A program made the position numbers and the translations under genes. Positions 1 to 64,000 of a stretch of DNA of 64,000 nucleotides are shown one piece after another. The DNA is from an uncultured Clostridia bacterium. Its GTDB lineage: Bacteria > Bacillota > Clostridia > Christensenellales > Borkfalkiaceae. Every line of letters begins with the position of its first letter. Within the stretch, counting starts at the first letter, position 1. The DNA is taken from positions 124,001-188,000 of the forward strand of contig CALVLH010000001.1 in assembly GCA_944336975.1 (NCBI GenBank). The letters are read 5' to 3'. Below the pieces are notes generated by a model. That model was not told where the DNA came from. It saw only the letters and a program-made list of their open reading frames with translations, and ran no database searches.

Positions 1-429
1 GCCACGAGCATGGTCAAGAAACTGCTCTCGGAGGGGAGCATGTCCGAGGTGAACGCGCTTCTTCCCTTCGGATATTTCGTGCAGGGCAAGGTGGAGCATG
101 GCAGAAGAGTCGGACATACCCTGGGCTTCCCTACGCTCAATCTCACCTTCCCGCCCGAGAAGTTCCCCGTCATGGACGGCGTGTACGGCGGGAGAGCGGA
201 AACGGAGAAGGGCGAGTTCCCCGCGATTGTCAACTTCGGGGCGCGCCCCACGTTCGGCGTTTCGGAGCGCAAAGTGGAGGCGTATCTGGACGGCTTCGAC
301 GGCGACCTCTATGGGACGTCGGTGCGTGTCTTTCCCGAGAAGTTTTACCGCCCCGTCACGAAGTTCGCGGACGCCGCGGCGCTTCGCGATCAGCTCAGAG
401 CGGACATAGAGAGGTTGCGGCATGATTAA
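1..429 (+). CDS. ribF: RibF, bifunctional riboflavin kinase/FAD synthetase (C-terminal part; 5' end outside window)
   Basis: RibF phosphorylates riboflavin to FMN and adenylylates FMN to FAD. The reading frame is open from base 1, so the N-terminal FAD-synthetase domain lies outside the window. The first visible residues (ATSMVKKLL) match the linker motif that ends that domain. What remains is the riboflavin kinase domain: GFPTLNL (the kinase PTAN-like motif), DGVYGG and a C-terminal helix. The last 8 bases overlap the next gene, so the two are probably translationally coupled. The family assignment is firm; only the missing half is uncertain. Confidence 0.93.
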   Translation, partial: ATSMVKKLLSEGSMSEVNALLPFGYFVQGKVEHGRRVGHTLGFPTLNLTFPPEKFPVMDGVYGGRAETEKGEFPAIVNFGARPTFGVSERKVEAYLDGFDGDLYGTSVRVFPEKFYRPVTKFADAAALRDQLRADIERLRHD

Positions 430-1291
430 ATTCGGACCGAGCGGCAACAGCGAGAGCTTTTACGCCGCGGGGTATTCCCATACCGAGCAGTCGGCGGCGT
501 TCGTCAAGGAGCGCGGGCTGGACTGTTTCGAATATTCCTTCGGGCGCGGCGTGCGCATGACGGAGGCAAAGGCGATCTCCATCGGGGACGCGTTCCGCGC
601 GGCGGGCGTCGAGATCTCCGTCCACGCGCCCTATTACATCAATTTCGCCAATCCCGACGACGAAGCGGCGCAAAAATCGTACGGCTACGTCCTCGACAGC
701 GGGAAGATGTTGCGCCTGATGGGCGGCAAGCGGTGCGTGTTCCATCCCGCCGCGCAGGGCAAAGACGAGCGCTCCGTCGCCGTTTCCCGCACGGCGGACC
801 GACTGAAAGCGTTGCGCGATCACATCTATCATAGCGGGTTGCAGGACCTCATGTTCTGCCCCGAGACGATGGGCAAACTCGCGCAGATCGGTACGGTGGA
901 GGAGATCGCCGCGTTCTGCGAGATCGATCCCGTGTTTACGCCCTGCCTGGATTTCGGGCACATCAACGCGCGCGAGCGGGGTTCGCTGAAAACGACGCTC
1001 GATTACCGCGTCCGCCTCGAATATATGATCGGGCGGCTTGGCTATGAGCGCATGAAGCATTTTCATATGCACTTTTCCAAGATCATGTACTCCGCGAAGG
1101 GGGAAGTCAGACATCTCACCTTTGAGGACGAGGTGTTCGGCCCCGAATTCGAGCCGCTTGCCGTCGCGCTGTGCGATCTCGGGCTGGAACCGTATATCGT
1201 GAGCGAATCGGACGGCACGCAGGCGGAGGACGCCGCCGCGATGAAACAAATGTATATGGGCGTCAGGGACAAGTTTTATAAAAATCATTGA
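422..1291 (+). CDS. Endonuclease IV-like TIM-barrel protein
   Basis: A 289-residue sugar-phosphate-isomerase-type TIM barrel related to the AP endonuclease Nfo. Expected metal-binding motifs are seen in order: VHAPYYINFA (first His), VFHPAAQ (second His), PETMG (Glu), CLDFGHINA (Asp and His), HFHMHFSK (His) and SESDG (Glu). The canonical D-R-H-E segment appears as GEVRH, so the His is kept but the usual metal-binding Asp seems replaced by Val. It probably acts on abasic-site DNA, but the substitution leaves room for a related sugar-phosphate function. It overlaps ribF by 8 bases, and the promoter of the next gene begins in its stop codon. Confidence 0.8.
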   Translation: MIKFGPSGNSESFYAAGYSHTEQSAAFVKERGLDCFEYSFGRGVRMTEAKAISIGDAFRAAGVEISVHAPYYINFANPDDEAAQKSYGYVLDSGKMLRLMGGKRCVFHPAAQGKDERSVAVSRTADRLKALRDHIYHSGLQDLMFCPETMGKLAQIGTVEEIAAFCEIDPVFTPCLDFGHINARERGSLKTTLDYRVRLEYMIGRLGYERMKHFHMHFSKIMYSAKGEVRHLTFEDEVFGPEFEPLAVALCDLGLEPYIVSESDGTQAEDAAAMKQMYMGVRDKFYKNH

Positions 1292-1316
1292 CTTGACGGC
1301 GCAAATTTGATATAAT
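1288..1316 (+). promoter_or_regulatory. Sigma-A promoter of the M24 peptidase gene, placing the transcript start at the ATG
   Basis: TTGACT (1288-1293), a 17-bp spacer and TATAAT (1311-1316). The next ATG is at 1323, only six bases beyond the -10, where a transcript would normally start. There is no Shine-Dalgarno sequence between them, so the mRNA is predicted to be leaderless. The -35 overlaps the stop codon of the preceding gene. Confidence 0.8.
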
Positions 1317-1322
1317 AAGCTT

Positions 1323-2378
1323 ATGTTAACCGAAAAATTGCAAAAGATTTACCGTGAGACGGGCGCGGATGCGCTGTACACGACGACGGATTATCTTCGC
1401 CGCTATATCACGGGGTTTTACTCGACGGACGGCTATGTGATTTCGGATGACAAAGGCAGTACGTTCGTGACCGATCTTCGCTATGCGGAAGCCGCCGAAA
1501 AGGCGCTGGAAGGGACGGGGATCGGGCTCGTCGTCGGCTCTTATGACCGCGCGAAGGAAATGCTCGAGCCGTACATGAAGTTGGGCGTTCCGTTCGAGCT
1601 GATCAGCCACGAAGAAGCCCGTCGGCTCGCCGATTGGGGACACGAACTTTACGACAGTCTGCCCGCCTTCCGCAAGGCGATGATCGTCAAGGACGAAAAA
1701 GAGCTTGCGCTCATCCGCAAGGCGTGTGAGATCGCGGAGGACGCTTTCAACGCGCTTCTGCCCGAGATCAGGGAGGGGATGACGGAGACGGAAGTCGCCG
1801 CGCTCCTCGAATACAAGATGCGCCGCCTGGGCGCGTCGGGGACGTCGTTCGACACCATCTGCGCGTTCGGAGAAAACGGGAGCGTGCCGCACCACGAGAC
1901 GGGCGCGCGCAAACTTCGCTTCGGCGACGTCATTCTCATCGATTTCGGATGCAAGGTGGAAGGGTACTGTTCGGACATCACCCGCACCTTCCTTTTCGGG
2001 GACGACGGGAGGCACGGCGCGTTCAAAAAGGCGTATGCGGAAGTGCTCAAAGCGCACGAACTCGTCAAAGAGAAGGTGACGGCGGGCATGACGGGGCGCG
2101 AGGCGGACGCCGTCGCGCGCGACAGCCTGAAAGCGGCGGGGCTGGGCGAGTATTTCACCCATTCGCTGGGACACGGCATCGGGCTCAACATTCACGAAAA
2201 TCCCTATCTTTCCCCGAGAGGCGAAGAAGCGCTTCGCGACGGGATGGTCTTTTCGGACGAGCCGGGCGTCTATTTTGCGGGCGAGTTCGGTATCCGCATC
2301 GAGGACAGCGTATATCTGGAAAACGGCAAAGTCGTTTCCTTTATGAACAGAACGAAAAAGGATCTCATCATCCTTTGA
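1323..2378 (+). CDS. M24 family Xaa-Pro peptidase
   Basis: A 351-residue cytoplasmic metallopeptidase of the pita-bread fold, releasing N-terminal residues ahead of proline. The N-terminal creatinase-like domain covers about residues 1-125. The catalytic domain shows all five metal ligands: IDFGCKVEGYCSDITRTF (two Asp), HSLGHGIGLNIHE (His), SDEPGVYF (Glu) and GIRIEDSVYL (Glu). The start fits the family, whose members begin about ten residues before the first strand. It has no ribosome binding site and its own promoter ends six bases upstream, so a leaderless transcript is likely. PepP versus PepQ cannot be decided from sequence alone. Confidence 0.9.
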   Translation: MLTEKLQKIYRETGADALYTTTDYLRRYITGFYSTDGYVISDDKGSTFVTDLRYAEAAEKALEGTGIGLVVGSYDRAKEMLEPYMKLGVPFELISHEEARRLADWGHELYDSLPAFRKAMIVKDEKELALIRKACEIAEDAFNALLPEIREGMTETEVAALLEYKMRRLGASGTSFDTICAFGENGSVPHHETGARKLRFGDVILIDFGCKVEGYCSDITRTFLFGDDGRHGAFKKAYAEVLKAHELVKEKVTAGMTGREADAVARDSLKAAGLGEYFTHSLGHGIGLNIHENPYLSPRGEEALRDGMVFSDEPGVYFAGEFGIRIEDSVYLENGKVVSFMNRTKKDLIIL

Positions 2379-2417
2379 GGGAATAAAAATCGAATTTCAT
2401 GCAAGGAGAATTTCAAT

Positions 2418-2981
2418 ATGGCACAGATTTTGGCAGGAGATATCAGAAAGGGCGTGACCTTTGAGTACAAGAGCGGCGTTTACACCGTCACCGAGTTCCA
2501 GCACGTCAAGCCCGGCAAGGGCGCGGCGTTCGTGCGTTGCACGCTCAAAAACGTCGTCACGGGGCAGGTCCTTTCCGACGAGACCTTCAACCCCACGACC
2601 AAGCTGGAGACGGCGCAGGTCGAGACCAAGAAAATGACCTATTCCTATACGGACGGCGAGTTCTACTACTTCATGGACGAGGAATTCAACCTCACGCCGC
2701 TCAATTTCAGCCAGGTCGAAGACGCGCTCAGATATATCCGCGAAAACGATACCGTCACCGTGAAATTCCTTTACGGCAACGCGTTCTCCGTCGATCCCGA
2801 GAACTTCGTCGAGCTGAAAGTCGTCGAAGCGGAACCGGGCGTCAAGGGCAACACCGCGACCAACGCGACCAAAGCCGCGAAGGTGGAGACGGGCGCGATC
2901 TTCCAGGTCCCCATGTTCGTGGAAGAGGGCGATACCATCCGCATCGATACGCGTACCGGCGAATACATGAGCCGCGTATAA
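2418..2981 (+). CDS. efp: Translation elongation factor P
   Basis: EF-P enters the ribosomal E site and rescues ribosomes stalled on polyproline. The 187 residues match the family length with three beta-barrel domains. Lys34 lies in KPGKGAAF at the tip of the KOW-like domain, the position that is post-translationally modified in other bacteria; the modifying enzyme is not in the window. An AAGGAG ribosome binding site precedes the ATG. The gene follows an Xaa-Pro peptidase, a common pairing in Firmicutes, and dtd starts three bases after its stop. Confidence 0.97.
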
Positions 2982-2983
2982 CA

Positions 2984-3421
2984 ATGAAATTCGTTGCACA
3001 GAGAGTTCGGTGCGCGACTTTGAAAGTAAACGGTCAGCTCGTTTCCGAAATTGGATGCGGGCTTGTCGTTTTTTTCGGGGTGAGAACGGGCGACGGCGAA
3101 GAGCAGGCGAAGACCTGTGCCGCCAAGATCGCCAATTTGCGCATTTTTGAGGACGCGGCGGGCAAGATGAATCTGTCCGTGCGGGACGTAGGCGGCGAAG
3201 TGCTGTTCGTCTCGCAGTTTACCTTATACGGCGACGCGTCGCGGGGGAACCGCCCGAGCTTTACGCAGGCGGAGCGCCCCGAACGCGCGGACGCGCTTTA
3301 CGAATATGCCGCGGCTCGGCTCAGGGAAACGGGCGTGCCCGTGAAGATGGGCGTATTCGGCGCGGACATGAAGATCACGCAGGAGAACGACGGTCCCGTG
3401 ACCATCGTCTATGAAATCTGA
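2984..3421 (+). CDS. dtd: D-aminoacyl-tRNA deacylase
   Basis: DTD hydrolyses D-amino acids (and glycine from mischarged tRNA-Ala) from tRNA. The 145-residue protein shows the two diagnostic motifs: SQFTLYGD around residue 80 and the Gly-cis-Pro loop NDGPVTI near the C-terminus. The ATG sits three bases after the efp stop with no separate ribosome binding site, so it is probably read by coupling. The frame extends further upstream inside efp, but only this start gives the family N-terminus (MKFVAQRV). The efp-dtd adjacency makes sense as a translation-quality operon. Confidence 0.95.
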   Translation: MKFVAQRVRCATLKVNGQLVSEIGCGLVVFFGVRTGDGEEQAKTCAAKIANLRIFEDAAGKMNLSVRDVGGEVLFVSQFTLYGDASRGNRPSFTQAERPERADALYEYAAARLRETGVPVKMGVFGADMKITQENDGPVTIVYEI

Positions 3422-3422
3422 T

Positions 3423-4259
3423 ATGAAACTTACCTATCTCGGCACAGGCGCGGCGGAAGGGATCCCGTCGCTGTTCTGTCAATGCGATTATTGCAAGCGC
3501 GCCCGTGCGCAGGGCGGGCGGCAGATCCGCTCCCGCTCGCAACTGCTTGTGGACGGGGAGATCTCCGTCGATTTTCCGCCCGACGCGTTTTATCATGCGG
3601 CGCGGCTCAGCGCCGATCTTTCGGCGGTGAAATATCTGCTCGTCACCCATTCGCACATGGACCATTTTTATGCGCATGATTTTATTTTGCGCGGATATAA
3701 GTATGCGCACGATATGACGTCGCCCTCGCTGGATATTTTCGGCAACGCCGAAGTGTGCGAGGTGTTCCGCGAATGTACGCGCAGGGAACTGCGCGAGGAC
3801 GTCGGGGAGCGCATCCGCCTGCATGAAGTGAAGGCGTTCGAGCCGTTCTGCTTCGGCGAATACCGCGCGACCGCGCTTGCGGCGAGCCATTCTTCGCGCG
3901 ATCCGTTCGTATATCTTCTCGAAAAATCGGGAAAGAAATATCTGCACCTCACGGATACGGGCGTTCTGCCCGAAGCGACGTTCGAATATCTTTCCCGCGT
4001 GCAAGGCAGGATCGGGGCGATTACGCTCGACTGTACCTTCCTGTTCGACCGCGCCGACTTCGTCCGCCGCCACATGGGGCTGGAAGACAACGCCTATGTG
4101 CTTTCGCGGCTGAAAGAATACGGGCTGATCGACGGGGATACCCGCCTCGTCGTCACGCATTTCTCCCACAATTCCGCGCCGACGCCTTCGCGGCTGAGAC
4201 GGGCGGAGCGGGAATACGGCGTGATCGCGGCGTATGACGGCATGACGTTGGAATTTTAA
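3423..4259 (+). CDS. MBL-fold metallohydrolase (PhnP-like)
   Basis: A 278-residue metallo-beta-lactamase-fold hydrolase. The metal site is visible as THSHMDH, with further ligands likely in the His of ASHSSRDP, the Asp of TLDC and the late His of VVTHFSHN. The N-terminal YLGTGAAEGIPSLFC resembles PhnP-type phosphodiesterases, which have a Cys pair near the start (CQCDYC here, possibly a structural zinc site). Substrate unknown; a cyclic phosphodiester is the family-based guess. An in-frame ATG exists four codons earlier inside dtd; neither start has a clear ribosome binding site. Confidence 0.82.
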   Translation: MKLTYLGTGAAEGIPSLFCQCDYCKRARAQGGRQIRSRSQLLVDGEISVDFPPDAFYHAARLSADLSAVKYLLVTHSHMDHFYAHDFILRGYKYAHDMTSPSLDIFGNAEVCEVFRECTRRELREDVGERIRLHEVKAFEPFCFGEYRATALAASHSSRDPFVYLLEKSGKKYLHLTDTGVLPEATFEYLSRVQGRIGAITLDCTFLFDRADFVRRHMGLEDNAYVLSRLKEYGLIDGDTRLVVTHFSHNSAPTPSRLRRAEREYGVIAAYDGMTLEF

Positions 4260-4281
4260 CGGATAAAAGGGAGGAAAGAGC

Positions 4282-5163
4282 ATGAGAAGGACGCTGTATT
4301 TGAGCGATCTGGACGGCACTCTGTTGCGTTCGGACGCGAAGACGAGCGAATTCACCAACCGCACCGTCAACCGCCTGGTGGACGACGGCGTGCTCTTTTC
4401 CTATGCGACGGCGCGTTCTTTTGAAACGGCGAGCAAGGTGACGCAGGGGCTGGACGCGGAAATGCCCGTCATCGTGCACAACGGCGCGTTCGTGCTGGAC
4501 AGCGTCACCCGCCGCCCGCTTTGGTCGGCGCTCTTCAAAGAGGAAGAAAAGGAAGAGATCTATCGCGCGTTTACCGAGCGGGGACTGTATCCTCTGACCT
4601 ATTCCATCATCGGCGGCAGGAACCGCTTCTCCTATCTCTGGGAACAGAGCGGCAGGGGACAGCGTGAGTTCATCTGTTCCCGACTGGACGACGAGCGCGC
4701 GCGCATGATCTTCTCGCCTTCCCGCGCGTTGGAAGGGGACGTGTTCTATTTCACCTGTATCGACGGGGAAGAGCGTCTCCGCGCCGTCTATGAGCGGCTC
4801 AGGGAGAAATACCGCTGTTTCTTTTCGCGCGATATTTACAGCGACGAGCCGTGGCTGGAGATCCTGCCCGCACACGCGAGCAAGGCGAGCGCCGCACTGC
4901 ACGTCAAGGAACTGTTCGATTGCGACAGGATCGTCTGTTTCGGGGACGAGATCAACGACATTCCGCTTTTCGAGATCGCCGACGAGTGTTATGCCGTGGA
5001 GAACGCCGCGCCCGAGCTCAAAGAGATCGCGACGGCGATCATTCCCTCCAACGACGAGGACGGCGTGGCGCATTGGCTGGAAGAACACGCGGAATTTACC
5101 CCGACAGGAGGGGGGAAGGAAGAACGCGGAGCGGAAAATGATTTTTCTGCTCCGAGCGAATAA
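4282..5163 (+). CDS. HAD superfamily hydrolase, Cof type (class IIB)
   Basis: A 293-residue cytoplasmic phosphatase of the haloacid dehalogenase superfamily. Motif I is LSDLDGTLL at residues 6-14 with the nucleophilic Asp, and motif IV is FGDEINDIPLFE around residue 215 with the Mg-binding acids. The cap between them is of the C2B type. Such enzymes dephosphorylate sugar phosphates, nucleotides or flavin precursors; the substrate here cannot be named. A GGGAGGAAAG ribosome binding site precedes the ATG. The last 25 or so residues are low-complexity and outside the fold. Confidence 0.88.
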   Translation: MRRTLYLSDLDGTLLRSDAKTSEFTNRTVNRLVDDGVLFSYATARSFETASKVTQGLDAEMPVIVHNGAFVLDSVTRRPLWSALFKEEEKEEIYRAFTERGLYPLTYSIIGGRNRFSYLWEQSGRGQREFICSRLDDERARMIFSPSRALEGDVFYFTCIDGEERLRAVYERLREKYRCFFSRDIYSDEPWLEILPAHASKASAALHVKELFDCDRIVCFGDEINDIPLFEIADECYAVENAAPELKEIATAIIPSNDEDGVAHWLEEHAEFTPTGGGKEERGAENDFSAPSE

Positions 5164-5187
5164 AAAAGAATCTTTATTGATTGGTAA

Positions 5188-5215
5188 GGGCGCGCGGCTT
5201 GTAAGCCGCGCGCCC
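5188..5215. terminator. Perfect 13-bp GC-rich hairpin after the HAD gene
   Basis: Perfect inverted repeat with arms 5188-5200 and 5203-5215 and a two-base centre. It follows the HAD gene stop by 24 bases and lies between convergent genes. It has no T-run, so it is a weak or bidirectional terminator or a transcript-end stabiliser. Confidence 0.5.
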
Positions 5216-5286
5216 CTGCGCCGTCGCTCTGCAACGTTATCCCGTTGCGGCACGTTTTTCGGTTCATGTTTTCTGTCTGAACGTAA

Positions 5287-5320
5287 ATCGCCCGCGCGTT
5301 GCATGCAACGCGCGGGCGAT
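5287..5320. terminator. 34-bp perfect palindrome between convergent genes
   Basis: Every base of 5287-5320 pairs with its mirror position, with centre GCATGC. It is followed by TCTTTGTT, a poor U-tract. It could serve as a bidirectional terminator for the convergent genes on each side. Part of a cluster of three hairpin regions in 5188-5436. Confidence 0.5.
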
Positions 5321-5383
5321 TCTTTGTTCATGAAATCATTGCATCGTTTTTCGGCGCAAAGCCGATCGGACGCTTCCGATCGG

Positions 5384-5436
5384 AAGATCGGCGCGGCGCT
5401 TTCGCCCGCGCAAAGATCGGAAGTCCGATTTTTTAT
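5384..5436 (+). terminator. Probable rho-independent terminator region
   Basis: A GC-rich imperfect hairpin (arms about 5390-5397 and 5402-5410) is followed by a small hairpin ATCGGA/TCCGAT and a run of six T at 5429-5434. Together with the two palindromes upstream, this fills the 290-base gap between the convergent genes; I see no gene there. Confidence 0.5.
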
Positions 5437-5455
5437 TCGTCTGAATGTGTTCCGC

Positions 5456-6232
5456 TCAGGAGGCGGAAGGGGGCGGAAGCTGATCTCCGTCTGCCTTCGC
5501 CTTTCTGCGGGGAATGCGTTCGAGCGCAAACTGTTCCAAAACGGCGGGCTTTTTGAGGAAGACGAAGAGGACGGGGACGAGGAAAGCGATCGTCCCGATG
5601 AGGTTGACGATCATGTCGCCCATCGTGTCGAGAAGCGCGCTGCCGCGGCGGTCGTCCACGAGATAGGTGCCGTCGGGAAGCGCTTCGATGAGCCCGTTTT
5701 CCCACCGCTGGCAGTTGGAGGAGGGATCGATGCAGTCCACCGTGAATTCATAGATCTCCCAAAGGTATCCCACGGCGAGGGAGAAAAGGGCGGCGACGAT
5801 CACGCATACGGCGATCCTTCTCGCGCCCGTGATCTGTTTGCCGATCAGGGGAAGCGCGAGGCAGAGTCCCGCCGCGGAGAACAGAACGCCGCTCAGCGTG
5901 TGCAGGATCTTATCCCAGACGGGGATGATGTTATACAGGTCGAACACCGTTCCGCCCGCCAGGCAGGCGAAGGCAAATACGGCGAGCGAGAGCTCCAAAA
6001 ACACAGGGAAGCGTACGCGCAGGATCAGTTCCGCGAGGAACACGGCGGCGCACAGGAGCAAGCAGAGCTCCGCGAACATCATGCGGCGTTGAAAATTATC
6101 GGCGGGGATGGCGCCGTTGCGGTAGAGAACGGCGGAGAGGATCACGCCTGCGATCAGCCCTGCCAGAAGGACGGCGCAGACGACAAGCGCGGCGAGATTG
6201 CGTTTTTGCGAAAAAAAGCGGGTATTTTCCAA
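5456..6232 (-). CDS. Predicted polytopic membrane protein, DUF2238/YjdF-like
   Basis: A 258-residue integral membrane protein with about seven hydrophobic segments. Conserved-looking motifs are WDKILHTLSG, LWEIYEF and DTMGDMIVNLIG, a pattern known from the YjdF/DUF2238 group, whose function is unknown. A hydrophilic loop with SSNCQRW lies between the WEIYEF and DTMGD helices. On the minus strand it has a strong AAGGAGG ribosome binding site and its own promoter about 80 bases upstream. It converges on the HAD gene. Confidence 0.75.
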   Translation of the reverse strand: MENTRFFSQKRNLAALVVCAVLLAGLIAGVILSAVLYRNGAIPADNFQRRMMFAELCLLLCAAVFLAELILRVRFPVFLELSLAVFAFACLAGGTVFDLYNIIPVWDKILHTLSGVLFSAAGLCLALPLIGKQITGARRIAVCVIVAALFSLAVGYLWEIYEFTVDCIDPSSNCQRWENGLIEALPDGTYLVDDRRGSALLDTMGDMIVNLIGTIAFLVPVLFVFLKKPAVLEQFALERIPRRKAKADGDQLPPPSAS

Positions 6233-6321
6233 GACGAGCCTCCTTACGGAATGTGTGCCGAAGCGTAATATTTTATGCGGAGTCGCGCAAAGGGATATGC
6301 ACGCGACGGGTTTACCCTTTT

Positions 6322-6350
6322 ATGATACCCTTTTGACGGGCATTCGTCAA
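6322..6350 (-). promoter_or_regulatory. Promoter of the DUF2238-like membrane protein gene
   Basis: Read on the minus strand: TTGACG (6350-6345), 17-bp spacer, TATCAT (6327-6322). The leader to the ATG is about 80 bases with no obvious regulatory fold. Confidence 0.7.
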
Positions 6351-6400
6351 TCAAAATATTGTGAAATCTTGCGCTTGACGAGGAAAAATGCGCAAAGCAG

Positions 6401-6429
6401 TTTACAATTTGCAAAAAAAAGTGTAAAAT
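6401..6429 (+). promoter_or_regulatory. Promoter of the first patatin gene
   Basis: TTTACA (6401-6406), 17-bp spacer, TAAAAT (6424-6429); ribosome binding site GGGAGGG follows before the ATG at 6459. Divergent from the minus-strand promoter at 6322-6350. Confidence 0.75.
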
Positions 6430-6458
6430 ATAGACATATCATTTCATCGGGAGGGCGT

Positions 6459-7301
6459 ATGAACGTCTTTACGCGGTTCCGCAATTTCATAACGCGCAAG
6501 AGGAAGAATACGCTTCGTCTCGGACTTGCGCTCGGCAGCGGCGGCGCGAAGGGGATGGCGCACCTCGGCGCGCTCAAAGCCTTCGAAGAGGAAGGCATCC
6601 GCTTCGACGTCGTGGCGGGCACTTCCATCGGTTCCATCGTCGGCGCGCTCTATGCGAAGGGATATTCCTCGTCCGACATGGTGGAGATCGTCCAGTCGCT
6701 GAGCGTGAAGGAGTTTTCCAAAAACCTCCGCCCCCGCGCCGATATGGGGTTTGCGGAGGAGTTCCTCAGCGGATACGTCGAGGGGGATATTTCCGAATTG
6801 CCGCTCCCGTTCGCCGCATGGGCGACGGACGAGGAGACCAACGAAGGAGTGTTGCTCGATTCGGGCAGCACGGCACGGGCGCTCACAGCGTCCAGCGCGA
6901 TGCCGCCCTTTTTCCGCGCGGTGGAGATCGGCGGAAGAAAACTTGCGGACGGCGCGTTCACAAACGCGATCCCCGCGGACGTCGCGCGCGACATGGGCGC
7001 GGATTTCGTCATTGGCTGCGATCTTTCCGCATACCTTTTGCCCGACGAGGAAAAGAGCAGGCTTTCCCGTCTCATCGGCTCGGCGATCAACGCGTTTGTA
7101 TCCCTGCGCTATCGCGACGACTGCAAGGAGCGCGGCTATCGGGCGAGCGACATCATGCTCCGTCCCAATCTGCTCGGGTTCCACGCGACGGACATCGGGC
7201 GCGAGGATACCGCAAGGATGTTCGAACTCGGCTACGAAGAGGCCTCTTCGCGCATGGCGGAGATCAGGCAGGCGCTGAAAAATGCCGGCTATAAATTCTG
7301 A
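6459..7301 (+). CDS. Patatin-like phospholipase (RssA/NTE type)
   Basis: A 280-residue serine hydrolase of the patatin family. The oxyanion loop GLALGSGGAKG (about residues 21-31), the nucleophile elbow GTSIGS (Gly-x-Ser-x-Gly) and the catalytic Asp in DGAFTNAIP form a complete Ser-Asp dyad. Such bacterial proteins hydrolyse phospholipid or lysophospholipid acyl esters, often at the inner membrane face. The ATG was chosen for its GGGAGGG ribosome binding site; upstream in-frame ATGs lie before the promoter. It overlaps the next gene by 20 bases. A second, more standard patatin lies at 25150. Confidence 0.9.
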   Translation: MNVFTRFRNFITRKRKNTLRLGLALGSGGAKGMAHLGALKAFEEEGIRFDVVAGTSIGSIVGALYAKGYSSSDMVEIVQSLSVKEFSKNLRPRADMGFAEEFLSGYVEGDISELPLPFAAWATDEETNEGVLLDSGSTARALTASSAMPPFFRAVEIGGRKLADGAFTNAIPADVARDMGADFVIGCDLSAYLLPDEEKSRLSRLIGSAINAFVSLRYRDDCKERGYRASDIMLRPNLLGFHATDIGREDTARMFELGYEEASSRMAEIRQALKNAGYKF

Positions 7302-8238
7302 GCGACGCAGGCGGCGCACCCGCGCGATCGCGGCGGCCTGCGTTTCGCTCGCCTTGCTGATCGCGCTCACGCTCTTATATTATTTTCTTCCCTTCTACCG
7401 TTTGCTTCCCGCATACGCGGTCGCGGCGAGAGAGGAAGGGGAGCTTCGCATCCATTTTCTCGACGTCGGGCAAGGCGATTGCACGGTAGTGGAATTTCCC
7501 GACGGCGAGTTGCTCGTCGTGGACGCGGGCAACGGTTCCTGGGAATCGAACGTCGCGCTCATCCGCTATCTCAAAGGATTGGGCGCGGACGAGCCGTCGC
7601 TGCTCGTCACGCACGCTGATATTGACCATTACGGCGGGTTCGCGCAACTTATCCGCTGTTTCGGGGCGAAAACGCTGTATCTTCCCGCCGTCCCTTCGGA
7701 CGCGGCGCAATATCGGGAAATGCTGTCTGAAGCGGAACGCGTCGGCTGTCCGACCGTTTCCATGAAACGCTACGACGTCATCTCTCATCCTTCCGGCGCT
7801 TATCTCGTATGCCTTTCTCCCTATTCGGAAGAGGCGGAGGAAAACGATTCTTCCGCCGTGCTGTGGCTGGATTACGGCGGGGTGAGCGCGCTCTTTTCGG
7901 GCGATATTTCCCGCGCGCGGGAGGAGCGTCTGCTCGCGGAATATCTCGCGGACGAGCGCATTTTCGATTCGGGCGCGTTCCGCGTGGAGCTTAGAGAAAC
8001 GGACATCCTGAAAGTCGCGCATCACGGCTCGGCGGACGCCGTTTCGGAGGAATGGCTGCGCCTTCTCGGCTACGATCTCGCCGTCATTTCCTGCGGCGCG
8101 GACAATTATTATTCGCATCCTTCGGGAGAAGCGCTCGCGGCGCTCGTCGCGGCTTCGCCCGATTGCACCATTTATCGGACGGACGAACTCGGAAACATCG
8201 TCGTCGCAATTTCGGACGGAAGCTATTCCGTCCTGTGA
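7282..8238 (+). CDS. ComEC/Rec2-like MBL hydrolase with N-terminal membrane anchor
   Basis: A 318-residue protein with a basic N-terminus, one hydrophobic segment at about residues 15-38, then a metallo-beta-lactamase domain like the C-terminal domain of ComEC. Motifs: FLDVGQGDC, VTHADIDHYGG (the H-x-D-x-D-H metal site), SGDIS and VAHHGS. It lacks the ComEC channel helices, so it is not the DNA uptake channel itself; a secreted or membrane-tethered nuclease or phosphodiesterase is plausible. The start overlaps the patatin gene by 20 bases. Confidence 0.85.
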   Translation: MPAINSERRRRRTRAIAAACVSLALLIALTLLYYFLPFYRLLPAYAVAAREEGELRIHFLDVGQGDCTVVEFPDGELLVVDAGNGSWESNVALIRYLKGLGADEPSLLVTHADIDHYGGFAQLIRCFGAKTLYLPAVPSDAAQYREMLSEAERVGCPTVSMKRYDVISHPSGAYLVCLSPYSEEAEENDSSAVLWLDYGGVSALFSGDISRAREERLLAEYLADERIFDSGAFRVELRETDILKVAHHGSADAVSEEWLRLLGYDLAVISCGADNYYSHPSGEALAALVAASPDCTIYRTDELGNIVVAISDGSYSVL

Positions 8239-8253
8239 CATAACGGAGTCAAT

Positions 8254-9387
8254 ATGAGAATCATCACATCGGGAGAATCACACGGGAAGGGGCTGTTCGC
8301 GATCGTCGAAGGGCTGCCTTCTCATCTGCGCGTGGACAAAGAGGAGATCGATCGCTGTCTCGCCCTGCGCCAGAGCGGTTACGGCAGGGGCGGACGGCAG
8401 AAGATCGAACGCGACCGAGTCGAGATCCTCTCGGGGGTGAGAAACGGGGAAACGCTGGGCAGTCCCGTCTGTCTCGCCGTGTTCAACGCCGATTACGAAA
8501 ACTGGAAACCTTACATGGCGCCCGAGGGATGCGACGTCGCGGCGCGCACCGTCACCAAGGTGCGCCCGGGGCACGCCGATCTTACGGGCATGAAAAAATA
8601 TGCGCAGGCAGACGCGAGGAACATCCTCGAACGCGCCTCCGCGCGCGAGACGGCGATCCGCGTCGCCGTCGGCACCCTTTGCCGACAGTTGCTCCGCGCA
8701 CTGGGCGTGGAAATCACGGGGTATGTGAAGCAGGTCCACACCGTCCGCGACGAAGGGGAATATACCTTCGGACAGATCGCTTCGGGGCGTCTGCCTGAAC
8801 TGGGCATGATGGACCCCGCGGCGCAGGAGAGGGCGATCGCGGAGATCGCCGCTCTGCGCGAGGCGGGCGACACCTGCGGCGGGATCGCGGAGATCCGCGT
8901 CCGCGGGCTCAAGAGCGGCTTCGGGAGCTGCATGAGCTACGGGCAGAAGCTGGACGCGCGGCTCGTCGGCGCGCTGATGAGCGTGCAGGCGATCAAGGGC
9001 GCGGAAGTCGGGCTCGGATTCGGCGCCGCCGCCCTGAGCGGGAAGGACGTCCACGACGAGATCTTTTACGACGAGAAGCGCGGATATTACCGCGAGACCA
9101 ACCGCGCGGGCGGGATCGAAGGGGGAATGTCCAACGGCGAAGAGATCGTGCTCCGCGCGGCGATGAAGCCCATCCCCACTCTTATGCGCGGCTTGAAGAC
9201 GGTGGACACGGCGACGAACCTCCCCGACCGCGCCGCGACCGAGCGCAGCGACGTATGCGCGATCACCGCGTGCGAGATCATTTTGGAGAGCGTGACGGCG
9301 ACCGCGCTCGCGGAAGCCGTGCTCGAACGGCTGGGAGGCGATAACGTCGCGGAGATCGTCGACCGTTACGGGAGGTTGCCCGACTGA
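8254..9387 (+). CDS. aroC: Chorismate synthase
   Basis: Converts 5-enolpyruvylshikimate-3-phosphate to chorismate with reduced FMN, the last shared step of aromatic amino-acid synthesis. The 377-residue length is standard. Motifs include the N-terminal TSGESHGKGL, QSGYGRGGRQKIE, RASARETA and the late GGISNG-type segment GGMSNGEEI. First gene of the aroC-aroB-aroE-aroQ-aroK run; its stop codon overlaps the aroB ATG by one base. Confidence 0.96.
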   Translation: MRIITSGESHGKGLFAIVEGLPSHLRVDKEEIDRCLALRQSGYGRGGRQKIERDRVEILSGVRNGETLGSPVCLAVFNADYENWKPYMAPEGCDVAARTVTKVRPGHADLTGMKKYAQADARNILERASARETAIRVAVGTLCRQLLRALGVEITGYVKQVHTVRDEGEYTFGQIASGRLPELGMMDPAAQERAIAEIAALREAGDTCGGIAEIRVRGLKSGFGSCMSYGQKLDARLVGALMSVQAIKGAEVGLGFGAAALSGKDVHDEIFYDEKRGYYRETNRAGGIEGGMSNGEEIVLRAAMKPIPTLMRGLKTVDTATNLPDRAATERSDVCAITACEIILESVTATALAEAVLERLGGDNVAEIVDRYGRLPD

Positions 9388-10454
9388 TGCAGACCATACA
9401 TCTCGATTTGAAAGGAAAAGACGTCGTGAGCGACGTGCTGTGCGGCGAAGGGGTGTTCGAACGCGAATTTCCCCGCCTCGTCGCGCGGTATCCGCAGAGT
9501 TTTATCCTCACCGACAGCAACGTAAAACGTCTTTACGGGGACAAGATCGCCGCGCTTGCGCAGGGCGCGCCCGAGTATGTCATGCCCGCGGGAGAAGAGA
9601 ACAAACAGCCTTCGACGCTCATAGAGATCCTTCGCGCGATGGCGAAAGCGGGGATGCACCGCGGCGGCTGTCTGTTTGCGGTGGGCGGCGGCGTCGTGGG
9701 CGACGTCGGCGGGCTCGCCGCCGCTCTGTATATGCGCGGGATCTCTTGCGTACAGGTCCCGACCACGCTTCTCGCGCAGGTGGATTCCTCCGTCGGCGGC
9801 AAGACGGCGGTGGATCTGGACGACGTGAAGAACGTCGTCGGCGCGTTCAAACAGCCGGGGACGGTGCTCGCCGATCCCATGTTCTTTGCCACTCTGCCGC
9901 CGCGCGAGATCCGTTGCGGTCTGGGCGAGATCGTCAAACACGGCGCGCTCAACGCGCGGCTCTTCGACGAACTGTGGGAGAACAGAGAACATCTTACCCG
10001 ACCGGAATTTCTTGCCCGCATCGTGCCCGAGAACATCCGTCATAAGGCGGACGTGGTGCAAAAGGACGAACAGGAGACGGGGCTGAGGAAATCGCTCAAT
10101 CTCGGACATACCACCGCACATGCGCTCGAACTGTGCGACAAACGGCTTTCGCACGGCGAATATGTGCTCATCGGACTGATCTTTGAAGCGGAGATCGCCA
10201 AAACGCGCGTCTCCTGCGACGGGGAATATCTCGAAAGGCTGGAAGAACTGGCGCTGACGGCGCTGGGAGAAAAGCCGCGGGGGTTGCCCGTTGCGGCGGC
10301 GGCGCCGTATGCCCGGCTGGATAAGAAAAACAAGACAAACGACCAAGTGGTTATCACCGCACCTGTCAGACAGGGCGAATATGCGCTCCTCTCCCTTCCT
10401 TATGCGGATTACGAGAGGGAACTTTCAGACATCTTCGCCTCAATGGGGTTTTAA
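9387..10454 (+). CDS. aroB: 3-dehydroquinate synthase
   Basis: Cyclises DAHP to 3-dehydroquinate using NAD and a divalent metal. The 355 residues show the NAD loop GGGVVGDVGGLAA, the family signature TTLLAQVDSSVGGKTAVD, the metal-ligand Glu in GLGEIVKHG, and the His-containing segments HTTAHALE and SHGEYVLIG. Coupled to aroC by a one-base stop/start overlap. Confidence 0.96.
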   Translation: MQTIHLDLKGKDVVSDVLCGEGVFEREFPRLVARYPQSFILTDSNVKRLYGDKIAALAQGAPEYVMPAGEENKQPSTLIEILRAMAKAGMHRGGCLFAVGGGVVGDVGGLAAALYMRGISCVQVPTTLLAQVDSSVGGKTAVDLDDVKNVVGAFKQPGTVLADPMFFATLPPREIRCGLGEIVKHGALNARLFDELWENREHLTRPEFLARIVPENIRHKADVVQKDEQETGLRKSLNLGHTTAHALELCDKRLSHGEYVLIGLIFEAEIAKTRVSCDGEYLERLEELALTALGEKPRGLPVAAAAPYARLDKKNKTNDQVVITAPVRQGEYALLSLPYADYERELSDIFASMGF

Positions 10455-10466
10455 TCGGAGGTTATC

Positions 10467-11294
10467 ATGCTCAGGCTTGCCGTTGTCGGAAAGGACGTGT
10501 CTCAGTCGCTGAGCCCGTCCATGCACACCTTTATCCTGCGGAACATGGGGGAGGACTGCACCTATGACAAGGTGTCCGTCCCCGAAGGGGAATTTGCCGC
10601 GCGGGCGGAATCGCTATTCGACGAATACGACGCGTTCAACGTGACCATTCCCTTCAAACAGGAGATCATGCCCTATCTTTCCCATCTCTGCGGGGACGCG
10701 GCGGATTTCGGCGCGGTCAATACCGTCCTCGCGGGAACGCGGACGGGGTATAATACGGACGGATTCGGATTTTTGCTTATGCTGAAAAATCATGGCGTGG
10801 AGATCGAGGGGAAGACCTTCCTCGTGCTCGGCGCGGGCGGCGCGGGCAGGAGCTGTATCCGCAAGCTCGCGCAATCGGGCGCAAGGGTATCCGCGTTCGA
10901 GCGCAGCGCGGATCGGCTGAAAGAGGTCTATGACGAATTCGGCGGCTTCACGCCGCTGAACGAGGTGCCGATCGCGCCCTTCGACGTCATCGTCAACTGT
11001 ACGGGCATCGGGATGCACAAGACGGTCGGGCAGACGCCCGAGATCGCCCTCGAAGGCGGCGTGCGTGCCCCCGTCGGGCGGGAACTTCTCTCTCTTTGCG
11101 GCACGGCGGTGGATCTTATCTATGTCCCCGCGCAGTCGGAATTTCTGCGCATCGCGGCGGCGGAAGGGAAGAAGACGGTGAACGGCGCGTCCATGCTCTT
11201 CTATCAGGCATATATGGCGGATTGCATCTATCTGGGCTGTACGCCCGAAGCCGAACAGGCAAAAGCGCTGTGGGAAGCGTATCGGGAGGAATGA
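10467..11294 (+). CDS. aroE: Shikimate dehydrogenase
   Basis: NADP-dependent reduction of 3-dehydroshikimate to shikimate. The 275-residue protein has the substrate loop SQSLSPSMHT near residue 14, NVTIPFKQ with the catalytic Lys (about residues 57-64), NTD in YNTDGFGF, and the nucleotide-binding loop LGAGGAGRS around residue 122. RBS CGGAGG precedes the ATG. Part of the aro operon, which lacks aroA (EPSP synthase) and a DAHP synthase; the latter lies at 22347. Confidence 0.95.
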   Translation: MLRLAVVGKDVSQSLSPSMHTFILRNMGEDCTYDKVSVPEGEFAARAESLFDEYDAFNVTIPFKQEIMPYLSHLCGDAADFGAVNTVLAGTRTGYNTDGFGFLLMLKNHGVEIEGKTFLVLGAGGAGRSCIRKLAQSGARVSAFERSADRLKEVYDEFGGFTPLNEVPIAPFDVIVNCTGIGMHKTVGQTPEIALEGGVRAPVGRELLSLCGTAVDLIYVPAQSEFLRIAAAEGKKTVNGASMLFYQAYMADCIYLGCTPEAEQAKALWEAYREE

Positions 11295-11295
11295 T

Positions 11296-11718
11296 ATGAA
11301 ACTGCTTGTCATCAACGGAGTCAATCTCGGCATGACGGGACGCCGCGAAAAGGGCGTGTACGGCGCGCAGACGCTGGACGAAATCAACGAAGAGATCCGC
11401 GCGTTCTGCGCGGAAAAGGGGCATACCGTGGACTTTTTCCGGAGCGATCTGGAAGGAGAAGTGTGCAGGGCGATCCACGGCGCGCAAGGGAAATACGACG
11501 GGATCGCGCTCAACGCGGGCGCGTTCACCCATTATTCTTACGCCATCCGCGACGCGATCGCGTCCGTTTCCGTGCCCGTGGTGGAAGTACACATGTCCAA
11601 CGTACACGCGCGGGAGGAGTTCCGCAAAAAATCCGTTCTCACCGAAGTGTGCCGCGGCGAAGTGCTCGGCTTCGGCAAAAACAGTTATAAACTTGCATTG
11701 GAGAGTTTCTGGTTATGA
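11296..11718 (+). CDS. aroQ: 3-dehydroquinate dehydratase, type II
   Basis: A 140-residue type II dehydroquinase, removing water from dehydroquinate via an enolate. Recognised by NGVNLGM (usual NGPNL), the catalytic Tyr in GVYG, NAGAFTHYS (Asn and His of the active site), EVHMSNVHAREEFR and the C-terminal GFGKNSY. The segment normally reading SNHEGE is SDLEGE here, a visible divergence, but the main catalytic residues are present. One base separates it from aroE and it overlaps aroK by four. Confidence 0.93.
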   Translation: MKLLVINGVNLGMTGRREKGVYGAQTLDEINEEIRAFCAEKGHTVDFFRSDLEGEVCRAIHGAQGKYDGIALNAGAFTHYSYAIRDAIASVSVPVVEVHMSNVHAREEFRKKSVLTEVCRGEVLGFGKNSYKLALESFWL

Positions 11719-12230
11719 ATATCATTCTCTGCGGCATGATGGGGGTAGGCAAATCCAGCGTCGGGATCCGCATTTCCGAACTGACGGGAAAGCGGTGGTA
11801 CGATACCGACATCGTCATCAACGACCGTCACGGCACCATTTCCGACATCTTTGAATTTTACGGCGAGGCGCACTTCCGCTCGCTGGAAACGGACGTGGTG
11901 CGCGAGCTCGTCAAATCGGACAACCTCATCATATCCACGGGCGGCGGGCTCGTGCTCAAACACGAAAACAACGAAATGCTCAAACGCAACGGCAAGATCT
12001 TTTTCCTGCGCGCGAGCTTTGAGGCGCTTTTGAAGCGCGTCCGCGCGGACGAATCGCGGCCACTGCTCAAAAATACGGGCAAGATGGCGGAAAAACTGCG
12101 CGAATTGCTCAACGAACGTACGCCCGTATACGAACACGTCGCCGATTACATCGTGGATACGGACGGAAAATCGGTAGACGAAGTGGCGAGAGAGGTCATC
12201 GCACTCGCCGAAGCGGGCGAAAGCGAATGA
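11715..12230 (+). CDS. aroK: Shikimate kinase
   Basis: ATP-dependent phosphorylation of shikimate. The 171-residue P-loop protein has Walker A GMMGVGKSS at residues 5-13, the shikimate-binding DTD (residues 33-35), STGGGLVL and a lid region with RADESRPLL. Overlaps aroQ and the following SDR gene by four bases each (ATGA-type junctions), so the operon is translationally coupled. Confidence 0.94.
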   Translation: MNIILCGMMGVGKSSVGIRISELTGKRWYDTDIVINDRHGTISDIFEFYGEAHFRSLETDVVRELVKSDNLIISTGGGLVLKHENNEMLKRNGKIFFLRASFEALLKRVRADESRPLLKNTGKMAEKLRELLNERTPVYEHVADYIVDTDGKSVDEVAREVIALAEAGESE

Positions 12231-12928
12231 AGCGGGCGGTCGTGACGGGCGGCACGCGGGGGATCGGGCTTGCGGTCTGCCGCGCCTTCCGCGACGCTGG
12301 ATACGCCGTGACCGCATTGTATTCCCGCGGCGAAGAGGACGCGGCGCGGGCGCGGGAACTCCTGCCCGACGTCGAGTTCATTAGGGCGGACGTGTCCGAC
12401 GAAAGGGCGGTGGAAGGCGTGTTTTCCGCGCTTCCGCGCGTGGACGCGCTCGTCAACAACGCGGGCGTCGCCCTCATCCGTCAGGTGCAGGACACGACTG
12501 CCGCGGAATGGGACGAGGTGTTCGCCGTCAACGCAAAGGGGACGTTTTTATGTTGCCGCGCGGCGGCGAAGAAGATGATCTCCGCGCAGAAAGGGGCGAT
12601 CGTCAACGTTTCCTCCGTCTGGGGGCAGACGGGCGGGAGTTGCGAGAGCGCCTATTCGGCGAGCAAAGGCGCGGTCATCGCCTTCACCAAGGCGCTCGCC
12701 AAAGAGCTTGCGCCTTCCGGCATTTCCGTCAACTGCGTGGCGCCGGGCGCCATCGACACGCGCATGAACGAATGCTATTCGGCGGAGGAGAAAGCCGCGC
12801 TCGCGGAAGAGATCCCGATGGGGCGGCTCGGAAGCGCGGAGGAAGTCGCGCGCGCCGTGCTTTTCCTCGCGGAGAGCGAATATCTCACGGGGCAGATCCT
12901 CGGCGTGAACGGCGGATTTTTTCTCTGA
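12227..12928 (+). CDS. Short-chain dehydrogenase/reductase, FabG-like
   Basis: A 233-residue classical SDR with the nucleotide motif TGGTRGIG (residues 7-14), NNAGVA, the catalytic Ser in NVSSVWGQ and the YxxxK motif in YSASKGA, followed by PGAID. It resembles 3-oxoacyl-ACP reductases, but no other fatty-acid gene is near, and it sits at the end of the aro operon with a four-base overlap with aroK. The substrate is therefore open. Confidence 0.85.
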   Translation: MKRAVVTGGTRGIGLAVCRAFRDAGYAVTALYSRGEEDAARARELLPDVEFIRADVSDERAVEGVFSALPRVDALVNNAGVALIRQVQDTTAAEWDEVFAVNAKGTFLCCRAAAKKMISAQKGAIVNVSSVWGQTGGSCESAYSASKGAVIAFTKALAKELAPSGISVNCVAPGAIDTRMNECYSAEEKAALAEEIPMGRLGSAEEVARAVLFLAESEYLTGQILGVNGGFFL

Positions 12929-12979
12929 AATTTCAAAAAATAAAAGGAGTTTTTGTCCATTCCGTCGAAATAACATTCG

Positions 12980-13972
12980 ATGAAGGAAAAAACTTACGAA
13001 AAAGAAAAGCTCTTTCTCTCTCCGTATGCGAAAAAGTCGTGGGAGAGCGCGGGCAGACTGCGGGAGGAAACTCCCTGCGCCATGCGCACCGACTTTCAGC
13101 GGGACAGAGACAGGATCATCTATTCCAAATCCTTCCTGCGTCTGAAAAACAAGACGCAGGTATTCTTTGCGCCTGACGGGGATCATTACATCACCCGCCT
13201 CACGCACACGCTGGACGTAAGTCAGATCGCGCGTTCGATCGCGCGGAGCCTTTCCCTCAACGAAGATCTTGCCGAGGCGATCGCGCTCGGACACGATCTC
13301 GGGCACACTCCCTTCGGACACGTCGGCGAGCGTGTGCTCGCCAAACTCGCGCCGGGCGGGTTCCGCCACAGCGAGCAATCCCTGCGCGTCGTGGACGTGC
13401 TGGAAAAGGACGGTAAGGGGCTGAATCTCACCTGCGAGGTGCGCGACGGCATCGTCAATCACACCAAATCGGGCAAGCCTTCCACGCTGGAAGGCGTCGC
13501 CGTGTCCCTCGCCGACCGCATCGCCTACATCAATCACGACATCGAGGACGCCATCCGCGCGGGCTTCCTGCGCGACGAGGAGCTCCCCGCCGATTGCATC
13601 GCCGTTTTCGGGCGGGATACGAGCGAACGCATCAACACCGCCATCCTCGACATCTTTGAAGAATCTAACTTTAAGCCGTATGTGCGGATGTCCGAAGAGA
13701 AGGCGCAGGCGCTGGACAAGCTGCGCACGTTCATGTTCGAGAACGTCTACGAGCGAGCGAACAAACTCATTCAGGAGAGCGCGGAGCGAATGCTCACAGA
13801 GCTGTATACATACTTTGTCGGACACGTCGGGGAACTTCCCGCCTCTTACGCGGCGCATCTGGACGAGACGGGCGAGGCGCGCGCAGTCTGCGATTATCTC
13901 TCTTCCATGACGGACAAATACGCCATCGGCGTGTTCAAGCGGTTGTTCGTGCCGCGGGAGGGGAGCGTATGA
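12980..13972 (+). CDS. dgt: dGTP triphosphohydrolase (Dgt/HD-domain dNTPase)
   Basis: A 330-residue HD-domain enzyme expected to hydrolyse dNTPs to nucleoside and triphosphate. Motifs: MRTDFQRDRDRI, RLTHTLDVSQIARSIAR (metal His), ALGHDLGHTPFGHVGER (HD pair) and SLADRIAYINHDIEDA. The ATG lacks a nearby Shine-Dalgarno sequence: AAAGGAG lies about 31 bases upstream, and an in-frame TAA at 12971-12973 rules out an earlier start. Its neighbours dnaG and rpoD follow in a widespread Clostridia order. Confidence 0.9.
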   Translation: MKEKTYEKEKLFLSPYAKKSWESAGRLREETPCAMRTDFQRDRDRIIYSKSFLRLKNKTQVFFAPDGDHYITRLTHTLDVSQIARSIARSLSLNEDLAEAIALGHDLGHTPFGHVGERVLAKLAPGGFRHSEQSLRVVDVLEKDGKGLNLTCEVRDGIVNHTKSGKPSTLEGVAVSLADRIAYINHDIEDAIRAGFLRDEELPADCIAVFGRDTSERINTAILDIFEESNFKPYVRMSEEKAQALDKLRTFMFENVYERANKLIQESAERMLTELYTYFVGHVGELPASYAAHLDETGEARAVCDYLSSMTDKYAIGVFKRLFVPREGSV

Positions 13973-15741
13973 AGCAGGATTACATTGAGTTTATACGCCT
14001 GCTCAAAGAGAAGAACGACATCGTCGAAGTGATCGGCTCGTATCTTCGGCTGGAACGGAAAGGTTCCAATTACTGGGCGTGCTGTCCTTTTCATCACGAA
14101 AAGACGCCTTCTTTTTCCGTCAACGCGGCGGACGGGTACTATCACTGTTTCGGGTGCGGCGCCTCGGGCGACGTGATCCGCTTCGTGCAGGAGTACGAGA
14201 ACGTGGAATTTCCGCAGGCGGTGCAGATGCTCGCTTCGCGGGCGAAACTGGAAGTTCCCGAATACGACGACAAGGCGAACGAGCGGGCGGCGGAGATGAA
14301 GCGGAAAAAGGATACGCTTTTGAAGATCATGCACGCGACCGCCCGTTTTTATCTCAACAATCTCTATTCGGGGCGGGCGGAAAAGCACCTCGAATATCTG
14401 GCAAAGCGAAAACTGCAACCCACGACGATCAAAAAATTCGGACTGGGCGCGTCGCTCGACTACCGCACCTTGCCCGCTTATCTTTTGGACAGCGGATTTT
14501 CCCAGCAGGACATCCTCGACAGCGGCGCGTGCATGACGAGCGGCGAAAATTCCCGTCTCATCGACGCGCAGGGCGGCAGGCTCATCTTTCCCATCATCAA
14601 TCACATGGACGAGGTCATTGCCTTCGGCGGCCGCGTGATGGAAAAGACGGATTTCGCAAAATATAAAAACACGCGGGAGACGTTGCTCTTCAACAAGAGC
14701 AAAAATCTCTATAACATCAATCTCGTCAAAAAGCTCAAGCGGGCGAGCGGGCTGGATTCCGTCATTATGGTCGAAGGGTATATGGATACCATTTCCCTCT
14801 ATCAGGCGGGATTTCAGAACGTCGTCGCGAGCATGGGTACCTCTCTCACCAAGGAACAGGCGCGTCTCGCCAAACGCTATTCGGAAAACGTCATGATCAG
14901 TTACGACGGCGATTTTGCGGGACAGAAGGCAAACCTGCGCGGGCTGGAGATCCTCAAAGAAGAGGGGATCCGCGTGCGCGTGGTACCCATGCCCGAGGGG
15001 CTCGATCCCGACGACGTCATCAAGACGTCGGGGGCGGATGGGTATCGCGCCTGTCTGGAAAAGGCGATGCCGCTCATCGACTTCCGTATCCTCGCGGTGC
15101 AGAGGAAGTACGATCTTACCAAGACGGACGAGCGACGGGATTTCGTCAAAGAGGCGCTTACCGTCGTGCGGGAGGCGGAGAGCGCGACAGAGCGGGAGGA
15201 ACTGCTCAAAAAGATCGCCGCGACGGCGGAAGTGAGTTACTCGTCGGTGGTGCGTGATCTGGAAAATGCGCCCAAAGAACAGCCTGTCGCGCGGGCGCCC
15301 GTACAGCCGAGAGAGGACAATGCGGACAGAACGCGAAAAGCGGCGCGGTTCATCCTCGCCGCCTGCCTGTTCGACAAGCCGTATGCGCGCTCGTGTCAGC
15401 CCGAACAACTCGGGTTCACCGATCCCGATCACCGCGCGATCGCCGAATATATCGCCGAAGGGCGAAGAAACGGCAAGATCCGTCCGAGCGGATTGTTCGA
15501 TCTGCTCGAACCGGAAGGGGAACTTGCGGAGATCCTCAATCTCGATTTCGGCGACAATCTCGACGGGCAGAACGCGGAACGGTACTTCCGCGACAGCCTG
15601 ACCGCGCTGGAACGGGAACGGCTGAACGCGGAGATCGCCGCCTGCAATACGGCGTACGCAAACGCGGATACCATGGAAGAGCGCAGGAAGATCGCCCTGC
15701 GGCTCAACGAACTGACAAAGAAACTGAAAAACCCGGGTTAA
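13969..15741 (+). CDS. dnaG: DNA primase
   Basis: Synthesises RNA primers at the replication fork. The 590-residue protein has the CHC2 zinc ribbon at about residues 38-65 ([11 protein letters not shown] and [10 protein letters not shown]), the TOPRIM core with [10 protein letters not shown] and [11 protein letters not shown], and a C-terminal helicase-binding region. Overlaps dgt by four bases and is followed by rpoD, the conserved macromolecular-synthesis order. Confidence 0.97.
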
Positions 15742-15760
15742 GGAAAACGGAGGAGAAGAT

Positions 15761-16816
15761 ATGAACATTTCCGAGCAAAAGCTCAACGAACTCATTGAGG
15801 GGATCGCCGCCAATTATAAGATGAAGGGAAGCATTTCCACCAACGCGCTTTGCGACCTGTTGGAGAAATACGATCTCAATCCCACGCAGATCGAAGTCAT
15901 CTACAAGGCGCTCCCCGAAATGGGCATTCAGATTTTCGACGAGGACGAGCGCGACCGCGAGCTGTTCGAGCAGGCGCTCTCCGACATCGGGCTGGACGAT
16001 CCCGTCAAGATGTATCTGAAAGACATCGGCAGAGTCCCTCTTTTGTCGGGCGACGACGAGATCGAACTCGCGCGCAAGATGCAGGAAGGGGACGAGGAGG
16101 CGAAGCGCCGCCTTTCCGAAGCCAATCTCCGTCTCGTCGTTTCCATCGCGAAACGTTATGTCGGGCGCGGGATGCTCTTTCTCGACCTCATCCAGGAGGG
16201 CAATCTCGGCCTCATGAAGGCGGTGGAGAAGTTCGACTATCAGAAGGGATTCAAATTCTCGACGTATGCGACGTGGTGGATCCGTCAGTCCATCACCCGC
16301 GCGATCGCCGATCAGGCGCGCACCATCCGCATTCCCGTGCACATGGTGGAGACGATCAACAAACTCACGCGCGTGTCGCGGATGCTGTTGCAGGAGAACG
16401 GCAGGGAACCCACGCCCGAAGAGATCGCTCAGGCGATGAATGTGCCCGTCGAGCGGGTGTGCGAGATCCAGAAGATCGCGCAGGATCCCGTTTCTTTGGA
16501 AACGCCCATCGGCGAGGAGGAAGATTCCCACCTCGGCGACTTCATCGAGGACGACAAGACGCAGACGCCCGGGGATTCCGTCGCGTTCACCATGCTCAAA
16601 GAACAGCTTCTGGGCGTGCTCGACACGCTCACCCCGCGCGAGGAAAAGGTGCTCCGTCTGCGTTACGGCATCGACGACGGCAAGCCGCGCACCCTCGAAG
16701 AAGTGGGCAGGGAGTTCAACGTCACGCGTGAGCGTATCCGTCAGATCGAGGCGAAAGCGCTCCGCAAGCTCCGCCATCCCAGCCGCAGCAAGAAACTGCG
16801 CGACTTCCTCGAATAA
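15761..16816 (+). CDS. rpoD: RNA polymerase primary sigma factor (sigma-A)
   Basis: A 351-residue sigma-70 factor. Region 1.2 includes [12 protein letters not shown]; region 2 holds [20 protein letters not shown] and [13 protein letters not shown], which recognises the -10; region 3 follows; region 4 shows [17 protein letters not shown] and the -35-binding helix [14 protein letters not shown]. Its presence agrees with the TTGACA/TATAAT promoters found throughout the window. RBS GGAGGAG. It overlaps trmK by one base. Confidence 0.97.
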
Positions 16817-17478
16817 TGACCGAGCGTATCCGGATCATCTGCTCCCATCTTCCCGTTGTCCGCACGTTCGCGGACGTCGGGTGCGATCACGGTTATTGCA
16901 CCCGTTTCATGCTCGAAGAGGGCAGGTGCGAACGCGCTTACATCTCCGACATCAGCCGCGAAAGTCTCGGAAAGGCGGAACTGCTCCTGCGGGAGCATAT
17001 CCTTGCGGGCAGGTGTATCCCCGTGTGTGCGGACGGCATGACCGCGTTTCCCGAAACGCCCGATTGCGTGCTCATTGCGGGCATGGGCGGGGAAGAGATC
17101 ATACATATCCTTTCCGAAGCGGACATGCCCCCCTCGTTTGTATTGCAACCCATGCGCAACACGGACAAGGTGCGCGCATATCTGCTGTCGAGGGGGTGCA
17201 GGATCCTCAAAGATTTTACCTTTTCCGACGGGAAATATTACGACCTCATCGTCGGGGAAGGCGCAGGCGGCGACGAATATACCGATTGGGAGATCGCCTA
17301 CGGGCGGGACAATCTTCGCACCCCGTCGCCCGAATTTGTGCAAAAACTGCGAAAGGAGCAGCGGGAACTGCGCAAGCTGCTCGAAGACGCCGCCCTTTCG
17401 CGCGAGAGCCGCGAAGAGGTCCGCGGGCGGCTGTATCGTTTGGAGGCGATCACCGATGCGATTGAAGGAGATCTATGA
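16816..17478 (+). CDS. trmK: tRNA (adenine(22)-N1)-methyltransferase
   Basis: A 220-residue class I SAM-dependent methyltransferase that modifies A22 of tRNAs in Firmicutes. The SAM loop is DVGCDHGYCTRF at residues 16-27; GMGGEEI around residue 90 and LQPMRN follow, all typical of TrmK. The C-terminal coiled-coil helix (about residues 170-215) is also characteristic. TAATG junction with rpoD; overlaps the Nif3-family gene by 23 bases. The rpoD-trmK-nif3 order is common in Firmicutes. Confidence 0.92.
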   Translation: MTERIRIICSHLPVVRTFADVGCDHGYCTRFMLEEGRCERAYISDISRESLGKAELLLREHILAGRCIPVCADGMTAFPETPDCVLIAGMGGEEIIHILSEADMPPSFVLQPMRNTDKVRAYLLSRGCRILKDFTFSDGKYYDLIVGEGAGGDEYTDWEIAYGRDNLRTPSPEFVQKLRKEQRELRKLLEDAALSRESREEVRGRLYRLEAITDAIEGDL

Positions 17479-18229
17479 GATAGCGGACGGGCTCGCGCCC
17501 TTTTCGCTCAGCAGGGAATATTGCGAAAAATACGGCTTTCACGACAACAGCGGCGTGATCGTCGATTGCGGGGAGGAGATCGGCAAGATCCTGTTCGCGC
17601 TCGACTGCTCCGAGGACGCGGTGCGCCGCGCCGAAGAGACGGGCGCGCAACTGCTGTTCACCCATCATCCCGCCATCTTCACGCCCGTCAGCCGTCTGAG
17701 CACGGAAGGGGGAGAACGCGCGCTCCTCCGCGCGATCCGCGCGGGCATTTCCGTCATTTCCGCGCACCTCAACCTCGACAGCGCGGAGGGCGGGATCGAC
17801 GAGTGTCTCATGCGCGGGCTGGGCGGGAGCGATCCTTCCGTCATGCACGTCTTATCCTGCGGGGGATACGGCAGGGCGTACGACGTGCGCACGGACAGCG
17901 AAAAACTGCTCGCCCGCGTCCGCACGGAGTTCTGCACCGACCGCGTGATCTTTTACGGGGAGCAGAGGGCGATCTCGCGCATCGCGAGCTTCTGCGGCGC
18001 GGGGATGGACGAGGAAACGCTCGACTTTGCCGTGCGCGAAGGCGCGGACACGATCGTCACGTCGGACGGCAAACATCACCTGATCGCGCGGGCGGTCGGG
18101 GAAGGGATGAACGTCGTGCTGATGACGCATTATGCGTCCGAACTGTACGGCTTCAACCGCTTTTATCGGAAAATAAAGGAGAAGACGGGACTTCCGTGTG
18201 AATTTTTCACGGACGTACGCCTTCTATAA
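17456..18229 (+). CDS. Nif3-like dinuclear metal-centre protein (YqfO family)
   Basis: A 257-residue Nif3 family protein. Metal-ligand motifs are visible: FTHHPAIF (His pair), SAHLNLDSAEGGIDE and VLMTHYASEL. Family members bind two metal ions in a ring-shaped oligomer; a GTP cyclohydrolase-like activity has been proposed but the role is unsettled. The open frame extends far upstream inside trmK; the ATG at 17456 gives the family N-terminus and is placed for translational coupling. Confidence 0.88.
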   Translation: MRLKEIYEIADGLAPFSLSREYCEKYGFHDNSGVIVDCGEEIGKILFALDCSEDAVRRAEETGAQLLFTHHPAIFTPVSRLSTEGGERALLRAIRAGISVISAHLNLDSAEGGIDECLMRGLGGSDPSVMHVLSCGGYGRAYDVRTDSEKLLARVRTEFCTDRVIFYGEQRAISRIASFCGAGMDEETLDFAVREGADTIVTSDGKHHLIARAVGEGMNVVLMTHYASELYGFNRFYRKIKEKTGLPCEFFTDVRLL

Positions 18230-18238
18230 GGAGATATT

Positions 18239-18943
18239 ATGTCAGTATTGAACGAATTACTCGAATACCAGAAAGTGGACGCGGAACTGCGCAAGGTGGA
18301 GCAGGAGATCTCCGCGACGCCCGAACGCAAGAAATACGTTCAGGCGAAAAAATTCATGAAGACCGCCGCGGAAAAACTGGACATCCAGGACAACCGCGCC
18401 AAAGAACTCCGCCGCACGGCGCAGGAACTCACCCGCCGCTATATGGAGATCAGCAAATCGCTTTCCGAATTTGCGGGCGTGGATGAAATGGTGGACGGCG
18501 GCGGCGACGTTACTTTCTATAAGCGCAACGCGCAGGCGCTCGCCGACAGTCTCCGCGCTCTCAAAGGGGAGATCAACAAACTCATCGCGGCGATCGAATC
18601 GGCGTGCGACGAATACAAGAAGCTCAAAGAGCAGACCATCGTCATGCAGAAGCAGTACAAGGAGTATTCGGAGAAATACACCGAGGTCAAGAACTCCCGC
18701 GCCGCGGAAGTCGCGGAGATCACGGCGCGGATGAAGGCGATCGAAAAGAAGATCCCCGCGGAGATCCTCGCAAAATATACGGCGAAGCGGAACGAGCGCA
18801 TCTTCCCCGTGCTCGCCGCCCTCAAAGACGGGCGGTGCGTCTGCGGCATGGATTTCCCCATCGCGCAGCAGGGGCGGCTCTCGGACGGCAACGTCATCGA
18901 ATGCGAGCATTGTCACAGACTCATCTATAAAGCGGAAGCATAA
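18239..18943 (+). CDS. Coiled-coil protein with C-terminal zinc ribbon
   Basis: A 234-residue protein whose first 180 residues are predicted to be long, charged helices, followed by a C4 zinc ribbon: CVCGMDF and CEHCHRLIY near residues 200-230. This is the CT398/DUF164-type architecture found next to nif3 genes in many bacteria. The biochemical role is unknown; a nucleic-acid or protein-assembly role has been suggested for relatives. AAGGAG ribosome binding site, nine bases after the nif3 stop. Confidence 0.85.
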   Translation: MSVLNELLEYQKVDAELRKVEQEISATPERKKYVQAKKFMKTAAEKLDIQDNRAKELRRTAQELTRRYMEISKSLSEFAGVDEMVDGGGDVTFYKRNAQALADSLRALKGEINKLIAAIESACDEYKKLKEQTIVMQKQYKEYSEKYTEVKNSRAAEVAEITARMKAIEKKIPAEILAKYTAKRNERIFPVLAALKDGRCVCGMDFPIAQQGRLSDGNVIECEHCHRLIYKAEA

Positions 18944-18971
18944 CGCGAGGAAACGCAGGGCGGGACGGTCG

Positions 18972-18979
18972 CATACAAT
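18972..18979 (+). promoter_or_regulatory. Sigma-E-like -10 element of the alanine racemase gene
   Basis: CATACAAT matches the sporulation sigma-E -10 consensus (CATACAnT). I do not see a good -35 at the expected distance, so the call is tentative. It ends six bases before the ATG at 18986, the same spacing as at the M24 peptidase and yunB genes. Confidence 0.45.
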
Positions 18980-18985
18980 GAGAGT

Positions 18986-20005
18986 ATGCAGAACAATCTC
19001 GCCCTGATTTCTTTGCCGAAGATACGTTCGAACGCGCAGAAGATCGCCGCGGCGGCGGGCGGCGCGCCCCTGTATGCGGTCGTCAAAGACGACGCTTACG
19101 GCCACGGCGCGGCGGAAGTCGCCCTCGCACTCGAAGAGCAGGTGCACGGGTTTGCGGTCGCGACGGCGGACGAAGGCGCGGCGCTCCGCGTCGCGGGCAT
19201 AACCAAGGACATCCTCGTCCTGACGCCCGCGCTGACCGAAGAAGAAGCGCTCCGCGCCTGCGCGTACGGGCTTGTCCTCACGGTATCCTCGCTCGCGGTG
19301 CTGCGCGTCCTCTTTCGGGCAAGGGAGAGGTTCGGACTTTCTCCGCGCGCGCACCTCGCCGTCAATACGGGCATGAACCGTTACGGACTGCGCCCCGAGC
19401 GGGCAGGGTATGCCTGCCGAGCGGCGGCGGAGGGCGGGATCGCGATCGAAGGGGTATATTCCCACCTGTACGCGCCCGAGGTCAGGGCGGCGCGGGATCG
19501 GCAGGCGGAATTGTTCCGAGCGGCTTGCGGCAGGGTGCGGGAATATTTCCCCCGCGCCGAGCGGCATTTATCGGCGACGGGCGGGATCCTCGCGGGCGGG
19601 GAATACCGCTTCGACGCGGTGCGCAGCGGCATCGCGCTCTACGGTTATCTTCCGCGCGGTTTCGAGGGCGCGCTCCGCCTTTCGCCCGCGATGAAGGTGT
19701 ATTCTCACGTCGCGCAGAGCGGAACGTTCACGGGCGGGGGCGTCGGATATGCCGCCGCGGAACGGGGATACGGTGCGCTTACCACGCTGAGGCTGGGTTA
19801 CGGCGACGGATTTTTTCGCGCCGGCGGGCTCGGGGGCGTGGGGAAACTGTGCATGGACGCATTCATCCGCGAGGGCGGGGGAAAGTTCGGGCAAAGGCGG
19901 CTAGTGCTCGCCGACGCGGAGGAATATGCCCGCGCGCACGGCACGATCGCTTACGAGGTGCTTTGCAGGATCGGGGGAAGGGCGGAAAAGAGATATGAAC
20001 GATGA
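18986..20005 (+). CDS. alr: Alanine racemase, compact form
   Basis: A PLP-dependent fold-type III racemase interconverting L- and D-alanine. The PLP Lys is in AVVKDDAYGHG (residues 31-41); GMNRYGLRPE, the catalytic Tyr in GVGYAAA, LGYGDGF and KLCMDAF follow in the expected order. At 339 residues it is roughly 30 short of typical Alr, with a shrunken C-terminal beta domain. There is no ribosome binding site, and a sigma-E-like -10 lies just upstream, so it may be a sporulation-time racemase like the spore-associated ones of bacilli. It overlaps the folate cycloligase gene by 11 bases. Confidence 0.87.
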   Translation: MQNNLALISLPKIRSNAQKIAAAAGGAPLYAVVKDDAYGHGAAEVALALEEQVHGFAVATADEGAALRVAGITKDILVLTPALTEEEALRACAYGLVLTVSSLAVLRVLFRARERFGLSPRAHLAVNTGMNRYGLRPERAGYACRAAAEGGIAIEGVYSHLYAPEVRAARDRQAELFRAACGRVREYFPRAERHLSATGGILAGGEYRFDAVRSGIALYGYLPRGFEGALRLSPAMKVYSHVAQSGTFTGGGVGYAAAERGYGALTTLRLGYGDGFFRAGGLGGVGKLCMDAFIREGGGKFGQRRLVLADAEEYARAHGTIAYEVLCRIGGRAEKRYER

Positions 20006-20549
20006 AAAACGGGAACTGCGGCGCAAATACCTTGCGGCGCGCGCACAGATGAAGAGCGAAGAGAAGGACCGCGCACTTGCGGCGCGTTTTTTGTCCTCGC
20101 CTTTCGCGCAGGCGGAGAGCTTTTTCGTCTATCTCTCCTATCGCGACGAAGCGGACACGCATTTTCTCGTCGGAGAACTGCTCGTGCGCGGAAAGCGGGT
20201 ATGTTGTCCGCGCACGGAGGGGCGGGAAATGCGCTCGGTGCGCTATCGGCTCCCGCTCGAACGGGACAGGTTCGGCATCCTTCAGCCGCCCGAAGGGGAA
20301 GAGGAGACGTGTGCGGTCGCGCTCGTCCCGCTCCTTGCGGCGGATGAGACGGGGATACGGCTGGGCTACGGCGGCGGATATTACGACCGCTATCTTTCCG
20401 CGCATCCCGAGATCGTGCGGGTGGGGTACGCTTACGGCGGACAAGCCGCGGCGAAACTTCCCGCCGAGGATACGGACGTCCCGCTCGACGCGCTCGTGAC
20501 GGACGAACGCGTCGTCGTCTTTCGTCCCGACCGCGTGAAAATCAAGTAA
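19995..20549 (+). CDS. 5-formyltetrahydrofolate cyclo-ligase
   Basis: A 184-residue MTHFS family enzyme converting 5-formyl-THF to 5,10-methenyl-THF with ATP. Family features: the N-terminal KRELRRKYLAAR, PLEADGIRLG-like segment LLAADETGIRLGYGGGYYDRYL with the strongly conserved GYGGGYYDR, and the C-terminal DVPLDALVTDERVV. The ATG is inside the racemase gene, 11 bases before its stop. Confidence 0.92.
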   Translation: MNDEKRELRRKYLAARAQMKSEEKDRALAARFLSSPFAQAESFFVYLSYRDEADTHFLVGELLVRGKRVCCPRTEGREMRSVRYRLPLERDRFGILQPPEGEEETCAVALVPLLAADETGIRLGYGGGYYDRYLSAHPEIVRVGYAYGGQAAAKLPAEDTDVPLDALVTDERVVVFRPDRVKIK

Positions 20550-20575
20550 AAATAGCGACTGCTTCCCTCGGAAAC

Positions 20576-20604
20576 TTGACACGTTACGGGGGAAATTGTA
20601 TAAT
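20576..20604 (+). promoter_or_regulatory. Consensus promoter of the membrane protein-rsmD-coaD-aroF-pheA run
   Basis: TTGACA (20576-20581), 17-bp spacer, TATAAT (20599-20604). The leader to the ATG at 20693 is about 80 bases and GC-rich; I see no recognised riboswitch, leader peptide or T-box in it. Confidence 0.88.
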
Positions 20605-20692
20605 ATAACGAAAGGATCGCTCCGCTGTCTCTCCGAACGGGGACGGCTACTGCGCGCGGGCGGTCAATATCATGCGGCAGAGAGGGATTGTC

Positions 20693-21343
20693 ATGCAGGA
20701 AACAGAGAAAAAAACGAGCAGATGGAAGGCGTTCTGGCGTATCCAGAAGGAATGCTTCCGCCGCGCGATCACGCCGTATATGATGTATCTCATCATGAGC
20801 ATGCTTTTGCTGGTCTGTCAGACGCTGGCTTCCTTTTCCGCTCCGCTCATGTTCATTCTGAGCGCGATCTGTATCCTCGGGGGCATGGCGTATAACGCGC
20901 ACCTCTGTTTTCTGACGGGACAAAAACATCTCGACGCGTATATCGCGGGTGAACTGCACCGCAAAAACGCGCTGTTCGGCATCCGCTCGGGCGGCGATCA
21001 TCAGCCCGAACGCGAATATCGTCCTTATAAGGGCTTTGTCATCGGCTTTTATGTCGGCATTCCCGTGCTCGTATTCGGCTCTCTTGCGGGCGCGTTTCCC
21101 GCGCTCGAAGGGCCCGGGTTGCTCGCTCTCATCATGTTTGCGGGTTGGGCGATCATTCCCGTCCGCTGGCTGAACGTTTACGGCGGGCTGGACGTGAGCA
21201 ATTTCCTTTCGCTCGCCATGATCGCGATCCCCGTGATCGTCAGCGGGATCTTCTACATCGTGGGCGCAAAAGTGCAGGCGAAAAAGCGTTCGGAACGGGA
21301 AGAGCGCATGGAAGAGGCGAAGGGCAAAAAGGGCAAGAAATGA
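20693..21343 (+). CDS. Uncharacterised integral membrane protein
   Basis: A 216-residue protein I do not recognise. A basic N-terminus is followed by two hydrophobic segments (about residues 28-70), a soluble loop with HRKNALFGIRSGGDHQPERE, then three more hydrophobic segments (about 115-195) and a highly charged Lys/Glu-rich tail. The ATG at 20693 was chosen over one seven codons earlier because GAGAGGG sits at proper spacing. It has its own promoter and shares a four-base overlap with rsmD, so it is first gene of an rRNA methylation/CoA/aromatic operon; the link is not obvious. Confidence 0.7.
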   Translation: MQETEKKTSRWKAFWRIQKECFRRAITPYMMYLIMSMLLLVCQTLASFSAPLMFILSAICILGGMAYNAHLCFLTGQKHLDAYIAGELHRKNALFGIRSGGDHQPEREYRPYKGFVIGFYVGIPVLVFGSLAGAFPALEGPGLLALIMFAGWAIIPVRWLNVYGGLDVSNFLSLAMIAIPVIVSGIFYIVGAKVQAKKRSEREERMEEAKGKKGKK

Positions 21344-21870
21344 GGATCATATCGGGGAAGCACCGCGGCAGGGTGCTCGCGGAATTCCGCGGGAAGGACA
21401 TCCGTCCTACCGCCGACCGTGTGAAGGAATCGCTGTTCAACATTCTTTCCGCACGCATCCCCGGCGCACGCGTGCTCGATCTGTTCTGCGGGAGCGGTGC
21501 GCTCGGGTTGGAATGCATCTCTCGCGGCGCGGAGGCGGTATTCAACGACGTTTCGGCGGACAGCCTCGCCGTCCTCAGAAAAAATCTGACGGCGATGAAG
21601 GAAAGTGCCGCCGTATATCAGTATGACTACAAAGTATGCCTCGATCGCGTGACGGGGCGCTTCGATCTCATCTTCGTCGATCCTCCGTATACCTGCGATT
21701 ACCTTTCCGACGTCCTTATGCGCGTCGCGCAGCGGGACATTCTGGAAGAGGACGGGTTGGTGATCTACGAGAGCGATCGCCCCGCGGCGGCGCTTCCGCA
21801 GGGCTGGGAGGTTGCGGACGAGCGCAATTACGGCAGGACGTCCGTGTGGTTTTATCGGAGGCAGAGATGA
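21340..21870 (+). CDS. rsmD: 16S rRNA (guanine(966)-N2)-methyltransferase
   Basis: Methylates G966 of 16S rRNA. The 176-residue Rossmann methyltransferase has the N-terminal RIISGKHRGR and RPTADRVKESLFNIL, the SAM loop LDLFCGSGALGLE and the catalytic DPPY (FVDPPYTCDY). The ATG overlaps the preceding stop (ATGA) and its own stop overlaps coaD in the same way. rsmD-coaD adjacency is very common in bacteria. Confidence 0.95.
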   Translation: MRIISGKHRGRVLAEFRGKDIRPTADRVKESLFNILSARIPGARVLDLFCGSGALGLECISRGAEAVFNDVSADSLAVLRKNLTAMKESAAVYQYDYKVCLDRVTGRFDLIFVDPPYTCDYLSDVLMRVAQRDILEEDGLVIYESDRPAAALPQGWEVADERNYGRTSVWFYRRQR

Positions 21871-22346
21871 AAAAATGCGTGTTTGCGGGGACGTTCGATC
21901 CCTTTACCGTCGGGCATGAAGATACGGTCAGAACATGCCTGAAACTCTTTGACGAAGTCGTCGTCGCGCTCGTGGAGAACAAGCAGAAGCATTGCATGTT
22001 TTCCCTGCAAGAGCGAAAAGAGATGATCGAAGCGACGTTTGCGGGCGAACCGCGCGTGCGCGTCGTCGTCTGGGAGGGAATCGTCGTCGATCTGCTCAGA
22101 GCGGAACATACGTCCGTCTATGTGCGGGGACTGCGAAACACGGTGGATTTCGAATACGAGAACGCCAATTTCTACGCGAGCCGCGATCTGGACAAAGAGA
22201 TGATCACGGTCTATCTTCCTTCCGAACAGAAACACCTTCACATCAGCTCCACGCTGGTCAAAAACTGCATCGCGTTCGGAAAGCCGTTCGAGGAGTACGT
22301 TCCCGCGGCGGTCTATGAATATATCTCACGAAAGAGAGGAAAATAA
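21867..22346 (+). CDS. coaD: Phosphopantetheine adenylyltransferase
   Basis: Penultimate step of coenzyme A synthesis, transferring AMP from ATP to 4'-phosphopantetheine. The 159 residues show the nucleotidyltransferase motif GTFDPFTVGH (residues 8-17), YVRGLRNTVDFEYE and HISSTLVKN, all typical. Four-base overlap with rsmD; aroF begins directly after its stop codon. Confidence 0.95.
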   Translation: MKKCVFAGTFDPFTVGHEDTVRTCLKLFDEVVVALVENKQKHCMFSLQERKEMIEATFAGEPRVRVVVWEGIVVDLLRAEHTSVYVRGLRNTVDFEYENANFYASRDLDKEMITVYLPSEQKHLHISSTLVKNCIAFGKPFEEYVPAAVYEYISRKRGK

Positions 22347-23375
22347 ATGTTCGAAAAACAGATAGAAATCCCTTCGGCGGAGGAGATCCTCGCCGATCAG
22401 CCGTTGCCCGAGAACCTCCGCAAGATCAAGGCGGAGCGGGACGAACTTGCCAAGGACGTCATAGCGGGCAGGAGCGATCGGCTTCTCGTCATCGTCGGTC
22501 CCTGTTCCGCGCACGAGAGCAAACCCGTGCTCGAATATGTGCGCCGTCTGGGAAAACTCAACGAGCGCGTCAAGGACAAGCTGGTGCTCGTGCCGAGGAT
22601 CTATACCAACAAACCGCGCACCAAGGGTGTCGGGTATAAGGGGATGTTCTCTCAGCCCGATCCCGAGAACAAGGAAAACATCTTGCGCGGGATCCGCACC
22701 ATCCGCGAACTTCACCTGCACGCCATCGAGGAGTCGGGTTTGTCCGCGGCGGACGAGATGCTCTATCCCGAAAATTACGCGTATGTGGAAGATTTGCTCA
22801 CTTACGTCGCGGTAGGGGCGCGTTCAAGCGAAAACCAGATGCACCGCCTCGTTTCGAGCGGGATCGAGCTTCCCGTCGGCATCAAAAACCCGATGGGCGG
22901 GAGCATTCCCGTTTTGCTCAATTCCATCTTCGCGGCGCAGAGCGCACAGGTGTTCAAATACCGCGATTATCAGGTCGGCACGCAGGGCAACGAATATGCG
23001 CACGCCGTTTTGCGCGGCATGGTGGACTCCTACGGCAACGACATCCCCAACTTCCATTATGAAACGGTGATGAAGGTATGCGAAGGTTATGCTCACAGCA
23101 ACGGGGAACTGAAAAATCCCGCCATCGTCATCGATTCCAACCACTCCAATTCGGGAAAGCAGTTCCGTCAGCAGATCCGCATCATCGAAGAGGTGCTGCA
23201 AAACAGGCTGTACGACGCCGATTTCAAAAAGATCGTCAAGGGGTTCATGATCGAGAGCTTCCTCGTGGAGGGCAATCAGAAACACGACATCGTATTCGGG
23301 CAGTCCATCACCGATCCCTGCCTCGGCTGGGAGGATACCGAGCGGCTCATCCTCGATATCGCGGAGAAGGCGTGA
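22347..23375 (+). CDS. aroF: 3-deoxy-7-phosphoheptulonate synthase (type I-alpha, AroG family)
   Basis: Condenses phosphoenolpyruvate with erythrose-4-phosphate to DAHP, the entry to the shikimate pathway. The 342 residues include VIVGPCSAHES, VPRIYTNKPRTKGVGYKG, GARSSENQMHR, IKNPMGGSIP, DSNHSNSGK and SITDPCLGWE, the full AroFGH-type set. There is no fused chorismate mutase or ACT domain. It begins immediately after the coaD stop with ribosome binding site AGAGAGG and is followed two bases later by pheA. Confidence 0.95.
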   Translation: MFEKQIEIPSAEEILADQPLPENLRKIKAERDELAKDVIAGRSDRLLVIVGPCSAHESKPVLEYVRRLGKLNERVKDKLVLVPRIYTNKPRTKGVGYKGMFSQPDPENKENILRGIRTIRELHLHAIEESGLSAADEMLYPENYAYVEDLLTYVAVGARSSENQMHRLVSSGIELPVGIKNPMGGSIPVLLNSIFAAQSAQVFKYRDYQVGTQGNEYAHAVLRGMVDSYGNDIPNFHYETVMKVCEGYAHSNGELKNPAIVIDSNHSNSGKQFRQQIRIIEEVLQNRLYDADFKKIVKGFMIESFLVEGNQKHDIVFGQSITDPCLGWEDTERLILDIAEKA

Positions 23376-23377
23376 TC

Positions 23378-24172
23378 ATGAAGACGGCTTGTCTGGGTCC
23401 CGCGGGGAGCTATTCCGAACTCGCGGCGAAAAAACTTTGTCCCGATTCCGAGATCGCGCTCTGCCGCACTTTTGCGGACGCCGTGCGCCTGCTACGTACG
23501 GGGGAAGCGGATTGCGCCGCGCTGCCCATTGAAAATTCCATTCAGGGCGGCGTGTTGCAGAATCTCGACCTTTTGCAGGCGTCGGACGATCTGTTCGCCG
23601 TGCGCGAACTCATCCTGCCCATCGATCACCGTCTCGCCGTAAAGGCTGGGACGCGTCTTTCCGACATTTCCGTGGTCTGTTCGCACGAGCAGGCGATCGG
23701 GCAGTGTTCGGAATTTCTTCGCCGCGTCTTGCCGCAGGCGGAATGCAGATTCACCAGCTCCACCGCCGAGAGCCTTTCCCGCGTGGACGGGCATACGGCG
23801 GGGATCGTGGGGGCTCATATCCGCGCGGACGGCGTCGTGCTGTCCGAAGAGAACATCGCGGACGAAAAGAGGAACTTCACGCATTTTCTTCTCGTGAAAA
23901 AGGGAAAGGAACACCTTCCCGCTCATACCGAGAAGGTCTATCTTTGCGCCGTCCTGGCGCACCGTCCCGGCACGCTGTTGCAGCTTTTGCAATGTATCGC
24001 GCAGTTCGGGCTGAACCTGACCAAGATCGAGAGCCGTCCCATCAAAGACGTGCCCGGAGAATATCGTTTCTTTATCGAGTTCGAAGGCGACCTTGCGAGC
24101 GAAGTCGTGCGCGAGGCGTTGGACGCCGTCCGCACGCATTGCCGTCAGTTCCGCCTGCTCGGCGCCTACTGA
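23378..24172 (+). CDS. pheA: Prephenate dehydratase with ACT domain
   Basis: Converts prephenate to phenylpyruvate. The catalytic domain (residues 1-175) has GPAGSYSE and LPIENSIQGGV; the ACT domain (about 190-260) has HRPGTLLQLL and the phenylalanine-binding ESRP, so feedback control by Phe is expected. The catalytic Thr-Arg-Phe motif reads NFTHFLLV here, with Arg replaced by His. No chorismate mutase domain is fused. The 3' end overlaps the converging spoVV gene by seven bases. Confidence 0.9.
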   Translation: MKTACLGPAGSYSELAAKKLCPDSEIALCRTFADAVRLLRTGEADCAALPIENSIQGGVLQNLDLLQASDDLFAVRELILPIDHRLAVKAGTRLSDISVVCSHEQAIGQCSEFLRRVLPQAECRFTSSTAESLSRVDGHTAGIVGAHIRADGVVLSEENIADEKRNFTHFLLVKKGKEHLPAHTEKVYLCAVLAHRPGTLLQLLQCIAQFGLNLTKIESRPIKDVPGEYRFFIEFEGDLASEVVREALDAVRTHCRQFRLLGAY

Positions 24173-25119
24173 ACGCCGAACAAGAGGGAGAGCGGAAAGG
24201 CGATGAGCGCCGCGAGCGTTGCCTGCGCCGCCTTGACGGCGAGAAAGGGCAAACAGCGTACGCCCGCCGCCGAGAGGTATGCGAATTGCTGTAAGAGCAC
24301 GCACGCGCCGCCCAGGGTCACGAGAAACACGCACAGCGCGAGCGAGAAAGGCGACGGGGACTGCGCGAGCCGCGCACAGCCCGAGGTCATTTCCAGAAGT
24401 CCGCAGAAAAACGCTTCCGCCGTCGTCGCGTGCCTTCCGAAAGGCGCGGACAGCGCGGATAGGAGATGCAGATCGGTCAGCATCTGCAAAAGCACGGAAA
24501 AGAGCGCAATGAAGCCGCCCACGCACAGGACGGAGAGGACGCTCTGCATGACAGACTCCGAGAGCGGCGAATCCTCCGTTGCCGTCGGCGCGGAACGGGG
24601 ATCAGGGCGCGTCCGCATTCCGAGCGGGATGCAGACGAGCCATACGCCCGCAAGATGAGATAAAAGGGCGATCCAGCCTGCCGCCGCGCTGCGGAACATC
24701 GCCCCGCCCAGACTTCCGACGAGGAAGGAGGGACCGGATACCGAACACAGGAGCGCGAGGCGGAATGCTTCCGACTTATCGCCCGTTCTTCGGGTATGTT
24801 CGAGGACGAGTTTTGCGCCGACGGGGTATCCCGAAAAGGCGCTCACGACCGCGAGCGCACCGCCCGCGCCCGACACGCGAAAAAGCCGCTCGGCGGCGGG
24901 CGAAAGAAGGCGCGAGATGCCGCGGAAGAGCGATGTTTTCGTAAACAGCGCGGTCAGAAACATGAAGGGAAAGGCGACGGGAAGAACGCACGCCGCCCAC
25001 AGGGAGATCCCCTGCAACAGACTTTGCGAATAACGCTGCGGGAAAAGCAGAAAGAGGATCATGGCGGCGGCCGCCGCGATCCCGCCCGCCGCGCGGAGAT
25101 ATTTCGAGAGGGCAGACAT
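24166..25119 (-). CDS. spoVV: Sporulation membrane protein SpoVV (YlbJ), putative dipicolinate transporter
   Basis: A 317-residue polytopic membrane protein with eight or more hydrophobic helices and nucleoside-recognition (Gate) signatures, notably SGYPVGAKLV and SGPSFLVGSLGG. It matches YlbJ, renamed SpoVV in Bacillus subtilis, which moves dipicolinic acid from mother cell to forespore. The ATG at 25119 has no real ribosome binding site and sits five bases after a sigma-E-like -10. It is divergent from a patatin gene and converges on pheA with a seven-base overlap. Confidence 0.88.
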   Translation of the reverse strand: MSALSKYLRAAGGIAAAAAMILFLLFPQRYSQSLLQGISLWAACVLPVAFPFMFLTALFTKTSLFRGISRLLSPAAERLFRVSGAGGALAVVSAFSGYPVGAKLVLEHTRRTGDKSEAFRLALLCSVSGPSFLVGSLGGAMFRSAAAGWIALLSHLAGVWLVCIPLGMRTRPDPRSAPTATEDSPLSESVMQSVLSVLCVGGFIALFSVLLQMLTDLHLLSALSAPFGRHATTAEAFFCGLLEMTSGCARLAQSPSPFSLALCVFLVTLGGACVLLQQFAYLSAAGVRCLPFLAVKAAQATLAALIAFPLSLLFGVQ

Positions 25120-25124
25120 GCCAT

Positions 25125-25153
25125 ACCTTATGAATCGGAGGTGAGGATTATGC
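25125..25153 (-). promoter_or_regulatory. Sigma-E-like promoter of spoVV
   Basis: On the minus strand: GCATAAT (25153-25147), 14-bp spacer, CATAAGGT (25132-25125). This resembles the sigma-E consensus (kmATAtt, 14-15 bp, CATACAnT). The -10 ends five bases before the spoVV ATG, and the -35 overlaps the ATG of the divergent patatin gene. Confidence 0.6.
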
Positions 25154-25941
25154 GGAAAAAACTGGGATTGGCGCTCGGTTCGGGCGGTTCGCGCGGCATC
25201 GCGCACGTCGGATTTTTGCAGGCGCTCGACGAGGCGGGGATTAAGGCGGATTATGTGACGGGGTGTTCCATGGGTTCGATCGTCGGCGCCTGCTATTGTG
25301 CGGGCGTTCCCATGGAAGAGGTGAAGAAGCGCACGCTCGGGTTAAAACTCTCGCATATCGCGTCATTGAACATCAACCCCATCCGTGCGAACGGCATTTT
25401 CCGCCTGAACAAGGCGAGAAAACTGCTCGAAGAGTATCTGGGCGATAAGACGTTCGCCGATCTTCAGATCCCGTTCCTTTGTGTGGCAACGGACATCGTC
25501 GCGGGAAAGATTGTGCGATTGAACGAAGGGAACGTCGTCGACGCGATCATCGCTTCCAGCTCCATCCCGGGCGCGTTCGTGCCCGTGGAAAAGGACGGAA
25601 AACTGCTCGTGGACGGCGGCATCCTGGAACGCGTTCCCACCAAGGAACTGCTGGAAATGGGCGCGGAAGTCGTCGTCGCGGTGGACGTTCTGGGCGATCT
25701 TACCGTCAAAAAGATCACCAACAACATGGTGGATACGCTCCTGCGCTGCATCGACATCGTCGATACGCGCAACACGCAGAAAAAGCATCGTTCGCGCAGT
25801 AAGTCCATCGATCTGTGGCTGGAGCCCGCGCTCGGCGCGATGGATCAGTATCAGGTCAAGAACCTGCAATTCGCTTACGACAAGGGTTACGAACTGGGCA
25901 AAGAAAACGCGGAAAAGATCGCGCAACTGATAAACGATTAA
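25150..25941 (+). CDS. Patatin-like phospholipase (RssA type)
   Basis: A 263-residue serine hydrolase. Oxyanion loop LALGSGGSRG (residues 7-16), nucleophile elbow GCSMGS (about 38-43) and catalytic Asp in VDGGILERVP give a complete Ser-Asp dyad. Expected to hydrolyse (lyso)phospholipids. GGAGGTGAGG ribosome binding site. It is divergent from spoVV, and rarA follows four bases after its stop. It shares only moderate similarity with the patatin at 6459, so they look like separate family members rather than a recent duplication. Confidence 0.9.
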   Translation: MRKKLGLALGSGGSRGIAHVGFLQALDEAGIKADYVTGCSMGSIVGACYCAGVPMEEVKKRTLGLKLSHIASLNINPIRANGIFRLNKARKLLEEYLGDKTFADLQIPFLCVATDIVAGKIVRLNEGNVVDAIIASSSIPGAFVPVEKDGKLLVDGGILERVPTKELLEMGAEVVVAVDVLGDLTVKKITNNMVDTLLRCIDIVDTRNTQKKHRSRSKSIDLWLEPALGAMDQYQVKNLQFAYDKGYELGKENAEKIAQLIND

Positions 25942-25944
25942 AAA

Positions 25945-27252
25945 ATGGATCTGTTTGATTTTAATCAGAACGAAGAGCGCGCCAAGCCGCTTGCCGAGCG
26001 GATGCGCGCCAATACGTTGAAGGAATTTGTGGGGCAGGGACACATCGTTTCCGAAGGCTCCCTGCTTCGCCGCGCGATCTCCCTCGACCGCTTGGGGAGC
26101 TGTATCTTCTGGGGGCCTCCCGGGTGCGGGAAGACGACGCTCGCGAACATCATCGCCTCGCAGACCAACGGGGAGTTCATCAAGCTGAACGCCGTCAACG
26201 CGGGCGTCGCGGACGTCAAAAAGGCGGTGGAAAAGGCGCGCGACAACCTGAAAATGTACAACAAGCGCACCTATCTCATGCTGGACGAGTGCCACCGCTT
26301 CAACAAGACACAGTCCGATTCCCTTCTGCCCGCCATCGAGCAGGGGACGATTGTGTTCATCGGTTCGACGACGGAGAACCCGTACGCTTCCATGACGCCC
26401 GCGATCGTGTCGCGTTGCCGCGTGTTCGAGTTCAAGCGGCTCACTTCGGAAGAGATCGAAGGGGCGCTTCGCCGCGCCCTGACCGATAAGCGGAAGGGGC
26501 TGGGGCAGTACGACGCGGAAGTCTCCGACGAGGCGTTCCGCCATATCGCGCAGACGTCGGGCGGGGATCTGAGGACGGCGTATAACGCGCTCGAACTTGC
26601 GGTGCTCACCACGCCGCCGCAGGGAAACGGCAAGATCTCCGTTGCGCTCGCGGACGCGGAGCAGTCCATTCAGAAAAAGGCATTGTCCTATAACGAAGAC
26701 CTCTTTTACGACATTCTCTCCGCATTCTGCAAATCGTTGCGCGGGAGCGACGCGAATGCGGCGCTCTACTATGCGATGCGACTCATCGAGGGCGGTTGCG
26801 ATCCCATGCTCGTCGCGCGGCGGCTGATCGCGCATTCCGCAGAAGACGTTGGCATGGCGGACCCGCAGGCGCTCGTGATGGCGACCTCGGCGATGTATGC
26901 CTTCGAACATCTCGGCTATCCCGAAGGGCTCCTGCCGCTTTCCGAGGCGATCGTCTACGTCTGCGAGGCGGAAAAGAGCAACACCGTTTATCTCGCCATG
27001 CACGGCGCGAAAAAGGACGCGACGTCCGTGCGCGACGACGATATTCCGCCGTATCTCAAAGACAACACGTTCGGCAACGCGCAAACCAAGGCGCAGAGCG
27101 GGAAATATCTCTATCCGCACAATTTCGGCGGTTACGTCGAGCAGCAATATCTGCCCGATTCACTCAAAGACAGGGTGTATTATACGCCCTCCGAAAAGGG
27201 GTATGAAAAGACCGTGCGCGAGATCCGTCTCCGCAAGGGAAAGAAAAAGTAA
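25945..27252 (+). CDS. rarA: Replication-associated recombination ATPase RarA/MgsA
   Basis: A 435-residue AAA+ ATPase acting at stalled replication forks. It has GQGHIV near the N-terminus, Walker A GPPGCGKTTLA (about residues 55-65), Walker B LMLDECHRFNK, sensor-1 GSTTENP and the C-terminal tetramerisation region ending with YLPDSLKDRVYY. Standard length. A strong terminator follows at 27262. Confidence 0.95.
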   Translation: MDLFDFNQNEERAKPLAERMRANTLKEFVGQGHIVSEGSLLRRAISLDRLGSCIFWGPPGCGKTTLANIIASQTNGEFIKLNAVNAGVADVKKAVEKARDNLKMYNKRTYLMLDECHRFNKTQSDSLLPAIEQGTIVFIGSTTENPYASMTPAIVSRCRVFEFKRLTSEEIEGALRRALTDKRKGLGQYDAEVSDEAFRHIAQTSGGDLRTAYNALELAVLTTPPQGNGKISVALADAEQSIQKKALSYNEDLFYDILSAFCKSLRGSDANAALYYAMRLIEGGCDPMLVARRLIAHSAEDVGMADPQALVMATSAMYAFEHLGYPEGLLPLSEAIVYVCEAEKSNTVYLAMHGAKKDATSVRDDDIPPYLKDNTFGNAQTKAQSGKYLYPHNFGGYVEQQYLPDSLKDRVYYTPSEKGYEKTVREIRLRKGKKK

Positions 27253-27261
27253 CGAAAGAAG

Positions 27262-27300
27262 GGCGCGCCGCAGTTCGATAAACTGCGGCGCCGCCTTTTT
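27262..27300 (+). terminator. Terminator of rarA
   Basis: Ten-bp stem (27266-27275 with 27281-27290), five-base loop, then CCGCC and five T at 27296-27300. Confidence 0.85.
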
Positions 27301-27581
27301 GACGTTTCGGGCAGAAAAATATAGTTCTGAGAGGACGGGAAACGCCGCTTTCGATGTCGCTCCGATCAAAAAATTCAATAGGAAACTCCCGATAAAATCG
27401 ATTTTGTTATCGCCAAAGCGGTAATGAGCATTCTGCCGTTTGCGGGCGGATTCCGTGCGGGACGCTTCACCGCTCGGGAAGGAAGCTGCCCGAGCGGCGC
27501 GCGGCAAGGGGCCGGTGTTTTTTGCAAAAGAGCGATTTTTCTGTGGGAAGCGTATGCGCGAGCACAGATTTTCGAAAGCGC
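27301..27581. other. Intergenic stretch without a recognised gene
   Basis: About 280 bases of mixed composition between rarA and the zinc-ribbon gene. A 9-bp hairpin (CCGCTCGGG/CCCGAGCGG, roughly 27471-27498) is the only clear structure. Short open frames here have no ribosome binding site and look like chance. Confidence 0.4.
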
Positions 27582-27609
27582 AAAAAAAGAGGCGCGAGAG
27601 CGCCTCTTT
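27582..27609 (-). terminator. Terminator of the zinc-ribbon membrane protein gene
   Basis: On the minus strand a 10-bp stem (27609-27600 with 27595-27586), loop of four and a T-run formed by the complement of the seven A at 27582-27588. Confidence 0.85.
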
Positions 27610-27615
27610 CCCGTT

Positions 27616-27939
27616 TCAGATGCCGAGTCCTGCAAAAGCAAGTTGTTGTAACACGGGCAGGTAGATAAGCCAGCCGAGCACCATATTGGCGACGGAGATG
27701 ATGATCCCCGCGATGGAAAGACCTTTGCCCGTTCCCGTCTCTGCGGATTTCTTCAAGCCGATGATGCAGCAGATGAGACCGACGATAGCAATCAGGAATG
27801 AAAAGATAAATCCGACAACCGCAATGGTGTTGCTCTGTTTGGTCGTTTTCAAAGCATCCTCATTGACCAAAACGCCGCAGTGAGGGCAAACGACGGCGGC
27901 GTCGTCGAGCTCCTTCCCGCATTTTCTGCAATATTTCAT
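27616..27939 (-). CDS. Small zinc-ribbon membrane protein (DUF4190-like)
   Basis: A 107-residue protein: an N-terminal zinc ribbon (YCRKCGKELDD and CPHCG, four Cys) followed by two hydrophobic segments at about residues 38-62 and 75-100 with the glycine-rich GLSIAGIIISV between them. This is the common zinc-ribbon plus DUF4190 layout; function unknown. GGAGGAG ribosome binding site and a perfect promoter and terminator make it a well-delimited single-gene unit. Its base composition is more AT-rich than that of its neighbours. Confidence 0.82.
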   Translation of the reverse strand: MKYCRKCGKELDDAAVVCPHCGVLVNEDALKTTKQSNTIAVVGFIFSFLIAIVGLICCIIGLKKSAETGTGKGLSIAGIIISVANMVLGWLIYLPVLQQLAFAGLGI

Positions 27940-27971
27940 ATTCTCCTCCTTGATGCACAATGATTATATTC

Positions 27972-28000
27972 ATTATATCAACAATAAATGATTTTGTCAA
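27972..28000 (-). promoter_or_regulatory. Promoter of the zinc-ribbon membrane protein gene
   Basis: On the minus strand: TTGACA (28000-27995), 17-bp spacer, TATAAT (27977-27972), both consensus. Confidence 0.92.
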
Positions 28001-28060
28001 TGATAAGTGAGAAAATCGGCAAAACATTTACCGCGGAGCGGAAGCCGTTCCGTCGCGCGC

Positions 28061-28603
28061 TCATCTGACGAGCGTGAAGATCTCTTCGAGCGGTTTGCGC
28101 TTTTTTTCGCGCGTTTCGTAGCCCTCGGCGGGGTATCCGACGGCAACGACGTGCGGGATGCGCGTCTTGTCGTCGAGGGAGAGGATCTCGCGCAGTTTCT
28201 TTTCGTTTCTCCAGCCGAGGATGCACGTTCCGAGTCCCGCCGCGTCCGCCGCGAGCACGAGGTGCGCGGTCAGGATGCCGATGTCGTTGTGCATGAAATC
28301 AGTATTTTTGAAGCGGGAGCCGACCTTTGCGGACAAATTGCTTTTTCCCTCGACGACCGCGATGAACGCGGGCGCGTCGGAAGCGAATTTGTTCATGCCG
28401 AGGTCTTGTACGGCGGAGGCGATCGCTTTCGCCTTTTCGCCCGTTACGGCGATCATCACCCACGGCTGTGAATTGCACGCGGAAGGGGCGAGAGAGGCAA
28501 GACGGCAGATCTCGCGGAGCAGATCGTCCGAAACGGGCTCCGCGGAAAACGCGCGGCAGCTTTGGCGATGCAGGTATAATTGTTCGATTTGTTTCAGATC
28601 CAT
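28061..28603 (-). CDS. Nitroreductase family protein
   Basis: A 180-residue FMN-dependent oxidoreductase. The N-terminal YLHRQSCRAF (FMN phosphate-binding Arg cluster), APSACNSQPWVMIAV and the C-terminal GLGTCILGW and VAVGYPAEGYE are classic for the family. Expected to work as a homodimer using NAD(P)H; substrate unknown. AGGAG ribosome binding site. Last of a minus-strand trio after the phosphohexomutase and transketolase genes, separated by a hairpin terminator. Confidence 0.9.
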   Translation of the reverse strand: MDLKQIEQLYLHRQSCRAFSAEPVSDDLLREICRLASLAPSACNSQPWVMIAVTGEKAKAIASAVQDLGMNKFASDAPAFIAVVEGKSNLSAKVGSRFKNTDFMHNDIGILTAHLVLAADAAGLGTCILGWRNEKKLREILSLDDKTRIPHVVAVGYPAEGYETREKKRKPLEEIFTLVR

Positions 28604-28622
28604 AATCGTTCTCCTGTTGCAG

Positions 28623-28652
28623 AAAACGGGCGCGGCACTATGCCGCGCCCGT
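28623..28652 (-). terminator. Hairpin terminator between tkt and the nitroreductase gene
   Basis: Eleven-bp perfect GC-rich stem (28626-28636 with 28642-28652), five-base loop, short T-run on the minus strand. Probably partial, with read-through into the nitroreductase gene. Confidence 0.7.
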
Positions 28653-28675
28653 CTGCGTTTTTATCGTTCAGCCGA

Positions 28676-30676
28676 TCATTTCGCGAGGGATTTCTTCGCC
28701 TTTTCGACGACGTTTTCCACCGTGAAGCCGAACAGCTTGAAGAGCTTGCCCGCAGGGCCGCTCGCGCCGAACGTGGACATCCCGATGATCTCGCCCTTGT
28801 CGCCCGCATATTTGTACCAGCTGTAAGGGGAGCCCGCTTCCACGCAGACGCGCGCCTTGACCGCAGAGGGGATGACGCTCTCTTTGTATTCTTCGGACTG
28901 TTTTTCAAATTCCTCGATGCAGGGCATGGAGACGACGCGCGCCTTGATGCCTTCCTTTGCGAGTTCCGCTTTCGCGCCGACGCACTGTTCCACTTCCGAA
29001 CCGCTCGCGATGAGCAGGACGTCGGGCGTGCCTTCGCAGTCTTCGAGCACATAGCCGCCTTTGAGCGCGACGAGCCCGCTTGCCGCATACTGAGGCAGGT
29101 TCTGTCTGGTGAGCACGAGCGCGGTGGGCGCCGTTCCCGTCAGAGCGGAGATCCATGCCGCCGCCGTTTCTTTTCCGTCCGCGGGACGATAGACCTTCAT
29201 GTTGGGGATGGAGCGGAGCGCGATGAGCTGCTCGACGGGTTCATGCGTAGGTCCGTCTTCGCCGACGCCGATGGAGTCGTGCGTCAGGATATAGACGACG
29301 GGGATATTCATGAGCGCGGACAGACGGATCGCGTGCTTGCAGTAGTCGGAGAAGATGAAGAAGGTGGAGCAATAGCATTTGAGCCCGCCGTGGAGCTGCA
29401 TTCCGTTGGTGATCGCCGCCATCGCGTGTTCGCGGATGCCGAAGTGCATATTTCTGCCGCTCTTGTCCTGCGCGGAGAAGTCGCCATAGTGTACGGAGTC
29501 CGTATTCTTCATGTCGGAGAGGTTGGAAGGCGCAAGGTCAGCCGAACCGCCGATGAGGGAAGGAACGAGCGCGGCGATCTTGTTGAGCACGACCGCGGAG
29601 GTCTGCCTCGTCGCCATCGGTTTGTCGAACGCGAACAGGTCGTCTACCTTGCTGAGATCGACGATCTCGCCCGCCATCGCCGCTTTATACGCCTTTGCGA
29701 GTTCGGGGTACTGCTTCTCGTATTCCTCGAACATCTTCTTCCATGCGCGTTCCGCTTTCGCGCCACGCGCGCCCGCCTTCTTGGTGTGCGCGAACACTTC
29801 TCCGGGCACTTCGAACGCTTCCGCGCAAGGCCAGCCCAGTTTTTCCTTCGTCTTTTGCAGGTTTTCTACGCCGAGAGGGGAGCCGTGGCACTTATGGCTG
29901 CCTTCCAGCGGCGTGCCGTAACCGATCTTGGTCTTGCAGATGATGATCGAGGGTTTCTTCGTCTCTTTCTTCGCCTTTCTGATCGCCGCGGAGATCGCGT
30001 TCACGTCGTCGGGGGAAGCCACGAGGTCGACGCGCAGCACCTGCCAGTTCTGCGCCTTGAAGCGCATCGCCACATCTTCCTTGAAGGTGATGTCCGTATC
30101 GCCTTCGATGGTGATGTCGTTGTCGTCATAGAAGAGGATGAGCTTGCCCAACTCGTGCGTTCCCGCAAACGAGCACGCCTCGTAGGAAATGCCTTCTTCC
30201 AGGCACCCGTCGCCGCAGAGCGCATAGGTATAGTGATCGACCACGGGGAAACCGGGACGGTTGAATACCGCCGCGAGGTGCGCTTCCGCGACCGCCATGC
30301 CGACCGCGTTCGCGATGCCCTGCCCGAGCGGGCCCGTCGTCGTCTCGATGCCGACTGTGTGGCCGTATTCGGGATGTCCGGGCGTCTTGGAGCCGAGCTG
30401 ACGGAAGTTCATAAGGTCGTCTTTGGTCAGACCGAACCCGTACAGGTAAAGCAGGGAATAGTCGAGCATGGAGCCGTGTCCCGCGGAGAGGACGAAGCGG
30501 TCGCGGTCGTCCCACTTGGGATCTTTGTTGTTGAATTTCAGGAAATTCTGATAGAGGGTATAGGCGATCGGCGCGCTTCCGAGAGGAAGACCGGGGTGAC
30601 CCGAGTTCGCCTTCTGGATGGCTTCTGCCGAGAGAATACGGATTGCGTTGATGGTGAGTTGTTTCATCTTGTTCAC
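28676..30676 (-). CDS. tkt: Transketolase
   Basis: Thiamine-diphosphate enzyme of the non-oxidative pentose phosphate pathway; it also supplies erythrose-4-phosphate for aroF. The 666-residue protein has LSAGHGSMLDYSLLY, GPLGQGIANAVGMA, the ThDP-binding GDGCLEEGISYEA...DDN, the catalytic Glu in FGIREHAMAAITNG and the C-terminal domain with VCVEAGSPYSWYKYA. AAGGAGTG ribosome binding site; ten bases after the phosphohexomutase stop. Confidence 0.96.
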   Translation of the reverse strand: MNKMKQLTINAIRILSAEAIQKANSGHPGLPLGSAPIAYTLYQNFLKFNNKDPKWDDRDRFVLSAGHGSMLDYSLLYLYGFGLTKDDLMNFRQLGSKTPGHPEYGHTVGIETTTGPLGQGIANAVGMAVAEAHLAAVFNRPGFPVVDHYTYALCGDGCLEEGISYEACSFAGTHELGKLILFYDDNDITIEGDTDITFKEDVAMRFKAQNWQVLRVDLVASPDDVNAISAAIRKAKKETKKPSIIICKTKIGYGTPLEGSHKCHGSPLGVENLQKTKEKLGWPCAEAFEVPGEVFAHTKKAGARGAKAERAWKKMFEEYEKQYPELAKAYKAAMAGEIVDLSKVDDLFAFDKPMATRQTSAVVLNKIAALVPSLIGGSADLAPSNLSDMKNTDSVHYGDFSAQDKSGRNMHFGIREHAMAAITNGMQLHGGLKCYCSTFFIFSDYCKHAIRLSALMNIPVVYILTHDSIGVGEDGPTHEPVEQLIALRSIPNMKVYRPADGKETAAAWISALTGTAPTALVLTRQNLPQYAASGLVALKGGYVLEDCEGTPDVLLIASGSEVEQCVGAKAELAKEGIKARVVSMPCIEEFEKQSEEYKESVIPSAVKARVCVEAGSPYSWYKYAGDKGEIIGMSTFGASGPAGKLFKLFGFTVENVVEKAKKSLAK

Positions 30677-30686
30677 TCCTTATGAT

Positions 30687-32192
30687 TTATAAATATTTTT
30701 TCAGATTTTCGGTATTCAGGAAGGGGTACCCTTTCAGAATCTCATAAAGCTGCGCGATGATGACCTTGTTTCCTCCCGCGCGGTTGCTCTCTACGTTGAT
30801 GGGCATGATGGGTTCGTGCAGGCTCATGCGGACGAGCGCCCAGCCGTCGCCGTGCTCCTTGTCGAAATTGACGCGGATGCCTTCATAGTTGTCGGGCGCG
30901 GGCGAGAGATAATCCTTCTCGTCGGCGAGCTTTTTCACGTCCTCGATCACGCCGCCGCCGAGCGTTTTGAAATCGCATCCGGGCGTGAAGGTGAGGCGGA
31001 TCTCCGCCGCTTCCGCAGGTGCGGGCAGGTCGGCGATGAGGTCGAGCAGGTTTTTGCCCTGTTTCGCGCATTTCGCGAGCGAGATGAGGATGCGCGTCAC
31101 GAGATACGCGCCGTCGTCGAGGAAATAATTCTCTTTGAGCGCCGCGTGTCCGCTCGTCTCGATGGCGAGAGGGGAATATTTCCCTTCGGCGTTGAGGCGC
31201 TTGCTCTCGTTGATGACGTTCTTATATCCGCGCTTGAAGCGGTGATGCACGCCGCCGTGCGCCTTGATGAAACTTGCCAGCCCGTCGCTCGTGACCGAGT
31301 CGGTGACGATATACGCGCCTTTCTGCTCTTCGAGCAGGATCGCCGAGATGAGCGCGATCAGGCTGTTGCGGTTGATCTCCGTTCCGTCGGGCGAAACGGC
31401 GCCCGCTCTGTCCACGTCCGTATCGAAGATGATGCCGAAGTCGGCATGATTTTCCTTGACCGCCGCGCAGACGGACTGCATCGCCGCTTCGTTCTCGGGA
31501 TTGGGGATGTGGTTGGGGAAGGAGCCGTCCGGTTCGAGGAACTGCGAGCCCGTCGTATCGGCGCCCAGCGGCTTGAGCACGAGGTCGACGTAAAAGCCGC
31601 CCGCGCCGTTGCCCGCATCCACGAGGATGCGCTTGCCCGAAAGGGGCTTGTCCTCGCCGCACGCCTTTCTTACTTTCTCCACGAGATCCGCGGAGTATTT
31701 TTCGATATAACTCTTTTTCACCGTCGTCCCGCTGCCCGAAGGGAATTCGCCCTTCGCGGCGATGGTCAGGATCTGTGTGATGTCGCCGCCTTCCAGCCCG
31801 CCTTCCTTCACGAAGAACTTGAGTCCGTTCTTCTGGAAGGGGAGGTGGCTCGCCGTGATCATCACGGAAGCGTCCGCGCCGAACCCGTCCTGCAAGAGCA
31901 TGAACATGGAAGGCGTGGAGGAAAGTCCCGTTAAAATGACGTTGCCGCCGCAGGAAGCGATCCCTTGCGCGACCAGCGAAGAGATGCGGTCAGCGGAAAG
32001 GCGGGAATCGTGTCCGACCGCGATGGTGGGTGCGGCGACGCCCGTGCGCTTTGCCGCCCACACGCAGAATGCCTTCGCGATGGCGGTCACGACCTCGTCC
32101 GTGAGCGTGACGGGATCGTTTTCCACGCCGGCGATCGCCGTGCCGCGGACGTCCGTCCCGTTTTTGAGTTTCAGCCAATCTTGTTCTGTCAT
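30687..32192 (-). CDS. Phosphoglucomutase/phosphomannomutase family
   Basis: A 501-residue alpha-D-phosphohexomutase, interconverting hexose 1- and 6-phosphates. Motifs in order: GHDSRLS (residues 60-66), the phosphoserine loop TASHLPFQKNG (usual TASHNP), the metal loop DTDVDRAG, the sugar-binding ETSGHAALKEN (usual GEXSGH) and a C-terminal phosphate-binding region. The Leu in TASHLP is typical of the long CpsG-like clade. Glucose versus mannose preference cannot be read from the sequence. First gene of the minus-strand tkt operon. Confidence 0.92.
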   Translation of the reverse strand: MTEQDWLKLKNGTDVRGTAIAGVENDPVTLTDEVVTAIAKAFCVWAAKRTGVAAPTIAVGHDSRLSADRISSLVAQGIASCGGNVILTGLSSTPSMFMLLQDGFGADASVMITASHLPFQKNGLKFFVKEGGLEGGDITQILTIAAKGEFPSGSGTTVKKSYIEKYSADLVEKVRKACGEDKPLSGKRILVDAGNGAGGFYVDLVLKPLGADTTGSQFLEPDGSFPNHIPNPENEAAMQSVCAAVKENHADFGIIFDTDVDRAGAVSPDGTEINRNSLIALISAILLEEQKGAYIVTDSVTSDGLASFIKAHGGVHHRFKRGYKNVINESKRLNAEGKYSPLAIETSGHAALKENYFLDDGAYLVTRILISLAKCAKQGKNLLDLIADLPAPAEAAEIRLTFTPGCDFKTLGGGVIEDVKKLADEKDYLSPAPDNYEGIRVNFDKEHGDGWALVRMSLHEPIMPINVESNRAGGNKVIIAQLYEILKGYPFLNTENLKKYL

Positions 32193-32248
32193 AGTCCCCC
32201 CTGAAAAATGTAAGCAAATGCGCTTCTCATTTTATCCATATTGACAAT

Positions 32249-32277
32249 ATTATACTAACAAATGACTGATTTTTCAA
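32249..32277 (-). promoter_or_regulatory. Promoter of the phosphohexomutase-tkt operon
   Basis: On the minus strand: TTGAAA (32277-32272), 17-bp spacer, TATAAT (32254-32249). Leader of about 50 bases with GGGGGG near the ATG as ribosome binding site. Confidence 0.88.
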
Positions 32278-32328
32278 GGGCTTTTCCAAAAAAAATATGC
32301 AAAAATAAAGAAAATTCCGCGCGGCGCC

Positions 32329-32357
32329 TTGCGGCGCGGTTTTAAATGTGGTATAAT
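32329..32357 (+). promoter_or_regulatory. Promoter of the degV gene
   Basis: TTGCGG (32329-32334), 17-bp spacer, TATAAT (32352-32357) with an extended -10 TGG in front. Confidence 0.8.
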
Positions 32358-32381
32358 GCAGGTATTGGAGAGTACAAAAAT

Positions 32382-33275
32382 ATGGATAAATTCACTTTAT
32401 CGACGGACTCCACCTGCGATCTGTACCGCGATTTTATCGAGGAAAACGGAATACGCTTGGTTTCTCTGACCTTTACGGTCGAGAAAAACGGAGTGCTGGA
32501 AGACAGAAAAGACGCGTTTACTTCGTATGATCAGTATCTCGCGTTTTACGACGAGCTTCGCGCGGGCGCGCTTTCCCGCACGTCCATGCTCAACTACGAA
32601 GCGCATTACGAGCATTTTCGCAAAATGGCGGAAGAGGGGGCGGAGGACGTCCTTCATTTCACCATTTCCAGCGGACTTTCTCCCACCAAAACGGTCGCCG
32701 CGAAGGCGGCGGCGGACGTGAAGAAGGATTTTCCTCGCTTCAACGTGCTCGTCGTCGATCCGCTGACCGCGACGGTCGGACAGGGGATGCTGGTGCGGAT
32801 CGCGCTCGAACAGCGCAACGCGGGAAAGACGGCGCAGGAAGCGTACGATTACGTCAACGGTCTGCGCCTCAACATCCAGCACTATATCGTGGCGGACGAT
32901 CTCAATTATCTCAAACGGGGCGGGCGTCTGTCCGCGCTTTCCGCGGCGATCGGGGGGATGCTGAACGTCAAACCCATCATCTCTTTCGACAACGAAGGCA
33001 AGCTCTTCGTCATCGACAAGGTGCGCGGCGTCAAAAAGGCGATCTCCTATATCAAAGGAAAGATGGCGAAAAATCCGCCGAGCGCGGAACAAAAAGTCTG
33101 CATCGTACATACGGGCAACGAAGAGGCGGCGGAAGAACTCGCGCAGTTCGTTCGCGAGACGTTCTCCTTCGAGCCCTCTGTGACGATCATGGGGCCGGTC
33201 ATCGGTTCGCACGTCGGTCCCGACGCGTTTGCCGTGGGCTATCTGTCCTCGGTCGGGCGCAACGCCGATCGTTGA
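32382..33275 (+). CDS. DegV family fatty-acid-binding protein
   Basis: A 297-residue DegV protein. The N-terminal TLSTDSTCDL and the central TISSGLSPTKT, VVDPLTATVGQGML and LNYLKRGGRLS are diagnostic. Family members bind a fatty acid and feed exogenous fatty acids to a kinase (FakA), which is not in the window. GGAGAG ribosome binding site. There is no terminator between it and the cobalamin riboswitch that begins about 15 bases after its stop. Confidence 0.92.
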   Translation: MDKFTLSTDSTCDLYRDFIEENGIRLVSLTFTVEKNGVLEDRKDAFTSYDQYLAFYDELRAGALSRTSMLNYEAHYEHFRKMAEEGAEDVLHFTISSGLSPTKTVAAKAAADVKKDFPRFNVLVVDPLTATVGQGMLVRIALEQRNAGKTAQEAYDYVNGLRLNIQHYIVADDLNYLKRGGRLSALSAAIGGMLNVKPIISFDNEGKLFVIDKVRGVKKAISYIKGKMAKNPPSAEQKVCIVHTGNEEAAEELAQFVRETFSFEPSVTIMGPVIGSHVGPDAFAVGYLSSVGRNADR

Positions 33276-33289
33276 TCGAACGTAACAAC

Positions 33290-33460
33290 TTCATACCGAC
33301 GAAGGTACCCTTGCCGCGGCAAGGGTTCAATAGGGAAGAGAGCCGATTGCTCCACAGCCCCCGCTACTGTCCGGTCGCGGCGTCCTTTCACTGTGAAAAC
33401 GGGAAGGAAGGACGCGGATACGCGCCGTTTTAAGTCAGGAGACCTGCCTTCGTCGGCGAT
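33290..33460 (+). promoter_or_regulatory. Cobalamin riboswitch
   Basis: A class-I type B12-sensing RNA. The closing stem P1 is ten perfect pairs (33296-33305 with 33447-33456). Conserved blocks are present in order: TTCAATAGGGAA, CCACAGCCCCCGCTACTGT, TCACTGTGAA with GGGAAGG, and the B12 box AAGTCAGGAGACCTGCC (33431-33447). No clear promoter is visible between degV and the riboswitch, so it may be transcribed from the degV promoter. It is followed by an intrinsic terminator before the DUF4430 gene, the usual off-switch layout. Confidence 0.93.
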
Positions 33461-33532
33461 TGCTTTGCTTTTTCGGGTCGGAGAAAGAAAGGCGTGGAAA
33501 AAATGAGAGGATGTCCGGATCCTCCTGTTTTG

Positions 33533-33575
33533 GCGCGCACTTTCGGCTCCTACACGAAAGGCGCGCATTTTTTAT
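33533..33575 (+). terminator. Intrinsic terminator serving as riboswitch expression platform
   Basis: Stem of 12 pairs with one bulged A (33533-33545 with 33555-33566), nine-base loop, then ATTTTTTATTT. A separate 6-bp hairpin lies at 33507-33524. Located between the riboswitch and the DUF4430 ATG. Confidence 0.85.
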
Positions 33576-33620
33576 TTGTCGTTTCCCGCCATCAGGCGGC
33601 ATAAACGTAGGAGGTTTTTT

Positions 33621-34073
33621 ATGAAACGAAGAAAAATGGCTGCGGCGCTTGCCGCCGCGGCGGTGCTCGCGCTGGGATGTGCGATGTTCGCCGCCTGCGA
33701 AGAGGCGTCTTCCGTCGAGGGCGTGAAGCTCGTCGAAAGTACATCCGAATGCGTCGTCATCGAGGCGACGGAGACGGACGGAAGTCTTTACGACGCGATG
33801 GTATCGCTCAAAGAGGAGGAACTCATTTCCTTTGAAGGCTCCATGGGCGATTACGGGTTCTTTATCGAGTCCGTCAACGGCACCGTCGCGGGCGAAGGAC
33901 AGTTCTGGGCGCTCTATACCTCGCTCGGCGACTATGAGGGCGTATCCTATTCCACGTCGGAATACGGAACGTACGAATACAAGGGGACGCAGTACGCTTC
34001 CGCCAATTACGGTTGCGAAGGGCTTCCTCTCGTGAGCGGGAACACCTATATCATCGCGCTTTCGGCATACTGA
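33621..34073 (+). CDS. DUF4430 (transcobalamin C-terminal-like) lipoprotein, putative corrinoid-binding
   Basis: A 150-residue exported protein. Residues 1-26 form a lipoprotein signal: basic start, Ala/Leu-rich core and Cys in MFAAC at position 26 (Cys20 is an alternative). The rest matches the DUF4430 fold, related to the C-terminal domain of intrinsic factor and transcobalamin: DGSLYDAMVSL, GDYGFFIESVNG, FWALYTS and LPLVSGNTYIIAL. The upstream cobalamin riboswitch and the downstream ECF S-component point to surface capture of a corrinoid. Strong AGGAGG ribosome binding site. Confidence 0.85.
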   Translation: MKRRKMAAALAAAAVLALGCAMFAACEEASSVEGVKLVESTSECVVIEATETDGSLYDAMVSLKEEELISFEGSMGDYGFFIESVNGTVAGEGQFWALYTSLGDYEGVSYSTSEYGTYEYKGTQYASANYGCEGLPLVSGNTYIIALSAY

Positions 34074-34074
34074 T

Positions 34075-34860
34075 ATGACGGGGCGGAAGGGGAACGCGCA
34101 CGTCCGCGACATCGCGGTGTGCGCCATGATGGCGGCATTTCTCATTGCCGTGCAATATGCTCTGGGATACGTTCCGGGAGTGGAACTCGTGACCGTTCTG
34201 CTCCTGACCTTTTCCTATTGCTTCGGTGCGGCGATGGGCATGACTGCCGCCACCGCGTTTTCCCTGCTCCGATGCCTGCTTTGGGGCTTCGAACCCAAAG
34301 TGATCGTGCTCTATCTCGTCTATTTCAACCTGTTCGCCTTTGCCTTCGGAATGCTCGGCAGGCGCGCGGGGAAGCCCGTCGCCGCGTGGATTGTCCCCGT
34401 GATCATCGCCGCCATGGCGGGCTTCTGCGCCTATTTTGCCGTCGCGGGCGTGAAGGTGAGCGTGCTCTATCAGGAGAACCTGCGCGTCATGCTGTGGGTG
34501 CTGTTTTCCGTGTTTTCGGCGCTGTTTGTCTTTTATATCGCGTTGTTGTTCGTCAGAACGAAACGCGGCGGGACGGGCAGAGAGATCGCGGCCGTCACCG
34601 CGACGGCGTGTCTTTTTACCGTCTGTTTCACGCTCTTCGACGACGTTCTGACGCCGCTGTGGTATGCGTTCACTCCCGAAGCGGCGATCGCTTACTTTTA
34701 TACGGGCTTTCTTGCGATGATCCCGCAGACCATCTGCACGGCGTTCAGCGTCTTTTTGCTCTTTTATCCGCTCACGCGGCTGTTTTTCCGCATAAGAGGC
34801 GAAAAACCGCCCCGAAGCGGGGAAACGGAGGGCGAAAATTTTGCGATGCCGACAAAATAG
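34075..34860 (+). CDS. ECF transporter S-component, predicted corrinoid-specific
   Basis: A 261-residue integral membrane protein with about six hydrophobic helices, starting with VRDIAVCAMMAAFLIAVQYALG, a typical ECF S-component first helix with the Ala motif for coupling to EcfT. No ATPase or T-component gene is adjacent, so it should use the shared ECF module encoded elsewhere. Its start is one base after the DUF4430 stop, in the same riboswitch-controlled unit, making cobalamin or a precursor the likely substrate. A terminator at 34887 ends the unit. Confidence 0.82.
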   Translation: MTGRKGNAHVRDIAVCAMMAAFLIAVQYALGYVPGVELVTVLLLTFSYCFGAAMGMTAATAFSLLRCLLWGFEPKVIVLYLVYFNLFAFAFGMLGRRAGKPVAAWIVPVIIAAMAGFCAYFAVAGVKVSVLYQENLRVMLWVLFSVFSALFVFYIALLFVRTKRGGTGREIAAVTATACLFTVCFTLFDDVLTPLWYAFTPEAAIAYFYTGFLAMIPQTICTAFSVFLLFYPLTRLFFRIRGEKPPRSGETEGENFAMPTK

Positions 34861-34872
34861 CGATGCAAACAA

Positions 34873-34901
34873 TGGACGAAAACAAAAAGATATGGTATAA
34901 T
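34873..34901 (+). promoter_or_regulatory. Promoter of proS, with its -10 in the loop of the upstream terminator
   Basis: TGGACG (34873-34878), 17-bp spacer, TATAAT (34896-34901). The -10 is in the eight-base loop of the hairpin at 34887-34912. A transcript starting near 34908 contains only part of the 3' arm and so escapes the terminator. Confidence 0.65.
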
Positions 34902-34920
34902 TGCCATATCTTATTTTTTT
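34887..34920 (+). terminator. Terminator of the riboswitch-DUF4430-ECF unit
   Basis: Nine-bp AT-rich stem (34887-34895 with 34904-34912), eight-base loop, A, then seven T (34914-34920). Confidence 0.8.
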
Positions 34921-34937
34921 AGTGAACGGAGTGTGTT

Positions 34938-36368
34938 ATGGCAAAAGATTCTCAGTTCGTTTCCCAGATCGCGGACATCGAAAGCGACTTTCCGCAGTGG
35001 TACAGCGACGTCGTGTTGAAGACCGGGCTCGTCGATTACGGCCCCGTCAAGGGCACGATGGTCATCCGCCCGTACGGGTATGCCATCTGGGAGAATATCC
35101 AGAAGGAACTCGACAGGCGTTTCAAGGAAACGGGACATGAAAACGCATATTTCCCGTTGCTCATCCCCATGAGCTTTATGACCAAGGAGTCGGAGCACGT
35201 CGAAGGGTTCGCTCCCGAAGTGGCGGTCGTCACGCACGCGGGCGGCGAAAAACTCGCCGAGCCGCTCTGCATCCGCCCGACGTCGGAGACCATCATCGGC
35301 ACGATGTACGCGAAGTGGATCCAATCTTATCGCGATCTGCCCGTGCTCATGAATCAGTGGGCGAACGTCATGCGCTGGGAAAAGACGACGCGCCCGTTCC
35401 TGCGCACGAGCGAATTCCTCTGGCAGGAAGGACACACCGTGCACGCGACGGAAGAAGAGGCGATGGAGGAGACCATGAAGATGCTCGGCGTATACGAAGA
35501 GTTCGCCCGCACCTGCCTCGCGATGCCCGTCCTCACGGGAAGAAAGACGGAAAAGGAAAAGTTTGCGGGCGCGGTCGCGACGTACGGCATGGAGGCGATG
35601 ATGCACGACGGCAAGAGCTTGCAGGCAGGCACCTCGCACTATCTCGGGCAGAATTTCTCTAAGGCGTTCGACATCAAATTCCTCGATAAAGACGGGGTGC
35701 AGAAATACGCATATACGACGTCGTGGGGCGTTTCCACCCGTCTCATCGGCGCGATCATCATGACGCACGGCGATCAGCGCGGGCTCGTCCTGCCGCCCGT
35801 CGTCGCGCCCGTACAGGCGGTCATCGTCCCGATCGCGGTGAAAAAGCCCGGCGTGGCGGAGGCTTGCGCAGAGCTGAAAACGCGCCTGGAACAGGCGGGC
35901 GTGCGCGTCGTTTTGGACGACTCGGACAATTCGCCCGGATGGAAGTTCAACGAATGGGAGATGAAAGGCGTGCCCGTGCGCATCGAACTCGGCCCCCGCG
36001 ATCTGGAAGCGGGAAAGATGCTCTGCGCCCGCCGCGACAATCACGAAAAGACGGAGATCGCCCTTGCCCAAGCGGAAGAGGGCGTGAAGCAACTGCTCGC
36101 TGACATTCAGAAGAATATGTACGAGCGGGCAAAGGAACGGATGGACACGCGCATTATACAGGCGGGAACGCTCGACGAACTGCTTGCGGGCGTGAACGGC
36201 GGCAACTTTGTCCGCGCGGGTTGGTGCGGATGCCGCGAATGCGAAGATAAGGTCAAGGAATTCGCTCAGGCGACCGCCCGCGTCTATGCCAAGGAGCAGA
36301 CGGCGGAAAAATGCGCCGTTTGCGGGAAGCCCGCGGCGCATACCGTCATCTTTGCGCGGGCTTATTAA
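34938..36368 (+). CDS. proS: Prolyl-tRNA synthetase, eukaryote/archaeal-like (type 3)
   Basis: Charges tRNA-Pro. The 476-residue length and C-terminal zinc-binding domain (CGCRECEDK and CAVCGKPA) without the INS editing domain mark the ProS3 type. Class II motifs: PLLIPMSF with the preceding helix (motif 1), RWEKTTRPFLRTSEFLWQEGHT (motif 2) and a C-terminal motif 3 near WGVSTRLIGAIIMTHGD. The ribosome binding site is GGAG. It has its own promoter overlapping the upstream terminator; there is no T-box and no leader peptide. Confidence 0.95.
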   Translation: MAKDSQFVSQIADIESDFPQWYSDVVLKTGLVDYGPVKGTMVIRPYGYAIWENIQKELDRRFKETGHENAYFPLLIPMSFMTKESEHVEGFAPEVAVVTHAGGEKLAEPLCIRPTSETIIGTMYAKWIQSYRDLPVLMNQWANVMRWEKTTRPFLRTSEFLWQEGHTVHATEEEAMEETMKMLGVYEEFARTCLAMPVLTGRKTEKEKFAGAVATYGMEAMMHDGKSLQAGTSHYLGQNFSKAFDIKFLDKDGVQKYAYTTSWGVSTRLIGAIIMTHGDQRGLVLPPVVAPVQAVIVPIAVKKPGVAEACAELKTRLEQAGVRVVLDDSDNSPGWKFNEWEMKGVPVRIELGPRDLEAGKMLCARRDNHEKTEIALAQAEEGVKQLLADIQKNMYERAKERMDTRIIQAGTLDELLAGVNGGNFVRAGWCGCRECEDKVKEFAQATARVYAKEQTAEKCAVCGKPAAHTVIFARAY

Positions 36369-36379
36369 GCACATCGTTT

Positions 36380-36413
36380 CCCGCCGCGCCCGCAGTCATG
36401 CGGGCGCGGCGGG
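36380..36413 (+). terminator. Strong hairpin between proS and the GH13 gene
   Basis: Fourteen-bp perfect stem (36380-36393 with 36400-36413) and a six-base loop, but no T-run. It ends six bases before the ribosome binding site of the next gene. It may act as a processing or stabilising element rather than a terminator. Confidence 0.5.
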
Positions 36414-36430
36414 AACATCGGAGGAGAAAT

Positions 36431-37957
36431 ATGAGAAAAATGCCGAAATGGCTGCAAAACGCGGTCTTTTATGAAATTTATCCGCAGTCCTTTCAGGATT
36501 CGAACGGGGACGGCATCGGGGACATCCCGGGCATGATCTCCCGTCTGGATTACATTCAGGAACTGGGCTGCAACGCGATCTGGGTGAACCCGTGGTACGA
36601 TTCGCCCTTCGCCGACGCGGGATACGACGTGCGCAACTATAAACTCATCGCGCCCCGTTACGGCACGAACGCCGACGCAAAGAGATTTTTCAAAGAGGCG
36701 CACAGGCGGGGGATGCACGTTCTCATCGATCTCGTGCCCGGGCATACCTCTATCGAACACGAATGGTTCCGCGCCTCCGAGCGCGCCGAGCGCAACGAGT
36801 TTTCCGACCGCTATATCTGGACGGACAGCATCTGGGAAAGCACCGATCTTCCCTGCCTGCGCGGCATTTCCGACCGCGACGGTTCGGTGGCGGTCAATTT
36901 CTTCTCCACACAGCCCGCGCTCAATTACGGTTATGCCAAGCGCACCCGCCCGTGGATGATGCCGCCCGATTCGGCGGCGGCGCTCGCCACGCGCGAGGCG
37001 ATCAAAGACGTCATGCGCTTCTGGCTGGATATGGGCGCCGACGGATTCCGCGTGGACATGGCGGCGTCGCTCGTCAAAGCGGACGACGGCTGGAGGCAGA
37101 CGATCGCGCTGTGGAAGGATTTTCGCGCCTTTCTCGACAAGGAATATCCCGACTGTGCCATGGTCTCCGAATGGGGCGTGCCCGAAAAGGCGATCGAAGG
37201 AGGCTTCCACATGGATTTCCTCCTGCATTTCGGACCGGAAGGGTATAATTCTCTCTTCCGTTGCGCACATCCCTTCTTTGCCAAGGAAGGAAAGGGGAAC
37301 ATCGCGCTGTTCATGAAGCAATATCTCGCTTCGTACCGCAGTACGGCTGGAAACGGACTTATCTGTATTCCGTCGGGAAATCACGACATGGACCGTCTTT
37401 CCGCGGGAAGGGATGAGCAGGATCTCAAAATTTGTTTTACCTTTTTATTGACCATGTGCGGTGCGCCGTATATCTATTACGGCGACGAAATCGGAATGCG
37501 GTACCTGCGCGGACTCACCTCAGTGGAGGGCGGGTATTCGCGGACGGGGTCCCGTTCGCCCATGCAGTGGGAGAAAAAGCCCGGATACGGATTTTCCGAT
37601 AGCCCGAGGACATACATCCCCGCGGACAACGGCGCGGACGCACCCACCGTGGAAGAGCAGAAAAAGGAACCGGATTCCCTCTATCATACGGTGAAAAAAC
37701 TCATCGCATTGAGGATGGAACATCCCGCCTTACAGTCCATGGGGGAATTCAAACCCATCCTCGCCAAGAAATACACCTATCCGCTCATCTATCAGCGCAG
37801 GGCGCGCGGGGAAAGGATCCTCGTCGTCATCAACCCCGCCGATCGGGAGGTGCAGGTCAAAGCCGATTGCTCGGGTCAAGTGCTCTTTTCCACGGGCGGC
37901 ACGGTGCAGAACGGGATCGTTCCCGCATGTTCCGCCTGCGTCATCCTGAAAAAGTAA
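36431..37957 (+). CDS. GH13 family glycoside hydrolase (alpha-glucosidase/trehalose synthase-like)
   Basis: A 508-residue cytoplasmic alpha-amylase-family enzyme without a signal peptide. The (beta/alpha)8 barrel shows GIGDIPGMISRLDYI, region I DLVPGHTS, region II GFRVDMA with the nucleophile Asp, region III VSEWG with the acid/base Glu and region IV SGNHDMDR with the transition-state Asp. A calcium-type loop DSNGDGIGD lies near residue 20. A C-terminal beta domain ends the protein. Likely acts on intracellular alpha-glucosides or maltose/trehalose; exact specificity is unclear. GGAGGAG ribosome binding site. Confidence 0.88.
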   Translation: MRKMPKWLQNAVFYEIYPQSFQDSNGDGIGDIPGMISRLDYIQELGCNAIWVNPWYDSPFADAGYDVRNYKLIAPRYGTNADAKRFFKEAHRRGMHVLIDLVPGHTSIEHEWFRASERAERNEFSDRYIWTDSIWESTDLPCLRGISDRDGSVAVNFFSTQPALNYGYAKRTRPWMMPPDSAAALATREAIKDVMRFWLDMGADGFRVDMAASLVKADDGWRQTIALWKDFRAFLDKEYPDCAMVSEWGVPEKAIEGGFHMDFLLHFGPEGYNSLFRCAHPFFAKEGKGNIALFMKQYLASYRSTAGNGLICIPSGNHDMDRLSAGRDEQDLKICFTFLLTMCGAPYIYYGDEIGMRYLRGLTSVEGGYSRTGSRSPMQWEKKPGYGFSDSPRTYIPADNGADAPTVEEQKKEPDSLYHTVKKLIALRMEHPALQSMGEFKPILAKKYTYPLIYQRRARGERILVVINPADREVQVKADCSGQVLFSTGGTVQNGIVPACSACVILKK

Positions 37958-37981
37958 TGAGATTTCCGTTGCTGCAAATCG

Positions 37982-38010
37982 TTGACAAGCGCGCGGCGGC
38001 GGAGTAAAAT
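37982..38010 (+). promoter_or_regulatory. Promoter of asnS
   Basis: TTGACA (37982-37987), 17-bp spacer, TAAAAT (38005-38010). Short leader of about 40 bases; no T-box. Confidence 0.85.
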
Positions 38011-38053
38011 AGAGCGAAAACATCGCTTTGCGAAAAAGCGCACAGGAGAGATC

Positions 38054-39430
38054 ATGAAACATACCGACATCGTCGATATTTTAAATCAGCCTGAGGAATA
38101 TCTCGGTAAGACGGCAGTCGTTTGCGGATGGGTACGCACCAGCCGCGATTCGTCCGCCGTCGCCTTTCTGGAACTGAGCGACGGCACCTGCTTCAGACGC
38201 TTGCAGGCGGTCATCGACAAACAGGCGATCGCAGTCGATCCCGAATGCACGAAAAACGGCGCGTCCGTCCGCGTGGAGGGGCAGATCGTCAAGGCATTCA
38301 AGGGCGACGGCGTGGAGATCAACGCGGCGTCCGTTTCTCTGCTCGGCAAATGCCCGCCCGAATATCCCATTCAGAAAAAGCGCACTACGCTCGAATTTCT
38401 GCGCAGTATCCCGCACCTGCGTCTGCGTACCAATACGTTCAACGCGGTGTTCCGCGTCCGCTCGGTCGCGGCGCAGGCGATTCATCGCTATTTTCACGAC
38501 AATCATTATGTGTATGTGAACACGCCCATCATCACCGCGAGCGACTGCGAAGGCGCGGGCGAGATGTTCCGCGTGACTACGCAGGGATATGACGCGAAGT
38601 ATGCTTCGGAAGAAGAGTACTACAAGAACGATTTCTTCGGGCAGAAGGCGGGGCTTTCCGTCTCCGGTCAGCTGGAAGGGGAAGTCGCGGCGATGGCGTT
38701 CTCCAAGATCTATACCTTCGGACCTTCTTTCCGCGCGGAAAACTCCAACACGACGCGCCATCTCGCGGAGTTCTGGCACATCGAACCGGAAGTCGCGTTC
38801 GCGGAACTGCCCGACATCATGGAGATCGCGGAGGATATGATCAAATACGTCATCCGCGCCGTCCTGGAAGAGTGCCCCGACGAGATGACCTTCTTCGACA
38901 GCTTCATGGAAAAGGGGCTCAAAGACAAGCTCTGGCACGTCGTCAACAGCAAATTCGGCGTGGTAGATTATACCGACGCGATCGAGATCCTGAAAAAGGC
39001 AGACGTCAAGTTCCAATATCCCGTGGATTGGGGATGCGACATTCAGACGGAGCATGAGCGCTATCTCACCGAAGTGGTGTTCCGCAAGCCCGTGTTCGTC
39101 ATCAATTACCCGAAGGCGATCAAGTCCTTCTACATGAAACAGAACGCCGACGGAAAGACGGTCGCGGCGACCGATCTGCTCGTCCCCGGGATCGGCGAGA
39201 TCATCGGATGCAGCGAGCGCGAGGCGGATCTCGACAAGCTCTTGCAGGCGATGCAGGACAGAAAGATGGACATCTCTTCCTATCGTCAGTATCTCGACCT
39301 GCGCACCTTCGGCTCCGTGCCGCACAGCGGATTCGGGCTCGGGTTCGAGCGGTTCGTCATGTATGTGACGGGCATGGAGAACATCCGCGACGTCACGCTT
39401 TTCCCCCGTTCGGTCGGGAATATCATGTGA
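38054..39430 (+). CDS. asnS: Asparaginyl-tRNA synthetase
   Basis: Class IIb synthetase for tRNA-Asn, 458 residues. The N-terminal OB-fold anticodon-binding domain covers about residues 17-105 (TAVVCGWVRTSRD). The catalytic domain has LRLRTNTF, GEMFRVTT, FFGQKAGLSVSGQLEGE, FGPSFRAENSNTTRHLAEFWHIEPE (motif 2) and GFGLGFERFVMYVTG (motif 3). AGGAGAG ribosome binding site. Confidence 0.96.
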   Translation: MKHTDIVDILNQPEEYLGKTAVVCGWVRTSRDSSAVAFLELSDGTCFRRLQAVIDKQAIAVDPECTKNGASVRVEGQIVKAFKGDGVEINAASVSLLGKCPPEYPIQKKRTTLEFLRSIPHLRLRTNTFNAVFRVRSVAAQAIHRYFHDNHYVYVNTPIITASDCEGAGEMFRVTTQGYDAKYASEEEYYKNDFFGQKAGLSVSGQLEGEVAAMAFSKIYTFGPSFRAENSNTTRHLAEFWHIEPEVAFAELPDIMEIAEDMIKYVIRAVLEECPDEMTFFDSFMEKGLKDKLWHVVNSKFGVVDYTDAIEILKKADVKFQYPVDWGCDIQTEHERYLTEVVFRKPVFVINYPKAIKSFYMKQNADGKTVAATDLLVPGIGEIIGCSEREADLDKLLQAMQDRKMDISSYRQYLDLRTFGSVPHSGFGLGFERFVMYVTGMENIRDVTLFPRSVGNIM

Positions 39431-39475
39431 CTTCGGCGGCGCCGCGCGCGGCGTCACGGGCATATTTGACCTTTG

Positions 39476-39500
39476 ACGGCACCCTTTCGGGTGCCGTTTT
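39476..39500 (+). terminator. Terminator of asnS
   Basis: Nine-bp stem (39476-39484 with 39489-39497), four-base loop and a short T-run. Confidence 0.75.
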
Positions 39501-39603
39501 CCGAGAACGGGAATTGCGATCACGGCACTGCCCGAGACGATCAGAAAAAAGAAGGGAAATCTTATGATGCCGAGCCCTTTTCGCCGATAGGACTCATGAG
39601 GAA

Positions 39604-39660
39604 GGGGCGAATCGAATATAACGAAAAACCTTATCGCGAAAAATCGGATAAGGTTTTTTT
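39604..39660. repeat. Terminator-type repeat, copy 1 (terminator of the orphan gene on the minus strand)
   Basis: 25 bases at 39629-39653 are identical to 40614-40638, with looser similarity continuing for some 25 bases before. The identical core is a 7-bp hairpin with an 11-base loop. Seven T follow on the plus strand and five T on the minus strand, so it can terminate both ways; it ends the orphan gene to its right. Confidence 0.8.
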
Positions 39661-39717
39661 GACGAAAAAGGAAATGAAAATCAAGTTTCCGCTTTTGTTT
39701 CAAGAGGCGAGCAAAAA

Positions 39718-40332
39718 TTACGTCTCATCGTTTTTTAACGAAGAGAGACAGAGGGAGAGTGCGCCCCGTATTGTTTTTAAGTCTTTTCTGTTTATTTTAA
39801 ATTTCCTGTCGAAAATCAGGATCGGTCGATAGCTTGTCTCCGAAAGTTGCCGTCGTTCCGAAAGAGAGACTTTCATGCGGTTTCTTTTTATTGAAATGGC
39901 GCATACGTGATTCATGCCTTGTCCGAAGCAGAGATATTCGTTGCCGATCGTGTAATGAATAAAATTATCCATATAAAATTTGTGTTGATCGAGGACGGTT
40001 TCGATCGTTCCGTCAAGTTTGATATAATCCTTGTAATTCATTCTTTTTGAAAAGGGCAATTTCTTAAAAACATGAATATACATATTTTCAATATTGTATC
40101 CCGTTTCTATTGCGTTGAAAGAAAAGAATTTTCCCTCTGCAGACCAAATATATCCGTAGTATGCGTCCACGAATTTCGGATCACCGAACAGGTCGATGAA
40201 TTTCCCGACGATATAGCAAAAAACGGCTTCTTTTACGGGGATGTCTAACCTGATGATCTTGTCTTCTTTCAAGATGGAATAATCGGCGCGTTCATCATTC
40301 AATATCTCCAATATCATCGTAAAAGCATCCAT
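39718..40332 (-). CDS. AT-rich orphan protein of unknown function
   Basis: A 204-residue soluble protein I do not recognise. It is rich in Phe, Tyr, Ile and Lys, with no signal peptide, transmembrane segment or known motif. The start at 40332 has a GGGAGAG ribosome binding site and a perfect promoter lies upstream; the longer frame upstream of it is unsupported. Its codon use and base composition are far more AT-rich than the surrounding DNA, and it lies between two copies of a terminator repeat next to tRNA genes. This suggests horizontal acquisition. Confidence 0.7.
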   Translation of the reverse strand: MDAFTMILEILNDERADYSILKEDKIIRLDIPVKEAVFCYIVGKFIDLFGDPKFVDAYYGYIWSAEGKFFSFNAIETGYNIENMYIHVFKKLPFSKRMNYKDYIKLDGTIETVLDQHKFYMDNFIHYTIGNEYLCFGQGMNHVCAISIKRNRMKVSLSERRQLSETSYRPILIFDRKFKINRKDLKTIRGALSLCLSSLKNDET

Positions 40333-40360
40333 AAAAACTCTCCCGATGCGGATTTCGGCA

Positions 40361-40389
40361 ATTATATCAAAAGAAATATTCTTTGTCAA
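40361..40389 (-). promoter_or_regulatory. Promoter of the orphan gene
   Basis: On the minus strand: TTGACA (40389-40384), 17-bp spacer, TATAAT (40366-40361); both hexamers are consensus. Confidence 0.9.
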
Positions 40390-40586
40390 TCGCAAAAGGA
40401 AATTTAGCCGAAGCCCCGCGGGCGCGCTCTTTCGAAAGGGCGTCGCCTTGCGGGAAAGCAGGGGAAGACGTCCCCTTAAAACGTGCCGCAAGGCTTGCGC
40501 AGTTCACCGCGAATACGGCATTTACAGGTTCTTTCCGTAACGCATAAAGCGATGCGGGGGGAGTGTCTTTTGCGTTACGGAGAAAG
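40390..40586. other. Structured intergenic DNA, no gene recognised
   Basis: Two folded units: an outer 8-bp stem CCTTGCGG/CCGCAAGG enclosing a 5-bp GGGGA/TCCCC hairpin (about 40445-40493), and a 14-pair stem with one bulge at 40531-40544 with 40571-40586. On the minus strand the second loop carries CACTCCCCCC. No known RNA family is recognised. Confidence 0.4.
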
Positions 40587-40642
40587 GGGACGAGACCGAA
40601 TGAAAACCAAAAGCCTTATCGCGAAAAATCGGATAAGGCTTT
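40587..40642 (-). repeat. Terminator-type repeat, copy 2 (terminator of the tRNA cluster)
   Basis: Core 40614-40638 is identical to 39629-39653. On the minus strand it forms a 12-bp stem with flanking bases, followed by TTTTGGTTTT, directly after the tRNA-Tyr CCA. It is the natural end of the five-tRNA transcript. Confidence 0.8.
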
Positions 40643-40645
40643 TGG

Positions 40646-40730
40646 TGGTGGACAGAGGTGGATTCGAACCACCGAAGTCGGAGACGTCAGATTTACAGTC
40701 TGATCCCTTTGGCCGCTCGGGAATCTGTCC
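40646..40730 (-). tRNA. tRNA-Tyr (GTA)
   Basis: The reverse complement folds into a class II tRNA with a long variable arm. Acceptor GGACAG/CTGTCC, anticodon loop CTGTAAA giving GTA, T-loop GGTTCGAATCC, discriminator A and encoded CCA. Confidence 0.96.
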
Positions 40731-40757
40731 GTATATTTTGTTGCGTGTGTTGTTCGG

Positions 40758-40833
40758 TGGAGCTGGTGACTGGAATTGAACCCGCAACCTGCTGATTACA
40801 AATCAGCTGCTCTGCCGATTGAGCTACACCAGC
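40758..40833 (-). tRNA. tRNA-Thr (TGT)
   Basis: Acceptor GCTGGTG/CACCAGC region, D-arm AGCTCAATCGGCAGAGC, anticodon loop TTTGTAA giving TGT, T-loop GGGTTCAATTCC, encoded CCA. Confidence 0.96.
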
Positions 40834-40837
40834 AGGG

Positions 40838-40913
40838 TGGTGCCTTGGGGCGGAATCGAACCACCGACAGACGGATTTTCAGTCCGTTGCTCTACCATCT
40901 GAGCTACCAAGGC
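40838..40913 (-). tRNA. tRNA-Phe (GAA)
   Basis: Acceptor GCCTTGG/CCAAGGC, anticodon loop CTGAAAA giving GAA, T-loop GGTTCGATTCC, discriminator A and encoded CCA. Confidence 0.96.
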
Positions 40914-40966
40914 AGGTTGCCTTTTTCAAGGCTTGAGCCTCATTCCCATGAGGCTCAGAAGAAGTG

Positions 40967-41043
40967 TGGCGACCCAAAACGGGCTCGAACCGTCGACCTC
41001 CAGCGTGACAGGCTGGCGCTCTAACCAACTGAGCTATTGGGCC
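40967..41043 (-). tRNA. tRNA-Asp (GTC)
   Basis: Acceptor GGCCCAA/TTGGGTC (one G-U), anticodon loop CTGTCAC giving GTC, discriminator G and encoded CCA. A 10-bp hairpin lies between this gene and tRNA-Phe (about 40934-40957). Confidence 0.95.
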
Positions 41044-41054
41044 GTATAAGATGA

Positions 41055-41131
41055 TGGTGGGCCTTCACGGACTTGAACCGCGGACCGATCGGTTATGAGC
41101 CGACTGCTCTAACCAACTGAGCTAAAGGCCC
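41055..41131 (-). tRNA. tRNA with CAT anticodon (elongator Met or Ile2)
   Basis: Acceptor GGGCCTT/AAGGCCC, anticodon loop CTCATAA giving CAT, encoded CCA. The GGGCCTTTAGCTCAG start and loop resemble both elongator tRNA-Met and the lysidine-modified Ile2 tRNA; sequence alone does not settle it. First gene of the tRNA cluster. Confidence 0.9.
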
Positions 41132-41171
41132 TCGTGATACGGGCGCGTGTCTTTCCGCACAACGCTTGATT

Positions 41172-41200
41172 ATAATATTATAAAACGAAAGAAAAGTCAA
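41172..41200 (-). promoter_or_regulatory. Promoter of the tRNA cluster
   Basis: On the minus strand: TTGACT (41200-41195), 17-bp spacer, TATTAT (41177-41172); a second TATAAT-like hexamer overlaps. Confidence 0.8.
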
Positions 41201-41332
41201 GCATTTTTTTGCATTTTTCGTAAAAAGTGTCAACTTTTTTTTCGACCTTTCTTTCCGTCTTTCCCGCGTTTGAGACAGATTCCGACTCCGCTTTTTTGCT
41301 ACAATGTGCATAAATTCTTGCGGAGGGACTGT

Positions 41333-41653
41333 ATGAAGATACAGAGCTGTCGGCAGGGAGAAAGTCTGTACATCTATCTCGACGGGGAGATGGACGAGCA
41401 CTCCGTGGCGGCGATCCGCCGCGAAGCGGATCGCCTGATCGACGAGAACGCGGGGGCGTCCCGTGCCGTATTCGATCTCGCGGGCGTACGCTTCATGGAC
41501 TCGACCGGGATAGGCTTTCTCATCGGCCGCTATAAGAAATTACGCCGTTACGGGATGGGAATGTATCTGGAAAATCCGAACGCAGGCGCGGATAAGATCC
41601 TCGAACTGAGCGGAGTATATTCGCTCATGCCGAAAATTCAGGGGGATATATGA
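41333..41653 (+). CDS. spoIIAA: Anti-sigma F factor antagonist
   Basis: A 106-residue STAS-domain protein. When unphosphorylated it binds SpoIIAB and frees sigma-F in the forespore. The phosphorylatable Ser is in FMDSTGIGFL (usual MDSSGLG). CGGAGGGA ribosome binding site before the ATG; the upstream in-frame ATG at 41147 lies across the tRNA promoter region and is unsupported. First gene of the classic spoIIA operon; its stop overlaps spoIIAB by four bases. I could not identify a convincing sigma-H promoter. Confidence 0.95.
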   Translation: MKIQSCRQGESLYIYLDGEMDEHSVAAIRREADRLIDENAGASRAVFDLAGVRFMDSTGIGFLIGRYKKLRRYGMGMYLENPNAGADKILELSGVYSLMPKIQGDI

Positions 41654-42087
41654 ATAAAATGCAATTGAAATTTTTATCCCGTTCGGAAAACGAGATCTTC
41701 GCGCGCAACGCCGTCGCGGCGTTCGCTCTTTCGCTCAATCCCACGCTTTCCGAACTGTCCGACGTCAAGACCGCGGTTTCCGAAGCGGTCACCAACTGCA
41801 TCGTGCACGGATATGCGGACCGAGAGGGGTGGATCACGATCGATTGCACCGTGAAGGGCGACTGCCTACATATTCAGATTTCCGACAACGGGCGGGGGAT
41901 CGCGGACGTCGAACAGGCGACGCAGCCCTTTTTCACCACGTTGGAGGGAGAGGAGCGTTCGGGTATGGGATTCACCATCATGCAGACCTTCATGACCGAG
42001 TTTTCCGTGCAGTCGGTTGCGGGCGCGGGGACGACGGTGAGCATGAGCAAACACATCGGCGCGAAGGCGGAAGCCGATGCTCGATGA
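41650..42087 (+). CDS. spoIIAB: Anti-sigma F factor, serine kinase
   Basis: A 145-residue GHKL ATPase that holds sigma-F inactive and phosphorylates SpoIIAA. The N-box is AVSEAVTNCIVHGY (about residues 41-54), the G1 box ISDNGRGIAD and the G2 box RSGMGFTIM. Overlaps spoIIAA by four bases and sigF by 11. Confidence 0.95.
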   Translation: MNKMQLKFLSRSENEIFARNAVAAFALSLNPTLSELSDVKTAVSEAVTNCIVHGYADREGWITIDCTVKGDCLHIQISDNGRGIADVEQATQPFFTTLEGEERSGMGFTIMQTFMTEFSVQSVAGAGTTVSMSKHIGAKAEADAR

Positions 42088-42802
42088 ACGGGATACGATC
42101 AGATATGTCCGCCTTGCCAAACAGGGGGACAACGCGGCGAAAGAGACGCTGTTGGAAAATAACACCTGTCTTTTGAAGAGCATTCTTCGCCGCTATCTCA
42201 ACAAGGGCGTGGAATACGACGATCTCTATCAGCTCGCCTGCATGGGATTTCTGAAAGCCATTTCGGGGTTTGACGAATCGTTCGGCGTGCGTTTTTCCAC
42301 CTATGCGGTGCCCATGATCGCGGGGGAGATCAAGCGTTTCCTGCGCGACGACGGCAGCGTGAAGGTATCCCGCGCGATGAAGCAGTCGGCGAAGGAGATG
42401 AACCGCTTCATCGAACATTACGCTTCCGAGCACGGAGAACAGCCTTCCGTCAAGGAGATCGCGGCGGCGTTTTCCATGGACGAAGGGGAGGTGGTGTTCA
42501 CGCTCGGCTCCTCCAAAATGCCCGTATCGCTGTATGAACAGGGCGATTATAAGGACGAAAAATCGCCCGAGCTTTGCGAAAAACTCCCGTCCGAGGACAA
42601 TCAGGAAGAGATGATCGAGCGCATGATCTTGAAGAGCGCGATCGAGAAACTGCCCGAGCGGGAGAGGAAGATCGTCTTTTTGCGCTATTTCCGCGACATG
42701 ACGCAGAGCGAAGTGGCGCGCAGGATCGGCGTGAGCCAGGTGCAGATCTCGCGCATCGAGAACAAAATTATGCAGCAATTCCGCCATGAATTGAGCGGAT
42801 AA
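42077..42802 (+). CDS. sigF: Sporulation sigma factor sigma-F
   Basis: A 241-residue sigma-70 family factor directing early forespore transcription. Region 2 shows LLKSILRRYLNKGVEYDDLYQLACMG and RFSTYAVPMIAGEIKRFLRDDG, typical of SigF/SigB/SigG. Region 4 has LPERERKIVFLRYF and the helix-turn-helix MTQSEVARRIGVSQVQISRIE. Its place after spoIIAB separates it from sigma-G. A strong terminator at 42838 ends the operon. Confidence 0.95.
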   Translation: MLDERDTIRYVRLAKQGDNAAKETLLENNTCLLKSILRRYLNKGVEYDDLYQLACMGFLKAISGFDESFGVRFSTYAVPMIAGEIKRFLRDDGSVKVSRAMKQSAKEMNRFIEHYASEHGEQPSVKEIAAAFSMDEGEVVFTLGSSKMPVSLYEQGDYKDEKSPELCEKLPSEDNQEEMIERMILKSAIEKLPERERKIVFLRYFRDMTQSEVARRIGVSQVQISRIENKIMQQFRHELSG

Positions 42803-42837
42803 TGAATTTTTATACAGAATTTATGTAAATTTTTGCA

Positions 42838-42865
42838 GGACGGAAGGTGACTTCCGTCCCTTTTT
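42838..42865 (+). terminator. Terminator of the spoIIA operon
   Basis: Nine-bp stem GGACGGAAG/CTTCCGTCC, loop GTGA, then five T. Confidence 0.9.
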
Positions 42866-42877
42866 CCTTGCAAATAT

Positions 42878-42907
42878 TTGACTTTGCGTCGGCGTTGGTG
42901 ATATAAT
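42878..42907 (+). promoter_or_regulatory. Promoter of the histidine operon
   Basis: TTGACT (42878-42883), 18-bp spacer, TATAAT (42902-42907). Confidence 0.8.
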
Positions 42908-42923
42908 AAACTCCGAACTACTC

Positions 42924-42968
42924 TGCGCGGGAGGGCGGTCTGTTCGGGATCGTCCCGTTCTCCGCGCA
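42924..42968 (+). promoter_or_regulatory. Structured leader of the his operon, function unknown
   Basis: A nine-pair stem with one bulged G (42924-42933 with 42960-42968) encloses a 5-bp hairpin CGGGA/TCCCG (42945-42957). The leader contains no His-rich ORF and no T-box core motif, so the control mechanism, if any, is not a known one. Confidence 0.45.
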
Positions 42969-42991
42969 AGATCGATCGGGAGAAGGCAATC

Positions 42992-44170
42992 ATGACCTAT
43001 CGCAAACTGCCCGCAGGCGTACAGGACGTTCTGCCCAACGAATGCCGCGCGCTGACGGACATCAAAGAGCGCTTGCAGCGCAGATTCCTTTCCTGCGGCT
43101 TCCGTCCCGTGCTGTCCGCGGCGCTCGAATATTACGACACCTATTCGGAGATCTCCAACCGCATCGCGCAGGAGCGGATGTTCAAACTGACGGATACGGA
43201 CGGGAAACTGCTCGTGCTCCGTCCCGATCCGACGCTCGCCATTTCGCGCATCGCGGCGACCAAGCTGGAAGAGACGCAGACGCGCCTGTTTTACTTTGCG
43301 GACAAGTGGGATATGCAGAACGCGGGCGGGATCTATAACCGCGAGATCTTTCAGGCGGGCGTGGAATGCCTGGGCGAAGAGGGCGCGTTTTCCGACGCGC
43401 AGGCGGTCGCGTTTGCCGTCGAATGCCTCAGAGAGACGGGACTCACGGGCTTTATCGTCGACATCGGCCACGTCGGCTATTTCAAGGGGATCCTGGAAGA
43501 GTGCGGACTTTCCGACGAGGACGCGGAGACGGTGCGCCGTTATATCAACGCGAAGGACGTCCTGAACGCCGAACGCGTCTTGCGCAGGGCGGGCGCGGGC
43601 GAGGATACGCTGAACACGCTCCTCGCGCTCCCTTCCCTGTTCGGCGGGGCGGAAGTGCTCGACCGTGCGGAAGCGCTCACCGAAAACGCGTGCGCGCGCG
43701 GCGCGATCGCGCATCTGAAAAAGGTATATTCCCTGCTCGTCGGCATGGGATACGAGGACTGCGTGAGTTTCGATCTCGGAACGGTCAAGCGGCTCTCCTA
43801 TTATTCGGGCATGGTCTTTTCGGGGCTCGTCAAAGACCTGGGCGCGGAAGTGCTCGGCGGCGGCAGATACGACAACCTCGCCGACGATTTCGGCAAACAC
43901 ATCCCCGCGATCGGCTTCGCGATGGGCTTGAAGCGCATCCTCATCGCGCTGGAACGGCAGGGCAGGCTCCCCGCGTTTCCCCGTCCCGATCTCGCGATCG
44001 TCTGCGAAGCGGGCGCGGAAGCGGAGGGATACCGCGAATATCTGCGCCTTCTGGGAGAAGGAAAGTCGGTCATGCTGTTTGCGGAGAGCGGCAAAGAGGC
44101 GCTCTCCCGCGCGAAAGAAAAGGCGGCGAAGGTGTATCTTGCGGGCAAAAAGGGGTTGAAAGAGGTATGA
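42992..44170 (+). CDS. hisZ: ATP phosphoribosyltransferase regulatory subunit
   Basis: A HisRS-like protein of 392 residues that forms the regulatory half of the HisZ-HisG ATP phosphoribosyltransferase. It has class II synthetase fold motifs (KLPAGVQDVLP, LRPDPTLAISRIAA, FGGGRYD-like LGGGRYDNL) but a poor match to the catalytic motifs of true HisS, and is followed directly by short-form HisG. That pairing decides the name. Four-base overlap with hisG. First gene of the his operon. Confidence 0.93.
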   Translation: MTYRKLPAGVQDVLPNECRALTDIKERLQRRFLSCGFRPVLSAALEYYDTYSEISNRIAQERMFKLTDTDGKLLVLRPDPTLAISRIAATKLEETQTRLFYFADKWDMQNAGGIYNREIFQAGVECLGEEGAFSDAQAVAFAVECLRETGLTGFIVDIGHVGYFKGILEECGLSDEDAETVRRYINAKDVLNAERVLRRAGAGEDTLNTLLALPSLFGGAEVLDRAEALTENACARGAIAHLKKVYSLLVGMGYEDCVSFDLGTVKRLSYYSGMVFSGLVKDLGAEVLGGGRYDNLADDFGKHIPAIGFAMGLKRILIALERQGRLPAFPRPDLAIVCEAGAEAEGYREYLRLLGEGKSVMLFAESGKEALSRAKEKAAKVYLAGKKGLKEV

Positions 44171-44793
44171 TTTATTTTGCGTTGGCAAAGGGAAGGCTCG
44201 CGGACGAGAGCGCGGAACTGCTCCGCAAGTGCGGGGTGGATACTTCCGTGCTCAGAGAGGATACGCGCAAGCTCGTCCTGACGAGCGCGGACGGGAAATA
44301 CGGCTTTTTTCTCGTGAAGCCGACGGACGTTCCCACCTATGTGGAGGCGGGCGTCGCGGACGTCGGGATCGCGGGCAAGGATACGCTCATGGAGCAGGAC
44401 AAAGATCTCTATGAGATGCTCGATCTCAGGCTCGGCGAATGCCGCCTGTGCCTTGCGGGGTATCCCGACAGGAAGGACGCGCTGACCAATCCTCATCTGC
44501 GCGTCGCGACCAAATATGTGAATACGGCGAAGAAGGTGTTTTCCGAGCGGGGGGAGGACGTGGAGATCATCCACCTGAACGGCTCCATCGAGCTTGCGCC
44601 CGTCACGGGACTCGCCGACGTCATTTTCGATATCGTGCAGACGGGCTCCACGCTCAAAGCGAACGGGCTCGCCGTCCTGGAAGACGTGTTCGATCACATC
44701 ACGGCGCGTCTTGTAGTGAACAAAGTCAGCTTAAAGACGAAGGCGGCGGAGATCCTGCCCCTCATCGGGAAGCTGCGGGAGGTGGTCTCATGA
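44167..44793 (+). CDS. hisG: ATP phosphoribosyltransferase catalytic subunit, short form
   Basis: First committed step of histidine synthesis, joining ATP and PRPP. At 208 residues it lacks the C-terminal regulatory domain of long HisG and depends on HisZ. Motifs: FALAKGRL at the start, DVGIAGKDTL, and the PRPP loop DVIFDIVQTGSTLKANGL. The ATG overlaps the hisZ stop; the frame extends upstream inside hisZ but is not used. Confidence 0.96.
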   Translation: MIYFALAKGRLADESAELLRKCGVDTSVLREDTRKLVLTSADGKYGFFLVKPTDVPTYVEAGVADVGIAGKDTLMEQDKDLYEMLDLRLGECRLCLAGYPDRKDALTNPHLRVATKYVNTAKKVFSERGEDVEIIHLNGSIELAPVTGLADVIFDIVQTGSTLKANGLAVLEDVFDHITARLVVNKVSLKTKAAEILPLIGKLREVVS

Positions 44794-46079
44794 AGATTTA
44801 TACCGCTCAGACGTGCGGCGAACTGCTCGCCCGCGGGACTTTTGAACGGGAAGAGCAGCTCCGCACGGTGCGCGAGATCATTGCGGACGTGCGCTCGCGC
44901 GGGGACAAGGCGGTGTTCGAGCTGGAAGAAAAGTTCGACGGCACCCGTCTCACGGCGGAGAATTTTCGCGTGAGCGAAGAGGAGATCGCGGCGGCGTATC
45001 GCGAGGTATCGCCCGAACTTCTGGGCAGCCTGCGCCGCGCCATCGACAATATCTACGAATATCACAGCCGCGACGGGCGCAAGGACAACGTCCGCACGGA
45101 TGAGCTGGGCAGAACGACGGGTTATGTGGTGCGTCCCGTGGAGAGCGCGGGGATCTACGTCCCCGGCGGCACGGCGCCGCTCTCCTCGTCGGTGTGCATG
45201 GGCGTATTGCCCGCAAAGGCGGCGGGGGTAAAGCGCATCGTCGTGACGACGCCCGCAAAGAACGGAAAGATCCATCCGCTCACCCTCGTCGCGGCGCGGG
45301 AATGCGGGGCGGACGAAATCTATAAGACGGGCGGCGCGCAGGCGATCGCCGCGCTCGCATACGGCACGGAGAGCATAAAAAAGGTAGACGTCATCGCGGG
45401 TCCCGGGAACATCTTCGTCACCCTCGCCAAAAAGGAAGTTTACGGGCAGGTGGGCATCGATATGCTCGCGGGTCCGAGCGAGATCCTCATCGTGGCGGAC
45501 GGAAGCGCCGATCCCGATTTCGTGGCGGCGGACGTGCTGTCGCAGGCGGAACATGACCGCCTTTCCCGCGCCATCGTGGTGACGGACGAGGAAGAACTTG
45601 CGCAGAAGATCTCCGAGGCGACCGAGCGCAGGCTGCGCGAATTGCCGCGGCAGGAGATCGCGCGGGAATCGCTGGATAAAAACGGGGGAATCATCCTCGT
45701 CGGCGACATGAAAGAGGCGGCAGCCATTTCCAACGCGATCGCGCCCGAGCACCTCGAACTGTATGTGCGCGATCCCGAAGGGCTGCTTCCCTTCATCCGC
45801 AACGCGGGCGCGGTGTTCATGGGGGCATATACCCCCGAACCCGTGGGCGATTATTTCGCGGGACCCGATCACATTTTGCCGACGGGCGGGAGCGCGAAGT
45901 ATTTTCAGGTGCTCAACGAGGACGTGTTCACGCGCAAGATGAGCGTCATCTCCTATTCGCCGCAGGCGATCAGAGAGGACGGAAAACACATCGTGCGGCT
46001 CGCGGAGAGCGAACAGCTCGCGGCGCACGCGCGCGCGGTGCAGGCAAGACTGGATAAACTGACGGAGGAAGACAAATGA
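44790..46079 (+). CDS. hisD: Histidinol dehydrogenase
   Basis: Oxidises L-histidinol to L-histidine in two NAD-dependent steps with a bound zinc. The 429 residues have YVPGGTAPLSSSVCMG, GGAQAIAALAYGTE, VDVIAGPGNIFV, DMLAGPSEILIVAD and AEHDRLSRA, and the active-site Glu-His pair APEHLEL. Four-base overlaps with hisG and hisB. Confidence 0.97.
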   Translation: MKIYTAQTCGELLARGTFEREEQLRTVREIIADVRSRGDKAVFELEEKFDGTRLTAENFRVSEEEIAAAYREVSPELLGSLRRAIDNIYEYHSRDGRKDNVRTDELGRTTGYVVRPVESAGIYVPGGTAPLSSSVCMGVLPAKAAGVKRIVVTTPAKNGKIHPLTLVAARECGADEIYKTGGAQAIAALAYGTESIKKVDVIAGPGNIFVTLAKKEVYGQVGIDMLAGPSEILIVADGSADPDFVAADVLSQAEHDRLSRAIVVTDEEELAQKISEATERRLRELPRQEIARESLDKNGGIILVGDMKEAAAISNAIAPEHLELYVRDPEGLLPFIRNAGAVFMGAYTPEPVGDYFAGPDHILPTGGSAKYFQVLNEDVFTRKMSVISYSPQAIREDGKHIVRLAESEQLAAHARAVQARLDKLTEEDK

Positions 46080-46654
46080 GAAGCGCGAAGATCGAGCGGA
46101 ATACGGCGGAAACGCAGGTGCGCGTCCTCGTGAACGTAGACGGCACGGGCAAGGCGGAGATCGACAGCGGCGTGGGATTTTTCAATCACATGCTGCAGCT
46201 TTTCGCCGTGCATTCGGGTATGGACGTCGCCGTGCACTGCAAAGGGGATACGGAAGTGGACTTCCACCATTCGGTGGAGGACGTCGGCATCGCGCTGGGC
46301 GAGGCGCTCAAGATCGCGCTGGGCGACAAGCGCGGCATTGCCCGTTTTGCAGACCGCGTCATCCCCATGGACGAATGCGCGGCGCTCGTCGCCGTAGATT
46401 TCAGCGGCAGGGCATATCTCAACTTTCAGGCGGATTTCTCGGGCAAGGTCGGGGACTTCGACCTCGAACTCATCGAGGAATTTCTGCGCGCGTTCAGCTC
46501 GCACGCGGGGATCAACCTCTTCGTGCGGCTTTTGAGCGGCGGAAACAAACATCACGAGGCGGAGGCGATCTTCAAGGCGCTCGCAAAATGCGTGCAGGAC
46601 GCCGTCCGCGTCACTTCCGACCGCATTCCCTCGTCCAAGGGCGTACTCGAATGA
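46076..46654 (+). CDS. hisB: Imidazoleglycerol-phosphate dehydratase
   Basis: Monofunctional IGPD of 192 residues, without the phosphatase domain seen in enterobacterial HisB. Manganese-binding repeats are visible: DSGVGFFNHMLQLFAVHSG, DFHHSVEDVGIALGEA, and the mirrored SSHAGINLFVRLLSGGNKHHEAEAIFKA. Coupled to hisD and hisH by four-base overlaps. Confidence 0.96.
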   Translation: MRSAKIERNTAETQVRVLVNVDGTGKAEIDSGVGFFNHMLQLFAVHSGMDVAVHCKGDTEVDFHHSVEDVGIALGEALKIALGDKRGIARFADRVIPMDECAALVAVDFSGRAYLNFQADFSGKVGDFDLELIEEFLRAFSSHAGINLFVRLLSGGNKHHEAEAIFKALAKCVQDAVRVTSDRIPSSKGVLE

Positions 46655-47238
46655 TCGGCATCGTCGATTACGGGATGGGCAATCTGCGCTCGGTGCAGAA
46701 GGCGCTCGAATATCTCGGCGGCAGGGCGATCGTCTCTTCGGACGCCGCCGCGCTCAACGGCTGCGAACGGCTCATCCTTCCCGGCGTGGGCAGTTTCGGC
46801 GCGGGCATGGAGAACCTGAAAGCGGCGGGCATGGAGCGGTATGTTCTCTCCCGCGTCAAGGATACGCCCGTGCTCGGCATCTGCCTCGGAATGCAGTTCC
46901 TGCTCGCCGAGAGCGAGGAAGAGGGCGTTCACGCGGGGCTGGGGCTCGTCCCCGGGCGCGTGCGCAGATTCACCGAGGGCAAGATCCCGCAGATGGGCTG
47001 GAACGGCGTGTATGCCACGCGTTCGCCCCTCTTCGAAGGCATTTCCGAGGGGACTTGTTTTTACTTCGTGCACAGCTATTTCGCCGACGCGGCGGAGGAA
47101 AATATCATCGGAAAGACGGAATACTACCGCGAATACGCCTCGGCGGTCGCGGCGGGCAATGCGTACGGCGTGCAGTTCCACCCCGAAAAGAGCGGGGACG
47201 CGGGCTTGCAGCTTTTGCGCAACTTCATGAAATTATAA
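46651..47238 (+). CDS. hisH: Imidazole glycerol phosphate synthase, glutamine amidotransferase subunit
   Basis: Class I amidotransferase of 195 residues supplying ammonia to HisF. The nucleophile Cys is in GICLGMQFL (about residue 78) and the His-Glu pair in QFHPEKS. Oxyanion strand LPGVGSFG. The gene starts in the hisB stop codon. Confidence 0.96.
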   Translation: MIGIVDYGMGNLRSVQKALEYLGGRAIVSSDAAALNGCERLILPGVGSFGAGMENLKAAGMERYVLSRVKDTPVLGICLGMQFLLAESEEEGVHAGLGLVPGRVRRFTEGKIPQMGWNGVYATRSPLFEGISEGTCFYFVHSYFADAAEENIIGKTEYYREYASAVAAGNAYGVQFHPEKSGDAGLQLLRNFMKL

Positions 47239-47248
47239 GGCAGAAAGA

Positions 47249-47962
47249 ATGAAACTGTTTCCCGCAATCGACATTTTGAACGGGCGCGCGGTGCGTCTGT
47301 TATACGGAGAAAAGGAGCGCGTGACCGATTACGGCGATCCCCTGGACCGCGCGAAGATGTGGGCGGACGCAGGCGCGCAGTATCTGCACGTCGTCGATCT
47401 CGGCGGCGCGTTCGACGGAAAGAGCGGCATCGACGATACGCTCGGAAAAATCGCGGCTCTCGGCGTCCCCGTGCAATCGGGCGGCGGGCTGCGCACGATG
47501 GAGGAGATCGACCGCCGATTTGAAGCGGGCGCGTCCCGCGTCGTGCTCGGTACGGTGTGCGTGCGCGATCCCGAACTTCTTTCGTGCGCGGTGGAAAAAT
47601 ACGGCGACAGGATCGTCGCGGGTCTGGACGCGAAGGGCGGCAAGATCGTCGTGAGCGGCTGGACGGAAAATTCGGGGCTGGACGCCTTTGAATTCGGGAA
47701 GAAGATGCGCTCGCTCGGCATCGCGGACGCGGTGTTCACCGACGTCGGGAAGGACGGCGCGCTTTCGGGCGCGGCGGTGGAGGAGACGGCGCGCATGGCG
47801 GGCACGGGGCTCAACGTCATCGCTTCGGGCGGCATTTCGGGCATGGACGACCTGCGCGCGCTCAAAGCGCACGGCGTGTACGGCGCGATCCTCGGCAGAG
47901 CCATCTACACGGGCAACATCGACCTGAAGACGGCGATAGGAGAAATGCGCGATGCTGAGTAA
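47249..47962 (+). CDS. hisA: ProFAR isomerase (HisA)
   Basis: A 237-residue (beta/alpha)8 Amadori isomerase. The start reads [18 protein letters not shown] with the catalytic Asp; [13 protein letters not shown] and [12 protein letters not shown] are the two phosphate-binding halves; the second catalytic Asp is in FTDVGKDG. Overlaps hisF by 11 bases. No PriA-type features are noted and a trp pathway is not in the window. Confidence 0.96.
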
Positions 47963-48713
47963 ACGGTTGATACCATGTCTGGACTTAAAGGACGGGCGCG
48001 TGGTCAAGGGCGTGAATTTCGTCAGCCTCGTGGACGCGGGCGATCCCGTCGAATCGGCGAAGCTGTACAACGCCTTCGGCGCGGACGAGATCGTCTTTCT
48101 GGACATTACGGCGAGTTATCGCGGGGCGCCGCCCATGCTGGACATCATCTCCCGCGCGAGCGAGCAGGTATTCATCCCGCTCACCGTGGGCGGGGGCATC
48201 CGCACGACGGAAGATTTCCGCACCATGCTCTCGCACGGCGCGGACAAGGTGGCGGTCAATTCGGCGGCGATCAGGAATCCTTCGCTCATCACGGACGCGG
48301 CGATGAAATTCGGCAGGCAGTGCGTGGTGCTCGCGGTGGACGCCAAGCGCAACGCGGAAGGCAGATACGACGTGTATCTCAACGGCGGCAGGGTCAGGAC
48401 GGAGCTGGACGCGATCGAATGGATCGCCAAGGCGGAAGAGCTGGGAGCGGGCGAAGTGCTGCTCACGAGCATGGACCGCGACGGCACAAAGGACGGATAC
48501 GATCTGGAACTCACGCGGCTTGCGGCGGAAGCGGTGAACATCCCCGTCATCGCCTCGGGCGGCGCGGGCAAGATGTCCGACTTTTACGACGTATTGACAA
48601 AGGGGAAAGCGGACGCGGCGCTCGCGGCGTCCCTCTTCCACTTCGGGATCATCGGGATGCACGATCTCAAACACTATCTCGCGGAGCGGGGGATCCCCGT
48701 GCGCGGCGTATAA
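47952..48713 (+). CDS. hisF: Imidazole glycerol phosphate synthase, cyclase subunit
   Basis: A 253-residue (beta/alpha)8 barrel making imidazole glycerol phosphate and AICAR with His[20 protein letters not shown] at the start holds the catalytic Asp; [12 protein letters not shown] and [13 protein letters not shown] (second Asp) and IASGGAGKM follow. Confidence 0.97.
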
Positions 48714-48757
48714 AAGCGCGCAAAACGGCGCGGAAAAGACTGAAAAAGGACTGTAAA

Positions 48758-49369
48758 ATGCTGACGGATAACGTAAAATTTGACGAGCGCGGGCTGATCT
48801 GCGCGATCGTGCAGGATTGGGAGAGCGGCGACGTTCTCATGCAGGCATATATGAACGAAGAGGCGCTCCGCCTCACGCAGGAGACGGGATACGCGCATTA
48901 TTGGAGCCGTTCGCGGAAAAAACTGTGGAAAAAGGGCGAGACGAGCGGGCACGTTCAGAAGGTGCGCGCGGCGACGTTCGACTGCGACCGCGACTGCCTG
49001 CTTTTGCAGGTGGAACAGACGGGCGCGGCGTGTCACACGGGCAGCCGTTCCTGTTTCTTTCAGGAAGAAAAGGGAGACCCCGCCGCGGGCGTGCGCTTTT
49101 TAAGCGAGCTGGAGCGGGTGATCGACGGCAGGAAGCAAAATCCCGAAGAGGGATCGTATACTTCCTATCTCTTCGAACGCGGCGTGGACAAGATCGCCAA
49201 AAAGACGGGAGAAGAGGCGGTGGAGGCAGTCATCGCCGCCAAGAACGACGACAAAGGGGAGTTCGTGGGCGAATGCGCCGACCTTTTGTATCATCTCCTC
49301 GTGCTGATGCGGGAGAAGGACGTGAAGCTGTCCGACGTTTGCACGGCGCTCAAAGAACGCCATCAGTGA
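48758..49369 (+). CDS. hisI: Bifunctional phosphoribosyl-AMP cyclohydrolase/phosphoribosyl-ATP pyrophosphohydrolase
   Basis: HisIE fusion of 203 residues. The N-terminal cyclohydrolase domain has [38 protein letters not shown] and CHTGSRSCF, with the zinc Cys residues. The C-terminal pyrophosphohydrolase domain (about 110-203) has [24 protein letters not shown] and E-rich metal motifs. The AAAGGA before 48758 supports this start over the longer frame running in from hisF. Confidence 0.96.
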
Positions 49370-49408
49370 AAAACAAAGCGCGAAGACCGCGCAAAGGGGT
49401 ATCATACC

Positions 49409-50395
49409 ATGAGTGTAAAGAGAGAAGAACCTGGGACGTTGCTGTCCTTCCGTCCGACCATCAAGGTGCTGGACGCGACCATCCGCGACGGCGGGCTGGT
49501 CAATAATTTCGCCTTCCGCGATGAATTCGTGAAGGCGCTCTATCAGGCAAATATCGCCGCGGGCGTCGATTACATGGAAATGGGATATAAGGCGGATAAG
49601 GACATCTTCGACGAAAGCAAGTTCGGCAAATGGAAATTCTGCCGCGAAGACGACATCTGTTCGATCGTGGGCGAGAATAATTCGCCGCTGAAACTCGCCT
49701 GCATGGCGGACGTCGGCAGGACGAATTACGAGCGCGACATCTGCGCGAAGGCGAACAGCCCGCTGGATATGTACCGCATCGCGACGTATATCAACACCAT
49801 CCCCGCGGCGATCGCGATGATCGAGCATTGCCATAAGCTCGGCTATGAGACGACCGTCAACATCATGGCGATCTCCAACGCCACGGAAAAAGAGCTTGAC
49901 ATCGCCCTGGAACTTCTGGGGCAGAGCCCCGTGGACGTCATTTATCTCGTGGACAGCTACGGCTCCATCTATCCCGAAGAGATGCGCGTCATCGCGTCGA
50001 AATACCTGGAAGCGGGCGCGAAGTACGGAAAGCAGATCGGCATTCACGCGCACAACAATCAGAACCTCGCGTTCGCGAACACGATCGAAAGCACGGCGCT
50101 GGGCGTGAACTATCTCGACGCGACCATGTCGGGCATGGGCAGGGGCGCGGGCAACTGCGCGATGGAGCTTCTGCTCGGATTTCTGAAAAATCCCAAGTAC
50201 AAGCTCCCGCACGTCCTTCGCTTCGTGGAAGAGCAGATGCCCCGCTTGCGCGAAGAGGGCGCGGTGTGGGGATACGACATCCCGTATCTTCTGACGGGCG
50301 TTTTGAACCGTCATCCTTCGAGCGCGATCCGCTTCATCGCGGAAAAGCGCACCGATTTCGTCAATTTCTATCAGGAACTTCTCGACCAGGATTGA
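49409..50395 (+). CDS. HMGL-like DRE-TIM metallolyase (putative aldolase)
   Basis: A 328-residue TIM-barrel enzyme with the DRE-TIM signature VLDATIRDGGLVNN near residue 20 and the metal-binding IHAHNNQNLA around residue 210, as in 4-hydroxy-2-oxovalerate aldolase, HMG-CoA lyase and homocitrate synthase. Length and C-terminus fit the stand-alone aldolase group rather than isopropylmalate synthase. It lies about 40 bases after hisIE and before a terminator, so it is probably the last gene of the his transcript. Its reaction is unknown and it is not a standard histidine gene. The ribosome binding site is weak. Confidence 0.78.
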   Translation: MSVKREEPGTLLSFRPTIKVLDATIRDGGLVNNFAFRDEFVKALYQANIAAGVDYMEMGYKADKDIFDESKFGKWKFCREDDICSIVGENNSPLKLACMADVGRTNYERDICAKANSPLDMYRIATYINTIPAAIAMIEHCHKLGYETTVNIMAISNATEKELDIALELLGQSPVDVIYLVDSYGSIYPEEMRVIASKYLEAGAKYGKQIGIHAHNNQNLAFANTIESTALGVNYLDATMSGMGRGAGNCAMELLLGFLKNPKYKLPHVLRFVEEQMPRLREEGAVWGYDIPYLLTGVLNRHPSSAIRFIAEKRTDFVNFYQELLDQD

Positions 50396-50410
50396 GCGTT
50401 TTTGCACCCG

Positions 50411-50434
50411 AACGGCGGCGATTTGCCGCCGTTT
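50411..50434 (+). terminator. Terminator of the his operon
   Basis: Nine-bp stem AACGGCGGC/GCCGCCGTT with five-base loop, then TTTTG. Confidence 0.8.
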
Positions 50435-50519
50435 TGCTGTATATTCTTAACAATGGCGGTGAGAGGGGAGGCGTACAGGGGGGCGGAGAAAAAAGCTCGA
50501 AAAGTAAGCGGATGTTTGC

Positions 50520-50548
50520 TTGACAAGCGCTATAATTCGTGATAATAT
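50520..50548 (+). promoter_or_regulatory. Promoter of the ABC exporter pair
   Basis: TTGACA (50520-50525), 17-bp spacer, TAATAT (50543-50548; GATAAT overlaps at 50541). The roughly 100-base leader has a small hairpin just before the ribosome binding site AAGGAGAG. Confidence 0.7.
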
Positions 50549-50660
50549 TTGAATGTAAGGGGAAACGCGTAAGAATCGGAAGGTTTTTGCGCTCTTTTTA
50601 CTTTGTCGGGAAATATATGCGCTCCCTCGAGGGGACGCTTATAAGGAGAGTGTAGGCTTT

Positions 50661-52409
50661 ATGATAAAAGAACTCAGTAAAAGCATACGGGAATATAAGA
50701 CGGCGTCTATTTTATCGCCGCTGTTCGTCGTTGCGGAAGTAGTTCTCGAATGTATCATTCCCTTTGTCATCGCAAAGCTCGTCGGCGCGATCGACAACGC
50801 CGAGGGCGTCGATCTCGATCTTGTATGGAAATACGGCGCGATCCTCGTCGCGATGGCGGTCGCTTCGCTCATTTTCGGCGCGCTTGCGGGCGCGGCGTGC
50901 GCACGGGCGTCCAGCGGCTTTGCGAAAAATCTGAGGAAAGATCTCTATTACAAGGTGCAGAGTTTCTCGTTTGAAAACATCGATAAGTTTTCCACGCCTT
51001 CGCTCGTCACCCGTATGACGACGGACGTCACCAACGTCCAGTTCGCATACATGATGATCGTGCGCCTTGCCATCCGCTGCCCCGTCATGATGGTATTCTC
51101 CTTCGTGATGGCGTTCGTCATGGGCGGAAACCTCGCGTTCATCTTCGTCGCGGTGTTGCCTCCGCTCGCATTTGCGCTCTTCTTCATTTTGAAGAAGGTC
51201 ATGCCCCTGTTCGATAAAGTGTTCAAAAAGTACGATAACCTCAACGAATCCATTCAGGAAAACGTGAAGGGGATGCGCGTCGTCAAAGCGTATGTCCGCG
51301 AGGATTACGAAAAACAGAAATTTGACCGCGCGGCGACGGACGTGAAGCGCGATTTTACCCGCGCCGAGCGCATCCTCGCGTGGAACAACCCGATCATGCA
51401 GTCGGCGTTCTACCTCGTCATTTCTTCCATCCTCTTCATCGGCTCCTATCTCATCATGAAGGATATGGGGCAGGGGATCCGCGTCGCGGAAGTCTCGCAG
51501 ATGATCGTCTACGGCTTCCAGATCCTCTCTTCGCTGATGATGTTCTCCATGGTCTTTGCGATGATCGCGATGTCTGCGGAATCGGCGCGCCGTATCGTGG
51601 AAGTGCTCCGCGAAGAGAGTACGCTGAAAAATCCCGAACACCCCGTTTACGACGTAAAAGACGGCTCCGTCGATTTTGACGGCGTCAGCTTCAAATATTC
51701 CGCGACGGCGGAAAAATATGTGCTGTCCGACATCGATCTTCACATCCGTTCGGGCGAGACGATCGGCATCATCGGCGGCACGGGCTCGTCCAAGACATCG
51801 CTCGTCAACCTTGTCTCTCGTCTGTATGACGTGACGGAGGGGAGCGTGAAAGTGGGCGGGCTGGACGTCAAGGCGTACGATCTCGACGCCCTCCGCAATC
51901 AGGTCGCGGTCGTGTTGCAGAAGAACGTCCTGTTCTCTGGCACGATCAAGGAAAACCTGCGCTGGGGCAACAAGGACGCAACGGACGAGGAACTCGTCGA
52001 GGCGTGCCGTCTGGCGCAGGCGGACGAATTCATCCAGCAGTTCCCCGATAAGTACGATACTTATATCGAACAGGGCGGTACCAACGTTTCGGGCGGACAG
52101 AAACAGCGCCTCTGCATTGCGCGCGCCCTCCTGAAGAAGCCGAAGATCCTCATCCTCGACGACTCGACGAGCGCGGTCGATACGCATACCGACGCGCTCA
52201 TCCGCGCGGCGTTCCGCGAACTGCTGCCCGATACGACCAAGATCATCATCGCGCAGCGTATCTCGTCCGTACAGGACGCGGACCGCATCGTCGTCATGGA
52301 AAGCGGAAAGATCGATGCGGTCGGCTCGCACGAGCAGCTTCTCGGCACGAATGCGATCTACACGGAAGTTTACGAATCCCAGACGAAGGGAGGAAAAGAC
52401 GATGAGTAA
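50661..52409 (+). CDS. Heterodimeric ABC exporter, degenerate-site subunit
   Basis: A 582-residue fusion of six transmembrane helices (about residues 15-300) and a nucleotide-binding domain. The Walker A reads GGTGSSKTSL, the signature VSGGQKQRLCIARA, and Walker B ILILDDSTSAVD, in which Asp replaces the catalytic Glu. That makes this the half with the weak ATP site, as in BmrC or TM287. The substrate is unknown; drug or lipid export is the family expectation. Its stop lies inside the start of the partner gene (eight-base overlap). Confidence 0.93.
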   Translation: MIKELSKSIREYKTASILSPLFVVAEVVLECIIPFVIAKLVGAIDNAEGVDLDLVWKYGAILVAMAVASLIFGALAGAACARASSGFAKNLRKDLYYKVQSFSFENIDKFSTPSLVTRMTTDVTNVQFAYMMIVRLAIRCPVMMVFSFVMAFVMGGNLAFIFVAVLPPLAFALFFILKKVMPLFDKVFKKYDNLNESIQENVKGMRVVKAYVREDYEKQKFDRAATDVKRDFTRAERILAWNNPIMQSAFYLVISSILFIGSYLIMKDMGQGIRVAEVSQMIVYGFQILSSLMMFSMVFAMIAMSAESARRIVEVLREESTLKNPEHPVYDVKDGSVDFDGVSFKYSATAEKYVLSDIDLHIRSGETIGIIGGTGSSKTSLVNLVSRLYDVTEGSVKVGGLDVKAYDLDALRNQVAVVLQKNVLFSGTIKENLRWGNKDATDEELVEACRLAQADEFIQQFPDKYDTYIEQGGTNVSGGQKQRLCIARALLKKPKILILDDSTSAVDTHTDALIRAAFRELLPDTTKIIIAQRISSVQDADRIVVMESGKIDAVGSHEQLLGTNAIYTEVYESQTKGGKDDE

Positions 52410-54303
52410 TAAGACGAAAGCAAACGCAAAGAGGGGAACGTTCCCCCGCGTGATGAAGGCGCTGTTCCGTTACTATCCGAGAATGGCGACCATCACCATT
52501 ATATGTATCATCTTCAACGCGATCGTCAGTTCGCTCCCCGCGATCTTCATGCAGAACATCTTTTCTGTCATGGAAGGCGCGCTTGCCGCGGGACAGGGCT
52601 GGGCGGAAGTAGGCGGCGAGATCGTCAAATATATGCTCATCCTCATCGGGATGTACGTTCTCTCCCTCATCTCGGGCGCGGTCTACAATCAGATGATGGC
52701 GATCATCACGCAGGGCTTCCTGCAAAAAATGCGCTCTCAGATGTTCAACGGGATGCAGGATCTTCCCATCCGTTATTTCGATACGCACAACCACGGCGAC
52801 ATCATGAGTTATTACACGAACGATATCGACGCGCTCCGTCAGATGATCTCGCAGAGCTTCCCGCAGCTTCTGACCTCTTCGGTCATGGTGCTCACGCTCT
52901 TCTTCATCATGCTCTGGTACAGCCTGTATCTTGCGATCATCGTGGTCGTCGGCGTGGTATTCATCTTCATCGTTACCAAATTCGTCGGCGGCGGGGCTTC
53001 CAAATACTTCATCGGACAGCAGCGCAGCATGGGTAAGACGGAAGGCTTCGTCGAAGAGATGATGAACGGGCAGAAGGTCATCAAGGTATTCTGTCACGAA
53101 GAGGAAAGCAAGGCGGATTTCGACAAGATCAACGAGGAGCTCTATCATCAGTCGGAAAAGGCGAACCGTTTCGCCAACATGCTGATGCCCATCCTCATGA
53201 ACATCGGCAACATCATGTATGTCATCGTCGCGATCGTCGGCGCGGTCTTCATCCTCGAAGGGGTGGCGAACGTCAGCCTTTCCGGCGAGGCGTTCACCGT
53301 CGCGATCGTCGTTTCCTTCCTGCAGATGACGAGGCAGTTCTCCAATAACATCGGTCAGGTCTCCAACCAGGTCAACTCGGTCGTCATGGGCCTCGCGGGT
53401 GCAAAGCGTATCATCGCGCTCATCGACGAAAAGCCGGAAGCGGACGACGGGTACGTCACGCTCGTTAATGCGAAAGAAGAAAACGGCGAGATCGTCGAAT
53501 GCGAGGAGCGGACGGGGATCTGGGCATGGAAGCACCCGCACCACGACGGAACGACCACCTATACCCGCCTTGCGGGCGACGTGCGCCTCTTCGACGTGGA
53601 CTTCGCCTATGTGGAAAACAAGGTCGTCCTGCACAACATCACGCTGTATGCAAAGCCCGGTCAGAAGGTGGCGTTCGTCGGCGCGACGGGCGCGGGCAAG
53701 ACGACCATCACCAACCTGCTCAACCGCTTCTACGACATCGCGGACGGCAAGATCCGTTACGACGGCATCAACATCAACAAGATCAAGAAATCCGCGTTGC
53801 GCAGATCGCTCGGCATGGTGTTGCAGGATACCAACCTGTTCACGGGCACCGTCATGGATAACATCCGTTACGGCAAGCTGGACGCGACGGACGAGGAGTG
53901 CGTCGCGGCGGCGAAGCTGGCGGGCGCGGACGATTTCATCACCCGTCTTCCCGAAGGCTATCAGACGCTTATCCAGCACAACGGCGCCAACCTCTCGCAA
54001 GGACAGCGGCAGCTATTGTCCATCGCGCGGGCGGCGGTTGCCGATCCTCCCGTCATGATCCTCGACGAGGCGACGAGCTCCATCGACACGCGCACGGAAG
54101 CGATCGTCCAGCGCGGCATGGACGCGCTGATGAAGGGCAGAACGGTCTTCGTCATCGCGCACAGGCTCTCGACGGTCAAGAATTCGGACGTCATCATGGT
54201 GCTCGATCACGGGCGCATCATCGAGCGCGGCACGCACGAACAGCTCATCGAGCAGAAGGGCAAATATTATCAGCTCTATACGGGCGCGTTCGAACTCGAA
54301 TAA
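52402..54303 (+). CDS. Heterodimeric ABC exporter, catalytic-site subunit
   Basis: A 633-residue partner of the preceding gene. Six transmembrane helices are followed by an NBD with canonical Walker A GATGAGKTT, signature LSQGQRQLLSIARA and Walker B VMILDEATSSID with the catalytic Glu. Between membrane domain and NBD there is an extra charged insert around residues 355-385 (ECEERTGIWAWKHPHHD). The start at 52402 has GGGAGG as ribosome binding site; the longer upstream frame is inside the first gene. A terminator follows. Confidence 0.93.
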   Translation: MSNKTKANAKRGTFPRVMKALFRYYPRMATITIICIIFNAIVSSLPAIFMQNIFSVMEGALAAGQGWAEVGGEIVKYMLILIGMYVLSLISGAVYNQMMAIITQGFLQKMRSQMFNGMQDLPIRYFDTHNHGDIMSYYTNDIDALRQMISQSFPQLLTSSVMVLTLFFIMLWYSLYLAIIVVVGVVFIFIVTKFVGGGASKYFIGQQRSMGKTEGFVEEMMNGQKVIKVFCHEEESKADFDKINEELYHQSEKANRFANMLMPILMNIGNIMYVIVAIVGAVFILEGVANVSLSGEAFTVAIVVSFLQMTRQFSNNIGQVSNQVNSVVMGLAGAKRIIALIDEKPEADDGYVTLVNAKEENGEIVECEERTGIWAWKHPHHDGTTTYTRLAGDVRLFDVDFAYVENKVVLHNITLYAKPGQKVAFVGATGAGKTTITNLLNRFYDIADGKIRYDGININKIKKSALRRSLGMVLQDTNLFTGTVMDNIRYGKLDATDEECVAAAKLAGADDFITRLPEGYQTLIQHNGANLSQGQRQLLSIARAAVADPPVMILDEATSSIDTRTEAIVQRGMDALMKGRTVFVIAHRLSTVKNSDVIMVLDHGRIIERGTHEQLIEQKGKYYQLYTGAFELE

Positions 54304-54314
54304 GCATTTCCTAA

Positions 54315-54345
54315 GCGGGACGGAAGCAATTCCGTCCCGCTTTTT
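54315..54345 (+). terminator. Terminator of the ABC exporter pair
   Basis: Eleven-bp stem GCGGGACGGAA/TTCCGTCCCGC, loop GCAA, five T. Confidence 0.92.
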
Positions 54346-54360
54346 CTTCCCGCGGAAGGG

Positions 54361-54390
54361 GAATAACGCGGGACAAGGGATACATATAAT
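54361..54390 (+). promoter_or_regulatory. Sigma-E-like promoter of yunB
   Basis: GAATAAC (54361-54367), 15-bp spacer, CATATAAT (54383-54390), close to the sigma-E consensus. It ends six bases before the yunB ATG, with no ribosome binding site between. Confidence 0.6.
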
Positions 54391-54396
54391 AGCGGT

Positions 54397-55065
54397 ATGA
54401 AACGGTACCGCTCACCCAGACGAAAAACGCGGCGGCGCATCGTACTTGCGCTCGTCGCGTTTTTTTTCATCGCGATCATCGTGTGGATGCATCGGAACGT
54501 CACCGCCATTCTCAAATCGGTATCCGAGGCGACCATGCGCTCCGTCACGACCGTTGCCGTCAACGACGCCATCTATTATACGCTGTCCGACCAGGTGCGC
54601 TATGAAGATCTCGTTACGGTATTAAGCGACGCGGAGGGGAATATTTCCGCGATCACCGCAAACTCTTTCCAGATCAACCGCATCGCGCGCGATACCGCCT
54701 ATATGTCGCAGCAGAACCTGAAAAAGATGAGCGAAGACGGCATCGAGATCCCGCTCGGCGCCTTCACGGGCGTGGAGGCATGGGCAGGTCTCGGACCACG
54801 CATCCGCCTGCCCATCATCCCCATTTCCAACGTGGAATGCCGCTTCGTCTCCCAGTTCGAGAATGCGGGCATCAATCAGACCAAACATTCGGTGTATCTC
54901 GAGATCGTCGCCGACATCTCCATCATCCTGCCTTCGGAGACGAGCAATTTCGCCTCTCTCACGGAAGTGCTCATCTGCGAGAGCGTGTTGGTGGGGAAGG
55001 TCCCCGACAGCTATCTGCAAGCGGACATTTTCGGCAACGGTTACGATCTCGTCCCGCGCGAGTGA
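54397..55065 (+). CDS. yunB: Sporulation protein YunB
   Basis: A 222-residue protein: a strongly basic start (KRYRSPRRKTRRR), one transmembrane helix at about residues 14-30, then an extracytoplasmic domain with the YunB pattern (AVNDAIYYTLSDQVRYEDLV, ITANSFQINRIARDTAY, GIEIPLGAFTGVEAWAGLGPRI). YunB is a mother-cell (sigma-E) sporulation protein of poorly defined role in Bacillus. The start has no ribosome binding site and lies at the expected transcription start of a sigma-E-like promoter. It overlaps the converging murG by 25 bases. Confidence 0.87.
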   Translation: MKRYRSPRRKTRRRIVLALVAFFFIAIIVWMHRNVTAILKSVSEATMRSVTTVAVNDAIYYTLSDQVRYEDLVTVLSDAEGNISAITANSFQINRIARDTAYMSQQNLKKMSEDGIEIPLGAFTGVEAWAGLGPRIRLPIIPISNVECRFVSQFENAGINQTKHSVYLEIVADISIILPSETSNFASLTEVLICESVLVGKVPDSYLQADIFGNGYDLVPRE

Positions 55066-56096
55066 GCTTCCGCCGTGCCGACGATGCGCCGCGCGATGTT
55101 TTCCGTTCCGTCCCGCACGGGGGAGGAGATGAGCGCGTCGCGGAGCCCGTCGTCGCAAAGGAGCGCGGACAGGGCTTCGGGCAGGCGCGCGAGTTCCGTT
55201 TCGGGAAGGACGCGGCACAGCCCTTTTCTGCGGAAGTATTCCGCGTTTTCCGCCTGATCTCCGCGCGAGCCGCGCATGAGAGGGACGAGCAGGGCGCGTT
55301 TTCTTAAAAGCATAAGCTCGAATAGGGTATTGCTTCCCGCGCGGGAGAGCACGGCGTCCGCGCAGGCATAGGCGTCGCTCATATCGTTTTCGTATTCTGT
55401 CTGCACATATCCCGACGCCTGCACGGGCAGGAGGTTTCCCTTTCCGCACAGGTGCAGGACGTCGAATTTCGGCAGGAGGCGGCCGAGATTTCTGCGCACC
55501 GCTTCGTTGAGCGCACGGCTCCCGCTTCCGCCGCCCAGCACGAGCAGGACGGGTTTGTTTCCGTCCAAGCGATATTTTTTCAACCCTCGCGCGCGGTCGC
55601 CCGAAAACAGTTCCCTGCGGACGGGCGGCCCGACGCAGATCCCGTTCCGGAAGCGCGCCGCCGTCTCGGGAAAAGAGGTTAGTACGGTTTGGCATTTTCC
55701 TGCGATGAGTCTGGTGCAGAGCCCCGCCGTCAGGTCGCTCTCGTGCGTGAGAACGGGGATCCCGAGCGATTGCGCCGCTTTGGCGGCGGGAAAACTCGCA
55801 TATCCGCCTTTGGAAAATACGAGATCGGGGCGTTCGCGTCGAAGGATTGCCTTCGCTTCGCGGCACGCTTTGGCGAGTCGGAAGGGGATGAGCAGGTTTT
55901 TCGGCGTTGCCGAGCGGATGAGTTTGGGACAGTCGACGCGGAAAAAGGGATACCCCTCCTGCCCGACCAGCCGTTCTTCGATCCCGCCCGTGCCGAGATA
56001 GGCGAGTTTGTGCGTTGTGCGCAACAGCTGCATGATCGCGAGATTGGGCACGACGTGTCCCGCGCTCCCGCCGCCCGTAAAGAGAATATATGCCAT
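55041..56096 (-). CDS. murG: UDP-GlcNAc transferase MurG (lipid II synthesis)
   Basis: Transfers GlcNAc to lipid I, giving lipid II at the inner membrane face. The 351-residue GT-B protein has the G-loop FTGGGSAGHVVPNLA (about residues 6-20), FSKGGYASFPAA, THESD, VLGGGSGSRALN and SRAGSNTLFELM with the UDP-GlcNAc-binding Glu. GGAGGAGG ribosome binding site. It stands outside any visible dcw cluster and may be a second or sporulation-linked copy; its end overlaps yunB in opposite orientation. Confidence 0.92.
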   Translation of the reverse strand: MAYILFTGGGSAGHVVPNLAIMQLLRTTHKLAYLGTGGIEERLVGQEGYPFFRVDCPKLIRSATPKNLLIPFRLAKACREAKAILRRERPDLVFSKGGYASFPAAKAAQSLGIPVLTHESDLTAGLCTRLIAGKCQTVLTSFPETAARFRNGICVGPPVRRELFSGDRARGLKKYRLDGNKPVLLVLGGGSGSRALNEAVRRNLGRLLPKFDVLHLCGKGNLLPVQASGYVQTEYENDMSDAYACADAVLSRAGSNTLFELMLLRKRALLVPLMRGSRGDQAENAEYFRRKGLCRVLPETELARLPEALSALLCDDGLRDALISSPVRDGTENIARRIVGTAEAHSRGTRS

Positions 56097-56228
56097 GAGT
56101 CCTCCTCCGTCCGCGTGCGGTATGTTCGCGCGGGCGGCATTGCCTTTACAGTATATTCCGTTGCCGCGTTTTTATTGCGGGAACGCTTTTCTGTTTGCGG
56201 GCGGATCAAAAGGTCCGCCGCGCATTGG

Positions 56229-56262
56229 AAAAAGCCGCGCCCCGCAAAATGCGGGGCGCGGC
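56229..56262 (-). terminator. Terminator of the WYL regulator gene
   Basis: On the minus strand a 12-bp perfect GC stem (56262-56251 with 56245-56234), five-base loop and five T. The remaining DNA of 56097-56374 shows only scattered CGGTCCG/CGGACCG-like repeats and no gene. Confidence 0.88.
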
Positions 56263-56374
56263 GAAGCGGAGAACGGTCCGCATCTTGAGCGGTCCGTTTC
56301 GGGAGCGGAACGGTCGGATTTATCCTATCGGAGCCGTCGGATTGTCCGTCGGGGAAACGGGAACGGAGCCGTCG

Positions 56375-57325
56375 TCAGTCTTTCGTTTTTCCGTCGGGGC
56401 GGGAGGAATAGGTCGCGGCGATCTGCCGCGCCGCCGCTTCCACCCGTTCGGCGAGCGAGGCGGGGGAGAGTACTTTGAATCCCGCGCCCGCCGAGAGGAT
56501 CTTGCCGAGCAGGGTGTCGTCGTCGGGAAGGGAAACTTCGGCAAGGCATTTTTCGTCGCGGTGGACGATGTTTTCCACGCCCAGCCATTCTTCCGCAAAG
56601 GGGAGCGCTTCGGGGGAGACGGAAAAGACCGCCTGCACGGTATTTTCGTCGTCGTGCCAGAAGTTGAGGGGGATGTCCTCGCGGCGGAAGGGAAGCGCCT
56701 CAAAATACTCTCCCGTGCGCAGGAGCGAGCGCATCCGTCCGAGCTTGAACAGGCGAAAGGCTTCCCGCTTGCGGCAGAAGGCATAGACATACCAGATGTT
56801 CTGCTTATAGACGAGCAGATGGGGCAGGATCCTGCGCTGAGTGCGTTCGCCTTCGCGGGAGATGTAGTCGATGTCCAGCGCCTCTTTTTCCTCGACGGCG
56901 CGTTCGACGAGCGCGAGTTTCTCCGAAAAGCGTTGCGTATCCCCCCAGGTTCCGCTGTCCACGAGGATGTTGCCCGAAAGTGTGAGATCTTTCTGTTCCG
57001 ATTTGACCTGAGCGGAGAGCTTGGCGATCGCGGAAGCGAGCACGGGATCGGAAAGCTGTTCGTTCATGGCGAGCATCGCGTCGATGGCGCGCCCGTATTC
57101 CTCCTTCGTCATCAGCCCCTTGGGCAGCTTGAACGCGTCCGAGATGTAGATGCCTCCCTGCGAGCCGCGTGCGACGTCGATGGGGATCCCCGCAACCGTC
57201 ATCTCGTCGATATAGCGATAAACGGAACGCACGGAAACGTCGTAACGCGAGGCGAGGTATCCCGCGCTGACCTTGCGTTTGGCGAGCAGGGTAAACAAAA
57301 TTCCCAACATGATCTGATATTTCAT
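56375..57325 (-). CDS. WYL-domain transcriptional regulator (YafY/DeoR-like)
   Basis: A 316-residue regulator: an N-terminal HTH_11-type helix-turn-helix (about residues 5-60, VSAGYLASRYDVSVRSVYRYIDEM) and a WYL domain (about 140-225, with IDYISREGERTQRRILPHLLVYKQNIWYVYAF). WYL domains bind nucleic-acid or nucleotide-type ligands. AGGAGGG ribosome binding site. A TGACA-ATATT-TGTCA palindrome overlaps its own -35, suggesting autoregulation and control of the divergent small gene. Confidence 0.9.
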   Translation of the reverse strand: MKYQIMLGILFTLLAKRKVSAGYLASRYDVSVRSVYRYIDEMTVAGIPIDVARGSQGGIYISDAFKLPKGLMTKEEYGRAIDAMLAMNEQLSDPVLASAIAKLSAQVKSEQKDLTLSGNILVDSGTWGDTQRFSEKLALVERAVEEKEALDIDYISREGERTQRRILPHLLVYKQNIWYVYAFCRKREAFRLFKLGRMRSLLRTGEYFEALPFRREDIPLNFWHDDENTVQAVFSVSPEALPFAEEWLGVENIVHRDEKCLAEVSLPDDDTLLGKILSAGAGFKVLSPASLAERVEAAARQIAATYSSRPDGKTKD

Positions 57326-57352
57326 GCAAAAACCCTCCTTTTTGACAAAAAA

Positions 57353-57381
57353 ATTTTAACATATATGACAATATTTGTCAA
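57353..57381 (-). promoter_or_regulatory. Promoter of the WYL regulator gene
   Basis: On the minus strand: TTGACA (57381-57376), 17-bp spacer, TAAAAT (57358-57353). Confidence 0.88.
57366..57380. promoter_or_regulatory. Candidate operator palindrome
   Basis: TGACA-ATATT-TGTCA, a perfect inverted repeat overlapping the -35 of the WYL gene and upstream of the TATAAT (57393-57398) of the divergent small gene. Probable binding site of the WYL regulator. Confidence 0.5.
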
Positions 57382-57422
57382 GTATATGGGAATATAATAC
57401 GGGTGTTAACGGAGGAAATGAA

Positions 57423-57605
57423 ATGAATGCAGAACGCATGATCGAAAATTATCGCACGGAACAGCGCCGCCGCCGCGACGCGGAGCTTTGCCGCAGGATG
57501 GCGGAACATCGCACGAGAGAAGAGATGCTCGCGCGCCTTGCCTCGCTCCGCGGGCTGAACGTGGAGGAACGTGGATATGCGAGGGGCGTTCCGCGCGCGG
57601 TCTGA
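57423..57605 (+). CDS. Small charged protein divergent from the WYL regulator
   Basis: A 60-residue protein rich in Arg and Glu, predicted mainly helical, with no transmembrane segment and no family I recognise. It has a strong ribosome binding site (GGAGG, seven bases before the ATG) and a TATAAT at 57393-57398. An overlapping ATG at 57418 is in another frame and too close to the ribosome binding site. Its position suggests it is a target of the WYL regulator. It may be a small regulatory or effector protein. Confidence 0.6.
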   Translation: MNAERMIENYRTEQRRRRDAELCRRMAEHRTREEMLARLASLRGLNVEERGYARGVPRAV

Positions 57606-57639
57606 GCGTCCGCAAAGGCGAAAATATGGCGAAAAATCG

Positions 57640-57668
57640 TTGACAAACGCCGCGGGCGGGAGTATAAT
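57640..57668 (+). promoter_or_regulatory. Promoter of the tyrS attenuator
   Basis: TTGACA (57640-57645), 17-bp spacer, TATAAT (57663-57668), both consensus. The expected start near 57675 is about three bases before the leader-peptide ATG. Confidence 0.92.
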
Positions 57669-57677
57669 ATTTTCATT

Positions 57678-57752
57678 ATGAAGCAACTTTTCAACATCGC
57701 GATCTACGTACACGCGTATTACCGCCGCGGTAATACGTCTTTTCGCGCGTAA
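57678..57752 (+). CDS. Tyr-rich leader peptide of tyrS (attenuator)
   Basis: A 24-codon ORF starting almost at the predicted transcription start. Tyr codons are 10 (TAC 57705), 14 (TAT 57717) and 15 (TAC 57720): three Tyr in 24 residues, two in tandem, followed by two Arg codons. The stop TAA is at 57750-57752. The Tyr codons, the hairpin covering codons 14-15 and the downstream terminator together suggest that ribosome stalling on Tyr codons senses charged tRNA-Tyr. It has no Shine-Dalgarno sequence. Confidence 0.75.
   Translation: MKQLFNIAIYVHAYYRRGNTSFRA
57715..57737 (+). promoter_or_regulatory. Pause-type hairpin over the tandem Tyr codons
   Basis: Nine-bp perfect stem (57715-57723 with 57729-57737), loop GCCGC. 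The 5' arm contains Tyr codons 14 and 15, so a ribosome stalled there would prevent it from forming. Confidence 0.7.
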
Positions 57753-57787
57753 ATCGCAACGCAATCGGAAGGATTACGGTTTGCGCG
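57744..57787 (+). promoter_or_regulatory. Candidate antiterminator for tyrS
   Basis: 57744-57756 can pair with 57777-57787, the 5' arm of the terminator: CGCGC with GCGCG, AAA with TTT, then T-G, C-G and G-C, with two bulged bases. The upstream strand covers the leader stop codon, so a ribosome finishing the leader would block it. Confidence 0.55.
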
Positions 57788-57809
57788 GATACGCGCAAAC
57801 CGTTTTTTT
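57777..57809 (+). terminator. Intrinsic terminator upstream of tyrS (attenuator)
   Basis: Eleven-bp perfect stem (57777-57787 with 57792-57802), loop GATA, seven T (57803-57809). Placed between the leader peptide and the tyrS ribosome binding site. Confidence 0.93.
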
Positions 57810-57842
57810 ATGATCACATCAGTATCAAGGAGTAAGGCAAAG

Positions 57843-59036
57843 ATGAAAAACGTAATGGATACCCTGCGCGAGCGCGGATTCATCAAACAGACGGTCTTCG
57901 AAGAGGAGCTCTACGAAAAGCTTGGGAAAGAGAGCGTTTCTTTCTATATCGGATTCGATCCGACCGCGGACAGCCTGCACGTCGGGCATTTCATGCAGCT
58001 CATCGCCATGAAGCATATGCAGGACGCGGGACACCGTCCCATCGTGCTCATCGGCGGCGGTACGGGCATGATCGGCGATCCGTCGGGCAGGACGGATATG
58101 CGTTCGATGATGACGCGAGAAACGGTGAAATATCATGTGGAATGCTTCAAAAAGCAGATGGCGCGCTTTATCCGCTTCGACGGCGAAAACGGCGCGATTG
58201 TCGTCGACAACGCCGACTGGCTGATGAGTCTCAATTATATCGATTTCCTCCGCGAAGTGGGCGTGCATTTCTCCGTCAACAAAATGCTCACGGCGGAATG
58301 CTACCGTTCGCGCATGGAGAAGGGACTGACCTTCCTCGAATTCAACTATATGCTCATGCAGGCGTATGACTTCCTGGTACTTCATCAGAAATACGGCTGT
58401 TCTCTGGAATTGGGCGGCGACGATCAGTGGAGCAACATCCTCGCGGGCGCGGATCTCATCCGCCGCAAAGAGCAGAAACCCGCGTATGCGATGACGTTCA
58501 CCCTGCTCACGACGAGCGAGGGCAAGAAGATGGGCAAGACGGCGAAGGGCGCGGTCTGGCTGGACGAGAACAAGACGTCGCCGTACGAGTTCTATCAGTA
58601 CTGGCGCAATACGGCGGATTCGGACGTGGAGAAGTGCCTCAAACTCCTCACCTTCCTGCCGTTGGACGAGATCGCTTCGCTGTGCGAGCACAAGGACGAG
58701 CGCATCAACCGTGCCAAGGAAGTGCTGGCGTTCGAGCTGACCGGGATGGTGCACGGCGAAGAGAAGGCGCTCTCGGCGCAGGCGCAGGCGAAAGCGGCGT
58801 TCGGCGGCGAAGGGGAGATGCCCGTCAAGAACGTCCCCGCAACGGTGGAAACGGTTCTGGGGGCGCTCGTTGCGAGCGGGATCTGCAAATCCAACGGCGA
58901 GGCGCGCAGGCTCATCGAGCAGGGCGGCGTTTCCGTCGGGGAAACCAAGGTCACGGACATCAATATGCCCGTCCCCGGAAAGGAGTTTATTTTGCATAAG
59001 GGCAAGAAAGTCCACGTCAAGGTCGTGATCGGATAA
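57843..59036 (+). CDS. tyrS: Tyrosyl-tRNA synthetase
   Basis: Class I synthetase for tRNA-Tyr, 397 residues. The HIGH motif is HVGH (in [12 protein letters not shown], about residues 43-54), and KMSKS reads KKMGKTAKG (around 225), followed by an S4 RNA-binding domain at the C-terminus (residues about 330-395). AAGGAG ribosome binding site nine bases upstream; the frame extends 11 codons earlier, but only this ATG fits. Preceded by the attenuator described separately. TAATG junction with the YigZ gene. Confidence 0.96.
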
Positions 59037-59674
59037 TGGCGTATACGAGCGTCACGGGCGTCACAAAGACGGAACGCGTCGTGGAGAAGTCCCGTTTCAT
59101 CGCCTATGTCGCGCACGCGGAAGGGGAAGCGGAGGCGCGGGAAGCGCTCTGCCGTATCCGCGCGGAACATCCGCTCGCCACGCACGTCTGCTGGGCGTAT
59201 ATCGCGGACAAGACGGGCAACGAACAGCGTTTTTCGGACGACGGAGAGCCGCAGGGAACGGCGGGGATGCCCATCCTCAACGTGATCAAGGCGCAGAAGC
59301 TCTTCGAGGTGCTCGTCGCGGTCGTGCGCTATTTCGGCGGGATCAAGCTGGGCGCGGGCGGTCTGGTGCGCGCGTATTCCGCTTCGGCGGCGGAGGGGTG
59401 CGAAGCCGCGCCCAAAAAGCTGTTCGACCGCTGTGTGGAATGCAGCGTCCGCGTGGATTATCCGCAGACGGACGCCGCGTTGCGCTTTCTGTCGGGCGCG
59501 CGGTGCGAGGTGCTCTCGCAGGAATACGGCTTGCAGGCGGTCTATACCGTCGCCGTGCGCGAGGAGGAGTTTCCCGCATTTTCGGAAAAACTTACCGACT
59601 ATCTCAACGGAAAAGCGGAAATTTTTGAAAACAATCGCTATTTTTATCCGTTCGCGCTTGAAAATCGCGAATGA
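59036..59674 (+). CDS. YigZ/IMPACT family protein
   Basis: A 212-residue protein of the UPF0029/IMPACT family: the N-terminal domain shows KSRFIAYVAHAEGEAEA, SDDGEPQGTAGMPILNVI and VRYFGGIKLGAGGLVRAYS, and a second domain with an EF-G IV-like fold follows. The molecular role is not settled; a link to translation or RNA is assumed. One-base overlap with tyrS, so it belongs to the Tyr-regulated transcript. Confidence 0.9.
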   Translation: MAYTSVTGVTKTERVVEKSRFIAYVAHAEGEAEAREALCRIRAEHPLATHVCWAYIADKTGNEQRFSDDGEPQGTAGMPILNVIKAQKLFEVLVAVVRYFGGIKLGAGGLVRAYSASAAEGCEAAPKKLFDRCVECSVRVDYPQTDAALRFLSGARCEVLSQEYGLQAVYTVAVREEEFPAFSEKLTDYLNGKAEIFENNRYFYPFALENRE

Positions 59675-59686
59675 AAGTATTATAAT
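59658..59686 (+). promoter_or_regulatory. Promoter of ilvE
   Basis: TTGAAA (59658-59663, inside the end of the YigZ gene), 17-bp spacer, TATAAT (59681-59686). Leader of about 35 bases without attenuator or T-box. Confidence 0.85.
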
Positions 59687-59728
59687 AAGAAAAACCGCGA
59701 ACTCATCACGGGAAGAAGAAGGTGCGCT

Positions 59729-60790
59729 ATGAAGTTTATCGAGAGAAAAGTTCTCAAGCAGAAACCGGGGAAAGACGCTTCCCTCGGCTTCGGGCATTAT
59801 TTCACCGATTATATGTTTACGATGAAATATACGCAGGAAAAGGGCTGGCACGATCCGCAGATCGAACCCAACGAGCCCGTAAAGTTCGACCTCGCCACCA
59901 CCATTTTCCACTATGCGCAGGGCATTTTCGAGGGGATGAAGGCGTTCATTCAGCCTGACGGCGGGATCGCCGTGTTCCGTCCCGAGGAAAACTGGGCGCG
60001 CATGAACCGCTCCGCGGTGCGGATGTGCATTCCCGAATTTCCCGCCGACGTCGTCGAAGAGGGGCTGGAAGAGTTGCTGAAGATCGAAAAAGATTGGATC
60101 CCCACGCAGCCCGGAACGGCGCTTTATATCCGCCCGACCATCGTCGCGACGCGCATCATGCTCGGCGTGCACGCTTCCACCGAATATCTGTTCTTCATCA
60201 TCCTTTCCCCCGTGGGCAGCTATTACGCGCACGGGCTGGAACCCACCAAACTGCTCGTCGAGGATTTCTATGTCCGCTCGGCGATCGGCGGCACGGGCGA
60301 AGCGAAATGCCTCGGCAACTACGCGGCGTCCATGAAGGCGGGCGAAGAGGCGGAAGAAAAGGGCTTCGATCAGGTGCTCTGGCTGGACGCAAAGGATAAA
60401 AAGTACGTCGAAGAAGTGGGGAGCATGAATATGTTCTTCGTCATCGACGGCGAAGTGGTCACGCCCGCGCTCGTCGGCTCCATTCTTCCCGGGATCACGA
60501 GAAAGAGCTGTCTGCAGGTGCTCCGCGATAAGGGCTATCGCGTGTCCGAGCGCAGAGTTTCCATCGACGAAGTCGTGGAAGCGGCGAAGAACGGCACGCT
60601 GGACGAGGCGTTCGGCACGGGTACGGCGGCGGTCATTTCTCCCGTCGGGCTCATTCAGTACAAGGGCGTCGATTATGTCATCAACGGCGGAAAGATGGGC
60701 GATATCACCAAAATGCTCTACGATACCATTACGGGCATCCAATACGGCAAGCTGGAAGACAAGTACGGTTGGAGAAAGCTCGTCAAGTGA
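59729..60790 (+). CDS. ilvE: Branched-chain amino acid aminotransferase
   Basis: PLP-dependent class IV aminotransferase of 353 residues, catalysing the last step of Val, Leu and Ile synthesis and the first step of their breakdown. The long form with FEGMKAFIQPDGGIAVFRPEENWARMNRSA, the PLP-Lys region GGTGEAKCLGNYAAS and NMFFVIDGEVVTP is typical of the IlvE type II group. GAAGAAGG ribosome binding site. Confidence 0.95.
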   Translation: MKFIERKVLKQKPGKDASLGFGHYFTDYMFTMKYTQEKGWHDPQIEPNEPVKFDLATTIFHYAQGIFEGMKAFIQPDGGIAVFRPEENWARMNRSAVRMCIPEFPADVVEEGLEELLKIEKDWIPTQPGTALYIRPTIVATRIMLGVHASTEYLFFIILSPVGSYYAHGLEPTKLLVEDFYVRSAIGGTGEAKCLGNYAASMKAGEEAEEKGFDQVLWLDAKDKKYVEEVGSMNMFFVIDGEVVTPALVGSILPGITRKSCLQVLRDKGYRVSERRVSIDEVVEAAKNGTLDEAFGTGTAAVISPVGLIQYKGVDYVINGGKMGDITKMLYDTITGIQYGKLEDKYGWRKLVK

Positions 60791-60858
60791 TCGGCTCGGG
60801 CGCAAGGCTTCTCTTTTCCGAGGGAACGTCCGTATTATAACCGAATAACAAGAAAGAT

Positions 60859-60896
60859 GCGCGCTGCGGCAAATTGCCGCGGCGCGTTTGCTTTTT
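60859..60896 (+). terminator. Terminator of ilvE
   Basis: Imperfect GC-rich stem around TGCGGCAA/TTGCCGC extended by GCGCG pairs, then TTTGCTTTTT. The rest of 60897-61078 contains GC-rich dyads but no gene. Confidence 0.75.
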
Positions 60897-61078
60897 CCCG
60901 ATCGCATTTGCGTTGCTTCGGCGCGCGGCGCGTTCGTTTTTTCCGAACAAAACGCTTCCGAGTCGGCACGCGGCGGCACGGAAGGCGTATTTTTTCTGCG
61001 CGTGCGCCCGTTTGAGACGGGGCGGCTCTTTGGCAAAAAATATCCCGTTTTCTCCGTTTAACCCATTTCAAAACGCGG

Positions 61079-61112
61079 TATAATATTAGCAGACAAGACA
61101 AGAGAGTGCTAA
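61079..61112 (+). promoter_or_regulatory. CIRCE operator (HrcA site) over the clpB start site
   Basis: TATAAT (61079-61084) is followed by TTAGCAGAC-N9-GAGTGCTAA (61086-61112). The right half matches CIRCE at all nine positions and the left at seven of nine. The expected transcription start lies inside it, so HrcA binding would block clpB. The -35 is weak (TTTAAC). hrcA is not in the window. Confidence 0.85.
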
Positions 61113-61125
61113 TTTTCAGGCACGG

Positions 61126-61193
61126 CGTACGGAAAAACTGCCGTCGCGCGGGAGGACTGCGCGATTCCGTACGAGGGGAACGGCAGCAGGAGG
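61126..61193 (+). promoter_or_regulatory. Structured, possibly pseudoknotted leader of clpB
   Basis: P1: nine pairs 61126-61134 with 61165-61173. Inside, P2: CGCGC 61145-61149 with GCGCG 61159-61163. CTGCCGT 61138-61144 can pair with ACGGCAG 61180-61186, which lies outside P1 and just before the AGGAGG ribosome binding site (61188-61193). This would be a pseudoknot next to the translation start. Confidence 0.5.
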
Positions 61194-61201
61194 AAACGAA
61201 T

Positions 61202-63787
61202 ATGGATGCACAGAAATTGACGCAAAGCTCGTTGCAGGCATTGCAGAGCGCGCAGAGCACGGCGGTCGAGTACGGCAACGCGGAACTCACGCCCGTGCAT
61301 CTGTGCCTCGCGCTTCTCAATCGCGACGGGCTGATTTATCAGATTTTGAAAAAGACGGGGACGGATACGGACGGCTTCACGCAGGCGGTCAAAGAGGAAG
61401 TGGAACGGCTTCCGCGCTCCTCGGGCGCAAGCGCAGGCAATGTCTATCTGTCCGCGTCGCTCAACCGCCTTCTGACGGAGGCGGAAAAGCTGGCGGAGGG
61501 CATGAAGGACGAATATGTCTCCGTCGAGCACCTGTTTCTTTGCCTGTTCGACAACGCGGAAGGCAGACTCAAAGAGGTGTTGTCCCGCTTCGGCGTGACG
61601 AAGAGCGCCTTTTTGGAACAGCTCAAAAAGGTGAGGGGCAATCAGAACGTGACGAGCGACAATCCCGAAAGCACCTACGACGTGTTGGAGAAATACGGCT
61701 CCGATCTCACCAAGCGGGCGAGAGAGCATAAGCTGGAACCCGTGATCGGCAGAGACGAGGAGATCCGCAACGTCATCCGCATCCTTTCGCGCAAGACGAA
61801 GAACAACCCCGTGCTCATCGGCGAGCCGGGCGTCGGAAAGACGGCGATCGCGGAAGGGCTTGCCCAGCGTATCGTCAAGGGCGACGTGCCCGAAGGACTG
61901 AAAAACAAGACGCTGTTCGCGCTCGATATGGGCGCGCTGATCGCGGGCGCGAAGTTCCGCGGCGAGTTCGAGGAACGGCTCAAAGCCGTCCTGAACGAAG
62001 TGACCAAATCCAACGGCAATATCCTGCTGTTCATCGACGAACTGCATACCGTCGTCGGCGCGGGCAAGGCGGAGGGCGCGATGGACGCGGGCAACCTCTT
62101 GAAGCCGCTTCTGGCGCGCGGCGAATTGCACTGCATCGGCGCGACCACGCTGGACGAATACCGAAAGTATATCGAGAAGGACGCGGCGCTCGAACGCCGT
62201 TTCCAGCCCGTCATGGTCAACGAGCCGACGGTGGAGGATACCATTTCCATCCTCCGCGGGCTGAAAGAGCGGTTTGAGATCTTCCACGGCGTGCGCATCC
62301 ACGACGACGCGCTCGTCGCGGCGGCGACCTTGTCCAACCGCTATATCACCGACCGTTTCCTGCCCGATAAGGCGATCGACCTCGTGGACGAGGCGGCGGC
62401 GATGATCCGCACGGAGATCGACTCCATGCCTTCGGATATGGACGCGCTCCACCGCAAGATCATGCAGTTGGAAGTGGAGGAGAAGGCGCTTTCCAAGGAA
62501 AAAGACCATCTGTCCGAAGCGCGGCTCACGGCGCTCAAAAAAGAGCTTTCGGAATACAAAGAGAAGTTCGATACGATGAAGGCGAAGTGGGAATCGGAAA
62601 AGACCGCCATCCACGCGGAGAAAGATCTCAAAGAGCAGATCGACCGCGTGAAGGGGGAGATCGATTCCGCCATGAACCGCGGCGAGTTGGAAAAGGCGTC
62701 CCGCCTGCGTTACGCGGAACTGCCCGCGCTGGAAAAGAAGCTGGCGGAGGCAAAATCGCACAACAACGACAGAGAGGATGCCATCTTGCAGGACGAGGTG
62801 ACGGAAGAGCAGATCAATCAGATCGTGGCGCGCTGGACGGGCATCCCCGTGGCGCGGCTCAAAGAGGGCGAGCGGGAGAAGATCTTACGCCTCGAAGAAG
62901 ATCTTCATAAGCGCGTCATCGGTCAGAACGAGGCGGTGGAAAAGGTCTCCGAAGCCATCCTTCGCGCCCGCGCGGGCATTTCCGATCCCAACCGTCCCAT
63001 CGGTTCCTTCCTGTTTTTAGGTCCGACGGGCGTGGGCAAGACGGAACTTGCCAAATCGCTTGCGGAAAACCTCTTCGACGACGAGCGCAATATGGTGCGC
63101 ATCGATATGTCCGAGTATATGGAAAAGTTCTCGGTGTCCCGTCTGGTCGGCGCGCCTCCCGGATACGTCGGGTATGAGGAAGGGGGCACGCTCACCGAAG
63201 CGGTGCGCAGAAAGCCCTATTCCATCGTGCTCTTCGACGAGATCGAAAAGGCGCATCCCGATGTGTTCAACATCCTCTTGCAGATCCTCGACGACGGTCG
63301 CGTGACCGATTCGCAGGGGCGCACGGTGAATTTCAAGAACACCATCATCATTTTGACTTCCAACCTCGGTTCCTCCTTCATCACGGAGGGGATCCTGCCC
63401 GACGGCGAGATCTCGGACGAGGCGAAAGCGCAGGTCAACGCCCTGCTCAAACAGTCCTTCCGCCCCGAATTCCTTAACCGTCTGGACGAGATCATCATGT
63501 TCCGCCCGCTGACGCGGGAGAACATCGGCGCGATCGTGGACATCCTTCTCAGACGTCTGGAAGGCCGCCTGAAAGCGGAGAACCTCACGCTGGAAGTGAC
63601 GCCCGCCGCGAAGGAATATATCGCGGAAAACGGCTACGACAGCGTATACGGCGCGCGCCCGTTGAAGCGGTTTTTGCAATCGAGAGCGGAAACGCTGATC
63701 GCGAAGTATATCATCAAAAACAATCCCGAAGCGGGCAGCGTGCTCACGCTGGACGTCAATGCCGACGGATTGTATCTCAAAGCGTAA
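61202..63787 (+). CDS. clpB: ATP-dependent disaggregase ClpB
   Basis: Hsp100 chaperone of 861 residues that rescues aggregated proteins with DnaK. The Clp N domain covers about residues 1-145, NBD1 has Walker [10 protein letters not shown] (about 205), a long middle coiled-coil domain lies around residues 400-520, and NBD2 has GPTGVGKTE (about 605) and [11 protein letters not shown]. The ATG at 61202 has AGGAGG; the open frame runs further up into the CIRCE element and is not used. Regulated by CIRCE. Confidence 0.97.
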
Positions 63788-63792
63788 TGCGG

Positions 63793-63829
63793 TGCGCCGC
63801 GCGCAGAAATTCTGCGCGCGGCGCATTTT
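63793..63829 (+). terminator. Terminator of clpB
   Basis: Fifteen-bp perfect stem (63793-63807 with 63811-63825), three-base loop, four T. Confidence 0.92.
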
Positions 63830-63840
63830 CGTCTGCGGGA

Positions 63841-63869
63841 TTGACTTTTGCGCGGAAAACGGATATAAT
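63841..63869 (+). promoter_or_regulatory. Promoter of recX
   Basis: TTGACT (63841-63846), 17-bp spacer, TATAAT (63864-63869). Leader of about 45 bases with GGAGAGG ribosome binding site. Confidence 0.88.
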
Positions 63870-63920
63870 AACAAAGCACAGGGCACCGCCGCGCACAGCG
63901 GAAGGGCGCAGGAGAGGAGT

Positions 63921-64000
63921 ATGGCGGAAATCACGGCGATCACGCCGCAGATCAAGGACAAAACGCGCTGCAATATCGAGATCGACGGCAGATTTTATTG
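63921..64000 (+). CDS. recX: RecX family regulator of RecA (N-terminal fragment)
   Basis: Only 26 codons are inside the window. MAEITAITPQIKDKTRCNIEIDG matches the beta-strand start of RecX proteins (a Lys/Arg-rich turn and then an I-x-I/V-D-G strand), which inhibit RecA. It has its own promoter and ribosome binding site. The call rests on a short stretch. Confidence 0.7.
   Translation, partial: MAEITAITPQIKDKTRCNIEIDGRFY

Follow-up and report, generated by a model that had tools for sequence, protein, structure and literature searches.

In enterobacteria, the trp, his and pheST genes are governed by leader-peptide attenuators with alternative 1:2, 2:3 and 3:4 helices, and tyrS of Firmicutes is usually under a T-box. 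According to published reports, hisS*/hisZ of bacilli are predicted to be attenuated by His-codon leaders, as are the histidine genes of three lineages of Firmicutes (PMC2965389, PMC9413887), a leucine-rich attenuator peptide controls the ilv-leu operon of Staphylococcus aureus, with mutants as evidence (PMC5794164), and leader attenuators have been predicted for trpS and leuS of Streptomyces, the same source placing tyrosine genes in other species under T-box control (PMC1262725). The trpL RNA of Sinorhizobium meliloti begins at the leader ATG (that is, it encodes a leaderless attenuator peptide; PMC7298713), and leaderless initiation has been discussed for ilvB of Corynebacterium (PMC11857589).

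Here we describe, within a 64,000-nucleotide stretch of DNA from an uncultured Clostridia bacterium (hereafter, the window), a region upstream of the tyrosyl-tRNA synthetase gene that is very probably a ribosome-mediated transcription attenuator of tyrS with a Tyr-codon leader. Judged by the features that can be tested in sequence, this putative attenuator is of the known ribosome-mediated kind. Like the enterobacterial trp, his and pheST systems, it joins an amino-acid-rich leader, alternative helices and an intrinsic terminator to a biosynthetic or synthetase gene; unlike them, it precedes tyrS in uncultured Clostridia that keep T-boxes elsewhere, and its open reading frame (ORF) looks leaderless and is without a Shine–Dalgarno sequence. 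With the His-leaders of Firmicutes it shares the status of a leader attenuator predicted by comparison where other members use a T-box, whereas the His-leaders concern histidine, other genes and other lineages (PMC2965389, PMC9413887). The S. aureus ilv-leu system is likewise a leader-peptide attenuator of Firmicutes, yet it serves a branched-chain operon and another amino acid, and the available portion of the report does not mention a leaderless ORF (PMC5794164); the Streptomyces trpS and leuS leaders, as far as the accessible text describes them, are attenuators of aminoacyl-tRNA synthetase genes in a Gram-positive organism but belong to Actinobacteria and to Trp and Leu (PMC1262725). The apparently leaderless leader peptide has its counterpart in S. 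meliloti trpL (PMC7298713), although both this system and Corynebacterium ilvB lie outside Firmicutes and do not involve tyrosine (PMC7298713, PMC11857589). A Tyr-codon leader attenuator of tyrS was not found in the open-licence full texts of PubMed Central, a scope outside which most subscription papers fall; the principle of attenuation is classic, and tyrS as its target, the lineage and the apparent translation start at the 5′ end are new to us.

The features of the locus, which lies in a source genome scanned as 1.7 Mb in 29 contigs, are collected in Table 1, and the identity of tyrS is certain from its TIGR00234 match. A preliminary description made from the letters of the window had listed a promoter, an ORF of 24 codons of which numbers 10, 14 and 15 encode Tyr, a hairpin holding the tandem Tyr codons, a strand over the leader stop codon, a terminator and tyrS, all of which we recover. 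The terminator, given there as 11 bp with seven T, may be counted in that way or as 12 pairs followed by six T (the last T of the first count being taken as paired). In the minimum-energy fold the inner hairpin has 11 bp rather than 9 bp (57714-57724 against 57728-57738), and the strand over the stop codon can indeed pair with the 5′ arm of the terminator (57746-57756 with 57777-57787), in an uninterrupted helix of 11 bp that includes two U.G pairs and zero bulges and needs neither of the two bulged bases ascribed to it earlier. The 1:2 helix, with one C.A mismatch in the window, is an additional helix absent from that description.

Table 1 Coordinates of the tyrS leader region in the window
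Feature	Position	Strand	Basis or remark
Promoter TTGACA-17-TATAAT, sigma-70-type	57640-57668	+	12/12 consensus match
Leader ORF, 24 codons, MKQLFNIAIYVHAYYRRGNTSFRA	57678-57752	+	Begins 9 nt past the -10 box; no visible Shine–Dalgarno sequence
Strand 1, partner 57748-57757 (1:2 helix), enclosing the inner hairpin	57699-57708	+	Fold; modest covariation
Tyr codon 10, within strand 1	57705-57707	+	Sequence
Tyr codons 14 and 15, tandem, on the 5′ arm of that hairpin-forming stretch 57714-57738	57717-57722	+	Sequence
Inner (pause-type) hairpin, 11 bp	57714-57738	+	Minimum-energy fold and covariation
Strand 2 (antiterminator strand) spanning the leader stop codon; partner 57777-57787	57746-57756	+	Covariation
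Terminator hairpin (strands 3:4), 12 pairs	57776-57803	+	Terminator scan and covariation
U-tract 3′ of the terminator	57804-57809	+	Sequence
Shine–Dalgarno sequence of tyrS, AAGGAG	57827-57832	+	Sequence
tyrS, tyrosyl-tRNA synthetase, presumed regulated gene	57843-59036	+	NCBIfam TIGR00234, 420 bits, cut-off 113.8

Positions 57660-57830 fold better than all 200 shuffles (z -4.0), a terminator scan of the region by itself finds one site against 1.1 expected (that is, not above chance), and 35 of 200 dinucleotide shuffles form a strand 2 duplex as good as that of the window. The same duplex test is clear in some other leaders and unclear in others because the region is G+C-rich, and an alignment-based test of strand 2 pairing is the better one. 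The case for the putative attenuator is one of comparison with relatives, not of the window taken alone.

For this comparison, tyrS was located in 101 of 103 genomes of the window's genus and in 191 of 201 genomes sampled across the family, and the upstream regions of 153 family genomes were read (98 from the same genus and 55 from other genera), covering 16 of the 18 sampled genera (g4 and g15 were left out); one locus (L040) is nearly without upstream sequence and untestable, and a few others are short. By a fixed criterion (that is, a near-consensus promoter, an ATG 5-10 nt past the -10 box and a short ORF carrying two or more Tyr codons), the element is present upstream of 57 of the 153 tyrS genes, 41 of 98 in the same genus and 16 of 55 from other genera, spread over six genera (g1, g3, g5, g8, g11 and g12), counts that are not independent given that relatives share descent. 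Control searches returned 0/153 antisense strands and 0/3060 dinucleotide shuffles, and, given promoter and ATG, ORFs of 14-31 codons with at least three Tyr codons follow in 53/57 real versus 18/2850 shuffled bodies. As this criterion itself demands Tyr, we also built a frame-blind covariance model, R1, that uses letters and pairs and ignores the reading frame, from 30 leaders picked for diversity among those then known. At E <1e-4 over the 153 loci, R1 matched exactly the 57 loci of the criterion, 27 of them outside the training set (21 known but unpicked, six found later), with one extra marginal match (L075, E 0.075). Each of the 57 R1-positive loci has the start codon, the frame and two or more Tyr codons, and since the two sets are identical, no family locus read keeps the structure at this E threshold without the Tyr ORF. 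The promoter scores 12/12 in 43 of the 57 leaders; the terminator was seen in 51 of the 51 leaders first found and later located in all 57, a stricter scan without long loops having overlooked eight of the first 51.

The remaining 96 of 153 loci, the untestable one counted among them, do not carry the element. Loss in close relatives, which the preliminary description had named as a possible refutation, is thus found in part, and it is mostly absence of the whole element, with the promoter -35 box some 36-118 nt before tyrS, and seldom half-decay. Five loci (L036, L071, L050, L075 and L108) appear half-decayed by eye, with a terminator-like or related hairpin and a Tyr ORF that is missing or free of Tyr. 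In other families of the order, 0/40 tyrS upstream regions (two of them truncated) carried the element by the fixed criterion, and at 24 further tyrS loci in other families no leader was judged plausible, three of them having chance-like ORFs with two Tyr codons.

Across 50 distinct leader peptides, Tyr is the commonest residue (206/991, 20.8%), as against 5/941 and 23/941 in the other two frames, and it stays frequent while the rest of the peptide diverges; lengths range from 14 to 31 codons across the family, and the two Tyr codons are used about equally (TAC 117, TAT 112).

The helices were compared in an alignment (A2) of 30 rows selected for diversity from the 51 leaders then known, three of which (genus g5) align poorly in strands 2-3 and were kept for pair counts but excluded from geometry, leaving 27 rows; an earlier alignment of 34 leaders, made for inspection, gave only the terminator as RNAalifold consensus. 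In A2, 85.1% of the cells of the antiterminator (2:3) are paired and 13 are changed on both sides (double-change cells), values that 0/500 shuffles reach on either measure; on the others, shuffles do as well in 1/500 (score), 30/500 (pairs with a double change) and 102/500 (pair types) cases, such that two of its five covariation measures are not clear of shuffles. When its strands are slid against each other, pairing falls to 23-54%. For the terminator (3:4), 90.0% of cells are paired with 30 double-change cells (0/500 shuffles, with one measure at 1/500), and for the inner hairpin, nine of whose 11 pairs were tested, 85.7% of cells are paired with 17 double-change cells (0/500 on either measure; 12/500 and 3/500 on others). 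The 1:2 helix is paired in 65.4% of cells, with shuffles as high in 7/500 cases for pairing, 24/500 for double-change cells, 22/500 for score, 191/500 for pairs with a double change and 123/500 for the last measure, which suggests modest covariation for this helix. The preliminary description had proposed looking in relatives for compensatory changes together with a conserved Tyr leader, and these are found, with covariation in the antiterminator, terminator and inner hairpin. Of the arrangement that it had equated with attenuation (that is, leader peptide, pause hairpin, antiterminator and terminator), the Tyr-codon leader, antiterminator and terminator are kept as a set, with covariation, in six genera.

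From these parts we infer translation of the ORF, dependence on Tyr, termination and read-through in the following way. RNA polymerase would start at the leader AUG or within a few bases of it, and a ribosome would initiate directly on the 5′ end of the RNA. When charged Tyr-tRNA is ample, the ribosome would pass the Tyr codons, reach the stop codon and cover strand 2, and after its release strand 1 and the inner hairpin would hold strand 2; with strand 2 occupied, strand 3 would pair with strand 4 and transcription would end near 57809. When charged Tyr-tRNA is scarce, the ribosome would stall on the Tyr codons (Tyr 15 being the most effective site in the window), cover strand 1 and open the inner hairpin, and strand 2 would then pair with strand 3 before strand 4 is synthesised, allowing tyrS to be transcribed.

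With an assumed footprint that extends 15 nt both ways from the P-site codon's first base, a ribosome stalled with its A site on any Tyr codon covers strand 1 in 27/27 aligned leaders and reaches strand 2 in 0/27, whereas a ribosome at the stop codon leaves strand 1 free in 24/27. The earlier expectation that a ribosome finishing at the stop codon hides strand 2 holds in the window and other long leaders (10/27) and fails in 17/27, where the ribosome ends 1-6 nt short; in these 17 the modelling only weakly suggests that the 1:2 helix would do the work. We also computed the expected 2:3 pairs in folds of the RNA extending through the terminator loop, with the bases under the ribosome footprint barred from pairing. 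Over the 57 leaders, the means are 9.2 with the ribosome at the last Tyr codon, 5.3 at the stop codon and 6.3 with no ribosome; the value at the last Tyr exceeds that at the stop in 49/57, and the stop state is lower than the ribosome-free state in 27/57, with no clear difference (Wilcoxon p 0.10, the rows not being independent). Because the contrast is large in long leaders (24 leaders with 24 codons or more; 8.3 at the last Tyr versus 1.9 at the stop) and small in short ones (33 leaders; 9.8 at the last Tyr, 7.9 at the stop and 7.1 with no ribosome), the long type would appear to behave as the textbook predicts and the short type to be explained only weakly by this model.

In the window itself, the expected 2:3 pairs are 11.8 at Tyr 15, 4.3 at Tyr 14, 0.6 at Tyr 10, 1.2 at the stop codon and 3.2 with no ribosome. 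The claim that stalling at the Tyr codons frees strand 2 is accordingly upheld in folding for Tyr 15 and in part for Tyr 14, and it does not extend to Tyr 10, at which a stall leaves the antiterminator unfreed. Stalls at many non-Tyr codons likewise free strand 2 (mean 2:3 pairs 9.3 at Tyr versus 8.5 at non-Tyr positions, Tyr being higher in 42/57 leaders), and as non-Tyr positions are nearly as good, specificity would have to come from the abundance of Tyr codons. In folding, the complete terminator outcompetes the antiterminator in every ribosome state tried, so the switch would have to be kinetic; a finished terminator that wins over the antiterminator is usual for attenuators.

How the ORF would be translated is suggested by its spacing. 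An SD-like 4-mer occurs within 12 nt upstream of the ATG in 1/57 leaders, and 132/153 family loci have one within 20 nt upstream of the tyrS match. The ATG lies 6-7 nt past the -10 box in 46/57 leaders and 9-10 nt past it in 11/57 (9 nt in the window), and transcription normally starts about 6-8 nt past the -10 box. Given this usual start distance, the leader ORF looks leaderless, with a predicted 5′ untranslated region of a few nucleotides at most, the start being placed from the promoter. The window's own genome has 22 sites with promoter and ATG 5-10 nt past the -10 box (L124-L145; a reversed-pattern control gave 0), of which 13 open ORFs of at least 100 amino acids, and several of these starts resemble what we take to be true protein starts (RuvC, thymidylate kinase and shikimate kinase). 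On the basis of these sites, long ORFs and true-looking starts, leaderless starts are perhaps ordinary in the genome, and translation of this kind may be common in the Clostridia lineage to which it belongs. Two further short ORFs in this genome look leaderless: one of 21 codons (L129, contig C2, around 86227) without an amino-acid run or Tyr repeats, followed by what by eye are a terminator-like hairpin and an acetyltransferase-like gene, and one of 14 codons (L125, contig C1, around 36134) before what by eye is an S13-like ribosomal-protein gene.

The fact that stalls at non-Tyr codons also free strand 2 in folding raises the possibility that the ORF senses translation in general (for example, slow ribosomes, inhibitors or general starvation), with Tyr codons adding little specificity, and the same genome does have the 21-codon leaderless-looking ORF without Tyr repeats before a terminator-like site. 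However, Tyr makes up 20.8% of 50 distinct peptides amid a diverging remainder, the gene downstream is tyrS, and Tyr- or Phe/Tyr-rich leaders precede DAHP-synthase genes in a related family, and we consider general sensing improbable. A plain constitutive terminator accompanied by a spurious ORF left over from the upstream gene might be imagined, given that about one terminator-like site is expected by chance in the region; with a consensus promoter sitting between the upstream ORF and the terminator, the ORF present at 57/153 loci versus 0/3060 shuffles, and helices that covary, conservation disfavours this explanation and we give it very little credence. Similarly, the strong and conserved hairpins could serve as an autoregulatory site bound by TyrRS or another protein with the ORF incidental, but every one of the 57 model-positive loci keeps the start codon, the frame and two or more Tyr codons, and the antiterminator covaries, which makes this highly improbable.

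A diverged, tRNA-sensing T-box leader might also be considered, a T-box being the habitual arrangement for a Firmicutes tyrS, and a genome of a sister genus (L182) has a T-box before tyrS at 95 bits against a cut-off of 93. At 57640-57842, however, no Rfam family reaches its cut-off, and a permissive scan (E <=10) of 57300-58000 yields only two unrelated matches below threshold and no T-box; with no match to RF00230, no T-box core motif in the upstream region, and only 149 nt between the -10 box and a point just beyond the U-tract (short against the 219 positions of the model), we reject a T-box at this tyrS and leave a diverged one next to no probability. Elsewhere in the window, a cobalamin riboswitch lies at 33286-33465 (RF00174, 82 bits).

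We return to the Tyr-codon attenuator and its place among the T-boxes of the family. The window's own genome has five T-box matches (one over the Rfam cut-off and four below it, all at E <=2.1e-8), none at tyrS; they precede leuA, pheS, thrS, cysE/cysS (cysE being named by eye) and ileS. All 61 family genomes scanned have T-box matches, which exceed the Rfam cut-off in 49 of them. Because T-boxes persist in these genomes, the tyrS leader would represent another sensing system at one gene and not a loss of T-boxes. The T-box of L182, in genus g9, places the other sensing system at the same gene within the same family. A tree of 53 tyrS loci, 32 of which have the leader, requires at least five state changes versus 16.8 with shuffled labels, and leader-bearing loci stand on both sides of its midpoint root, which makes an old origin with repeated loss likely. 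One leader with five Tyr codons (L178, genus g8) precedes a tyrS about 66% identical to that of the window, which would be explained by an old origin or else by separate capture.

Beyond the family, an order-wide R1 scan with stricter filters gave matches in 5/297 genomes and led to a leader before DAHP synthase in family f14, MKRNFVLNAYYYGYGYYYDGRCFDMR, leaderless by spacing, in a locus (L123) where the leader is followed by DAHP synthase and then prephenate dehydrogenase. Among five orthologous DAHP-synthase loci of this family, four (L186, which is the L123 entry, L188, L189 and L190) have a Tyr-rich ORF with 6-8 Tyr codons and the fifth (L187) has no Tyr-rich leader ORF; the ORF of L188 is not adjacent to its promoter, and no promoter was identified for those of L189 and L190. 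At a second DAHP-synthase paralogue (L191-L196), a conserved Phe/Tyr/Trp-rich leader, for example MNKLLKNVYYAFTFFFGWFYFSRYFVCR, is found at 6/6 loci, 9-10 nt past a promoter scoring 11 or 12 of 12 and with a terminator present; a strand directly behind the stop codon, a candidate antiterminator, can pair with the 5′ side and loop of the terminator in 6/6 (-10.5 to -13.6 kcal/mol, uncontrolled). A class-wide R1 scan of 391 genomes returned only two genomes of the genus and L122, although with stricter filters and eight candidates scored per listed genome it is weak evidence of absence. The last, a weak match in another family (E 0.006), was taken as chance because no aromatic or tRNA gene was recognised in the nearby ORF list.

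The ribosome and polymerase are regarded as uncoupled in Firmicutes, B. subtilis being a described case of runaway transcription. The idea that runaway transcription may be widespread in bacteria is reported in the accessible part of one source (PMC7858274). We put forward, as a tentative and rather doubtful extension, that a class of leaderless attenuators (Tyr leaders at tyrS, and Tyr and Phe/Tyr leaders at paralogous DAHP synthases) might run the aromatic genes of this order beside T-boxes, with 70S initiation on the emerging 5′ end keeping ribosome and polymerase in step.

In summary, the proposed attenuator would place ribosome-based sensing at one essential synthetase gene in genomes where T-boxes, which sense tRNA, are kept for other synthetases, and its gains or losses, together with one T-box at the same gene in one family, would offer a natural series for the replacement of one sensing system by another. 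If the ORF is truly leaderless, a start at the first base might restore the ribosome–polymerase timing that attenuation needs in Firmicutes.
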